Shown here: piece by piece, positions 1 to 39,917 of the stretch
How the letters are laid out: each line of letters starts with the position of its first letter
How positions within the stretch are numbered: the first letter of the stretch is position 1
Assembly: GCA_903910385.1 (NCBI GenBank)
Contig: CAIVZM010000025.1
Span: forward strand, 1 to 39,917
DNA length: 39,917 bases
From: an uncultured Armatimonadota bacterium
GTDB taxonomy: Bacteria; Armatimonadota; Armatimonadia; Armatimonadales; Armatimonadaceae
Reading direction: 5' to 3'
The notes under the pieces: generated by a model
What the model saw: only the letters and a program-made list of their open reading frames with translations
What the model was told of the DNA's origin: nothing
Database searches by the model: none
Program-made: the position numbers and the translations under genes

Positions 1-98
1 AGGATGGCTTCGAGGCGATAGCGTCTGCCATGCCGACTGCGAAAATCGGGTACTTGCTTCAAGAAATCCATTAAGGGAGGAACCGTTTCTATAGCCAT
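1..98 (-). CDS. Partial transposase N-terminus (ISAs1 / DDE_Tnp_1-associated type), cut by window edge
   Basis: Reading the minus strand from ATG at 98 gives 32 open codons to the edge, with MDFLKQVPDFRSRHGRRYRL at residues 10-29. A leucine-rich start followed by QVPDxRxRxGRRYxL is the recognisable N-terminus of ISAs1-family and H-repeat-type transposases (DDE_Tnp_1-associated domain). An in-frame stop lies 12 bases upstream of this ATG, so the start is constrained to 98 or the internal ATG at 71. The DDE catalytic part would lie outside the window, so whether the gene is intact cannot be judged. Identification rests on about 25 residues. Confidence 0.6.
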   Translation of the reverse strand, partial: MAIETVPPLMDFLKQVPDFRSRHGRRYRLEAI

Positions 99-120
99 GC
101 CTATAGTTTACCCACAATAA

Positions 121-141
121 CAAAATAACTGAATAGCCCTG
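121..141 (-). mobile_element. Possible right-hand terminus of the insertion sequence
   Basis: Read inward on the minus strand from 141, the sequence begins CAGGGCTATTCAG, about 43 bases upstream of the transposase start. As I recall, many ISAs1-family ends begin CAGGG, so this is a plausible inverted-repeat end. The partner end is outside the window and no target duplication can be checked. This is inference only. Confidence 0.25.
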
Positions 142-196
142 GGGCATGATAGAACAGGCAGGTAAAATGACGCCATCGGCGTAATAGTAAGAATAG

Positions 197-1975
197 ATGG
201 AGAACTATAAGCGCCTTCTACGCTACTTGAGGCCGTATCGTTACCGGGTTGCGCTGTCGGTGGTCTTGATGTTCGTCGTCACCCTGTCGGCGATTCCCAT
301 GCCTCTGTTTCAGAAGCAGGCCCTCGATGTCGCCATTCCCAAGCGAGATGTCGGGATGCTCTGGAGCATCTTTTTTGGTGTCATTGCGCTTACAGGCGTT
401 CGCGGTCTGGTTTCCTACGCCCTGAACTACTTGATCGGTTGGCTCGGTCAGCGGGTCGTCTTCGATCTGCGCTTCCAGTCCTACCGCCACCTCCAGCGCC
501 TCTCCCTCGCCTACTACGACGGTCGCCAACCCGGCAAGATCATGGCGCGACTCACCGGCGACATCGACGTTATCCAGTACGCCCTGACACAGGGATTCGT
601 CTATCTGATTACGGATGTCGCAACGCTTGTCATCGTCATTTTATGGTTGCTATACCTGAACTGGAAACTGGCGCTTCTGGTTACCGTTATTCTGCCGCTC
701 TATGTGCTGAATTATAAACTTCTCCTTTCCCGAATCCGGGTTGTGAGCGTCGAACTGCGCGAGCGTTGGGAGAAGATGATCTCCACCCTGACGGAAAAAA
801 TCGGAGCCATCGCCGTCGTCAAGGCATTCGCCCATGAGAATTATGAGACCGAACAGTTCATGGAGACGGTCGCGGCGAACTTCCGACTGGGGATGCAGCA
901 GACGCAACTCAATCGTTTCCTCGGCGCGACCTCGCAATTGATCCGTATGCTCGGCACGGGCGGTCTTCTGTGGTACGGCGGGGCTCTCGTTCTGCAACGC
1001 CAGATGACGCCGGGAGAACTGCTCGCGTTCTATTCGTATATCGGTTATCTCTATGATCCGGCAGTGCGCGTCGTCGATTTTAACGTCCAGTTACAATGGG
1101 CGAACGCCGCTATCGAACGAGTCTTCGAAACGCTGGACACTCGCCCGGAAATCATCGACGCCCCGGAAGCGGTATATCTTCCCACGGTTCGCGGCGAAGT
1201 GGAATTTCGTCATGTGACCTTTGGCTATGATCCAGCGCAACCTGCCCTGCATGACATCTCATTCCATGTCAATCCGGGCGAGATTATCGCAATTGTTGGA
1301 CCCAGCGGCGCAGGGAAGACCACCGTCGTCAATCTGCTGGCACGATTCTACGATGTGCAACAGGGAGCGGTACTGATAGACGGACATGATGTGAAAAACG
1401 TCCGTCTGGAATCCATGCGGCGCCACATCGGTCTGGTTTCGCAGGAGACGATCCTCTTTTCGGTAACGTTGCGGGAAAATATTCGCTATGGACGCAAGGA
1501 AGCCACTGATGAAGAGGTTATCGCCGCCGCTCAGGCCGCAGACCTGCACTCGTTCATTCTGGAACTCCCTGATGGGTACGACACTAAAATCGGCGAGGAT
1601 GGCATCAAACTCTCTGGCGGTCAGAAACAGCGCATGAGTATCGCCCGCGCCATTCTCGCCGACCCTCGCATCCTGATTCTGGACGATGCCACTTCTGCCC
1701 TCGATAGCCATACCGAGTCCAATATTCAGGCATCCCTCTCCGAACTGATGAAGAACCGCACCAACTTCGTCATCGCTCACCGCCTGAGTACAATCATGAA
1801 CGCCGACCGTATTCTGGTAATGAACGAAGGTCGAATCGTAGACTTCGGGGCGCATTCTGACCTGATGGCGCGTCCCGGCATCTATCGTGATCTTTACACC
1901 GAACAGTTCAAGACCGTCGGCGATCTCACCGAAGAAGACAAGGCGCGTCTGCTGGTCGCCGTCGGCGCGGGATAG
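197..1975 (+). CDS. ABC transporter, fused permease and ATPase (MsbA/BmrA-type half exporter)
   Basis: A 592-residue half-transporter that would homodimerise or pair with a similar subunit in the inner membrane to export lipids, drugs or peptides; the substrate is not deducible. Residues about 1-310 form the six-helix ABC exporter domain, starting with a basic MENYKRLLRYLRPYR segment. Residues about 335-570 are the nucleotide-binding domain, with Walker A GPSGAGKTT near 368, signature LSGGQKQR near 472, Walker B ILILDDATSALD near 491 and the switch histidine in IAHRLST. Family members normally end near YRDLYTEQF. Here about 21 further residues follow, ending LTEEDKARLLVAVGAG, a tail that recurs in the small ORF at 4795-4980. 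No strong ribosome site precedes the ATG. The gene stands alone, convergent with the next gene. Confidence 0.93.
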   Translation: MENYKRLLRYLRPYRYRVALSVVLMFVVTLSAIPMPLFQKQALDVAIPKRDVGMLWSIFFGVIALTGVRGLVSYALNYLIGWLGQRVVFDLRFQSYRHLQRLSLAYYDGRQPGKIMARLTGDIDVIQYALTQGFVYLITDVATLVIVILWLLYLNWKLALLVTVILPLYVLNYKLLLSRIRVVSVELRERWEKMISTLTEKIGAIAVVKAFAHENYETEQFMETVAANFRLGMQQTQLNRFLGATSQLIRMLGTGGLLWYGGALVLQRQMTPGELLAFYSYIGYLYDPAVRVVDFNVQLQWANAAIERVFETLDTRPEIIDAPEAVYLPTVRGEVEFRHVTFGYDPAQPALHDISFHVNPGEIIAIVGPSGAGKTTVVNLLARFYDVQQGAVLIDGHDVKNVRLESMRRHIGLVSQETILFSVTLRENIRYGRKEATDEEVIAAAQAADLHSFILELPDGYDTKIGEDGIKLSGGQKQRMSIARAILADPRILILDDATSALDSHTESNIQASLSELMKNRTNFVIAHRLSTIMNADRILVMNEGRIVDFGAHSDLMARPGIYRDLYTEQFKTVGDLTEEDKARLLVAVGAG

Positions 1976-2052
1976 GGCTTTATGCGGGACTCGAAAAAAT
2001 ACGTTGTGGATGCCTGCGTTTTCCTACCTTTTGAGCCTCTACTATTCCCTGC

Positions 2053-3684
2053 TTAACGGGCGATACGACCGTAACGCGCCGTCAGGTCTGTCTGCAGGTT
2101 GATAAGTCGCTGCGATTGTTTGCCAATCCAAGGAAAGTTCGCGGCGTTTTTTTCCAGCAGAGTCGCCATCGGCGTCAGAGTGGACAAAGCAGCGTTCACC
2201 TTTTCTATGCTTGCCTCCGCATCTCCCGGCGCGTTTTCGGATAGTTTCACGCGCCAGTAGGCGTCGGCGATGGCCTGATAGATGTTCGCCAGATCAACAG
2301 CGAGACGCAGACGACGTTCTATATCTGCATAATCGGCGGGCGCAAGGGAGGAGCGGATTCCTACCAGCGTCGTAAGGTTGCTCTGCGCCAGCTTGACCGC
2401 TTCCGCCTTTTCCTCCCGTATCGCTCGTACAAGAGCGGCATCTGGATGCAAGAGACGTTGTTCCAGGGGTTTCTGCGCCGAATCCCACAGGGCGTTCGAT
2501 TTACCGGCTATGCCCCCATCGATGCTAGCGGAACGTTCTGGGATGCTCGAAAGGTTTTTCCATATCCAGAAGCCTTGCGTATAGTACAGTTTCTTCGCCA
2601 TTTGCCACGAACGCTCGAAAATCTCGGTCATCTGACGGGCGGCATATCCTCCGGGCTTTAGTCCGTAACGCTTTTTCATCCATTCCGCGTAGATCGCATC
2701 GGCGGTAACGTTGCGGTCTTCCAGAACGCGCTGGAAGGAGTAGAAGTTGATCTCTGAAGGAGTTCCCAGCGCGGAATTGGAAAAACAATCCACTCTTCCG
2801 ACCGCCCCAATCGTTCCCTGCTCCTGATCGTATTTAAGCCGGTATGGGACATAACCGGCAAGCGAAGTCAGAATCAGCGATTGACCCCAGTACTCGCCGC
2901 AAAGGTCAATTTCCACTATCTGGGGCGTCGCCCCGAACGCGCCGAGGGTAAACGAATGGGGATAGAACGGTTGAAAGTCCTGCGGTTCCGCCTTAGAGAT
3001 TATCGTGATTCCGGGATAATCTTTCAACGCCTCACGGATGGACTCAAGCTGGGAGGGGCCATGGTTGAAATCACGGACAAAGACCTCTTTATGAAACTCA
3101 TCCCGGACAACAGCGCAAACCAGATCAGTGATAAAGCGGACGCGTTGCGCGGCGGTGCGTCGCTGCCAGCCATCTCCATCGCCGGGGGTCGAAGGGCGGT
3201 CCCAGACTTCATAGGGCGAAGAGCCAAACATCAGGACGACGCCAGCGACAGATGGACACGCCCGGAGCGTGCGGCGATACGCTTCCCGTCGTTTTTCCCA
3301 GAACGCCTTCCCTTCCGGAACATCCGGGTCAAGAGGAGCGTTTTTGTCCCGGGTGTTGATCTCATGCGCCCAGATATAGCTTTTGATTCCCTTTGCACGA
3401 GCGCGTTTCGCAACGGATTGGATTAATTCCCCACGCTTCGGGTCCTCCGTCGCTTCATCCACCTGCATGATAATGTCGTGCGACAGTTCGAGATGATTAA
3501 TCTTATAGCCCGGCGCCGCTTCCAGAACCCGGTTGAGATAAGCTGGGTCGGGCCAGTGGACAAGCCAACCGTTCACAGTTTGCGGAGGATTACGTCTCAC
3601 CACCTGCGCATCCGCCTGGCAAAAACTGGACAGACATACGGTTACAAGAAAGATGCAAACGGCGGAAATATTATTGATTTTCAT
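2053..3684 (-). CDS. Secreted TIM-barrel protein, putative glycoside hydrolase (GH67-like)
   Basis: A 543-residue protein with a signal peptide (MKINNISAVCIFLVTVCLSS, probable cleavage after CQADA). The body alternates strands and helices like a TIM barrel: NHLELSHDIIMQVDEA near residue 45, then KGIKSYIWAHEIN, VAGVVLMFGSS, EVFVRDFNH and ITIISKAEP. The central stretch PQIVEIDLCGEYWGQ, followed by GAVGRVDC and a long helical C-terminus, resembles the layout of alpha-glucuronidases (GH67). Candidate acids sit in HEIN, DFNH and LCGEYWG, but I cannot assign the catalytic pair. It presumably acts on plant-type polysaccharide outside the cytoplasm. Convergent with the ABC exporter; the 77 bases between them contain no obvious terminator. 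The exported TIM barrel is fairly sure; the enzyme class is tentative. Confidence 0.6.
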   Translation of the reverse strand: MKINNISAVCIFLVTVCLSSFCQADAQVVRRNPPQTVNGWLVHWPDPAYLNRVLEAAPGYKINHLELSHDIIMQVDEATEDPKRGELIQSVAKRARAKGIKSYIWAHEINTRDKNAPLDPDVPEGKAFWEKRREAYRRTLRACPSVAGVVLMFGSSPYEVWDRPSTPGDGDGWQRRTAAQRVRFITDLVCAVVRDEFHKEVFVRDFNHGPSQLESIREALKDYPGITIISKAEPQDFQPFYPHSFTLGAFGATPQIVEIDLCGEYWGQSLILTSLAGYVPYRLKYDQEQGTIGAVGRVDCFSNSALGTPSEINFYSFQRVLEDRNVTADAIYAEWMKKRYGLKPGGYAARQMTEIFERSWQMAKKLYYTQGFWIWKNLSSIPERSASIDGGIAGKSNALWDSAQKPLEQRLLHPDAALVRAIREEKAEAVKLAQSNLTTLVGIRSSLAPADYADIERRLRLAVDLANIYQAIADAYWRVKLSENAPGDAEASIEKVNAALSTLTPMATLLEKNAANFPWIGKQSQRLINLQTDLTARYGRIAR

Positions 3685-3900
3685 GGCATAAGCGCAACTG
3701 ATAGTATCGTCGCCATAGTAGCATACACCCTCTCGCTTTTCTGTTAAGCACAGGTTAAATTTTATCTCGTTAAAAAATAAGCAAATTTAAACTTCACTTA
3801 ATGTTTTACGAACTGACTTTCCGGTACAATCTCCTCCGAGGCGCACTGAACAATCTCATGACTGTCCCAGTAAAGCGCTCCCGGAAAGAGGATACATATC

Positions 3901-4725
3901 ATGCGAAAGCCGAACGCTTTCACGTCACGCCAACGCGCGGCGTTTACACTCATTGAATTGCTCGTTGTTATCGCTATTATTGCCATCCTTGCGGCTATTT
4001 TATTCCCTGTCTTTGCTCAGGCGCGTGACAAGGCTCGCTCCGCCATGTGCCTGTCGCACTCCAAGGAACTGGGCGTCTCCCTTATGATGTACGTTCAGGA
4101 CTATGATGAGACCTACCCCAAAACCTATTACTACGATCTGGATGGGCCGACCCGAGGACGCCGTACACAGTGGGCGTACTTTCTCCAACCCTATATCAAG
4201 AACGCAGCCATCTTCAAGTGCCCAACGGACTTTCTGCCCACTCCGCCGCAGACATCTTCCGGCTATCAGGATCTGACAGTTCCCGAATTGAGCTACATCC
4301 CCAACTATGCGGTAATGCCCGCGCATGACGGCGGAACGGTCAGCATGGCGGCAATCGGGACGACTGCCAATGTTATTATTCTGGCGGAAAAACAGTACAA
4401 AATCGGTACAAAGAGTCTGAAACCGTATGCGGGAACTTCCGGTTTCTACCCGGATACGCCGGTCAGTTCACCCTACTGCAAGGTAACGGCGGATCGCGTC
4501 AAGGCGGCTATCGCCAAACCGAGCGATAGCAACTATAAACTTGTCCGCGTCGCGTTCACTCGTCATCAGGGCGGTTCGAACTTTATCTTCTGCGACGGTC
4601 ACGCCAAGTTCCATCGTCTGGACGACACCCTCGGCGCGAACTTTATGTGGGGCGAATACTACTATGCAGGCGGCGGTCAATTAAAGGATGAAGCCACCTG
4701 CGCGACATCCCTGCCCACCAACTAA
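3901..4725 (+). CDS. Type II/IV pseudopilin-like protein, DUF1559 family
   Basis: A 274-residue prepilin-like protein. A short basic leader ends in ...RAA before [19 protein letters not shown] (residues about 16-34), the class III signal and hydrophobic helix cleaved and methylated by a PilD-type peptidase, with the expected Glu at +5. [16 protein letters not shown] follows, then a beta-rich domain and the C-terminal FCDGHAKFH motif that marks DUF1559. Members are abundant in Armatimonadota and Planctomycetota and are assumed to be surface or periplasmic proteins; few have known functions. The ATG is preceded by GGAAAGAGG at a workable distance. Upstream, 3685-3900 is AT-rich with a candidate -10 box TACAAT at 3825-3830. 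No secretion-machinery genes are nearby. Confidence 0.9.
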   Translation: MRKPNAFTSRQRAAFTLIELLVVIAIIAILAAILFPVFAQARDKARSAMCLSHSKELGVSLMMYVQDYDETYPKTYYYDLDGPTRGRRTQWAYFLQPYIKNAAIFKCPTDFLPTPPQTSSGYQDLTVPELSYIPNYAVMPAHDGGTVSMAAIGTTANVIILAEKQYKIGTKSLKPYAGTSGFYPDTPVSSPYCKVTADRVKAAIAKPSDSNYKLVRVAFTRHQGGSNFIFCDGHAKFHRLDDTLGANFMWGEYYYAGGGQLKDEATCATSLPTN

Positions 4726-4731
4726 TCTCTT

Positions 4732-4773
4732 CGTAGGGCAGGGATCAGTCTATTGTCGGTTCCCTGCCCTACG
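4732..4773. terminator. 13-bp perfect hairpin after the pseudopilin gene
   Basis: CGTAGGGCAGGGA at 4732-4744 is exactly complementary in inverted order to 4761-4773, with a 16-base loop. It begins seven bases after the pseudopilin stop. No strong T-run follows, so it may act as a weak terminator or mRNA 3'-end stabiliser. The arm CGTAGGGCAG resembles REP-like repeats of the type seen at the right edge of the window (TAGGGGCA, GGGCAGAC). Confidence 0.6.
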
Positions 4774-4794
4774 CATGCGGTTTACTTTCGCATT

Positions 4795-4980
4795 GTGAAA
4801 ATCCACAATTCGCCAGGTCGCCTTTCTCGTATTGTCAAGGTCGTTGATATTAAAGATGTCGGAGTTGCATCTTACTGCTACCGCGACCTCGACAACAATC
4901 AGATCAAGACTGTGCCAAAGTCAATCGATCTCACTGAAGAAGACAGAGGGCGTCTGCTTGTCGCGGTGGGCGCGGGATAG
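4795..4980 (+). CDS. Small protein with possible ACT-like start and an RLLVAVGAG C-terminal tail
   Basis: GTG at 4795 opens a 61-residue reading frame (initiator included). The earlier in-frame ATG at 4753 lies inside the hairpin loop and is a poor start. The N-terminus, VKIHNSPGRLSRIVKVVDIK, resembles the first strand and helix of an ACT domain (hNxPGxLxxI), but the protein is shorter than a full ACT domain. The C-terminus LTEEDRGRLLVAVGAG matches the tail of the ABC exporter ending at 1975 in 14 of 16 positions, with strong nucleotide similarity as well. No clear ribosome site is visible. It may be a genuine small gene or a fragment of a larger decayed one. Confidence 0.45.
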   Translation: MKIHNSPGRLSRIVKVVDIKDVGVASYCYRDLDNNQIKTVPKSIDLTEEDRGRLLVAVGAG

Positions 4981-5021
4981 ACTTTTCGGGTACAAATTAA
5001 GAAGAAAGGGATTCGTGCAAT

Positions 5022-5507
5022 ATGACGGATAGCGTTGCGGATCAACCCGAAGATCCCGAACTTCGGAAATGGCATAAAAAATTCGCCGCAGAAACCAATG
5101 GACGAGCGTGGACGTTGACCGAAGCCGAAACGCTCACCGCAGACGAGCAGGAAGAAGTTCTGCTGGCGGCGTGCGCTTCCGCCTATCACTGGAGCAAAAT
5201 AGGAACGGAACAAAACATAGCGCGAGCGAAGATGCTTCTGGCGCGTGTCTTTACGATTTTAGGCATGGGCGACCTCGCATTGCAAAATGCGCAATTCGCT
5301 TATGACTATGTCGCCGCACACGATTCGGAACCGTGGGAAAAGGCGTTCGCTCATGCCATTCTCGCCCATGCGGGAGCGATTGCCGGAAATGACGCCCTGT
5401 ACCGTACGCACTATCCACAGGCAAAGGAAATCGGCGAAACGCTTGAAGGGGAAGATAAAGATATCTTTCTGGCTACCTTCGACCGGGTTCCGAACCGTTA
5501 CCCCTGA
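5022..5507 (+). CDS. Conserved hypothetical TPR-like helical protein
   Basis: A 161-residue soluble, acidic, all-helical protein without signal peptide. Residues about 28-80 read NGRAWTLTEAETLTADEQEE, then AAHASxYHW-like AACASAYHWSKIGTEQNIARAKMLLARVFTILG. This pattern occurs in a widespread bacterial family of short helical-repeat proteins whose role is, to my knowledge, unknown. The helices at about 55-135 have TPR-like spacing (ARVFTILGMGDLALQNAQFAYDY, then AHAILAHAGAIAGND). The start ATG follows AAGAAAGGGATTCGTGCAAT. The next gene begins 37 bases after its stop, behind a short purine-rich repeat (AAGGATAAGGATAAAG), so the two are probably cotranscribed. Confidence 0.75.
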   Translation: MTDSVADQPEDPELRKWHKKFAAETNGRAWTLTEAETLTADEQEEVLLAACASAYHWSKIGTEQNIARAKMLLARVFTILGMGDLALQNAQFAYDYVAAHDSEPWEKAFAHAILAHAGAIAGNDALYRTHYPQAKEIGETLEGEDKDIFLATFDRVPNRYP

Positions 5508-5544
5508 TACATCACACTGATAAGGATAAGGATAAAGATCAAGG

Positions 5545-6357
5545 ATGAACGACCAGATCACCGTGTCCCACCCTTTGCTCACCGAAGAGCAAAAACTGCA
5601 GTTTGTCCGTGATGGCTATGTCAAAGTCAGCGGAATCCTTTCGCCGGAGTTGGTAGAGACGACAAAGGCGAACCTTTTCGACCGGCTCGGGATCAACCCT
5701 GATGATCCCGAAACCTGGCAGGGCAAGCCCACATTCCCTGCCGACGAAGAAGCGATACGCCTGACAGTTCCCTGTCGCAATGACGCGTTCGAAGCGGTAG
5801 TCGAGCAATTAGTCGGACCGCATTTTGTACGGGGTATTACCTATAGCCCATTCACGACAGAGCATTTTGGTTACCCCACCACCCACGGATTCATTCCCGT
5901 GCTGAATTACCCGAAGCCAGGACCGAAGGAGTATGTACGTCCTGAACAGGGTTACCATATCGACGGCGGCGACCAGTATGTGACCCGCCTCCCTGACAAA
6001 AACTTCCTTGCAGTCATGGCGTATCTCACCGATGTTACCGAGTACGGTGGCGCGACTGTCGTCTGTCCTGGCAGCCACCGGCAGGTTCTGGAAGCATGGA
6101 CGAAATCCGGAGAAAACCCGTCAACGCGCCCGCCGTCGGGCATAGACTACGCTCCGGCGATTCCCGTCACCGTGAAGGCAGGCGATGTCGTCTTTATGCA
6201 TTATCTGCTGGTGCATGCCTCCTCCGCTAACCATGCCGACATTATCCGCGTCGGTATGAATACCGCCGTCTGGCCCGACCCCGCGAAACCCTATATCCCC
6301 AAAAAAGGTTCCCCAACCGCAGATTGGTCTCCTATGGATTGGACTCTGGCCCTGTAA
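5545..6357 (+). CDS. Phytanoyl-CoA dioxygenase (PhyH) family Fe(II)/2-oxoglutarate oxygenase
   Basis: A 270-residue cytoplasmic enzyme of the PhyH family, which hydroxylates small or lipid-like substrates using Fe(II), O2 and 2-oxoglutarate. It opens with LTEEQKLQFVRDGYVKVSGILSPEL, the typical family N-terminus. The iron ligands are visible as HxD in YHIDGGD (about residues 138-144) and a distal His in MHYLLVHASSAN; the Arg expected to bind 2-oxoglutarate is likely in IIRVGMN. GATVVCPGSHRQV is the usual strand-turn before the distal ligands. Bacterial members have very diverse substrates, so none is assigned. Preceded by the TPR-like gene; followed four bases later by a small unknown gene. 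Confidence 0.88.
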   Translation: MNDQITVSHPLLTEEQKLQFVRDGYVKVSGILSPELVETTKANLFDRLGINPDDPETWQGKPTFPADEEAIRLTVPCRNDAFEAVVEQLVGPHFVRGITYSPFTTEHFGYPTTHGFIPVLNYPKPGPKEYVRPEQGYHIDGGDQYVTRLPDKNFLAVMAYLTDVTEYGGATVVCPGSHRQVLEAWTKSGENPSTRPPSGIDYAPAIPVTVKAGDVVFMHYLLVHASSANHADIIRVGMNTAVWPDPAKPYIPKKGSPTADWSPMDWTLAL

Positions 6358-6361
6358 GATA

Positions 6362-6706
6362 ATGCGCACTTCCGTCCCTGTGGATTCGTTACCCGATCTC
6401 ATCCAGAATTGGAGCCAATTTGTCGCTACCGTTAGACAGGGCTATAGTTTTAGCCTGTACGATTACGAAAACGATTTAGAGATTCGTAACCGGATTCAAA
6501 CGATACTGGGTAGCGGCGTTGAGATTACATCAGAAATGGAAACGAAACTATCAGCGATTGATCAAGAGTTAAAGCGTTTGCTCATTCCTTTGCGTAAGCC
6601 GTTACTTAATGGCGCTCCACCGGAGGCATTCTGGTATTTTGGTTTGCCGTCCAATGCCGACACAGATCTTCTCGAAAACGCCCAATTTTTGAACTTGTTA
6701 GAATAA
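6362..6706 (+). CDS. Small hypothetical protein
   Basis: A 114-residue soluble protein I do not recognise. Residues 10-60 look helical (LIQNWSQFVATVRQGYSFSLYDYENDLEIRNRI begins the segment), followed by a second helix around ETKLSAIDQELKRLL and a short C-terminal part with AFWYFGLP. Its start lies four bases after the dioxygenase stop and has no good ribosome site of its own, so it may be translated by coupling. Base composition becomes more AT-rich than in the upstream genes, which suggests separate ancestry. A minus-strand reading frame overlaps it, but the plus-strand product looks more protein-like. Confidence 0.55.
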   Translation: MRTSVPVDSLPDLIQNWSQFVATVRQGYSFSLYDYENDLEIRNRIQTILGSGVEITSEMETKLSAIDQELKRLLIPLRKPLLNGAPPEAFWYFGLPSNADTDLLENAQFLNLLE

Positions 6707-6778
6707 GATACATTTGTCGTCAAGACAAATGGCAACGAACATCGCGAAAATCCCAGTGGACGATAATTGACAACACCA

Positions 6779-6979
6779 ATGAATATCGTTTTGAAACACA
6801 AAATAAAACGTGTCGCTTGCCTCGTATCATTCTTCTTAATAGTACCGTTTTTCTTCTGGTTGATCATGGATCATCGTTGGGATCAAGCAATTCAGGCATC
6901 CAGAAGGAGGCAAGTTGAGATGATAATCCGCCTTAAGAAAATGAAAGAGTCAGGCAGGAAGCCAACTAATGGTCTTTGA
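6779..6979 (+). CDS. Small single-span membrane protein
   Basis: A predicted 66-residue protein from ATG 6779; an in-frame TTG at 6767 would add four residues. A basic N-terminus (LKHKIKRVA) precedes one hydrophobic segment, CLVSFFLIVPFFFWLIMDH (about residues 14-33), then a highly charged tail with RRRQVEMIIRLKKMKESGRK. The layout suggests an N-in membrane anchor with a basic tail on the other side, or a signal-anchor. No recognisable ribosome site precedes it. The surrounding DNA is clearly AT-richer than the rest of the window. Function unknown. Confidence 0.4.
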   Translation: MNIVLKHKIKRVACLVSFFLIVPFFFWLIMDHRWDQAIQASRRRQVEMIIRLKKMKESGRKPTNGL

Positions 6980-6985
6980 GATACT

Positions 6986-7201
6986 GTGAACACCACCCCA
7001 TTTCAATTCGTCGGACGATCCGAATGGATGCTGAAAGGCATAGAAACGAGCAGTACAAACCGATAGGAGGAAGTCATCATTTCTGGTAGGGAGAATGATT
7101 CCACGGCGAGAGCGCAACGCATATCCCTCTTGCGCAGTGAGGCGCTCGTGCGGCGACAAGCGGAGGAACTATCTGACAGGCTGGCTGTGCAGGTTAAATA
7201 A
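6986..7201 (+). pseudogene. Short reading frame interrupted by one in-frame TAG
   Basis: From GTG 6986 one frame runs 26 codons to TAG at 7064-7066, then continues in the same frame for 44 codons to TAA at 7199-7201. The second half, RAQRISLLRSEALVRRQAEE, reads like an amphipathic, coding-type helix. The TAG overlaps a very good AGGAGG motif (7065-7070) whose properly spaced codons are ATC (7076) and ATT (7079), not ATG. It may be a decayed gene, two tiny ORFs, or non-coding. I do not recognise the product. The rest of 6980-7252 shows nothing else. Confidence 0.25.
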
Positions 7202-7252
7202 CGTGAATTCTTCCAGCAGGAACAAAAGAGTTCAACGGCGAACTTCCCCCCG

Positions 7253-8089
7253 ATGCGTATAGCGATTATCGCCGATATTCATGGCAATCTTCCGGCTTTC
7301 GAGGCGGCGCTTCGCCATGCCAGAGGGCTGGCGCCGGACCGGATGGTTCTCTGCGGAGATATCATCAACGGCGGCCCGGACTCCCGTCTGTGCTGGGACC
7401 TGGCGAACTCTCTGGACGTTCCCCTGCTCCGGGGAAACCATGAGCGCTATGTGGCGCACCACCATTTTCCGGATTCGCCGCCGGAGTGGCGCACCGACCG
7501 CTTCCTGCCTACCCGGTGGACAGCGGCGCAGTTTTCCGAAGCGGAAAAGGCGGCGATCATGGAGCTTCCCTTCGCCCTGCGCTTACCGGAAGTCCCCGGC
7601 GTTTTCTTCGCTCACGCCTCCGCCCGTGACGACTACGACACCGTCATTTCCCATACGCCGGAAGAGAAAATCGCCGCCATGTTTCCCGGCGTCACGGAGA
7701 AGATGATCGTTCGCGGACACAACCACAATCAGGGGATTCGTCCCTGGGGCGACAAGGTCATCGTCACCACGGGAGCCATAGGCTTGCCGCTCGATCATCA
7801 GATCGGCGCCCAGTACGTCAGTATCGACAGAGATGCAACGGCGGCAGGCGGATGGCGCGTCACCCACCATATCGTTCCCTACGATATGAACCTCGTTCGC
7901 GCCCGCTTCCGGGAAACGGGGTATCTGCGCGATGCGGGACCGATGGCGCAACTGCTCCTGCGCGAGATTATCACCGCCTGCCCGCAGGTTACCCCGTTCC
8001 TGCGCTGGTACAACGTTCTGTCTCCAGATGGTTCACTCCCCCTTCAGGAAGCCCTGAGACGCTACGGCGATTTCGACACGGAAATTTAG
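7253..8089 (+). CDS. Metallophosphoesterase (calcineurin-like, YfcE/MJ0936-type)
   Basis: A 278-residue soluble phosphoesterase with the complete dinuclear metal-binding motif set: DIHGN at residues 8-12, GD at 35-36, GNHE at 61-64, a His in FFAHAS, and GHNH (RGHNHNQG) in the second half. The protein begins directly with MRIAIIADIHGN, which fixes the start although no Shine-Dalgarno is apparent upstream. Family members hydrolyse phosphodiesters or phosphomonoesters, some acting as protein phosphatases; substrate is unknown here. The C-terminal 70 residues extend past the core fold. GC content is back to the window's normal level. Confidence 0.88.
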   Translation: MRIAIIADIHGNLPAFEAALRHARGLAPDRMVLCGDIINGGPDSRLCWDLANSLDVPLLRGNHERYVAHHHFPDSPPEWRTDRFLPTRWTAAQFSEAEKAAIMELPFALRLPEVPGVFFAHASARDDYDTVISHTPEEKIAAMFPGVTEKMIVRGHNHNQGIRPWGDKVIVTTGAIGLPLDHQIGAQYVSIDRDATAAGGWRVTHHIVPYDMNLVRARFRETGYLRDAGPMAQLLLREIITACPQVTPFLRWYNVLSPDGSLPLQEALRRYGDFDTEI

Positions 8090-8170
8090 CGTCCCCTGCC
8101 GCCCGAAGCGAAGCGTCCTCCTTCGCAGGTTCCCACCTGCATGACTTCAGGCGGTTCCTTCACAAGTACG

Positions 8171-8199
8171 TTACTTCGAGCGAAGGATTCGCGTATAAT
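8171..8199 (+). promoter_or_regulatory. Candidate sigma-70-type promoter for the beta-helix gene
   Basis: TATAAT at 8194-8199 with TTACTT at 8171-8176, spaced 17 bases. The predicted transcript would have a leader of roughly 50 bases before the ATG at 8254. The -10 is a consensus match; the -35 matches only its first two bases well. Confidence 0.5.
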
Positions 8200-8253
8200 T
8201 CAGGCAGAGCGAGAGGTGGGTCTGTCGCCTGCCTCGACCAGACGGATGGTCAG

Positions 8254-10998
8254 ATGAAGGATAAAACGGAAGTGATGAAACGAGCGTGGAGCGGCGCAGT
8301 CGCCGTTTTGGTAGCGCTATGCGCAGGATTGCTAACGACGGGACGGGCAGTCGCAGAGGATACGATAACAGCCAACTTCTATGTTGCGACCAACGGTAGC
8401 GATACCTGGTCGGGAACGCTGGCTACGCCCAATGTCAAAAGGACGGACGGCCCCTTCGCAACCCTGACCAAAGCGCGGAACGCCGTTCGTGATTTGCGAA
8501 AACGGGCGCGTCTGACCGGTCCAGTACGGGTACTGGTTCGCGGCGGATTCTATCCGATTGCCGAACCTCTGGCGCTGAATACAGAGGATGGCGGAAGTAA
8601 AGAAATACCTACTATCTTCGCCGCTTACCCCGATGAAAAGCCGATGGTGAGCGGCGGTTTACGCCTTACTGGCTGGGAACGAACGGATAACGGTCAGTGG
8701 GAAACGCGGTTACCGGAAGTCGTAGAGGGAAAGTGGTCGTTTTCTCAGCTTTATGTCAACGGGGGACGACGCTACCGGCCACGTCTGCCGAAAAACGGCT
8801 ATTTCACTGTCAGGGACGCCTACCCATCGACCGAAAAAAACTCCGGACAGGGATACGACCGATTCCGATTTGCGCCCGGCGATATGAAAGCCTCCTGGGC
8901 GGAACCGCACGACATTGAAGTATTGACGTTCCATATCTGGTCTATGTCACGCTTTCCGCTGGCGTCTGTAGACGAAAAGGAACAGGTAGTCACCCTGGCG
9001 GGACGCACCTACGGCACTCCCGGTTACGCCGACCTTTCCGCCGGTCGGAAGTATATTGTCGAAAATGTCCGGGAAGCGCTTTCCGATCCCGGCGAATGGT
9101 ATCTGGATAAGCGAACCGGCGTCCTGCGTTATATTCCCCTGAAAGGCGAACAGCCGAAGAAGACGGAAGTTATCGCGCCGCACCTGGAAAAATTGGTCGT
9201 TATAGACGGCGCGAATTATGTGCAGTTTCACGGTATCTCTTTTGCCCATACAGGTTGGAGTGTTCCGGCAAACGGCTACAGTTTTCCTCAGGCGGAAATG
9301 CCCATTTCCGCCGCCATCGAAGTGACCAATGCACAGGGGGTCGTTTTCGATTCCTGTAAGGTACAACACACCGGCGGATGGGCGATCTCGCTTGGTCGCG
9401 CCGCGCAATACTGCCGTATTCACAACTGCGAACTCACCGATCTTGGCGCGGGTGGCGTCAAATTAGGCGAAACGGAAATGCGACCGGAAGGCGAAGCCGC
9501 CGGACATAATGTCGTCACAGAGTCGCTTATCGCTCATGCCGGGCGCGTTCATCCCGCCGCCATTGGCGTCTTTATCGGGCATTCCGCCTACAATGTCGTC
9601 AAGAATAACGAAATCGCTGATTTGTACTACACCGCTATTTCCATCGGGTGGACCTGGGGATACGGGGCAAGCGGCGCGCACCATAATGTCATCGAGGATA
9701 ACCACCTGCACCACATAGGGCAGGGAGTTTTGTCGGATATGGGCGGTATCTACACACTTGGTATTTCCCCGGGGACGATGCTACGACACAACTGGATACA
9801 TGATATCTACGGCGTCCAGTATGGCGGTTGGGGCATCTATTTCGATGAGGGCAGTACCGGAATCGTCGCAGAGAACAATGTCGTTTATAATATGAGCGCG
9901 GCGCCGTTCCATCAGCACTACGGTAAAGAGAATGTAATGCGAAACAATGTACTCGCTCTGGGTCGGGAAGCGCAATTGATGCGAACGCGCCCGGAGGATC
10001 ATCTATCCTTTACTCTGGAACGGAATCTGGTGTATGCGGCAAAAGGCGGCGACGGTCCTATTCTGGGCTCGAACTGGTCAGGTGATACTACCCGTTTCCG
10101 CTTGCAGAATAACCTCTACTGGCGCGCCGACGATAAGCCCATCACCTTCCGTAATGGCGCGGATTTGAAGAAATGGCAGTCTGAGAGATTCGATGCCAAC
10201 TCTATCATCGCTGACCCGATGTTCGTCAATCCGGCGAAAGGCGATTTTCGATTGCGTCCCGGTTCTCCCGCAACCCGTATCGGCTTTGTCCCTATCGATC
10301 GGACAAAGGTTGGACGTATGGGAAAAGCGCCTGTTGGATTAGCGCCTCGCGCCTATCCCCTTCCGCCGCCGCCTGCGCCTCCCGCGCCGCAACAGCCGAT
10401 CACTATCGATTTCGAGTCCACCGCTCCCGGCGTGAAACCGAGCGGAGCGCAGTTATCTGTATCGGAGGACGCCAGTATCCCTGTCGCTAATATCCGTGTC
10501 ACCGGGGAGACGGCGGCGACCGGAAAACGCAGTTTAAAATTCACCGATGTACCCGGACAGACGGTCAGTTATAACCCACACCTGTTCTATTCCCCGAACT
10601 TCACCGACGGCATTCTGGTGGGTAAGTTTGCGTTGCGCCACGAAACCGGCGCCATTGTCTACCACGAATGGCGGGATGATGGCAGTCCGTATCGCGTCGG
10701 GCCGTCCCTGATCGTACGCGCCGATGGAACTATCGTCGCCAGCGGAAAGGAAATCGGCAAGTTATCCCCCGGCGAGTGGGTCAATGTCGAGATCGTCTGC
10801 GCTCTGGGAGCGAAAACTGCCGGAACCTACGACCTGTCGGTGGAAACCCTGAACCATCGACCGATTGCCGCAGAAAAAAATCTGCCCTGCGGCGCCGGGA
10901 AAGATTTCCGGCAATTGCGCTGGTGGGGCTTTGTCGCCAATGCCACCGAGAACGCTATGTTCTATCTGGATAACCTTTCCCTGGCGCCGAAGAAGTAA
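8254..10998 (+). CDS. Large secreted right-handed beta-helix protein, GH141-like glycosidase
   Basis: A 914-residue exported protein. The open frame extends upstream into the previous gene, but ATG 8254 (or 8275) is chosen because a signal peptide follows: MKRAWSG, a hydrophobic run, cleavage near TTGRAVAED. NFYVATNGSDTWSGTL and GPFATLTKARNAVR begin the catalytic region, as in GH141-type enzymes that act on fucose- or xylose-containing polysaccharides. Beta-helix rungs with repeated N-N-x-hydrophobic turns fill about residues 330-680, including GGWGIYFDEGSTG and PFHQHYGKENVMRNN, a stretch characteristic of this family. A Pro-rich linker (PLPPPPAPPAPQQP, about 702-715) leads to a 190-residue beta-sandwich that could bind carbohydrate. 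It probably degrades a complex polysaccharide outside the cytoplasm. Family fold is sure; substrate is inference. Confidence 0.8.
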   Translation: MKDKTEVMKRAWSGAVAVLVALCAGLLTTGRAVAEDTITANFYVATNGSDTWSGTLATPNVKRTDGPFATLTKARNAVRDLRKRARLTGPVRVLVRGGFYPIAEPLALNTEDGGSKEIPTIFAAYPDEKPMVSGGLRLTGWERTDNGQWETRLPEVVEGKWSFSQLYVNGGRRYRPRLPKNGYFTVRDAYPSTEKNSGQGYDRFRFAPGDMKASWAEPHDIEVLTFHIWSMSRFPLASVDEKEQVVTLAGRTYGTPGYADLSAGRKYIVENVREALSDPGEWYLDKRTGVLRYIPLKGEQPKKTEVIAPHLEKLVVIDGANYVQFHGISFAHTGWSVPANGYSFPQAEMPISAAIEVTNAQGVVFDSCKVQHTGGWAISLGRAAQYCRIHNCELTDLGAGGVKLGETEMRPEGEAAGHNVVTESLIAHAGRVHPAAIGVFIGHSAYNVVKNNEIADLYYTAISIGWTWGYGASGAHHNVIEDNHLHHIGQGVLSDMGGIYTLGISPGTMLRHNWIHDIYGVQYGGWGIYFDEGSTGIVAENNVVYNMSAAPFHQHYGKENVMRNNVLALGREAQLMRTRPEDHLSFTLERNLVYAAKGGDGPILGSNWSGDTTRFRLQNNLYWRADDKPITFRNGADLKKWQSERFDANSIIADPMFVNPAKGDFRLRPGSPATRIGFVPIDRTKVGRMGKAPVGLAPRAYPLPPPPAPPAPQQPITIDFESTAPGVKPSGAQLSVSEDASIPVANIRVTGETAATGKRSLKFTDVPGQTVSYNPHLFYSPNFTDGILVGKFALRHETGAIVYHEWRDDGSPYRVGPSLIVRADGTIVASGKEIGKLSPGEWVNVEIVCALGAKTAGTYDLSVETLNHRPIAAEKNLPCGAGKDFRQLRWWGFVANATENAMFYLDNLSLAPKK

Positions 10999-11005
10999 GA
11001 CAAAC

Positions 11006-11031
11006 GCGGCGGATGCTTATGCATCCGCCGC
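11006..11031. terminator. Bidirectional terminator hairpin
   Basis: GCGGCGGATGC (11006-11016), loop TTAT, then its perfect complement (11021-11031). It sits eight bases after the beta-helix stop and 53 bases beyond the end of the convergent acetyltransferase gene, so it can serve both. The minus-strand 3' side (GTTTGTCTT) is T-rich, favouring termination of the acetyltransferase transcript. Confidence 0.65.
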
Positions 11032-11083
11032 TCCAACTGAGTCCGACGATGACTCGCATTTCGCCACTGTTATTTTGCCACTG

Positions 11084-11629
11084 TTATGGATTTTCGTTTA
11101 GCAGAAGCCATTCCTCGCGCAATACTTCGCCGTGCCACATATCGTGCCATTTACCTTCCGCCCAGATATGCCGCCGGGCGATCCCCCACTGTTGGTAGCC
11201 GCTCTTTTCCAGCGCTCGGATACTGCCAACATTTTCCACTACCGCAGAGGAGGTCAATTTTTCGAGCCCCAGATTCGAGAAGGCGAATTTTGTTCGCAGC
11301 CGGTGCGCTTCAGAGGCGTATCCTTTCCGCCATTCGTCCTTTTCGCCGATCATCGATCCCGTTCCAGCGCGTCGGTTCAGCCAGTCGATACCGTGTATTC
11401 CGCTTGTACCGATAAGCCTGTCACCTGCCATAATCGCCCATATCACATCTCGGTCGGAGCGAGACGTCTTTTCGAACCACTCTTTCTCCTCGGTCAGGGA
11501 AGGCGGCATCATTCGCGATAGATAACGGGTCACTTCCATATCGGAGAACCACCGGATATAATTCGAGAGCATTTCTTCCGTTGGTGGAATCAGGCGCACT
11601 CGCTCTCCCTCCAGAGTCGGCCCCAGCAT
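11084..11629 (-). CDS. GNAT-family N-acetyltransferase (RimJ/RimL-like)
   Basis: A 181-residue acetyl-CoA-dependent acetyltransferase from the ATG at 11629, chosen because AAAGGGA lies just upstream; an in-frame ATG at 11674 would add 15 residues. LEGERVRLIPPTEEML is the usual RimJ/RimL N-terminus. MIGEKDEWRKGYASEA (about residues 98-113) holds the acetyl-CoA pyrophosphate loop (here W-R-K-G-Y-A in place of Q/RxxGxG/A), and NVGSIRALEKSGY is motif B. Targets of such proteins include ribosomal protein N-termini, aminoglycosides and small amines; none can be assigned. It runs divergently from the flavoprotein at 11751. Confidence 0.85.
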   Translation of the reverse strand: MLGPTLEGERVRLIPPTEEMLSNYIRWFSDMEVTRYLSRMMPPSLTEEKEWFEKTSRSDRDVIWAIMAGDRLIGTSGIHGIDWLNRRAGTGSMIGEKDEWRKGYASEAHRLRTKFAFSNLGLEKLTSSAVVENVGSIRALEKSGYQQWGIARRHIWAEGKWHDMWHGEVLREEWLLLNENP

Positions 11630-11750
11630 AAACGTCCCTTTCCTGTCCACAGGCGTCATTACCGCCCGTCTCATTCATGTATTGGAAACACTCTCGTTCA
11701 TTCTATGGTATTCGCTAAAGGAAGCGAGCGATAAAGGACATTTTTTCACT

Positions 11751-13226
11751 ATGGCGCGACAACAGTACGATTATGATCTCTGCATTCTGGGTGGCGGCAG
11801 CACAGGGTTGGTCGCCGGGAATGTCGCTGGCGCGCTGGGCGCCCGTGTCGCTCTGGTGGAAAAGGCGCGAATCGGCGGAGAATGCCTCTGGACCGGTTGC
11901 GTTCCTTCCAAGGCGCTGCTTCATGTCGCGGAAATCGCGCACACCATGCGGCGTGGGCAAACCTTCGGACTCAGGAACATTCCCCTAAGCCATAGAGATT
12001 GTGGTGGGGCTTTCGATTACGTGCGCGCAAAAATCGCCGAGGTGCGAAAGAATGACGCCACAGAAAAGATGCTTCAGGATTTTGGCGTCGATGTTTTCTT
12101 CGGAACGCCAGAAATCGTGTCGCCGCACCTGATCCGCACTCCGACGGGAGATATACGCGCCGCACAGTTGCTGATCGCAACCGGATCATCGCCCATTCTT
12201 CCCGATATTCCGGGGTTGGCGGACATCGGTTACCTGACCAATGTCACACTCTTTGACTTAACGGAGGTGCCGGAATCCATTATCATTATCGGCGGCGGGT
12301 ATATCGCCGTGGAAATGGGACAGGCGCTGGATCGGCTGGGCGCAAAGGTGACTCTGATTCAGCGTGGTTCGCGCCTGTTGATGAAGGATGATGAGGAACT
12401 GACCGCCTTACTCACCGACCGACTGCATAATGAAGACCTTTCTATCCACCGCAATGCCGAAGCGGTAAAAGCGGAACGGACTGCGGGCGGACAAAAATCG
12501 GTGACTATCCGCCGACCCGATGGTTCGGAATCAACGGTGCAGGCGGAGGAAATTCTGGTCGCCGTCGGGCGTCAGGCAAATACGGCAGGATTGAATTTGG
12601 AGCGCTTCGGCGTCCCGCTGGACGATCAAGGCAATATCCAGACGGACGACCACGGGCGGGCGGGAATGCCGACCCTCTGGGCGGCGGGAGATGTGACCGG
12701 CAGGTACCAGTTCTCACATATGGCGGAGCATGAAGCGAAAATTATCGTCCGTAATATCCTGTTTCCCGGAAATCAGGCGGTTCCCTACGATATAGTCCCC
12801 TGGGCGACCTTCACCGACCCGGAACTTGCCCGTGTCGGGTTGACGCAGACGGAAGCGGAGGGGAAATACGGGGCGAATCAGATTCAAATCCATCGTCATT
12901 CCTTCTTGCAGGACGACCGTGCGATCGTTGAGGGTCATACGCTGGGAATCGTTAAAGTCATTACCACCGGGTTGAATGGAAACATTGTCGGGGCGCATAT
13001 TCTGGGACCACGCGCCGGCGAATTGATTCACGAGTGGGCGCTTGCGATGCGTCATAATCTGCCCATTCGCGCCATCGCCGACCTGATTCATGTCTATCCG
13101 ACCCTTGCCGTCAGCAATCAAAGAGCGGCGCAACGCTGGTACTCCGGCGTCCAGCAACAACCACTTGTCAGAGGGATTTTAGAGAAAGGGTTCGGTTTCA
13201 CCCCTCGGGACGCCTCAGATTTGTAA
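11751..13226 (+). CDS. FAD-dependent pyridine nucleotide-disulfide oxidoreductase (MerA/Lpd-like)
   Basis: A 491-residue flavoprotein. The start at 11751 puts the FAD-binding motif at its usual place (YDLCILGGGSTGLVAG); upstream in-frame codons are not needed. The redox-active pair is Cys45 and Cys50 in GGECLWTGCVPSK. A second Rossmann motif, IIIGGGYIAVEMG, binds NAD(P)H, and LWAAGDVTG is the second FAD motif. The C-terminal dimerisation domain has IHVYPTLAVSN, where dihydrolipoamide dehydrogenases have HxHPT; Tyr replaces the catalytic His. There is no C-terminal Cys pair or N-terminal metal-binding domain, so true mercuric reductase activity is unlikely. Such MerA-like proteins are often annotated as mercuric reductases without evidence. 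Neighbours give no hint about the substrate. Confidence 0.88.
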   Translation: MARQQYDYDLCILGGGSTGLVAGNVAGALGARVALVEKARIGGECLWTGCVPSKALLHVAEIAHTMRRGQTFGLRNIPLSHRDCGGAFDYVRAKIAEVRKNDATEKMLQDFGVDVFFGTPEIVSPHLIRTPTGDIRAAQLLIATGSSPILPDIPGLADIGYLTNVTLFDLTEVPESIIIIGGGYIAVEMGQALDRLGAKVTLIQRGSRLLMKDDEELTALLTDRLHNEDLSIHRNAEAVKAERTAGGQKSVTIRRPDGSESTVQAEEILVAVGRQANTAGLNLERFGVPLDDQGNIQTDDHGRAGMPTLWAAGDVTGRYQFSHMAEHEAKIIVRNILFPGNQAVPYDIVPWATFTDPELARVGLTQTEAEGKYGANQIQIHRHSFLQDDRAIVEGHTLGIVKVITTGLNGNIVGAHILGPRAGELIHEWALAMRHNLPIRAIADLIHVYPTLAVSNQRAAQRWYSGVQQQPLVRGILEKGFGFTPRDASDL

Positions 13227-13239
13227 GAAGCGATCGTGA

Positions 13240-14181
13240 TTACAGTTTGTGGAGAAAGACCGACGGGAGCAATCGGTCTACATCCTCCGGGCGTAGTTCG
13301 CCGCTGGTCGGGGAAAGGGCGTTCGCGGCGGCGCAGGCAGTCCCGAATACGGTCGCTTCCGGCACAGAGTGACCGCGCACATAGCTGACCGCGATTCCCG
13401 CCGCCAGAGAATCCCCGGAACCTATCGGATTGACGGCGGCGATTTGCGGCGACACGATGCGGTATAGCGATTCGCCATCGCCCAGCAGAGACCCTTGCGC
13501 TCCCATGGAGATCAACGCCCACTGCGCCCCGGCATTGGTCAGAGCGGTGATTGCCGCACGAGCATCCGCCTCGGGGACGCCGGATAGTTGCAGTCCCAGG
13601 GTCATCGCCGCTTCTTCCCGGTTCGGTTTGACCAGGAAGGGACGCTCCCCCAGCGCAATGCGCAACGGTTCCTTCTGCGTATCGATGATTGCGGGAATGC
13701 CCATCGCTTTCGCCTCACGAATGATACGAGCGTAAAAATCGGGAGCTACCTCCGGCGGCAACGAACCGGAGCAACAGAGGATTTTCGCTTCCATCAAGTC
13801 CGTCTTGAATTGAGCAAGCAGGAGAGCGACATCATGCGGCGAAACGGCAGCGGCTTCTTCCACCAGTTCAGTTGTCGGGCCATCGGTCACCAGCAGGGTC
13901 GTGCAAACTCGCGTCGGTGCGTCATCGTCCGCCCATACCGTCGCATGCGGTATTTCCTGTCGATCCAGTTCTCGCGCTACAAACCGACCCGAGTCGCCGC
14001 CCAGAATCTGGACGACTTTTGCCTTTTCACCCAGGAGAGTGGCGATACGCGCCACGTTGACGCCTTTGCCGGAAGCAGTCACCCGCGTTTCTTTGGCGCG
14101 ATTCACTCCTCCCATCGCGAAGCGGTCGAATCGCATTGTACGTTGCACAGTGGGCGTCAATCCGGCTACCAGTATACTCAT
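13240..14181 (-). CDS. PfkB-family sugar-phosphate kinase (1-phosphofructokinase / tagatose-6-phosphate kinase type)
   Basis: A 313-residue ribokinase-fold kinase. ATG at 14181 begins MSILVAGLTPTVQRTMRF, the standard start of FruK/LacC-type enzymes. GKGVNVARIATLLG (about residues 36-49) is the sugar-binding signature, and PIGSGDSLAAGIAVSY holds the catalytic Asp in the anion-hole motif (usually GAGDS, here GSGDS). Family members phosphorylate fructose-1-phosphate, tagatose-6-phosphate or related sugars at the expense of ATP. No PTS or aldolase gene is adjacent. It lies 49 bases downstream of the VOC gene on the same strand and may be cotranscribed with it. It is convergent, 13 bases apart, with the flavoprotein gene. 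Confidence 0.87.
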   Translation of the reverse strand: MSILVAGLTPTVQRTMRFDRFAMGGVNRAKETRVTASGKGVNVARIATLLGEKAKVVQILGGDSGRFVARELDRQEIPHATVWADDDAPTRVCTTLLVTDGPTTELVEEAAAVSPHDVALLLAQFKTDLMEAKILCCSGSLPPEVAPDFYARIIREAKAMGIPAIIDTQKEPLRIALGERPFLVKPNREEAAMTLGLQLSGVPEADARAAITALTNAGAQWALISMGAQGSLLGDGESLYRIVSPQIAAVNPIGSGDSLAAGIAVSYVRGHSVPEATVFGTACAAANALSPTSGELRPEDVDRLLPSVFLHKL

Positions 14182-14230
14182 CCGTCTTTTCCCTGACTCT
14201 GGATATCTTCCTGAAAAATAAAATGTCGTG

Positions 14231-14749
14231 TTAACCTTCGACGAGTTCCGGCGAGGAAGAGGGATCGTCTGGTACCGGCTCTCGTAAAAGCGCGTCAATA
14301 TCGAGTTGGCGGGAATACATGGCGACGCCGCCCTCAGCGCTACGCGGCCAGAGTTCCGGCGCACGGTCACAATACAGTTCGACGCCATTTCCATCCGGGT
14401 CGCGCAGGTATAACGCCTCACTGACGCCGTGATCGCCGGCGCCATCCAGCGGAATCCCCGCAAGGATAAGGCGTCGCAATGCATCGGCGAGATTGGCGCG
14501 ATCCGGGTAGAGAATGGCGACATGGTAGAGTCCGGTCGTACCAGGCGGCGGCGGCGATCCGCCCAGGCTTTCCCAGGTATTCAGTCCGATATGGTGGTGA
14601 TACCCGCCAGCGGAAATGAACGCGGCGCTGTCATCCCACCGTTGCATCAGTTCGAATCCCAGAACGCCACAGTAGAATCTCAGGGCGCGTTCCAGATCAG
14701 CCACTTTCAGATGCACATGCCCGATGCGCGTTTGCGGATGGATGCCCAT
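14231..14749 (-). CDS. VOC superfamily protein (glyoxalase / extradiol dioxygenase fold)
   Basis: A 172-residue metalloprotein-fold protein. ATG 14749 is chosen since the domain begins at once (IGHVHLKVADLERALRFYCGVLGFEL), and GGGGACAATAG is upstream. Likely metal ligands are His in GHVHLK, His in YHVAILYPD and Glu in DGNGVELYCDR, the CatE/glyoxalase pattern; HHHIGLNTWE matches catechol-2,3-dioxygenase-like CatE proteins. The last 25 residues (EPVPDDPSSSPELVEG) look low-complexity and not part of the fold. Substrate unknown. It is divergent from the ABC-F gene; the 112-base spacer holds promoters for both. Confidence 0.82.
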   Translation of the reverse strand: MGIHPQTRIGHVHLKVADLERALRFYCGVLGFELMQRWDDSAAFISAGGYHHHIGLNTWESLGGSPPPPGTTGLYHVAILYPDRANLADALRRLILAGIPLDGAGDHGVSEALYLRDPDGNGVELYCDRAPELWPRSAEGGVAMYSRQLDIDALLREPVPDDPSSSPELVEG

Positions 14750-14786
14750 AAATCTATTGTCCCCTATAATTGTACCCTGCTTGCCC

Positions 14787-14825
14787 GGGTCTGCGCGTTT
14801 GCCGATTATTTTCACGGGCAGACCC
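14787..14825. repeat. Inverted repeat in the divergent VOC/ABC-F promoter region
   Basis: GGGTCTGC at 14787-14794 is perfectly complementary to GCAGACCC at 14818-14825, with a 23-base spacer. It lies between the two divergent starts and could be an operator or a leftover REP-like element: GGGCAGAC also forms the hairpin arm at the right edge of the window. Confidence 0.35.
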
Positions 14826-14846
14826 AAAGAATGGTATCTGTCAGGA

Positions 14847-14852
14847 TATACT
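14847..14852 (+). promoter_or_regulatory. Candidate -10 box directly upstream of the ABC-F gene
   Basis: TATACT ends nine bases before the ATG at 14862, and no Shine-Dalgarno lies between. If used, transcription would begin within about three bases of the start codon. No good -35 is visible. Confidence 0.4.
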
Positions 14853-14861
14853 ATCTCCGCT

Positions 14862-16724
14862 ATGGCTTCTGCGTTAATTAGTTGTCAGGCGCTTTCCAAA
14901 ACGCATGGGGCGCGTCCGTTGTTTGAAAACCTTTCGTTTGCGATTGAGGACGATGAGCAGGCGGCGCTCATCGGGCCGAACGGGGCGGGCAAATCCACCC
15001 TGATGAAATTACTGGCGGGGCTTGATAAGCCGGATTCCGGCGTCGTCTCGTCACGTCGCGGAGCGAGGATCGCCTATGTGCCGCAGGAAGAGAAATTCTC
15101 CGAAAGCGAAACGGTGGAAAGCGTCCTCCGACAGGCGCTGAGTAAGGAGCCGATGGATGAGACGGAACGCAGTTTACGCATCGAGATGATGCTGGCGATG
15201 ATGCAGTTTCCAGACCCAGAGCAAAGCGCAAGCGCGTTATCCGGTGGGTGGCGTAAGCGTCTCTCCCTCGCGCAGGCGGCGATTACCGAACCCGATCTGA
15301 TTCTCCTAGACGAACCGACGAACCACCTCGACCTCGATGGTGTGTTGTGGCTTGAAGAATATTTGCAGAACGCCACCTTCGCTTATCTGGTCATTTCCCA
15401 CGACCGCTACTTTCTGGAAAATGTCGCCAAGCGCGTTATCGAACTCAATCCCGCCTATGCAGGAGGTTTTTTCGCCGCATCCGGAGCCTACAGCGATTTT
15501 CTGGAAAAGCGAGACGAATATTTTGCGCGTCAGACCAAAGAACAGCAGGCGCTGGCGGGAGTCGTTCGTCGCGAGGTGGAGTGGTTACGACGCGGCGCGA
15601 AGGCGAGAACTACCAAAGCCAAAGGTCGCATCGAGCAGGCGGGAAACCTGATCGCCGATCTGGGCGAACTGAAGTACCGCAACGCTCAGGCGGAACGCGA
15701 AGTGGCGGGTATGACCTTCTCCGCATCGGGACGCCAGACCAAAGAAATGGTCGTCCTTAAAAGCGTCGGCAAGACGCTTGGCGGTCGGACGATCCTGAAA
15801 GATGTCGAACTGGTTATCTCACCGAAGCGACGTCTGGGCGTCGTCGGCCCCAATGGAAGCGGCAAAACGACGCTCTTACGGTTAATCGCCGACGAATGGG
15901 AACCGGACGCCGGAATCGTTAAACGTGCGCCCGATTTAAAAATCATCTGGTTCACCCAAAACCGCGACGAATTGGATAAATCGCTTTCCCTCCGCGACGC
16001 GCTCAGTCCCAACAGCGACAGCGTCGAATATCGCGGCGGGACGATGCACGTCTCGGGCTGGGCGAAACGCTTTCTGTTTCGTCAGGAACAGCTCTCGCAG
16101 AATGTCGGGGCGCTTTCCGGCGGCGAACAAGCCCGTGTTCTGATCGCTCGCCTGATGCTTCAGTCCGCCGATATGCTTATCCTCGACGAACCGACCAATG
16201 ATCTGGATATCCCTACCCTCGATATCCTGACCGAAAGCCTGTTAACGTTTCCGGGTGCGGTCGTGCTGGTCACGCACGACCGTATGATGCTGGATCAGGT
16301 CGCCACCGAAGTGGCGGGCTTGATGGGCGATGGAACCGTCCGACTGGTCGCCGATTACGAACAGTACGAAGCGGCTCGCGCCGAGAAGCCCAACGTCCCG
16401 GAAACGGGAAAACGTAACGATGTCGTCACCTCATCGAAATCGCCCGCCAAATCCACGTCGAGCCCCGGAACCGTTCCCACCGCTTCCCCTGGCGCCAAAC
16501 GTCCCACGCTTTCCGCATCAGAGCGAAAGGAACTGGCGCAAATGGAGCAGATCATTCTGACAGCGGAGGAAAATGTCACAAAGTGGGAGGCCGCGCTTTC
16601 CGATCCTACCGTTACCGCAGACCCGATAAAAGTGTCGGAAGCATGGGATGCCCTCCAATCGGCGAAGGAAAACGTCAACGTCCTGTTCGCTCGCTGGGAA
16701 GATCTGGAATCCCGCAAGACTTGA
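14862..16724 (+). CDS. uup: ABC-F family ATPase, Uup-type
   Basis: A 620-residue soluble protein with two ABC ATPase domains and no membrane part. Domain 1 has GPNGAGKST (about residue 39), LSGGWRKRLSLAQ and LILLDEPTNHLD; domain 2 has GPNGSGKTT (about 331), LSGGEQARVLIARLM and MLILDEPTNDLD. The linker is short and rich in basic residues (RRGAKARTTKAKGRIEQA), as in Uup. After residue about 515 comes a Ser/Pro/Lys-rich spacer and a C-terminal coiled coil (LSASERKELAQMEQI onward), the DNA-binding-type tail typical of Uup. ABC-F proteins act on ribosomes, and Uup also affects precise excision of transposons. The ATG at 14862 is preferred; upstream frame extension overlaps the divergent gene. Confidence 0.88.
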   Translation: MASALISCQALSKTHGARPLFENLSFAIEDDEQAALIGPNGAGKSTLMKLLAGLDKPDSGVVSSRRGARIAYVPQEEKFSESETVESVLRQALSKEPMDETERSLRIEMMLAMMQFPDPEQSASALSGGWRKRLSLAQAAITEPDLILLDEPTNHLDLDGVLWLEEYLQNATFAYLVISHDRYFLENVAKRVIELNPAYAGGFFAASGAYSDFLEKRDEYFARQTKEQQALAGVVRREVEWLRRGAKARTTKAKGRIEQAGNLIADLGELKYRNAQAEREVAGMTFSASGRQTKEMVVLKSVGKTLGGRTILKDVELVISPKRRLGVVGPNGSGKTTLLRLIADEWEPDAGIVKRAPDLKIIWFTQNRDELDKSLSLRDALSPNSDSVEYRGGTMHVSGWAKRFLFRQEQLSQNVGALSGGEQARVLIARLMLQSADMLILDEPTNDLDIPTLDILTESLLTFPGAVVLVTHDRMMLDQVATEVAGLMGDGTVRLVADYEQYEAARAEKPNVPETGKRNDVVTSSKSPAKSTSSPGTVPTASPGAKRPTLSASERKELAQMEQIILTAEENVTKWEAALSDPTVTADPIKVSEAWDALQSAKENVNVLFARWEDLESRKT

Positions 16725-16732
16725 CACAAAAA

Positions 16733-16769
16733 AGAAGCGGGAGCGCAAATGGATTGCGCTCCCGCTTCT
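16733..16769. terminator. Strong bidirectional terminator, 16-bp perfect stem
   Basis: Arm 16733-16748 (AGAAGCGGGAGCGCAA), a five-base loop ATGGA, and its exact complement 16754-16769. An A-run precedes and CTCTTTC follows. It lies between the convergent ABC-F and aldo/keto reductase genes and fits an intrinsic terminator for both. Confidence 0.88.
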
Positions 16770-16794
16770 CTCTTTCTACAAGCGCCGCGCCGGA

Positions 16795-17766
16795 TTACGC
16801 CGGGCTGTCAGCCTTCAAATCCAGATAATCCATTTCTTGCGGGGTCAACGTGATATCTACCGCCGCAACGTTCGCGGTAAGTTCTTCCTTGTTGGCGGAA
16901 CCGACCAGAGCGAACATATTCAGTGGATGGTTCATCAGGAACGCCAGAGCGATCTGCGGAACCGTAGCCCCCTTCGCGGCGCCAAGTTCGCGTACCCGGT
17001 CTAATCGCTTGAAGTTATCTTCGGACGCATAGCACCGCTGAACCAGTTTTCCGTAGACCTTATCTTCCGTGTCCTGCAGATTTTCGCGCGTGTAGCGCCC
17101 GGACCAGAATCCGCCCGCCATGGAAGACCAGGCGAAAATGGGCATATTTTTCTCCAGATACCAGGCGCGTTCCGCTTCATTCTTCGAACCGCTGATGGAG
17201 ATACATCCTCCCCACGGCTCTTCAATCTGATCCGCCAGAGAGAAATTCGGACTACTGACCGCAAAAGGAACCTGACCGGACGCCTTAGCATATGCATTCG
17301 CTTCCGCAAGTCGCGCCGTCGTCCAGTTTGACCCACCGAACGCCTTGATCTTGCCTTCCTTGACATGCTTGTTCAGGGTGTCGACAATAGGTTCTACTGA
17401 CCATTCCTCATCATCGCGATGCAGGACGTACAGATCGACAAAATCGACTTTCATCGCGGCGAGCGTATCGTGAAGATCGGCGGAAATATCATAAGGCGTA
17501 ACCTTATTACGCCACTGGTTCGGATGCGCCCCTTTGGCGAGAATGACCACCTGATCGCGAACGCCGCGCGATGCCAGCCACTTCCCGAGGAAGGCGTCGC
17601 TACCGTAAATCAGCGCCGTATCTACGGCATTGATCCCGGTTTCCAAAACGGCGTCCATATGCGCCATAGCGCCTTCTTCGTTGTTGCGGTCAACCTGAAT
17701 CACTCCCTGCACAATGCGGGAAATAGGCTTATCGACACCGGGAACCTGCCCGTATTTCATGCTCAT
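16795..17766 (-). CDS. Aldo/keto reductase
   Basis: A 323-residue NADPH-dependent oxidoreductase. The start at 17766 follows GGGAG at six to seven bases. The catalytic tetrad is visible: Asp49 in INAVDTALIYG, Tyr54, Lys78 in VVILAKGAHP and His116 in LYVLHRDDE. The cofactor-binding end carries ALVGSANKEEL. The sequence resembles the bacterial aldo/keto reductases that act on sugars or small aldehydes. It is preceded on the same strand by a Gfo/Idh/MocA oxidoreductase gene, 121 bases upstream, suggesting a shared sugar-related role, though a separate promoter is possible. Confidence 0.88.
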   Translation of the reverse strand: MSMKYGQVPGVDKPISRIVQGVIQVDRNNEEGAMAHMDAVLETGINAVDTALIYGSDAFLGKWLASRGVRDQVVILAKGAHPNQWRNKVTPYDISADLHDTLAAMKVDFVDLYVLHRDDEEWSVEPIVDTLNKHVKEGKIKAFGGSNWTTARLAEANAYAKASGQVPFAVSSPNFSLADQIEEPWGGCISISGSKNEAERAWYLEKNMPIFAWSSMAGGFWSGRYTRENLQDTEDKVYGKLVQRCYASEDNFKRLDRVRELGAAKGATVPQIALAFLMNHPLNMFALVGSANKEELTANVAAVDITLTPQEMDYLDLKADSPA

Positions 17767-17887
17767 TTTAAAACTCCCAGGCTTTGTCCGGGCGGATATT
17801 CTCAACCTGCCCGAATTTCCAAAAATGCGCCCGATTCTCTCTTACCTTTCACTTACGCAGGATAAGCAGGATTACCGGGCGACAACC

Positions 17888-18916
17888 TTATTCCATCGGG
17901 TATTTCAAACCGATTTGCGCGCGCAACGTGTCCAGAATATGCATTACGCACAGGGAATCATCCAGCGAAACGATATCTGATTCCGTTTTTCCGGCGCGGA
18001 GGCAATCCGCCACATGCATCGCTTCGAACTGGAATCCGGTACCGCCTTCATAAGGCATTTCCAGACGTTCCGGCTCTTTGCCGCTCCGATAGACCGTAGC
18101 GTATTTGGGCGTCCACCAAGGGTTTTCCACTTCGATTTTGCCTGCTGAACCCAGGATGGTGGCAGTCCATGGAGTCGTGGTCTGAATGGAAGTGCTGGTC
18201 ACCGCGACTTCGCCGCCGGGGAAGCGCATCAGCATCCCCGTGTTTTCGTCCACTCCCGTCGTTCCCAGAGTCGCCACGCCGGCGATCTGATCGGGCGTCC
18301 CGGAGAACAGGCTCTGCGCCAGCGATACCGGATAAACGCCGACATCCATCAGGGCGCCGCCGCCGAGTTCAGGATCGAAAAGACGGCCTTTAGGATTGTA
18401 GCCTTCCAGAACTCCGGCATCGTTGGTCTGTCCCGCCTGAAAGCCGAAGTCCGAGATCAGCATACGCGGCTTACCGATTTCCCCCGCCTTGAGCAATTCG
18501 CGGACTTTGACCCACAGCGGAAAACATCGGCTCCACATCCCTTCCATCAAGAAAAGACCCCGGGCGCGAGCATCCTCCACAAGAATTTTGGTCTCGGCGA
18601 GATTGATCGTGAAGGGTTTCTCGCACAGTACCGCCTTGCCATTTTGCAGAGCGAGCAGGGTGTGTTCTTTATGGAAGTTGTGAGGAGTGGCGACATAGAC
18701 CACATCGACTTCCGGGTCTTCGCACAATGCTTCGTAGGAAGCATGTCGGTTTGGAATATCGTACTTGTTGGCGAACTCATCCGCTTTGCTCTGGTCGCGG
18801 GAACCGACGGCGATCAATTTATGGTCGCCAAGGGGCTTAACATCATTGGAGAAGCGGTTGGCGATGCCGCCCGCGCCGAGAATTCCCCAACGTAACGGCG
18901 TATATTTATCAGACAT
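17888..18916 (-). CDS. Gfo/Idh/MocA family oxidoreductase
   Basis: A 342-residue NAD(P)-dependent sugar or diol dehydrogenase. Residues 9-19 carry the Rossmann motif (RWGILGAGGIA), residues 99-101 the family hallmark EKP in CEKPF, and the C-terminal half the beta-sheet substrate domain with GGGALMDVGVYPVSLA, where Asp and the following residues sit in the active site. The closest look is to the dihydrodiol-dehydrogenase-like/glucose-fructose oxidoreductase branch (ATPHNFHKEHTLLAL). The start ATG has GAGG upstream but at a long distance. Probably upstream partner of the aldo/keto reductase. Confidence 0.88.
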   Translation of the reverse strand: MSDKYTPLRWGILGAGGIANRFSNDVKPLGDHKLIAVGSRDQSKADEFANKYDIPNRHASYEALCEDPEVDVVYVATPHNFHKEHTLLALQNGKAVLCEKPFTINLAETKILVEDARARGLFLMEGMWSRCFPLWVKVRELLKAGEIGKPRMLISDFGFQAGQTNDAGVLEGYNPKGRLFDPELGGGALMDVGVYPVSLAQSLFSGTPDQIAGVATLGTTGVDENTGMLMRFPGGEVAVTSTSIQTTTPWTATILGSAGKIEVENPWWTPKYATVYRSGKEPERLEMPYEGGTGFQFEAMHVADCLRAGKTESDIVSLDDSLCVMHILDTLRAQIGLKYPME

Positions 18917-18953
18917 GGCGCAAATAGCCTCTATCGTAGCGTGACGTAAAATG

Positions 18954-18973
18954 CGCCGGGATCGATCCCGGCG
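18954..18973. terminator. 20-bp palindrome downstream of rsmA
   Basis: CGCCGGGATC followed directly by its complement forms a 10-bp perfect palindrome about 97 bases after the rsmA stop. On the rsmA strand it is followed by CATTTTAC, which fits a weak intrinsic terminator. The rest of 18917-19069 shows nothing else. Confidence 0.5.
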
Positions 18974-19069
18974 TTCCCTTTAGCATAGCATGATAAAAGT
19001 AGCGGTGTCAACGCGTCACAGGCGAAAAATCCGGTCATGCATATCTGGATAGCATCTTGATGAGCGCTC

Positions 19070-19939
19070 TCAAATCGGAAATAAAGCCCGACTGACAGCG
19101 GCAAGTTCTTCCATATGGAGCGTTTCGCCGCGACGGTTTCCATCCACCTTTGCAACATCAAGGGCGGCTTGAATTTGTCCTTTATCGAACGGAAGGGATT
19201 CCGCGTTGGTCAGAGCGTTCAGGAGCGTTTTGCGCCGTTGACCGAAAGCGGCGCGGGAGATAGCGAAAAAGGCGTCGTCGCTGGAAACATCCACCGGCGG
19301 CGCGGCGCGGGGAACCAGATGGATGACTGCGGAATCCACCTTCGGCGGCGGAAAAAAAGCGTTCCGGGGCACGATTCCGGCAATGGTCGTTACGGCATGG
19401 TACTGCGCAAAGACACTGAAAGACCCATAATTGTCACTATCGATGCGGGCGGCGAGTCGCTCCGCCACTTCCTTTTGTACCATGAGCGTCAGCGAGGAAA
19501 ATAGATACTTGGACTCCAGTAACTGCGCCAGCAGGGGCGATGTAATATTGTACGGGATATTGGCGACCACTTTGCCCCGGACGCCTGCCTCACTCCCCCA
19601 CTGTTCCGGCAGAAAGGTCGGAAGATCGAGTTTGAGAGCGTCCGCTTCCACGACCGTCACATTGGCATACTCCGCTACCGCCTGTCGCAGGATAGGGACG
19701 ATCCCGCGATCCACCTCGACGCTGATGACTTTCTTAGCACGCGGAGCCAGTTCACGTGTCAGCGTTCCGACTCCGGGACCGATCTCGAATACCAGGTCTT
19801 CCGGTTCCAGCGCCGCCGCAGTCACGACGCGCATCAAATTGTTGCGGTCGATCAGATAGTGTTGCCCAAACCGCTTGGTCAGACGGACGCCATGCGCTTC
19901 TAATAAAGCGCGAAGTTCGGAAGGTTTCGTTAAATCCAT
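19070..19939 (-). CDS. rsmA: 16S rRNA adenine(1518/1519)-N6-dimethyltransferase
   Basis: A 289-residue SAM-dependent methyltransferase (KsgA) that dimethylates two adjacent adenines near the 3' end of 16S rRNA late in small-subunit assembly. KRFGQHYLIDRNNL (residues 22-35) is the invariant N-terminal motif. EIGPGVGTLT (52-61) is SAM motif I, VEVDRG lies at 75-80, and NIPYNITSPLL (127-137) is the catalytic motif IV for N6-adenine. The C-terminal helical domain is full length. The start is fixed by family alignment, yet no ribosome site is free: the A of the ATG is the last base of a 14-bp hairpin that begins with the stop codon of the upstream gene. Translation is therefore probably coupled to that gene. 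Confidence 0.96.
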   Translation of the reverse strand: MDLTKPSELRALLEAHGVRLTKRFGQHYLIDRNNLMRVVTAAALEPEDLVFEIGPGVGTLTRELAPRAKKVISVEVDRGIVPILRQAVAEYANVTVVEADALKLDLPTFLPEQWGSEAGVRGKVVANIPYNITSPLLAQLLESKYLFSSLTLMVQKEVAERLAARIDSDNYGSFSVFAQYHAVTTIAGIVPRNAFFPPPKVDSAVIHLVPRAAPPVDVSSDDAFFAISRAAFGQRRKTLLNALTNAESLPFDKGQIQAALDVAKVDGNRRGETLHMEELAAVSRALFPI

Positions 19940-19968
19940 AATAGGTGGGGCGAACGCCCCACCTATTA
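19939..19968 (-). promoter_or_regulatory. 14-bp hairpin spanning upstream stop codon to rsmA start codon
   Basis: TAATAGGTGGGGCG (minus strand, 19968-19955) pairs perfectly with 19952-19939 around a two-base centre. The first three bases are the TAA of the upstream gene and the last base is the A of the rsmA ATG. No T-run follows, so a translational role is more likely than termination. The only SD-like bases (AGGTGGGG) lie in the 5' arm, too far from the ATG. Confidence 0.6.
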
Positions 19969-21099
19969 TAACAGCGTGTTGGCGGTTCGGGCGGCGGGGC
20001 GCTTCGCGCCGCCTTCCACCGGCGCCATATCACGCTGATGCACCAGGCAGACAGGTTTTCCATACTTATTCATTGACATGGTCAACTGGCTCGCCGTCAG
20101 CGTATTGCCGCAACCATCTACCGAGCAGCGGTTGGAAGGCGCATCCTCCGCGCCATTTACCGCGCTGCGGTCGCTCTCCGGCGCATTCGCCGCAGATCGT
20201 ACGCCAGGACGGGCAGTGGCGGACGCGGGCGTCTTTGCCGGCGTCAGAGCTAATTCCTCATTATCGAAAGGATCGACATCGTCCAGAGGCTCATCATCGC
20301 CACCCGGATCCGCGTACTCGATTTCCGGTTCGCGAACGCGTGCAATCGGCGCTCCAGGGGGTGCAGGGCGATTGTTTGCCATCGCTGGCGCCGGGCGTTC
20401 GCCCTCATCCGCTGGGAGAGGCTTTGGCCCGCCCGTTTTGATGCCATTCATCCCTCGCGTCAATCCCGCCGGCAAAGCGCCGTTAGTAAGCAAGGGTTCC
20501 GGCGTCTCGCGTACCATCGGAGCAGGGCTTTCCATCACAGGTTCGTCATACTCAGGGGCGGGCGGCACAAACTGCGAAGAGACTGGCGCGGCGTTCGTAT
20601 TAGCGACCGGTTGATTCTGGGACGGTCGCGGAGGCATCCCCGGTCCCGGCCCGGCGGGACGCCCGCCCGACCCATTGGCGCCGTTCGCAGGCATTCCGCT
20701 ATTCATGCCGCCATTCATCGCATTCGGTCGTGACCCGAAGCGATTCCCGCCGCCGGGTTCCGCGATACGTGGGTTTTCGTCCAATTCGGTGGCATACTGG
20801 GTTCCGTAGCCGCAAAAAGCCAGCGCTCGACCAACCGAGCCAGTTTCCGCCTTTTCCAGGTAATCGCCAAAACCTCTAACATTTTCCATCTTGGTAGCGG
20901 TCGCCATGACCTTACCTTCGGAGTTAAAGATAGTGGCGCTATAGATAGCGTATTGTTTTTCCAGATTGATTTCGACCGGGGTTGTGACAATGCCCCAATC
21001 AGGATGCTCCTCACGGAACCAGCGCAGACGCGCCGATACGGGCAAATACTCCCGTCCGCCCTGAACCTTTATTACATGCCGCTTCGGATCAAAAGGCAC
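19966..21099 (-). CDS. Putative ssDNA-annealing (Rad52/ERF-like) protein with C-terminal Cys/His motif
   Basis: A 377-residue protein from GTG 21099, chosen because GGAGG lies seven bases upstream. Residues about 1-115 form a conserved-looking domain: YLPVSARLRWFREEHPDWG, VEINLEKQYAIYSATIFN, then KAETGSVGRALAFCGYGTQYA. The WFREEHPDWGI plus ETGSxGRALAxxGYGT pattern is like Rad52/ERF-type annealing proteins of phages and some bacteria, but I cannot verify the family. A long disordered Pro/Gly/Asn/Ala-rich region follows (about 120-325). The end has Cys-x4-Cys, about 20 residues, then Cys-x2-His (CSVDGC ... VCLVHQ), a likely zinc knuckle. It precedes rsmA by 26 bases and is probably cotranscribed. 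A -10 box TATAAT occurs at 21162-21157. Confidence 0.5.
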   Translation of the reverse strand: MPFDPKRHVIKVQGGREYLPVSARLRWFREEHPDWGIVTTPVEINLEKQYAIYSATIFNSEGKVMATATKMENVRGFGDYLEKAETGSVGRALAFCGYGTQYATELDENPRIAEPGGGNRFGSRPNAMNGGMNSGMPANGANGSGGRPAGPGPGMPPRPSQNQPVANTNAAPVSSQFVPPAPEYDEPVMESPAPMVRETPEPLLTNGALPAGLTRGMNGIKTGGPKPLPADEGERPAPAMANNRPAPPGAPIARVREPEIEYADPGGDDEPLDDVDPFDNEELALTPAKTPASATARPGVRSAANAPESDRSAVNGAEDAPSNRCSVDGCGNTLTASQLTMSMNKYGKPVCLVHQRDMAPVEGGAKRPAARTANTLL

Positions 21100-21292
21100 T
21101 TCATTTCCTCCCACTACCCCCGGTAAAACCGCCTGATGACGGGTGATAGCGCATTCATTATACGCGCTACTATGGAGGCATGAACAGGGTACAAACTCGT
21201 TTGCAGGCAATAAAAGCGGAAAGCGACAGAAAATACTTTGGTGTTTTTTCTGTCAAGAAGCGGCAGGAAGAAGGTTTACCGTTCGCGGCTCC

Positions 21293-21322
21293 TTGACAAG
21301 TCCCTTCTAACAACGGTAAAAC
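21293..21322 (+). promoter_or_regulatory. Candidate promoter of the YabE-like gene
   Basis: TTGACA at 21293-21298 is a perfect -35 box; TAAAAC at 21317-21322 is an 18-base-spaced -10 with four of six consensus bases. It predicts a leader of about 200 bases before the start at 21532. Confidence 0.5.
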
Positions 21323-21360
21323 TTTTACGGTTCTGACAAAATTGGCAGGCTTGGCAAAGA

Positions 21361-21527
21361 CGCTTCGTCGCCGGTGAAGGAACCAATCAAGGCGGGCGAT
21401 TTTGCTCGCGGCGAACAATTACGTTCGCCTCTTACTACGGAGAAGGTTCGGCCTGTTTGTATGGGCCGGGAATGACGACAGACCGCCAGGGTTGCGCGGA
21501 ATCGTCCCTTACCACCGAGAAAGGAGG
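21361..21527 (+). promoter_or_regulatory. Structured 5' leader, possible riboswitch
   Basis: The leader holds consecutive stems: GCGGGC 21392-21397 with 21404-21409 (one G-U pair), GGCGAAC 21410-21416 with 21423-21429 (perfect), CGGCC 21449-21453 with 21464-21468, and a two-part stem GACGA 21474-21478 / TCGTC 21502-21506 enclosing CCGC 21483-21486 / GCGG 21496-21499. It ends at a strong AAAGGAGG. GGAACCA (21379-21385) and GACAG (21477-21481) resemble two conserved patches of c-di-AMP (ydaO) riboswitches, which often control such cell-wall genes, but the full consensus is not met. Nothing else is visible in 21100-21531 besides promoters for the two divergent genes. Confidence 0.4.
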
Positions 21528-21531
21528 CATT

Positions 21532-22410
21532 TTGGCCTACAACAGAATAAGCGGCGGGGTATCCCGCCACTGGAATGCGAAGCGACAGAGGATTATCGCC
21601 CGACGTCTGCTGACCAGATTCAGTCCCTTGATGGCGATTGCAACTTCCCTCTTGATGGGAGTAGCCGTCATGGCAAGACAGGAACCTGTCATGCCTACCG
21701 TAAAAGTTAAAATCGTCGCGGACGGTAAGACGACCGAGGTTGTCACAAAGTCTAAAACGGTACAGGAACTTTATACGGAGCGTAATCTGACGCTAAGCCC
21801 GACGGATCGTTCCTCACTTCCGCTCACCGCGCCCCTGACCGAGAATTTAACGCTTACGGTCACTCGCGTCCGCGTAGAAACCGCTGTAGAACGGATTTCC
21901 ATTCCTTTTGATACGCAACGGGTTTACGAAATCGACCGTGAATCCTCCAGACGGGTCAGAACGCACGGTAAGGAAGGCGAACGCGCTATCACTTATCGGG
22001 ATTACTACAAGGACGATGTCCGCACATCCCGTGTCAAAATCAGTGAGGAAGTCCGGAAACCGCAGACACAGATCGAAGTCGTTGGTCTACGAGGTTCTTC
22101 CCTTGCCTCCCGAGGTTCCTTCCGGGGTCGCCGCATCCTAACCATGGTGGCAACCGGTTACGGACCGAGTGGGAATGGAAAATGGGGAATGCGCACTGCC
22201 ACCGGAATGTATCCCCAGTATGGCGTTGTAGCGGTTGATCCTAGGGTTATTCCACTGGGGACGCGTCTTTTTGTTGAAGGATATGGTTCCGCCATTGCAG
22301 GTGACACAGGCGGGGCAATCAAAGGCAACCGCATTGACCTTTGCTTCAACAGCGACGACGAGGCGGAAAAAGTGGGACGGCGCACGGTACGAGTCCTCAT
22401 TCTGGAATAA
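21532..22410 (+). CDS. YabE-like cell-wall protein with DUF348, G5 and 3D domains
   Basis: A 292-residue exported protein. TTG 21532 is taken as start because AAAGGAGG ends four bases before it. A basic N-terminus and one hydrophobic segment (LMAIATSLLMGVAVMA, about residues 29-44) act as signal or anchor. VKVKIVADGKTTEVVTKSKTV (about 54 on) is a DUF348 unit, VETAVERISIPFDTQRVYE and what follows are a G5 domain (about 115-185), and from about 203 to the end is a 3D domain (TMVATGYGPSG ... GVVAVDPRVIPLGTRLFVEG ... AGDTGGAIKGNRIDLCF), with the three Asp of the double-psi barrel seen in MltA-like and YabE/YocH proteins. It likely cleaves or binds peptidoglycan. Its neighbour rsmA echoes yabE-ksgA synteny in Bacillus. 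Confidence 0.87.
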   Translation: MAYNRISGGVSRHWNAKRQRIIARRLLTRFSPLMAIATSLLMGVAVMARQEPVMPTVKVKIVADGKTTEVVTKSKTVQELYTERNLTLSPTDRSSLPLTAPLTENLTLTVTRVRVETAVERISIPFDTQRVYEIDRESSRRVRTHGKEGERAITYRDYYKDDVRTSRVKISEEVRKPQTQIEVVGLRGSSLASRGSFRGRRILTMVATGYGPSGNGKWGMRTATGMYPQYGVVAVDPRVIPLGTRLFVEGYGSAIAGDTGGAIKGNRIDLCFNSDDEAEKVGRRTVRVLILE

Positions 22411-22457
22411 ATCAAGAGTCGAACAGGGCATCGTCGCTCTGTTCGAATTCCTTGATT
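22410..22457. terminator. Interrupted hairpin between convergent genes
   Basis: AATCAAG (22410-22416) pairs with CTTGATT (22451-22457) and, inside, TCGAACAG (22419-22426) with CTGTTCGA (22439-22446). It begins at the last base of the YabE-like stop and ends at the last base of the McrB-like gene, so it likely ends both transcripts. Confidence 0.6.
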
Positions 22458-24274
22458 CAAAATTCGTAAAAAGTGACGATTCCCTCTTCAGCGGCCCGGC
22501 GGCGCATTCGGGCAAGTTTAGCAGCGGCACGAGGGAAATCTTCATGACGCGCCCAATCTTCCAGGTTTTTGAGAAGCGATTCCAGCATTTCCGCTGTCCC
22601 CGACAGACGTGGGAGCGTTTTTTGCAGGATTTGCAAATCCAGTCCTAATCGGAAATTGAGTTTCGGCTCCGGATTTAGCAGTCCGACGCCGGAATGATCA
22701 AAAGACGCTGCCAGATAGCGCAATACTTCATCTCTCACCCGGTATCCGAAATGTAGGTTGCGCGGTTCCAGAAGGGCGTTCAATTCGCTCAGAGTCGTCA
22801 AAGCGCGGTCACAGAAATCAGGATGGATAGCCGTCAGTCGTGATTGAGCCATCAAGAGATCATCAACGCCGTTTGCAAGAAATATTCGTTGCCGTTGCGC
22901 CTCAGGAATCGGGGAGTGTACCGAGATGTGTTTTTCGTTCACGGGCGATTTGAGACGCACTTCCGAGAATTCGATCAGGTTGGCACGATCCAGCGCTTTC
23001 CGACTGAACGGATAGGTCGCTTCGTCCATATTCACCGACCCCGTCAGGAACACATTAGCCGGTAATGGCGCGGGGCGTCCATCCGGCAACATAATATGTC
23101 GTGGGGTCGGCGTCTCCATCCCGGAAAGCAGTTCGGCGAAATAATGCTCCACCCGCGCCAGATTCATTTCATCGAGGCAAACGAAAAAGGCGCGTTCCTG
23201 ATTCTCCGGTGCGGCGGCGCGACGTAAAAGGTTCAGAAACGGGGTTGAGATATATCGGTCGGTCAGAGGATTGTGATACCCCAGCAGAGGGGCGCTGTCC
23301 GTCCAGTCCGGGCGCACAGGCAAGAGGAGATATTGCTCCGCCGCCTTGCCAGTCAGGATATCGGCAAACAGACGCGTCAGGCGCGTTTTCCCTGTGCCGG
23401 ACAGACCCGAAAGGATGACAAACGGCTTCGCCTTCAGGGACACATAGTAATCTCGCACAGCCAGCGCCGGAAACGTGAATCCCTGCGCTTCGATCGCCCC
23501 CTCGATGAAATTCAGAAGATCGCTCTCCGTTGGTTCGACCTCTTCCGCCGTTCGAGAGGCGCGTTGAGATTTGCCATAAGCGGTCTTGCCTTCCTGAACG
23601 CGGAGCGATTTCCCGTTCCCGCTACGCTTCGGCATTTCCCTCGCTTGTGACAGAATAGCGTGCAATTCAAGGAAATCAGCAAGGTCCAGTTCACGCCGCG
23701 CCGCTTCGTATAGCGTGAAGTTCGTCAGCAGAGAAATCGCCTCACCGCCTGCGGCGATTTCCGGGGAGTCGGTCAAACTATAGCGATTCAGGGCGATAAG
23801 ACGGGCGTCCTGACGTTGTCGTCGTGAGAAATTCAAGACGGAAAGCGTGTCGGGACTCAACAGCGGAAAACGTTCCGGCGCGGCGGCATACAGCAAATGC
23901 GATGCGATGTAGGGACCGATAGCGGGCGTCTGTAAAAAAGACGCAAGTCGTTCCGGAAGCGGCGTCTCCTCATCGAGCAGGTCGATTAGCGCTCGGGCGA
24001 AAGCGTCCGTTTCGAGACGGCGCGTCAATGCGCGATTTCCGGTCAGAAGACGTGTCGCTTGAAGAATAGGGCGTAAACTTTCCGCCGCCGGCGACGCCTT
24101 TAGATCAGTTATCAGTGTACGCAATCGCGCCGCAAGAGTCGCCTTTCGCTCTATATCAGCAAGATATTCCAGAGAGCGGTCACCTTCCTGCCACCAGGTG
24201 CGCGCCATTTGCAGGGACGCCTGTTGCGCAGGGGTGAGTAAGGCTGAGAGCGTCTCGCAGTCAGCATGGGACAT
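22457..24274 (-). CDS. Orphan McrB-like AAA+ NTPase
   Basis: A 605-residue protein from ATG 24274; the open frame continues upstream through the tRNA gene and is not credible there. Residues about 1-285 are mostly helical, with no known DNA-recognition domain that I can name (LIDLLDEETPLPERLASFL and neighbouring helices). The AAA+ domain begins with FVILSGLSGTGKTR (Walker A about 289-298), then VRPDWTDSAPLLGYHNPLT, FFVCLDEMNLARVEHYFAELLS (Walker B) and FLTGSVNMDEAT (sensor 1), all characteristic of the McrB GTPase branch. No McrC-type nuclease is adjacent on either side. The remaining C-terminus is helical. Possible roles are a one-gene restriction-like factor or a housekeeping AAA+ machine of the McrB group. 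Confidence 0.8.
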   Translation of the reverse strand: MSHADCETLSALLTPAQQASLQMARTWWQEGDRSLEYLADIERKATLAARLRTLITDLKASPAAESLRPILQATRLLTGNRALTRRLETDAFARALIDLLDEETPLPERLASFLQTPAIGPYIASHLLYAAAPERFPLLSPDTLSVLNFSRRQRQDARLIALNRYSLTDSPEIAAGGEAISLLTNFTLYEAARRELDLADFLELHAILSQAREMPKRSGNGKSLRVQEGKTAYGKSQRASRTAEEVEPTESDLLNFIEGAIEAQGFTFPALAVRDYYVSLKAKPFVILSGLSGTGKTRLTRLFADILTGKAAEQYLLLPVRPDWTDSAPLLGYHNPLTDRYISTPFLNLLRRAAAPENQERAFFVCLDEMNLARVEHYFAELLSGMETPTPRHIMLPDGRPAPLPANVFLTGSVNMDEATYPFSRKALDRANLIEFSEVRLKSPVNEKHISVHSPIPEAQRQRIFLANGVDDLLMAQSRLTAIHPDFCDRALTTLSELNALLEPRNLHFGYRVRDEVLRYLAASFDHSGVGLLNPEPKLNFRLGLDLQILQKTLPRLSGTAEMLESLLKNLEDWARHEDFPRAAAKLARMRRRAAEEGIVTFYEF

Positions 24275-24303
24275 CGCGTTTATTGAGATCGGCCCCCTAA
24301 CAA

Positions 24304-24376
24304 TGCACCCGGAGGGAATCGAACCCCCGACCAATGACTTAGAAGGTCACTGCTCTATCCGCTGAGCTACGGGTGC
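24304..24376 (-). tRNA. tRNA-Arg (anticodon UCU)
   Basis: Read on the minus strand, 73 bases fold into a full cloverleaf. The acceptor stem is GCACCCG/CGGGTGC with discriminator A, the D arm is GCTC-AGCGGATA-GAGC, the anticodon stem is GTGAC/GTCAT around loop CTTCTAA (anticodon TCT), the variable loop is TGGTC, and the T arm carries TTCGATT. CCA is not encoded. It reads AGA codons. It lies 29 bases upstream of the McrB-like gene on the same strand. No second tRNA is nearby. Confidence 0.97.
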
Positions 24377-24558
24377 ATTTATGCAAAAATTATACCACAA
24401 AGGCATTGATACGACTTGCTTGCTATATTGCTAATAAATGCTGATAAATTACTTTAAATGAACATTAATGAGTTTAAAGAGTCTGAAATACAGCAAACCG
24501 CCGAAAAGGATGCTGATTTCAGGCGGTGACAGAATAGAATAAAGGATGACGACCACAC

Positions 24559-25032
24559 ATGAAAATACATAAAACGGCCGGGCGCGGCATAATCGCCGCC
24601 GGCATTGGGCTTGCGCTGATGGGAAGCATATTTACTCCCGTCGCACTGGCGCAGAACTCACGCCAGATCGGCGGTGAGATCGTCAAAGTTCTGGGCGGTA
24701 ATAAAGAGCGCCAGGGTGAAAAGAACGCGATGCGGAACCTGGGGGTGGGTCTGGGAGCCGCCGCCACTTACGAGGCGATCAACAAGCGCAATGGCAGCGC
24801 CCTTGTCCTCGGAGTGGGTGCGCTACTTGCTGGAAAGAAATACGAGGTCGCTCGTCGCGCCCAGAATCGAGAAAATAGCGCCACGGCATGGCGTCGTCAG
24901 TACCGTTATGAGAATGGGAAGGCTATCGGCTACTACGCTCTCCACAATGGAGAGAAGAAGGCTTACTACAGGCGCCTGCGCGATAGCGATGGTGACCTGA
25001 CCAGTCGCTACAAAGTGGAAAAGTGGTATTAA
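24559..25032 (+). CDS. Small exported hypothetical protein
   Basis: A 157-residue protein with a clear signal peptide (MKIHKTAGRGIIAAGIGLAL, cleavage likely after PVALA). A central Gly/Ala-rich stretch, NLGVGLGAAATYEAI and ALVLGVGALLAGKKYE (about residues 55-95), resembles a glycine-zipper hairpin that could insert in a membrane. The C-terminal 60 residues are rich in Tyr and Arg (YRYENGKAIGYYALHNGEKK, YYRRLRDSDGD) and beta-like. Function unknown. AAAGGATG precedes the ATG. The upstream spacer 24377-24558 is AT-rich and otherwise empty. Confidence 0.7.
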   Translation: MKIHKTAGRGIIAAGIGLALMGSIFTPVALAQNSRQIGGEIVKVLGGNKERQGEKNAMRNLGVGLGAAATYEAINKRNGSALVLGVGALLAGKKYEVARRAQNRENSATAWRRQYRYENGKAIGYYALHNGEKKAYYRRLRDSDGDLTSRYKVEKWY

Positions 25033-25075
25033 GCCTACATTCCCTCAAAGTGAGGGTAGCAGCATACCAGATGAA

Positions 25076-25107
25076 AAGGACGGCGTTCCCGCGGGAACGC
25101 CGTCCTT
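25076..25107. terminator. 32-bp perfect palindrome, bidirectional terminator
   Basis: AAGGACGGCGTTCCCG is followed immediately by its exact complement, centred at 25091/25092. It sits between the convergent exported-protein gene and the VOC gene (28 bases from the latter's end). A/T-rich flanks on both sides support a terminator for both transcripts, although perfect palindromes could also be protein-binding sites. Confidence 0.75.
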
Positions 25108-25134
25108 AACCACGTTGAAGTAATTTATTTCCGA

Positions 25135-25458
25135 TCAGTCTGGGTAAGCGATAATTTCAATCGACTGATTGCCGGGAGCTTCCAGATAAAACGAACGGGT
25201 ACCGTCCCGATGCGGTTTTATCTCCTTGTCATGCTTTTCGGCAAGACGCTCCAGTTCTTCCGAATCAACACGCCATGCAAGGTGACCGGGATGCTGGTCT
25301 TTCACCACAAACGCCAGTTTCGCCCCACCCGCTTCGATAAACGCCCAGGTAGCATCCTGATAGATCACCTGCGTGTTGGGCAATATGTCCTGATACCAGG
25401 TGACTGCCGCCGCGATATCCGGAACCACCTGCGCGGCATGGTCAAAAATGTAATTCAT
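25135..25458 (-). CDS. Small VOC-superfamily protein
   Basis: A 107-residue glyoxalase-fold protein. ATG 25458 is chosen because AAAGGA precedes it and the fold starts at once (IFDHAAQVVPDIAAAVTWYQDILP). Possible metal ligands are His in FDHAAQ, His in GHLAWRV and Glu in SIEIIAYPD. The domain is single and short, so it would form a dimer. It lacks any clue to substrate. Divergent from the second pseudopilin gene. Confidence 0.8.
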   Translation of the reverse strand: MNYIFDHAAQVVPDIAAAVTWYQDILPNTQVIYQDATWAFIEAGGAKLAFVVKDQHPGHLAWRVDSEELERLAEKHDKEIKPHRDGTRSFYLEAPGNQSIEIIAYPD

Positions 25459-25707
25459 TATCGATCCTTTGAATGAGCTTTTTCGTGTATAGCGCCATTC
25501 ATTCCTAACGTAGTTATCAGGAAAATCGTTCGCGAAGGAATTCACCAGCCGATCAGGATTTGCAACAGACAGCGCACCTTAGAGTTTTGCCAGCAAAACT
25601 TAATCTTTTCTTAACAGAACTGGCGAAAAATATTGGTACCATATCAGGTAAGTCTGAAAGCTGTCAGGCGAACCGCCTCTCTTATATTTATATTTAAAAG
25701 GATGCCC

Positions 25708-26556
25708 ATGAAACGTATCTCTCAAGCCTTTACCCTCATTGAACTCCTCGTCGTCATCGCCATTATCGCCATTCTTGCTGCTATCCTCTTCCCTGTATTC
25801 GCTCAAGCCCGTGAAAAGGCGCGACAAACTTCCTGCCTCTCCAATATGAAGCAACTGGGCCTCGGTCTCATCATGTACGCACAGGACTATGACGGAACCC
25901 TGATGCAGACCACCTACGAAGACCCTGCTGTCCCGAAACTCAAGATTCACTGGTCTTATGTCGTGCAACCGTACGTCAAGAATCTGGGCATCTTTGTCTG
26001 CCCTTCGGACACCAACCCGGTCAAGACAAACCAGTGCGTCGCCGGAAACGCTGTTTGCTGTACCTGGGAAGGCATCAACGCCGCAGGCAACGTCAACGGT
26101 TGCGACCTTCAGGCTCCCGCCTTTTCCTACATGAACAACTACAACGCGATTCCGGCGCACGACTGGCTACCGGTCAACGAAGCGGCTTTCGATAAGCCCG
26201 CCAGCCTGATCGTCCTCACGGAACGACGCGATAAACTGGCGAAGGAAGGCGATCTGGGCAACTGGAAAGGGACGAGCGGTTTCAATCCGAGCCAACCCTG
26301 CCCCGGAGTCAACTACGTCTACCAGACCAAAGCGAACATTGATACTGCCCTTGCCCAGAAAAAGGACAACAAGAACGCAGCCCTGGTGCGCGTTCGCTGG
26401 GATCGCCACAGTGGCGGCGCGAACTATTCCTTCGCGGATGGTCACGCCAAGTACACGAAGCTCGAAACGACCCTCGACCCGAACAACCTGTACTGGGGCG
26501 AAAGATGGCTGCCGGCGCCGTTCCAGGCTTCACCTATCGCTGCTCCCTGCCCGTAA
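25708..26556 (+). CDS. Second pseudopilin-like protein, DUF1559 family
   Basis: A 282-residue paralogue of the product at 3901-4725. ATG 25708 follows AAAAGG at five bases. A six- to seven-residue leader (MKRISQA) precedes [19 protein letters not shown], then [20 protein letters not shown]. The beta-rich domain has CPSDTNP and a CVAGNAVCC Cys cluster near residues 111-117 that the first paralogue lacks; the C-terminus [19 protein letters not shown] is the DUF1559 end motif. It is probably processed by a prepilin peptidase and placed at the cell surface or in the periplasm. No pilus assembly genes are adjacent. Confidence 0.9.
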
Positions 26557-26578
26557 ACTATTTGCGGAGTAATTTTCA

Positions 26579-26607
26579 CGGCCTGTGGCAGTAGCCACAG
26601 GCCGTTT
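26579..26607 (+). terminator. Terminator hairpin after second pseudopilin gene
   Basis: CGGCCTGTGGC (26579-26589), loop AGTA, perfect complement 26594-26604, then TTT. It lies 22 bases after the stop and before the next gene on the same strand. Confidence 0.75.
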
Positions 26608-26632
26608 GTATGACTGAGGAAGGAAATTTGGT

Positions 26633-28201
26633 ATGTCGGATATGTCACGGCGGCGCTTGCTGAAAATGGCGGGCGGCATCACGTTTCTTGCGCTCGCTCC
26701 GAATGGGCGCGGCGCTTTCGCCATCGATTCCACCATGCTGAATGAGAAGAATCCCCTCACAAAGGCGACGGACGATTCGGGAAAAACGCTCGCTGCGCCA
26801 TTGCCGCTGTTCACGGCGCTTCCTTACATCCAACCGGGAGCGAAAGGGACGACATTACGAGACGGCGACGAGTCAATCGTAATCGCCTGGCAGACCGACC
26901 GACGCCCTTCCGATTTTCAGGTCATCGTTCGCGGAAAAGGCTTGACACCCACTGCCATAGTCCCAAAGCGCTCCGAGCGATTCAGCGGCGACATGGATGA
27001 TGGCGAAGGACGGTTCGACTACGCCGCTATTATCGAAGGGCTGTCGCTTTCCACGCGTTACGATTACCGGGTAGTCATGAATAGTAAGACCATTGCCGAA
27101 GGATTCTTTACCACCCGTAAAAAGCGTGGGACAAAAACCCGCTTTGTCACCTTTGGCGATAACTCCTACGGCGAAATTTCTGACCGCATGATCGCCTATC
27201 AGGCGTATCAGGCGAAGCCGGACTTTATCATGAATACCGGCGATAACGTCTATGAAGACGGGCTTGACAATGAGTACGCCCGGTTCTTTTTCCCCGTATA
27301 TAACGCTGATATAGCGCATCCCCGTGTCGGCGCTCCCCTGCTGCGCTCCGTCCCCTATTACACCGTGATCGCCAATCACGATGTGCACGGCAAGGACGAA
27401 ATGAAGCGTCCTGTCGTCGACTTTAAGACCAATCCAGACTCCGGAGGCTACTTTACCTGCATGTATCTTCCCGGCAATGGGCACGATACGACGCAGAAAA
27501 CACCGATCATCGGCCCGAAGGATCGTATCGACCTCTTCCGTCAGACGGCGGGAGACCGTTTCCCACGACAGGCGACCTATTCCTTCGATTACGGCGACGC
27601 CCACTTCCTCTGCCTGGATTCTAATATCTATGTCGATGCCAATGATCCCGCCCTACATCGCTTCATTGAGGAGGACTTGAAAGCGACCGACGCTTCCTGG
27701 AAGTTTGTCGTGTTCCATCATCCTGCCTTCAACGTCGGCTACGACCACTACTCTGAGCAACATATGCGCGTCCTCTCGCCTATCTTCGAGAAAAATGGCG
27801 TCAATATCGTTCTGCATGGACATGAGCATAATTATCAGCGGACGTTACCATTTACCTTCGCCCCGTCCGATATTAGCGCCGCTTCCACCCTGAATACCAA
27901 GAGCCGCCTTGTTCCCGGCAAGTTCACGATAGACCGGGCGTTCGATGGCGTTAAAAACACAAAGGCAAATGGCGTCATCTATATCACCACCGGCGCGGGC
28001 GGCAAGCATCTGTATGATATGGAAGACAACGACAAGCCGGAGCGCTGGAAACACAAAGAAGATGATTACGCCGATTACATCGCACGTTTCGTCTCCGATC
28101 GTCACTCCCTGACCGTCGTCGATATGGATGCCGGTTCACTGAACTTCAAACAGGTGGATCAATGGGGCAATGTGATCGATCAGTTCCGCCTGACAAAATA
28201 G
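26633..28201 (+). CDS. Tat-exported purple-acid-phosphatase-like metallophosphoesterase
   Basis: A 522-residue protein. A twin-arginine signal, SRRRLLKMAGGITFLALAP (residues 5-23), predicts export of a folded metalloenzyme. Residues about 60-165 form a fibronectin-like domain (SIVIAWQTDRRPSDFQVIV; TRYDYRVVM). The phosphoesterase core has FGDNSYGE (about 174), NTGDNVYEDG, ANHDVHG, VVFHHPAFN and LHGHEHNYQR, matching the metal ligands of purple acid phosphatases. The probable role is release of phosphate from organic esters outside the cytoplasm. AGGAAGGAAA supports the start. The protein's last 100 residues complete the domain. Confidence 0.88.
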   Translation: MSDMSRRRLLKMAGGITFLALAPNGRGAFAIDSTMLNEKNPLTKATDDSGKTLAAPLPLFTALPYIQPGAKGTTLRDGDESIVIAWQTDRRPSDFQVIVRGKGLTPTAIVPKRSERFSGDMDDGEGRFDYAAIIEGLSLSTRYDYRVVMNSKTIAEGFFTTRKKRGTKTRFVTFGDNSYGEISDRMIAYQAYQAKPDFIMNTGDNVYEDGLDNEYARFFFPVYNADIAHPRVGAPLLRSVPYYTVIANHDVHGKDEMKRPVVDFKTNPDSGGYFTCMYLPGNGHDTTQKTPIIGPKDRIDLFRQTAGDRFPRQATYSFDYGDAHFLCLDSNIYVDANDPALHRFIEEDLKATDASWKFVVFHHPAFNVGYDHYSEQHMRVLSPIFEKNGVNIVLHGHEHNYQRTLPFTFAPSDISAASTLNTKSRLVPGKFTIDRAFDGVKNTKANGVIYITTGAGGKHLYDMEDNDKPERWKHKEDDYADYIARFVSDRHSLTVVDMDAGSLNFKQVDQWGNVIDQFRLTK

Positions 28202-28269
28202 ACCCACAGAAAAAGCCTCAGTGGGAAGACCCCCGTTAGTACACCGCTTCGCCTTCTACCCTGAGAATA

Positions 28270-28410
28270 ATGATTCGCCAGCGTCACGATGTGCAATCCG
28301 CCCCGCCGATACCTGCGGAAGATTTACAGGATATGCGGGCGCGGATGCGGGAATTAAGCAACCAGTGGATACTTCTTCCTGAAGCCGGCATGATGGAATT
28401 GATCTTCTAA
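28270..28410 (+). CDS. Possible 46-residue small protein
   Basis: ATG 28270 opens a frame ending TAA 28408-28410, with a helical, charged middle (EDLQDMRARMRELSNQW) and hydrophobic end (MMELIF). Codon usage looks like the surrounding genes, but the ribosome site is weak and I recognise no family. It may be a real small protein or the remnant of a larger gene. It sits in the otherwise gene-free 357 bases between 28201 and 28559. Confidence 0.35.
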   Translation: MIRQRHDVQSAPPIPAEDLQDMRARMRELSNQWILLPEAGMMELIF

Positions 28411-28558
28411 ACCGCCGGAGCCATTCGATTCAACCGGAACTTTCCAGAGTTTTCAAGAAGGGACGGAGGATTTGCCGCCCCGCATGGTAAAGCGTATCGC
28501 GCACGCGGCGCCATGCCGCACAATCGTAGATAATTCTGGGAAAGGCTCTGCGGCGCGA

Positions 28559-29452
28559 ATGAACGACGCCGCACAATATTCAATTATGCCAACACGAACG
28601 GGCGGGTTCGCCTGCGGGTTTCGCAAGGGGTGGTCAGAGTGGCAACGCGATACGGCGGCGGCGGCGAAATGGGCTGTTGAAGCCGGATTCGAGGCTATCG
28701 ATCTGGGACATCCTTCTGCGGAAGATATCAAAGCCCTGACTGATGCCGGTCTGAAACTCGGAACAGTAGACTTCCCCGGCGGATGGGCCGACGGCGATGC
28801 TGGAAAGCGCAAGGAAGCAGGAGAAAAAGCGGCTGCCTATATCGCGGAAAAAGCGGCTCTGGGCGCAAAACTATTCTTCACTGTTATCCCCGGCGATGGC
28901 GGACGCTCCTGGGAGGAAAACTACAAAATCGCTCTGGACGGATTTGCTCCAGTGGCGTCGGCGGCGGAAGCGGCGAACGCTTTTATCGTAATTGAGGGAT
29001 GGCCCGGTGGCGGCAGTCTGCCCAACCTTGCCTGCACCCCCGAAACCTACCGCAGTTTGATCAAGGATATCGGCTTAAAGTCCGTCGCCATCAACTATGA
29101 CCCTTCCCACCTGATTCGACTCGGCGTCGATCATGTGCGCTTCCTTCAAGAGTTCGCTCCCCATGTCAAACACGTTCATGGCAAGGATACCGAACTATTC
29201 CCCGAAGCCGCTTACGAACTCGGGTCGCAGGGCAGTCCGTTCCGTAAGGAGCATGGATTCGGCGAACACATCTGGCGCTACACCATTCCCGGTCACGGTA
29301 TCGCCCGGTGGCCCACCATCTTCCGCATCCTGAAAGAAAATGGCTTCGATGGTATTGTCAGCGTCGAATTGGAAGACGAAAACTTTAACGGCAGCGAAGC
29401 AGGGGAAAAAGCGGGTCTGACCCACTCACTCAACTTCTTGCGCGGGGCGTAA
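28559..29452 (+). CDS. Sugar phosphate isomerase/epimerase family (xylose-isomerase-like TIM barrel)
   Basis: A 297-residue protein of the AP-endonuclease-2/IolE-like fold. ATG 28559 is preferred, with MPTRTGG at 28586 as an alternative. Metal ligands and barrel strands are visible: EAGFEAIDLG near residue 42, FIVIEGWPGG (Glu), INYDPSHLIRLG (Asp/His), VKHVHGKD (His) and GIVSVELEDE (Glu). Family members isomerise, epimerise or dehydrate keto-sugars and inositols. It heads a set of three sugar-related genes, though a terminator separates it from the next. The upstream open frame has no better start. Confidence 0.87.
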   Translation: MNDAAQYSIMPTRTGGFACGFRKGWSEWQRDTAAAAKWAVEAGFEAIDLGHPSAEDIKALTDAGLKLGTVDFPGGWADGDAGKRKEAGEKAAAYIAEKAALGAKLFFTVIPGDGGRSWEENYKIALDGFAPVASAAEAANAFIVIEGWPGGGSLPNLACTPETYRSLIKDIGLKSVAINYDPSHLIRLGVDHVRFLQEFAPHVKHVHGKDTELFPEAAYELGSQGSPFRKEHGFGEHIWRYTIPGHGIARWPTIFRILKENGFDGIVSVELEDENFNGSEAGEKAGLTHSLNFLRGA

Positions 29453-29476
29453 TTCTACAGACGCATATTCCCTGCC

Positions 29477-29504
29477 CCGGCGCTCTCTTTAGAGCGCCGG
29501 TTTT
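29477..29504 (+). terminator. Intrinsic terminator
   Basis: CCGGCGCTCT (29477-29486), loop CTTT, perfect complement 29491-29500, then TTTT at 29501-29504. It lies 24 bases after the isomerase-family stop: a textbook rho-independent terminator. Confidence 0.85.
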
Positions 29505-29622
29505 CCTGTCTCACCGATGGCGAACGAGGCAGGAATTACCCTTTCACAGAGGGAAGATTTCTCTATAGTTTTTAGCGGCGCTGCAAAAAGACCCTCAATG
29601 TGGCGAGAGGAAACCAAAACGT

Positions 29623-30447
29623 ATGAAAATCGCTTTGCAATTAGGACTTGTCCCCGGCGCAACGACAGCGGACCGGGCGAAGTGGGCAAGAGACCATGGC
29701 GTCGAAGGCATCGAATTGAGCGCGTGGTCGGGTTTGGAAACCATGAAGAAAGACGCGGATGCGCTTCAGGGTATTGTCCCGGTTGTCAGTGTCTGCGGAA
29801 ACGCCGACTCGGAAACAGGAACGGGCAGTTTCGATTTTGTTGATCCGGATCGGGAAAAACGGCGACGAAGCATCGATTCCAGTAAGAAAATTCTGGCGTT
29901 CTGTGGCGAAGTCGGCGCGGTCGGGCAGATCGTCCCCCCTATTTTCGGCGGTCCCAAAGTCCCGGATTTATCGCCCTTCAAGACGCCGCTGGAACTTGAG
30001 GATGAACTCATGGTCGCCGCCTGCCAGGAAATCGGTCCGTTCGCGGCGGAACGCAAGACCCTGTTCATGCTGGAGCCTCTGAACCGCTACGAGCAACACT
30101 ATCTGAAGAAACAGTCGGACGGCGTTCGGATTATCAAGGCGGCGGGCGTCCCCGGTATCGGTCTACTCTCCGACCTGTTCCACATGCACATTGAGGAAAC
30201 CAATTCCCCGCAAGCTCTGCGCGATGCCGGACCTTATGTTTCCCATATCCATCTTGCGGACAACACCCGTATGGAACCGGGAACGGGCGACATCGATCTG
30301 GTCGCCGCCTTCAAGGCGCTGAAGGAAATCGGCTTCACGGGCTACATGGCATACGAATGCGGCATCTCCGGCGACTCGCCGGAAGCGAAATCCGCCAATC
30401 TAGCGCGTAGCCTCAATTACGTCCGCGAATGTATCGCGAAGGCGTAA
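29623..30447 (+). CDS. Sugar phosphate isomerase/epimerase family (second copy)
   Basis: A 274-residue TIM-barrel protein starting MKIALQLGLVPG, with GAGAGG upstream supporting ATG 29623. Metal-site residues are likely Glu in GIELSAW (about 31), Glu in FMLEPLNRYEQHYL (about 147), Asp/His in LLSDLFHMHIEE and HIHLADNTRMEPG, and Glu in YMAYECGISG. It resembles hydroxypyruvate-isomerase/tagatose-epimerase-type enzymes (EPLNRYE). It is diverged from the protein at 28559-29452, so the two likely act on different compounds. The Gfo/Idh/MocA gene follows after 83 bases and is plausibly cotranscribed. Confidence 0.88.
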   Translation: MKIALQLGLVPGATTADRAKWARDHGVEGIELSAWSGLETMKKDADALQGIVPVVSVCGNADSETGTGSFDFVDPDREKRRRSIDSSKKILAFCGEVGAVGQIVPPIFGGPKVPDLSPFKTPLELEDELMVAACQEIGPFAAERKTLFMLEPLNRYEQHYLKKQSDGVRIIKAAGVPGIGLLSDLFHMHIEETNSPQALRDAGPYVSHIHLADNTRMEPGTGDIDLVAAFKALKEIGFTGYMAYECGISGDSPEAKSANLARSLNYVRECIAKA

Positions 30448-30530
30448 GGCGCAGTGAGTCCTTTCGCATAAAGAATAATCATGCAATTCATAGCGGGAAT
30501 GATTCATCGTCTGAATCAGGGAGGATAAAG

Positions 30531-31547
30531 ATGTACCGAGCCATTATTACCGGATTAGGGGGACGAGGGTTACACTGGGTCAAGGCGGCGAAACAGCATC
30601 CGGACTGTGAAATCGTCGCCTATGTGGAACCGTTTGAGCCAAACCGGTTACGAGCGATAGAAAAGGCGGAAGTTCCGGCGGAACAGATCTATGAGACATT
30701 GGAGTCCGCCGCCATCGCGGTAGAGGCGGAATTTGTCATCGATGTCACCCCACCAGCAGCGCATCGCGAGATTGCAGAGACGGCGTTTGCCGCGGGTCTG
30801 CACGTTCTTGGGGAAAAGCCGCTTTCCGATAACTTCAATGATGCCGTACAGGTAGCGGAAGCGGGCAGGGTTGCGGGTCTCAAGCACATGATTACGCAGA
30901 ACTATCGCTTTGGAGGACAACCGCGCACCACACGCCGCCTCCTCAGCGATGGTTTGATCGGCAAACCCGGTCAGTGCGATATCCGTTTTTATATTCCCTG
31001 GGCGGATGCGCCCGGCTCCCACTATGTGGAACAGCCGTTCATGCTCCTCAATGACATGATGGTGCATCACTTCGACATGATGCGTTATGTGCTGGGTCAG
31101 AACCCCGTTCAGGTGCATGCCATCACCTGGAATCAACCCTGGGGATGGCACAAGGGAGACGCCGCACAGAGCATCGTCTTCCAGTTCGCCGATGGCCTGA
31201 TGGCGACTCATGTCGCCTGCGGGTGCGCCGTCGGATCGCAGACCGGATGGAATGGCGACTGGCGTATCGAAGGCCCACAGGGCAGTATCGACTGGCATAA
31301 AAGTGGGATGACCTACTCCCACCTGCACCGGGTCAGCAATGGCGAGGAACGCCGGACAGAGGAAATCTCATCCGATACGGTCGCTCCCTCGGAACAGGCG
31401 ATGCTCACGGAATTCTTCGCCGCCATTGCGGAAGACCGTGAACCGGAATGTAGCGCCCGGGACAACCTTCGCTCCCTCGCGATGGTGTTCGCTGCGATTC
31501 GCAGTTCGGAGGAGAATCGCTGGGTTGAGTTGCGCGAGTTTCTCTAA
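30531..31547 (+). CDS. Gfo/Idh/MocA family oxidoreductase (second)
   Basis: A 338-residue NAD(P)-dependent dehydrogenase. ATG 30531 is chosen because GGGAGG lies seven bases upstream; the longer open frame is not needed. The Rossmann motif is GLGGRG (residues 8-13), EKP is at 95-97, and DMMVHHFDMMRYVLG is the active-site helix with Asp and His (the H-H-F-D pattern). LSSDTVAP-type linker and the C-terminal EFFAAIAEDREPEC segment complete the fold. Placed next to the TIM-barrel isomerase, it could oxidise the sugar or inositol in the same pathway. Confidence 0.88.
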   Translation: MYRAIITGLGGRGLHWVKAAKQHPDCEIVAYVEPFEPNRLRAIEKAEVPAEQIYETLESAAIAVEAEFVIDVTPPAAHREIAETAFAAGLHVLGEKPLSDNFNDAVQVAEAGRVAGLKHMITQNYRFGGQPRTTRRLLSDGLIGKPGQCDIRFYIPWADAPGSHYVEQPFMLLNDMMVHHFDMMRYVLGQNPVQVHAITWNQPWGWHKGDAAQSIVFQFADGLMATHVACGCAVGSQTGWNGDWRIEGPQGSIDWHKSGMTYSHLHRVSNGEERRTEEISSDTVAPSEQAMLTEFFAAIAEDREPECSARDNLRSLAMVFAAIRSSEENRWVELREFL

Positions 31548-31570
31548 AATCCGTTCCGCTTCGCTGGTAT

Positions 31571-31614
31571 ATCCGCCGTGCATCGTCCCTGTCACGTCGC
31601 GCCGCACGGCGGAT
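31571..31614 (+). terminator. Inverted repeat after the Gfo/Idh/MocA gene
   Basis: ATCCGCCGTGC (31571-31581) is perfectly complementary to 31604-31614, with a 22-base loop, followed by TCGATTAAAATTTTATTC. A long-loop terminator is the simplest reading. Confidence 0.5.
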
Positions 31615-31692
31615 TCGATTAAAATTTTATTCTTCGCGTTGTTTAATCAGGATTTTCGGCAAGATAATAAGGAAAACGTTACAAAAGAGGCA

Positions 31693-31721
31693 TTGACCAG
31701 GTAGTAAACTTTCGTGATAAT
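31693..31721 (+). promoter_or_regulatory. Candidate promoter directly abutting the next start codon
   Basis: TTGACC (31693-31698), exactly 17 bases, GATAAT (31716-31721); the ATG at 31729 starts eight bases after the -10 ends. The predicted mRNA would begin at or next to the start codon. A further weak pair, TTGTTT and GATAAT, occurs at 31639-31668. Confidence 0.55.
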
Positions 31722-31728
31722 AACGGGT

Positions 31729-33363
31729 ATGAACGTGCAATTTTCTCGATTATTATCCCTGAGCGCCCTCATTGGAGCAATAGCGCTAACATCCTGCCGG
31801 ATCGCCCAAGCGCAAACTCTTGCGCCGCCCGCGAATACGACAGAAAAGCCTGCCGCCCCTCCGGTTACCGAAGCGCCAAAGACCGCAGTGACACCCGCCG
31901 TAAAAAGCGCCCCCAAAGATTTTGTTGACCTGCAAGTCGGCTTTATTACGATTCGTAAACATAAGACGCTCGCCCCGCGCACCTATCTTTTTGTCGATCT
32001 GACAAAACTGGATGCGGAAAGATATCAGTTTCTGAACCCGGAAGATCCGGCATCCTATGCGCTGGTCAGACCTACTGGCAACGATACCCCTTCGCGCACC
32101 GAAGCGGCGAAACTGGCGATGGGCATCACCCCTCCAGCAATCAATCCCGCGGATGCGGACTCTATCAAAGACCCGGCGAAATCGGAAATCAAGCAACCGG
32201 AAAAGCCCAAATCTCCCATAAACTCTATCAAAGCGCCGGAAATAGAAGGGATGTTACTTCCCGGTCAGAAATCCGATACGCCGGTATTCATCAGTAAATC
32301 GGTGGTGACACAGGGGGTAGCCCGCCTCTCCGTACAGGGAATGGTGCGAGGCGATCAGTTACGCCTGACCCTTAAGAACGTCAGCGAAAGTATCAACATG
32401 ACGCTGGCCCCTGCCAATCCCTCCGACGCCAATCGGGCTTCACTCAGTGCCCCAGCGGTTCCGCCTGATGAAAATGGCGCTCCTGTCGTTATCGCTCCCC
32501 CGGAGACACAAAGGGTTTCCGGTTCGCGAACGGTGGATTTGACGGTGCGAAATATCGTCACCGTGCAGGAAAATATCGGTGCGACTTTCCGACCCAACAT
32601 CGTGTTCCAGTCCAATCAGAAACTCAGCAATGGTGAAAGTAAGGGACTATACCAGATTCCATTGTACTATGAACAACCGTCTCTGCGAGAAAAAGGCGGA
32701 TTCAACTATTTCCTGCGAAGCGACACTGTTCTCTCCAGCGATAGCCGCGATATCTCGTCCCGCCTGAACCTGACTTATGGACGCGAGCGCAATGTCTCCC
32801 GAAGCGAAACCGGGATGATTCCGGAGCATTCCGAGTTACACTTCGATGCCAACCAGAAATTCTCTAACGCCTCTCTGGGGGTTGGTTTTGGCATCAAGCG
32901 TAATCTGGGGCGCAAGTACGATCCGCTCTGGAATGCAGCGCTGAAATCGGAGACGTATCCGATTCTGTCGCATGACTTCGCCATCGATTATCGCCTGAAA
33001 CGGGACCTGGACGCCGCGCCCGGACATGGCGCTCACTGGGGCATTTTCTATTCCCCGGCAATCGAAGGACCAGCGACCAAACTCTTCCGTATGCCCGGAA
33101 CAAACCAGTCTGTTGAGGCGATTTACAATATTCGCGCCTGGTTCTTACCGTTCGAGCGCGGATCAAACGGTCATAGCGCACGCTACTTCGAGACCGCAGG
33201 GACTATCGGGGTGTTGATTCCCCTGCCCCGTATACTGGGATCAGACCGCCGCTTGCGTATCGATTACCGGTCGGGTGCAAACCCGACATCGGGCTTCCAG
33301 CGTTCGCAGTCGTTCTCGTTCCGTCTGGTCGGCGGCAACGCCTCCCTCGCCGACGGCAGATAG
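31729..33363 (+). CDS. Exported hypothetical protein with beta-rich C-terminal half
   Basis: A 544-residue protein with an N-terminal signal (FSRLLSLSALIGAIALTSC) that offers both a lipobox-like LTSC and a type I site after QAQA. A Pro/Ala/Thr/Lys-rich segment (about residues 25-60 and 130-180) separates a short conserved-looking piece (FVDLQVGFITIRKHKTLAPR) from the rest. From about 270 on there are alternating polar/hydrophobic strands (FNYFLRSDTVLSS, SRLNLTYGRERNV, ASLGVGFGIKRNL, DFAIDYRLKRDL, RRLRIDYRSG, QSFSFRLVGG), which suggests an outer-membrane or surface beta-barrel or sandwich, but the terminal residue is Arg rather than Phe. I recognise no family. Start: ATG 31729 preferred over GTG 31714. 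Confidence 0.7.
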   Translation: MNVQFSRLLSLSALIGAIALTSCRIAQAQTLAPPANTTEKPAAPPVTEAPKTAVTPAVKSAPKDFVDLQVGFITIRKHKTLAPRTYLFVDLTKLDAERYQFLNPEDPASYALVRPTGNDTPSRTEAAKLAMGITPPAINPADADSIKDPAKSEIKQPEKPKSPINSIKAPEIEGMLLPGQKSDTPVFISKSVVTQGVARLSVQGMVRGDQLRLTLKNVSESINMTLAPANPSDANRASLSAPAVPPDENGAPVVIAPPETQRVSGSRTVDLTVRNIVTVQENIGATFRPNIVFQSNQKLSNGESKGLYQIPLYYEQPSLREKGGFNYFLRSDTVLSSDSRDISSRLNLTYGRERNVSRSETGMIPEHSELHFDANQKFSNASLGVGFGIKRNLGRKYDPLWNAALKSETYPILSHDFAIDYRLKRDLDAAPGHGAHWGIFYSPAIEGPATKLFRMPGTNQSVEAIYNIRAWFLPFERGSNGHSARYFETAGTIGVLIPLPRILGSDRRLRIDYRSGANPTSGFQRSQSFSFRLVGGNASLADGR

Positions 33364-33389
33364 TATCCCTTACACGTAACGAGAGGCGC

Positions 33390-33424
33390 AAGGAGTTGTC
33401 AACGCAAGTTGTCAACTCCTTTTT
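33390..33424 (+). terminator. Intrinsic terminator
   Basis: AAGGAGTTG (33390-33398) pairs with 33413-33421; after one T-T mismatch, CAAC pairs with GTTG around loop GCAA. TTTTT (33420-33424) ends it. A typical terminator 27 bases after the stop. The remaining spacer to 33616 has a weak CCGCTAA/TTAGCGG inverted repeat near 33522-33557 and no gene. Confidence 0.85.
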
Positions 33425-33616
33425 CACTACTACACTGCTATGTAATAATGTAACAACTAATTTCCTGAGACTATCGAGCGGCGTCTTTGTAATGCCAGTT
33501 GGGTCAGGTCTGGGTTTCCGCTAAAGCTAAACGGGTCAGGGTATCATTAGCGGGGAAGGATCATCTCCCTCCCCACCTGAAAGCGGAGTCAACATCTGCG
33601 CCGGGGAATATCAATT

Positions 33617-34372
33617 ATGCAATTTACCGCACGGACGCGCCGGATCAATGGCAGCGATATCTCGGTGATCGAAGAAACGGTCGAATGGGACGGGACAAAG
33701 ACCGCTCTCATTCTCTGCGATATGTGGGATAAACACTGGTGCGACGGGGCAGCGGATCGCGTTGCTGAACTTGCTCCCGTCATGGATGAGGCGGTCAACG
33801 CGGCGCGGAATCAGGGCGTGCTTGTCATTCATTCCCCCAGCGATACGATGGCGTTTTATGAGGGGACGCCGCAACGACGACGCGCCACAGAAGCGCCCGA
33901 TGCAAAATTCCCCGAACAGACGCCTCCTTACCATCACCCGAATGAGCCGCCATTGCCCATCGATGATTCCGATGGCGGCTGCGACTCAGGTCAGGAAGGC
34001 TATCGGGCATGGTCGCGTCAGCACCCCCTGATAACAATCGCGCCGGAGGACGCCATCAGTGATTCTGGACGCGAAGTCTACAATCTTCTGCACCAGGAGG
34101 GGCGTGACCGTGTCCTTCTGATGGGCGTCCATACCAATATGTGTATTCTGGGGCGTTCCTTCGCCATTCGTAGCCTGCGAGGTCTGAATATTCCGGTCAT
34201 GCTGGTTCGGGATATGACGGACGCTATGTATAATCCCGCCCGCCCCCCGTATGTCAACCATTTCGAGGGAACCCGCCGCGTCATCGCACACATCGAGACC
34301 TACCTCTGCCCGACTATAGAGAGCGCCAATATCACCGGCTCCGCCCCGTTCCGCTATCAAGATGATCGGTAA
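33617..34372 (+). CDS. Isochorismatase-family cysteine hydrolase
   Basis: A 251-residue alpha/beta hydrolase-like enzyme of the isochorismatase/nicotinamidase superfamily. The catalytic triad is represented by Asp35 in ALILCDMWDKH and Cys at about 176 in GVHTNMCILGRSFAIR; the middle Lys is not certain. The segment from about 80 to 135 (rich in Pro, His, Asp) is longer than in typical family members and may form a lid. VMLVRDMTDAMYNP follows, as usual after the Cys loop. The family hydrolyses amides or vinyl ethers; substrate is unknown. The upstream 33425-33616 spacer has no gene. Confidence 0.85.
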   Translation: MQFTARTRRINGSDISVIEETVEWDGTKTALILCDMWDKHWCDGAADRVAELAPVMDEAVNAARNQGVLVIHSPSDTMAFYEGTPQRRRATEAPDAKFPEQTPPYHHPNEPPLPIDDSDGGCDSGQEGYRAWSRQHPLITIAPEDAISDSGREVYNLLHQEGRDRVLLMGVHTNMCILGRSFAIRSLRGLNIPVMLVRDMTDAMYNPARPPYVNHFEGTRRVIAHIETYLCPTIESANITGSAPFRYQDDR

Positions 34373-34383
34373 ACAGAAGACTA

Positions 34384-34557
34384 ATGAACCTCCTTAACCC
34401 AAAAACTCCGATCCAGAACATCGGACATCCCTCCGACAGGTTGCCACCGAAACGCTCTCGCGTTTATCCGCGTAGCCTTCGTATTCGCTCACCGGAAAGC
34501 CGCCCTTCCGTTTCCGAATCTCCTATTGCGCCGGGGTATTTTTCGCCGGAGAAATAA
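34384..34557 (+). CDS. Doubtful 57-residue basic ORF
   Basis: ATG 34384 to TAA 34555-34557 encodes a Pro/Ser/Arg-rich peptide (LPPKRSRVYPRSLRIRSPES in the middle). It has no good ribosome site, no recognisable fold, and overlaps the promoter of the next gene. Reported because it fills the 200-base gap, but it is as likely to be chance. Confidence 0.2.
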   Translation: MNLLNPKTPIQNIGHPSDRLPPKRSRVYPRSLRIRSPESRPSVSESPIAPGYFSPEK

Positions 34558-34561
34558 TCGT

Positions 34562-34567
34562 TATAAT
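34562..34567 (+). promoter_or_regulatory. Consensus -10 box next to a start codon
   Basis: A perfect TATAAT ends five bases before the ATG at 34573. No Shine-Dalgarno is possible in between, so the transcript would start at the ATG. No clear -35 box is seen (TTTTTC at 34539-34544). Confidence 0.5.
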
Positions 34568-34572
34568 TCACT

Positions 34573-35991
34573 ATGCGCTATTTCCCTGCGGTACGTTTCC
34601 TACCTGCAATAGTCATCCTCCTTTTGCTCGGGATGACCACATCGAATGTCTATCCCGTTCTGAAAACCAACCTCGAACTCTGGAGCCTGACGCCCGCGCC
34701 CATGCCCTCCTGGGAAGGGGTGGAACCCGGCAAGCAGAAAATCGGGCAGAAGATATACGATGTGGATACGCATCTGATACACAGGGGCTTATTAAAAGCG
34801 CCGAATTTCGCCGATACCAGCCACTGGTGGTACGGAACGTGGGTCGGGCAGGTACCATTCTATCGCCCACTGACCTCGATGGTCTTCTGGATGGAATGGA
34901 AGTTATGGGGAGATCGTGAGGCGCGTTACAATATCGTCGGCCCGCTTCTCCATATTGCGGCGGTCGGTTGTCTCGCCACTTTCGCTCTGCAACTCTATCG
35001 GCGGTTCGCTATTCCTTACCCGCTTCTGGCTACCCTGCTCTGCGGTTCGATCTTTATCGATGGCGGCGACATCCTGTTGACACAGGACCTAATCACCTAT
35101 GAGACATACCGCGAATGGAAAAATCAGCCGGACTGTCTGGTATTAATCTGGTTTTCTCTCTGCCTACTCTTTTATGTACGCGATCAGGAGAGCCATCGAA
35201 GAACGTTCCTGCCGCTCCTCATGTTGATTCTTCTCTTACTGACCAAGGAAGCGGGCGTCTTTTTACCGCTGCTCCTGCCCTTGCTTGAATTGCGGAACGG
35301 CAGGATCGATCGGGAAAGTTGGGGGCGAATGACGCCCCTTCTCATCACGCTTCCGGTCTACCTGATATTGCGAGCGCTCTTTCTGGGTGACGCTATCGGC
35401 TACCGCTACGGGAGTAATGATGCATGGACTTTTCGTCTGCTACAAAATGTTTTCGGTCCGGTCTCGGAATGCCTTGCCGGGCATCGGTGGTTGCTGGTAT
35501 CCGCCGCCGTTTATCTGACAATCGCGGTTTGCCTGTTTATCCGGCAAACCCGATTTGATAAGCCGATGCCCAAACGCGATCAATGGCTGTGGCTGATTCT
35601 TGCGCCCGCCGGGCTTGTGACGGTCAGCACATTCGCGCAGTATGCGGAACAGGGAATTCTGGACCCGACACAACCACCGATCATTCTGCTGCACCCTTCC
35701 TCTCTCATTCTGATCCGAAGCCAACTGCTCTTTATGCTTTCCTTCGCGGCGTTGGTATGGAAGCGTCCGCAATTGCTTGCCATGCTCTACCTCTGGGCGC
35801 TTCTCGCCCTGGGTCTCACGCTTTTTTCTCCATCCGTTTTGCACCGCTACTATATCGTCAATGCCTCCTTCGCCCTGATTCTGGGAGCGGGTCTGACATT
35901 TTTGCTACAGGGAATCGTCCGCCGAATACAGAGCCACTTGCAGGCGTTTTCCGCAGAGAAATTCAAACCCCTATCGGCAAATCCTGCGTGA
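34573..35991 (+). CDS. Polytopic membrane protein, GT-C/TMTC-like glycosyltransferase candidate
   Basis: A 472-residue protein with roughly 10-12 membrane segments, from RFLPAIVILLLLGM at the start to YYIVNASFALILGAGLTFLL near the end. After the first span comes a large exposed loop (about residues 25-110) with WYGTWVGQVPFYRPLTSMVFWMEWKLWGD, then IVGPLLHIAAVGCLAT. The PFYRPL...LWG...N...LLH pattern recalls protein O-mannosyltransferase/TMTC-type and other GT-C enzymes that use lipid-linked sugars. I do not see a clear catalytic DD/DE motif, so function is inference. A weak hairpin (35991-36014) follows the stop. Confidence 0.6.
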   Translation: MRYFPAVRFLPAIVILLLLGMTTSNVYPVLKTNLELWSLTPAPMPSWEGVEPGKQKIGQKIYDVDTHLIHRGLLKAPNFADTSHWWYGTWVGQVPFYRPLTSMVFWMEWKLWGDREARYNIVGPLLHIAAVGCLATFALQLYRRFAIPYPLLATLLCGSIFIDGGDILLTQDLITYETYREWKNQPDCLVLIWFSLCLLFYVRDQESHRRTFLPLLMLILLLLTKEAGVFLPLLLPLLELRNGRIDRESWGRMTPLLITLPVYLILRALFLGDAIGYRYGSNDAWTFRLLQNVFGPVSECLAGHRWLLVSAAVYLTIAVCLFIRQTRFDKPMPKRDQWLWLILAPAGLVTVSTFAQYAEQGILDPTQPPIILLHPSSLILIRSQLLFMLSFAALVWKRPQLLAMLYLWALLALGLTLFSPSVLHRYYIVNASFALILGAGLTFLLQGIVRRIQSHLQAFSAEKFKPLSANPA

Positions 35992-36172
35992 GTCGCCGGT
36001 ATCGGCAGGCGACTTGGAATCGTTGACTTCCACGAGGGTCGCATGATGGATCGCATAGAGGTGAAAGAGACATGATCACCCCAGAGCGCTTTTTGAACAA
36101 ACGATTTTGTGGTATCATTCAGCGGTCGAAAGATCGATTTCTCATTCCGTAGACCCACGAGGGACGGACGCG

Positions 36173-38668
36173 ATGACGCTTACCACAACGACGATATCCC
36201 ACCGAAATTCCCCCTGCGCCCGCCGATTTGCGGCGATAGCGCTTCTTGTCTTTTTCACCCTTTCCTGTCGCGCCGTCAGCGCTGAGCCGTTACGGTTCTG
36301 GGCGGTCACTGGCAGCGTCAAGGACGTGGAGATGTTCCGCCGACTGGCGGACGACTTCCATAAAAAGAGTGGCATCACAGTCGAAGTGACCCCGCTGGCG
36401 TGGGGAAACTTCGCCACCAAATACTTCGCCGCGATGGCGGCAGGACTGCCGCCCGATATCGGCGTCACTAATCTGGGCGGGCCGTTCGATTACGGCGGTG
36501 TCGGCGGTCTGGTCGATCTGCGCTCGGAGTTCAAAGGTGAGATCGAAGCGCTGGAGTCAGGATATTACCCCAACGTCCTGCCCATGTTCACCAGCGGCGA
36601 GAAGCTGTATGGAGTCCCTTCCGACCTTTCCACCCTCGCCGTCTATTACCGCACCGATATTTTCGACAAACTCGGAATGACTCCCCCGAAGACATGGTCG
36701 GAACTCAACGCCTGTATCGCCAAACTGGAAGCCAACAACTACCGCTTCTACTTCGGGTGGACGGCGGGAGCGCAGTGGGCGGATGAACTTTACACCCTGC
36801 CCTATGGACTTCCGCGCTTTGCGATGGGGAGTGATGGTATCCCGAAGACGAACTGGAACGATCCGCAGTACCAGAAGGGCATTCTGCAGGCGATGCGCCT
36901 CTGGAATATGCACGACTCGCCAGGTCGTGATCTGGGAAGTCGCGCTATCGGAATGTTCCGTTCCAATGAACCGGGGACGGCGATTGCGCTGATGGTGGAT
37001 TTGAACAGCGTCGCCGGACAGATTTCCGAGACCGCGCCCGATCTGGCAGGGAAATGGGGCGTCGTCCCGTGGCCCAAAGCCGATGATGGCAAGCCCTATA
37101 ATGTCATGGGCGGCACCACCTATGTCATCTTCCGCAAGTCGCAAAAAAAACGCGAGGCATGGGAGTGGTTGAAGTACCTGAACACGCCCGAAGCCCAGCG
37201 CATCATGATTCTCGACCGGGCGAAACGCGGCGATGATTCCACCCTTATGATTTCACCGGTCAAGGCGGTCTGGGCGCCGGAAAACAATGCCTTCTGGGCG
37301 AAGCCGGAGTTCGACGGACAACGAAATCTACAGAAAGTTATCACCGGAGTCCTGCCGACGCTGGCGACTACTCCCACTATCCACGGCGCCGTTGAGGCGA
37401 GCCGTCTGGAAGCGAACCTGCTCGACAAAATGGGGACATTCATTCGCGACCGTCTGGATTCTCTCGCCGGAAATGCGAACATCAGCCGCACCGAACTGCT
37501 CCGCCGTTTCGGTTCCGCAACGATGGAAAAGGAGCGACTCGCTCTGGAGACGGATGTCGCGGCAAAGCTCAAGGCAGACTATGCCGCGATCACCCCGGAA
37601 GCGGAGAAGCTATTGCGCGAAGGGACGATCCATTACACTGAGCGTTACGGGAAAATCGTTGCAGACTTGCCCACCTACGAAGGGAAATGGAGTGCCCTCG
37701 ACACCGCAAAGTCTATCGCCACTGCTCTGATGGTAGGGCTGGCGATTCTGGCGCTGACGATTCCGGCGTACCGTCGTCACCTGATTTCGTATCTGTTCAT
37801 TACCCTCCCACTGGCGCTGGCGATCATCTTTGTTTTCGTTCCGGCGTTGACCGCGCTCTACCTGTCATTCACGGACTACCACCCGGTATTGCCACTGGCG
37901 ACGGCGCGATGGGTAGGAGCGGAAAACTACGCTGAGGTCGTGCGCTCCGGAGATTTGACCAGTAGTATCGGGCATACGCTCAAATACGCGCTTTTCACTC
38001 TGCCGATTGGCATTCTGCTCGCATTGATGTTCGCCTATCTGTTGAACAGCAATCTGCGCGGGGAACGGTACTGGCGCTTCCTGTACTTCTCCCCCCTGGT
38101 CACCAGTATCGTCTCTATTGCGCTGATTTTCACGCAGTTGTTCCTTGCGGGGCGGCAGGGATGGCTCAATGCGCTGTTGCTCTCTCTGAATCTGGTGCGT
38201 GACCCGGTTCCCTTCCTGACTTCCGAGCATACGTTCCTTAACTGCGTGATCGTTCTGGCGATCTGGCATGGACTGGCGTTCACGATTCTCGTCTTTCTGG
38301 CGGGACTGCAACAGATTCCAGTGGAACGGTATGAGGCGGCGTCCGTCGATGGCGCCGGACCGCTCCGCCAGTTCTGGAATATCGCCGTTCCTGGTCTGCG
38401 CCCGCAAATCTTCTTTGTCGCCGTCCTCGGTATGATGGGCGCTTTCCAGGTATTCGAAACCATCTACACGCTTGCCGGGAAAAGCGGGGATGCCGGGGCG
38501 CGGTTCGGCCCCAACGACTCGGCGCTCACTCTGGTGCCCCTCATCTATCACACCGGGTTTGAGACCTTCGAGATGGGCAAGTCGTCGGCAATCGCTTATG
38601 TGCTGTTTGCATTGATTCTGGCGCTGACCATCGTACAAATCCAGTACTATCGCCGGAAGGAGTCCTGA
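36173..38668 (+). CDS. CUT1 sugar ABC transporter: binding protein fused to MalF-type permease
   Basis: An 831-residue single frame combining two usual proteins. ATG 36173 follows GAGGGA. Signal: FAAIALLVFFTLSCRAVSA (about 19-37). Residues about 38-480 are a family-1 solute-binding protein: LRFWAVTGSVKDVEMFRRLA, GITVEVTPLAWGNFATKYFA, YGVPSDLSTLAVYYRTDIF, WEWLKYLNTPEAQ. An extra hydrophobic span (SIATALMVGLAILALTIPAY, about 513-532) joins it to the permease, which has about six further spans and the EAA loop EAASVDGAGPLRQFWNIAVP near 721-740. The extra span would carry the chain from outside to inside, so MalF topology is kept. Followed three bases later by the MalG-type gene. No ATPase gene is present here. 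Confidence 0.88.
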   Translation: MTLTTTTISHRNSPCARRFAAIALLVFFTLSCRAVSAEPLRFWAVTGSVKDVEMFRRLADDFHKKSGITVEVTPLAWGNFATKYFAAMAAGLPPDIGVTNLGGPFDYGGVGGLVDLRSEFKGEIEALESGYYPNVLPMFTSGEKLYGVPSDLSTLAVYYRTDIFDKLGMTPPKTWSELNACIAKLEANNYRFYFGWTAGAQWADELYTLPYGLPRFAMGSDGIPKTNWNDPQYQKGILQAMRLWNMHDSPGRDLGSRAIGMFRSNEPGTAIALMVDLNSVAGQISETAPDLAGKWGVVPWPKADDGKPYNVMGGTTYVIFRKSQKKREAWEWLKYLNTPEAQRIMILDRAKRGDDSTLMISPVKAVWAPENNAFWAKPEFDGQRNLQKVITGVLPTLATTPTIHGAVEASRLEANLLDKMGTFIRDRLDSLAGNANISRTELLRRFGSATMEKERLALETDVAAKLKADYAAITPEAEKLLREGTIHYTERYGKIVADLPTYEGKWSALDTAKSIATALMVGLAILALTIPAYRRHLISYLFITLPLALAIIFVFVPALTALYLSFTDYHPVLPLATARWVGAENYAEVVRSGDLTSSIGHTLKYALFTLPIGILLALMFAYLLNSNLRGERYWRFLYFSPLVTSIVSIALIFTQLFLAGRQGWLNALLLSLNLVRDPVPFLTSEHTFLNCVIVLAIWHGLAFTILVFLAGLQQIPVERYEAASVDGAGPLRQFWNIAVPGLRPQIFFVAVLGMMGAFQVFETIYTLAGKSGDAGARFGPNDSALTLVPLIYHTGFETFEMGKSSAIAYVLFALILALTIVQIQYYRRKES

Positions 38669-38671
38669 CCT

Positions 38672-39511
38672 ATGAGTGGCGCAACCCGTGGACAGCGCTC
38701 CGAGCGCATTATCACCTACACGATCCTGATCATCGGCGCGTTCCTGATGGCGTTGCCATTTTACTATATGGTCGTCACGTCGCTGAAGCCGATGACCGAA
38801 GTCTCTCAGCCCAATGTCAGCCTCATCGTCCGTAACCCCACCCTGCAACCGTACCGCGAACTGATCGATGCCGGACTGATCCTCCGCGCTACCGGAAACA
38901 GCCTGATCACTTCCGCGCTACTGACTGCAGGTAGTCTGTTCTTTTGTTGCCTTGCCGGTTATGCGTTCGCCAAGCATCGCTTTCCGGGGCGGGAGACGCT
39001 GTTCCTTGTCCTGCTGGCAACCATGATGATTCCCGGCACCGTGCTTCTGGTTCCAGGCTTCCTGCTCTTCCGCGATTTTGGCTGGCTGGACACGTGGGCG
39101 CCGCTGATTATTCCGGGGCTTGCGGGGGCGTTCGGCGTTTTTCTGGCGCGACAGTTCATTGAGAAGATACCCGATAGCCTGATCGAGTCCGCGAAACTGG
39201 AAGGATTGGGAGAGTGGCGCATCTTCCTGTCCATTATCCTGCCGCTCTCCAAACCCCTGCTGGCGACCCTCGGCATCCTGACCTTTTTGGGTTCATGGAA
39301 TAACTTCATGGGGCCGCTGATCATCCTGCTGGACGAGAAAAAGTTCACGCTCCCGTTGGTGGTCGCTCTCCTTCAGGGCCGTTTCCCCGGCAAGGACAAT
39401 ATGCAAATGGCGGGCGCGATGATCTCCATTCTGCCCGTCCTCATCCTGTTCTTCTTCTTCCAGCGTCAGATCGTCCAGAGCCTCGCCACCAGCGGCTTGA
39501 AAGAAGATTGA
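38672..39511 (+). CDS. CUT1 sugar ABC transporter permease, MalG-type
   Basis: A 279-residue inner-membrane permease with six spans (TYTILIIGAFLMALPFYYMV first). ESAKLEGLGEWRIFLSIILP near residues 173-192 is the EAA loop that docks with the ATPase (usual form EAAxxDGA). FFCCLAGYAFAKHRFPGRE and FLGSWNNFMGPLIIL are standard MalG-family segments. It starts three bases after the fused binding protein/permease stop, with GGAAGGAG overlapping that stop region, so the two are an operon and form one heterodimeric channel. The ATP-binding subunit must be encoded elsewhere. Confidence 0.92.
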   Translation: MSGATRGQRSERIITYTILIIGAFLMALPFYYMVVTSLKPMTEVSQPNVSLIVRNPTLQPYRELIDAGLILRATGNSLITSALLTAGSLFFCCLAGYAFAKHRFPGRETLFLVLLATMMIPGTVLLVPGFLLFRDFGWLDTWAPLIIPGLAGAFGVFLARQFIEKIPDSLIESAKLEGLGEWRIFLSIILPLSKPLLATLGILTFLGSWNNFMGPLIILLDEKKFTLPLVVALLQGRFPGKDNMQMAGAMISILPVLILFFFFQRQIVQSLATSGLKED

Positions 39512-39602
39512 CGATCCTCAGCAAAATCTATACGGAAACGACGCTTGCGCGAGCGGAAAGCAGGGGCGAGGAAGCTCATTCAGGGATAGCAGGAGATTGA
39601 AT

Positions 39603-39829
39603 ATGGAACGGGCTTTCGTTATACTGAATTGAATTTCAGCCGTACTGGTTCGCCTCAGGAGACATTTCCCACCAGGCGCCTCAAACTGCTGAAAACGTAT
39701 CTCGCCGTCCGCGACGAAACCGCCTTCCCCGTCATTAAGCGTCTGCACAAACCTGGCAAAACCGAATCCAACCCCCTGCACGGATTTGTTTATATATGGG
39801 CAGACACGGGGCGTTGCGGTCGGGGATGA
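39603..39829 (+). CDS. Doubtful small ORF pair running into repeats
   Basis: ATG 39603, with AGGAG seven bases upstream, gives only nine codons (MERAFVILN) before TGA 39630-39632. That stop overlaps TTG 39629, which opens a second frame of 66 codons (TRRLKLLKTYLAVRDETAF in its middle) ending inside the tandem repeat. It could be a frameshifted or repeat-truncated gene. I recognise no family. Otherwise 39512-39797 shows nothing. Confidence 0.22.
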
Positions 39830-39876
39830 AGGGCAGACACGGGGCGTTGCGGTCGGGGATGAAGGGCAGACACGGG
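39798..39876. repeat. 33-bp tandem repeat, about 2.4 copies
   Basis: The unit begins GGGCAGACACGGGGCG and ends GGGGATGAA. Copies lie at 39798-39830 and 39831-39863, identical, and a 13-base partial copy at 39864-39876. The third copy then runs into a hairpin. Confidence 0.85.
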
Positions 39877-39885
39877 GGTCTGCCC
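39864..39885. repeat. REP-like hairpin at right window edge
   Basis: GGGCAGAC (39864-39871), a six-base loop, and GTCTGCCC (39878-39885), followed by CTACC and, at the very end of the window, CCGTAGGGGCA. This GTAGGGGCAGAC composition is typical of dispersed REP-type repeats in several phyla. The related arm CGTAGGGCAG appears at 4732. Confidence 0.6.
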
Positions 39886-39917
39886 CTACCCCAAACCGTG
39901 CATTATCCGTAGGGGCA

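Follow-up and report, generated by a model that had tools for sequence, protein, structure and literature searches.

The operon at the end of the analysed contig very probably encodes a CUT1-type ABC sugar importer in which binding protein and MalF form one polypeptide, which works with an unlinked UgpC/MalK-type ATPase and which likely carries a beta-linked oligosaccharide. The window, i.e. the whole stretch of DNA that was analysed, is a contig of 39,917 nucleotides from an uncultured Armatimonadota bacterium (CAIVZM010000025.1, assembly GCA_903910385.1).

A single frame for binding protein and permease

The frame of the fused chain has no internal stop codon over its 831 codons; the features of the chain and of the adjoining malG are collected in Table 1. 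Both Pfam domains scored well above cut-off, with SBP_bac_1 matching residues 55-342 at E 7e-32 and BPD_transp_1 matching residues 613-822 at E 4e-15. In the hydropathy profile the six MalF spans were located at 541-559, 606-624, 642-660, 691-709, 746-764 and 805-823. The start of malG lies 3 bp past the stop codon of the fused chain. The best matches of the two permeases, UgpA-type for the fused chain and UgpE-type for MalG, were above the Pfam and below the NCBI equivalog cut-offs. In this permease family the EAA loop is the docking site of the ATPase, and sequence and alignment placed such a loop in both the fused MalF and MalG. The first-pass annotation, which had described an uninterrupted 831-codon frame with signal peptide, binding domain and permease with EAA loop, followed by MalG, was correct on each of these elements and on their positions. 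A cysteine near the signal peptide, C32, is not conserved among the 16 orthologues, which thus have no conserved lipobox, and a lipoprotein anchor for the fused chain was therefore rejected.

Table 1. Features of the fused chain and of malG in window coordinates
Feature	Position	Strand	Basis
Fused solute-binding domain and MalF-type permease, 831 aa	36173..38668	+	ATG start, ORF, Pfam, orthologues
Signal peptide, residues 1-37, hydrophobic core 19-37, AVSA-EP cleavage-like site	36173..36283	+	hydropathy and sequence reading
Family-1 solute-binding domain, about residues 38-430	36284..37462	+	Pfam match 55-342
Stalk, about residues 431-508, predicted mostly helical, same length in all orthologues	37463..37696	+	model and alignment
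Extra transmembrane span TM0, about residues 509-532	37697..37768	+	hydropathy, model, alignment
MalF/UgpA-type permease core, six spans, residues 541-825	37793..38647	+	domain matches, hydropathy
EAA loop region, residues 716-745; residues 710-743 read LAGLQQIPVERYEAASVDGAGPLRQFWNIAVPGL	38318..38407	+	sequence, orthologue alignment
MalG/UgpE-type permease, 279 aa	38672-39511	+	Pfam, best models

The genome is a draft and the operon lies at a contig end, which could raise the suspicion of an assembly or sequencing artefact, or of a decaying gene pair joined by the loss of a stop codon. The probability of this is negligible, given that 16 distinct fused orthologues come from independent genomes and have a junction of constant length, that the binding-protein and permease domains are both conserved and that the closed genome G128 carries the same fused chain. 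The orthologues refute an assembly artefact. Together with the domain E-values, their gap-free junction confirms that the fusion is beyond chance.

The link between binding domain and MalF

An extra hydrophobic span at about residues 513-532 had been noted at first pass, with the argument that it solves the topology of the chain. By hydropathy, from which all spans were called rather than from a trained topology predictor, TM0 comprises residues 514-532 and is followed by a short basic hinge at 533-540 (AYRRHL). In all six of the first orthologues, hydropathy recovered the signal peptide, the extra span and the six MalF spans, with an additional weak hydrophobic stretch in one of the six. Six-span permeases of the MalF/UgpA type have both ends in the cytoplasm. 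Since the binding domain must be outside and MalF starts in the cytoplasm, TM0 is needed, and the evidence supports it as the element that the topology requires. The earlier argument for a span that is present, conserved in the orthologues and topologically necessary therefore stands.

Sixteen distinct chains remained for alignment after removal of duplicates. In all 16, the segment from W375, at the end of the binding domain, to S539, at the start of MalF, measured exactly 165 residues without a gap. The majority fraction in the same alignment was 0.51 for the stalk and 0.46 for TM0, as compared to 0.74 for the MalF core, so that conservation within the mature chain was lowest in stalk and TM0. 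Constant length combined with drifting sequence is what is expected of a structural strut, and it excludes chance read-through.

A structure prediction, which the first-pass annotation had recommended, is available in the form of an AlphaFold model of the chain from 13 sequences. With a mean pLDDT of 61.5 this model is weak, and only the secondary structure and the binding-domain fold were taken from it. It contains a long helix at 452-497 with pLDDT around 80-90 and, for TM0, a helix at 508-529. The weakness of the model leaves the geometry of the stalk uncertain; the link between the domains is predicted to consist of a helical stalk of fixed length plus the span.

The low conservation of stalk and TM0 could also be explained by a chain that is translated as one and processed after export, with release of a free binding protein and retention of TM0-MalF, so that the fusion would merely fix a 1:1 supply. 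This appears improbable, because the exactly constant, gap-free length of the stalk in 16/16 chains speaks for a structural role of the intact link and because in the known case of a MalE-MalF fusion, discussed below, the fusion is transport-competent. We therefore favour a binding domain that stays attached to MalF.

Distribution of the fused chain

A genome contig scan, which detects close relatives only and does not show absence elsewhere, returned six full-length orthologues with 46-63% identity, five of them in Armatimonadota and one in a genome bin. Its matches outside Armatimonadota had no fused binding domain. Plasmid matches covering most of the query consisted of two genes wherever they were annotated, and in the two unannotated plasmid matches that were read, binding protein and permease were separate genes as well. 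A profile search in 251 Armatimonadota genomes found the full-length chain of the window's family in its own genome and in eleven others. All eleven belong, in this sample, to one other taxonomic family, f14, which appears to correspond to Fimbriimonadaceae; a further genome, the twelfth, had a fragment of the chain at a contig end. Among the sampled genomes, the window's is the only one of the twelve of its own taxonomic family with the operon (36173-39511), the other members all being in f14. A MalG of about 275-305 aa came directly after the fused chain in every neighbourhood read. The MalF half of the window's chain is up to 77% identical to f14 members, and the operon was likely transferred horizontally between the two lineages.

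The first-pass annotation had proposed a search for the same domain order in other genomes, and this order is present in the 16 distinct orthologues and in other families of chains across the phylum. Its view of the fusion as an exception to a rule of separate CUT1 genes did not survive this search, as fusions are common in Armatimonadota. Family B, a second family of fused chains, was found at E below 1e-150 in 146 of the 251 genomes (85 of 146 genera), almost always as a single frame of about 800-900 aa, and is near-core in the phylum. Likewise, a binding domain was present in 31 of the 33 long MalF-type chains collected. Two frames of MalF type, each 606 aa long, were seen at L016:7050-8870 and L078:2024-3844, with about 300 residues preceding the first span; Pfam recognised no binding domain in this N-terminal part.

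The window's own genome contains three SBP-MalF chains: that of the window, one of 841 aa on contig C22 and one of 825 aa on contig C67. The C22 chain (144184-146706) belongs to family B; in the loci read, the MalG partner of this family has an unusual length of 370-590 aa. The C67 chain, at about 98820-101298 on the minus strand, has no adjoining MalG. A lone MalG-type protein of 604 aa is encoded on yet another contig (C18, about 166.8 kb).

Number of fusion events

The linker of family B is nearly fixed in length, with 84-87 residues between anchors, and is homologous to the linker of a further family, C (hhalign 98%). The stalk of the window's family showed no detectable similarity to the linkers of families B or C (hhalign probability under 1%). 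In the MalF-domain tree the fused chains occur at three places separated by well-supported branches, and a single clade of all fused chains was weakly rejected (AU p 0.033). Based on the tree and the linker comparison, we favour at least two fusion events as the better reading, short of proof. One ancient fusion, ancestral to all fusions of the phylum and followed by later splitting in some lineages, would account for the identical domain order and position of TM0 throughout and for the homology of the B and C linkers. The dissimilar stalk of the window's family, the separate places in the tree and the weak rejection of one clade speak against it and make it unlikely.

The ATPase

No importer ATPase was found within the window, the ABC-ATPase matches being frames of 592 aa and 682 aa at 1.2 kb and 15-16 kb. 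The window spans the entire contig, of which only about 400 bp remain past malG, and the downstream side of this copy lies beyond it. A near-tandem short repeat (gggcagacacggggcgttgcggtcggggatgaa) occupies window positions 39780-39890 at the very contig end, possibly an assembly break point. In the orthologous loci read, with the downstream side included, no importer ATPase was found either.

The genome of the window encodes two ATPases with a MalK OB domain. One of them passes the NCBI UgpC cut-off, the other falls just short, and neither has a BPD_transp_1 permease nearby. Exactly one MalK/UgpC-type ATPase was found in each of eight relatives searched; six of the eight have the window's family, and there the ATPase is encoded on a different contig or, in G128 with its single contig, at a distance of 1.7 Mb. 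About nine importers of the window's genome pair a family-1 binding protein with MalF/MalG-type permeases, and with two ATPases, one or two of them would have to serve many importers. From the lack of a nearby ATPase, the first-pass annotation had deduced a shared MsmX-like subunit and had advised looking for orphan msmX/ugpC-type ATPases; the genome counts, with two such ATPases unlinked to permeases, agree with it. That a shared MsmX/UgpC-type ATPase drives the fused importer is well supported; the pairing itself is deduced by elimination.

An operon without ATPase could also be reconciled with a binding domain that acts as a sensor without transport, or with a chain that is a receptor anchored by MalF/MalG. 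We consider this highly improbable in view of the conserved EAA loops and MalG and of the unlinked UgpC-type ATPases, the usual situation in CUT1 systems with a shared ATPase (PMC7658222), and retain the assignment as an importer.

Candidate cargo

The closest solved folds of the binding domain, as judged from the weak AlphaFold model, are those of beta-1,2-glucooligosaccharide-binding and beta-glycoside-binding proteins, and the best sequence matches are proteins of the same two kinds, the cargo matches having 21-24% identity. Eight tryptophans of the binding domain are invariant in the 16 orthologues. In G128 the gene order is GntR-type regulator with sugar-sensing domain, GH2-like, fused chain, MalG, GH5-like. 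A GH5-like gene is also downstream in locus L009, a GH2 protein is nearby in L011 and L012, and a divergent DUF2961 protein (DUF2961 corresponds to glycoside hydrolase family GH172) is found in L012 and L013; these glycosidase neighbours are not constant among the orthologous loci. Genes of sugar type also occur further upstream in the window, not adjacent to the operon; two of them encode TIM-barrel isomerase-like proteins and one a Gfo/Idh/MocA dehydrogenase. Because of the fold matches, the eight invariant tryptophans and the GH2/GH5/DUF2961 neighbours of the orthologues, a beta-linked oligosaccharide is our best guess for the likely cargo.

Proposed working and significance

In the proposed importer, the signal peptide would direct export of the binding domain, which the stalk, some 75 residues long, would keep next to the external side of the MalF/MalG pore. 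TM0 would lead the chain back to the cytoplasm for the start of MalF. Every transporter would thus own one captive binding domain, and one of the two unlinked UgpC/MalK-type ATPases would dock on the EAA loops and energise it. Such tethering may alter the transport kinetics, as the first-pass annotation suggested. More tentatively, SBP-MalF fusion may characterise Armatimonadota as a phylum and have arisen there two or more times, with a membrane span added on every occasion and a linker whose length hardly varies. As part of this broader proposal, the link of the window's family would be a rigid helical stalk with one domain permanently docked on the pore, a mode of operation unlike that of importers that have free binding protein in surplus.

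Comparisons of tethered with free binding proteins have usually been drawn between importers of unrelated families. In Armatimonadota, CUT1 importers of the two kinds coexist within genomes and apparently share their ATPases. Nature thus provides a test of how affinity, rate and the demand for surplus binding protein respond when a binding domain is held captive at a 1:1 ratio. For annotation, many "solute-binding proteins" of about 820 aa in Armatimonadota are in fact half permease.

Comparison with known systems

The importers UgpABCE, MalEFGK2 and LpqY-SugABC share with the window system the binding protein family, the MalF/MalG pair, the EAA loops and a UgpC/MalK-type ATPase. They differ from it in having a separate binding-protein gene and an ATPase that is normally in the same locus. 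In the MsmX-dependent importers of Bacillus subtilis, too, the binding proteins are separate chains. Like the window system, these importers have operons without ATPase and an orphan MalK-type ATPase elsewhere; MsmX was shown to be one ATPase serving many CUT1 importers (PMC7658222), a pairing that we infer for the window system.

Other type I importers likewise have a binding domain covalently attached to the membrane subunit. In OpuA (betaine) the connection is made by a short linker of 11 residues plus a hydrophobic span that serves as anchor (PMC11065425), and in GlnPQ (amino acids) tandem binding domains are linked to the membrane domain (PMC8025302). Both belong to other transporter families and have other cargos than the window chain, which gave no GlnP/OpuA match when compared with the betaine (OTCN) and polar amino acid (PAO) families, its best matches being family-1 sugar-binding and UgpA/MalF. 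Unlike OpuA and GlnPQ, the window chain has a single N-terminal binding domain, and its importer two different permease subunits.

A natural MalE-MalF fusion reportedly occurs in Bdellovibrio bacteriovorus. As reported in a citing review, this CUT1 maltose/maltodextrin importer, in which one MalE domain is joined to MalF, is competent for transport (Licht et al. 2019, Res Microbiol 170:1-12, PMID 30193862, via PMC7756565). The first-pass annotation, which regarded CUT1 parts as normally separate genes and fusions as known for other classes such as betaine transporters, was right about OpuA and has to be amended for CUT1, where by this account a transport-competent fusion was already documented. 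The window's chain is hence not new in kind, neither in its fusion, as far as that review describes the earlier one (PMC7756565), nor in an anchor span between the domains (OpuA, PMC11065425). Novelty appears to lie in the spread through the phylum, in an origin that was probably repeated and in the stalk of fixed length; a literature search in open-access papers found no paper on such fusions in Armatimonadota. On the terms of the citing review, the system of Licht et al. resembles the window's as a CUT1 importer with one binding domain covalently joined to MalF. Its cargo is maltodextrin, for which there is no evidence here, the neighbours suggesting beta-glycans. Set against that account, the window system is distinguished by its fixed-length stalk with TM0, the lack of a linked ATPase, the glycosidase neighbours in orthologues and its phylum-wide spread.
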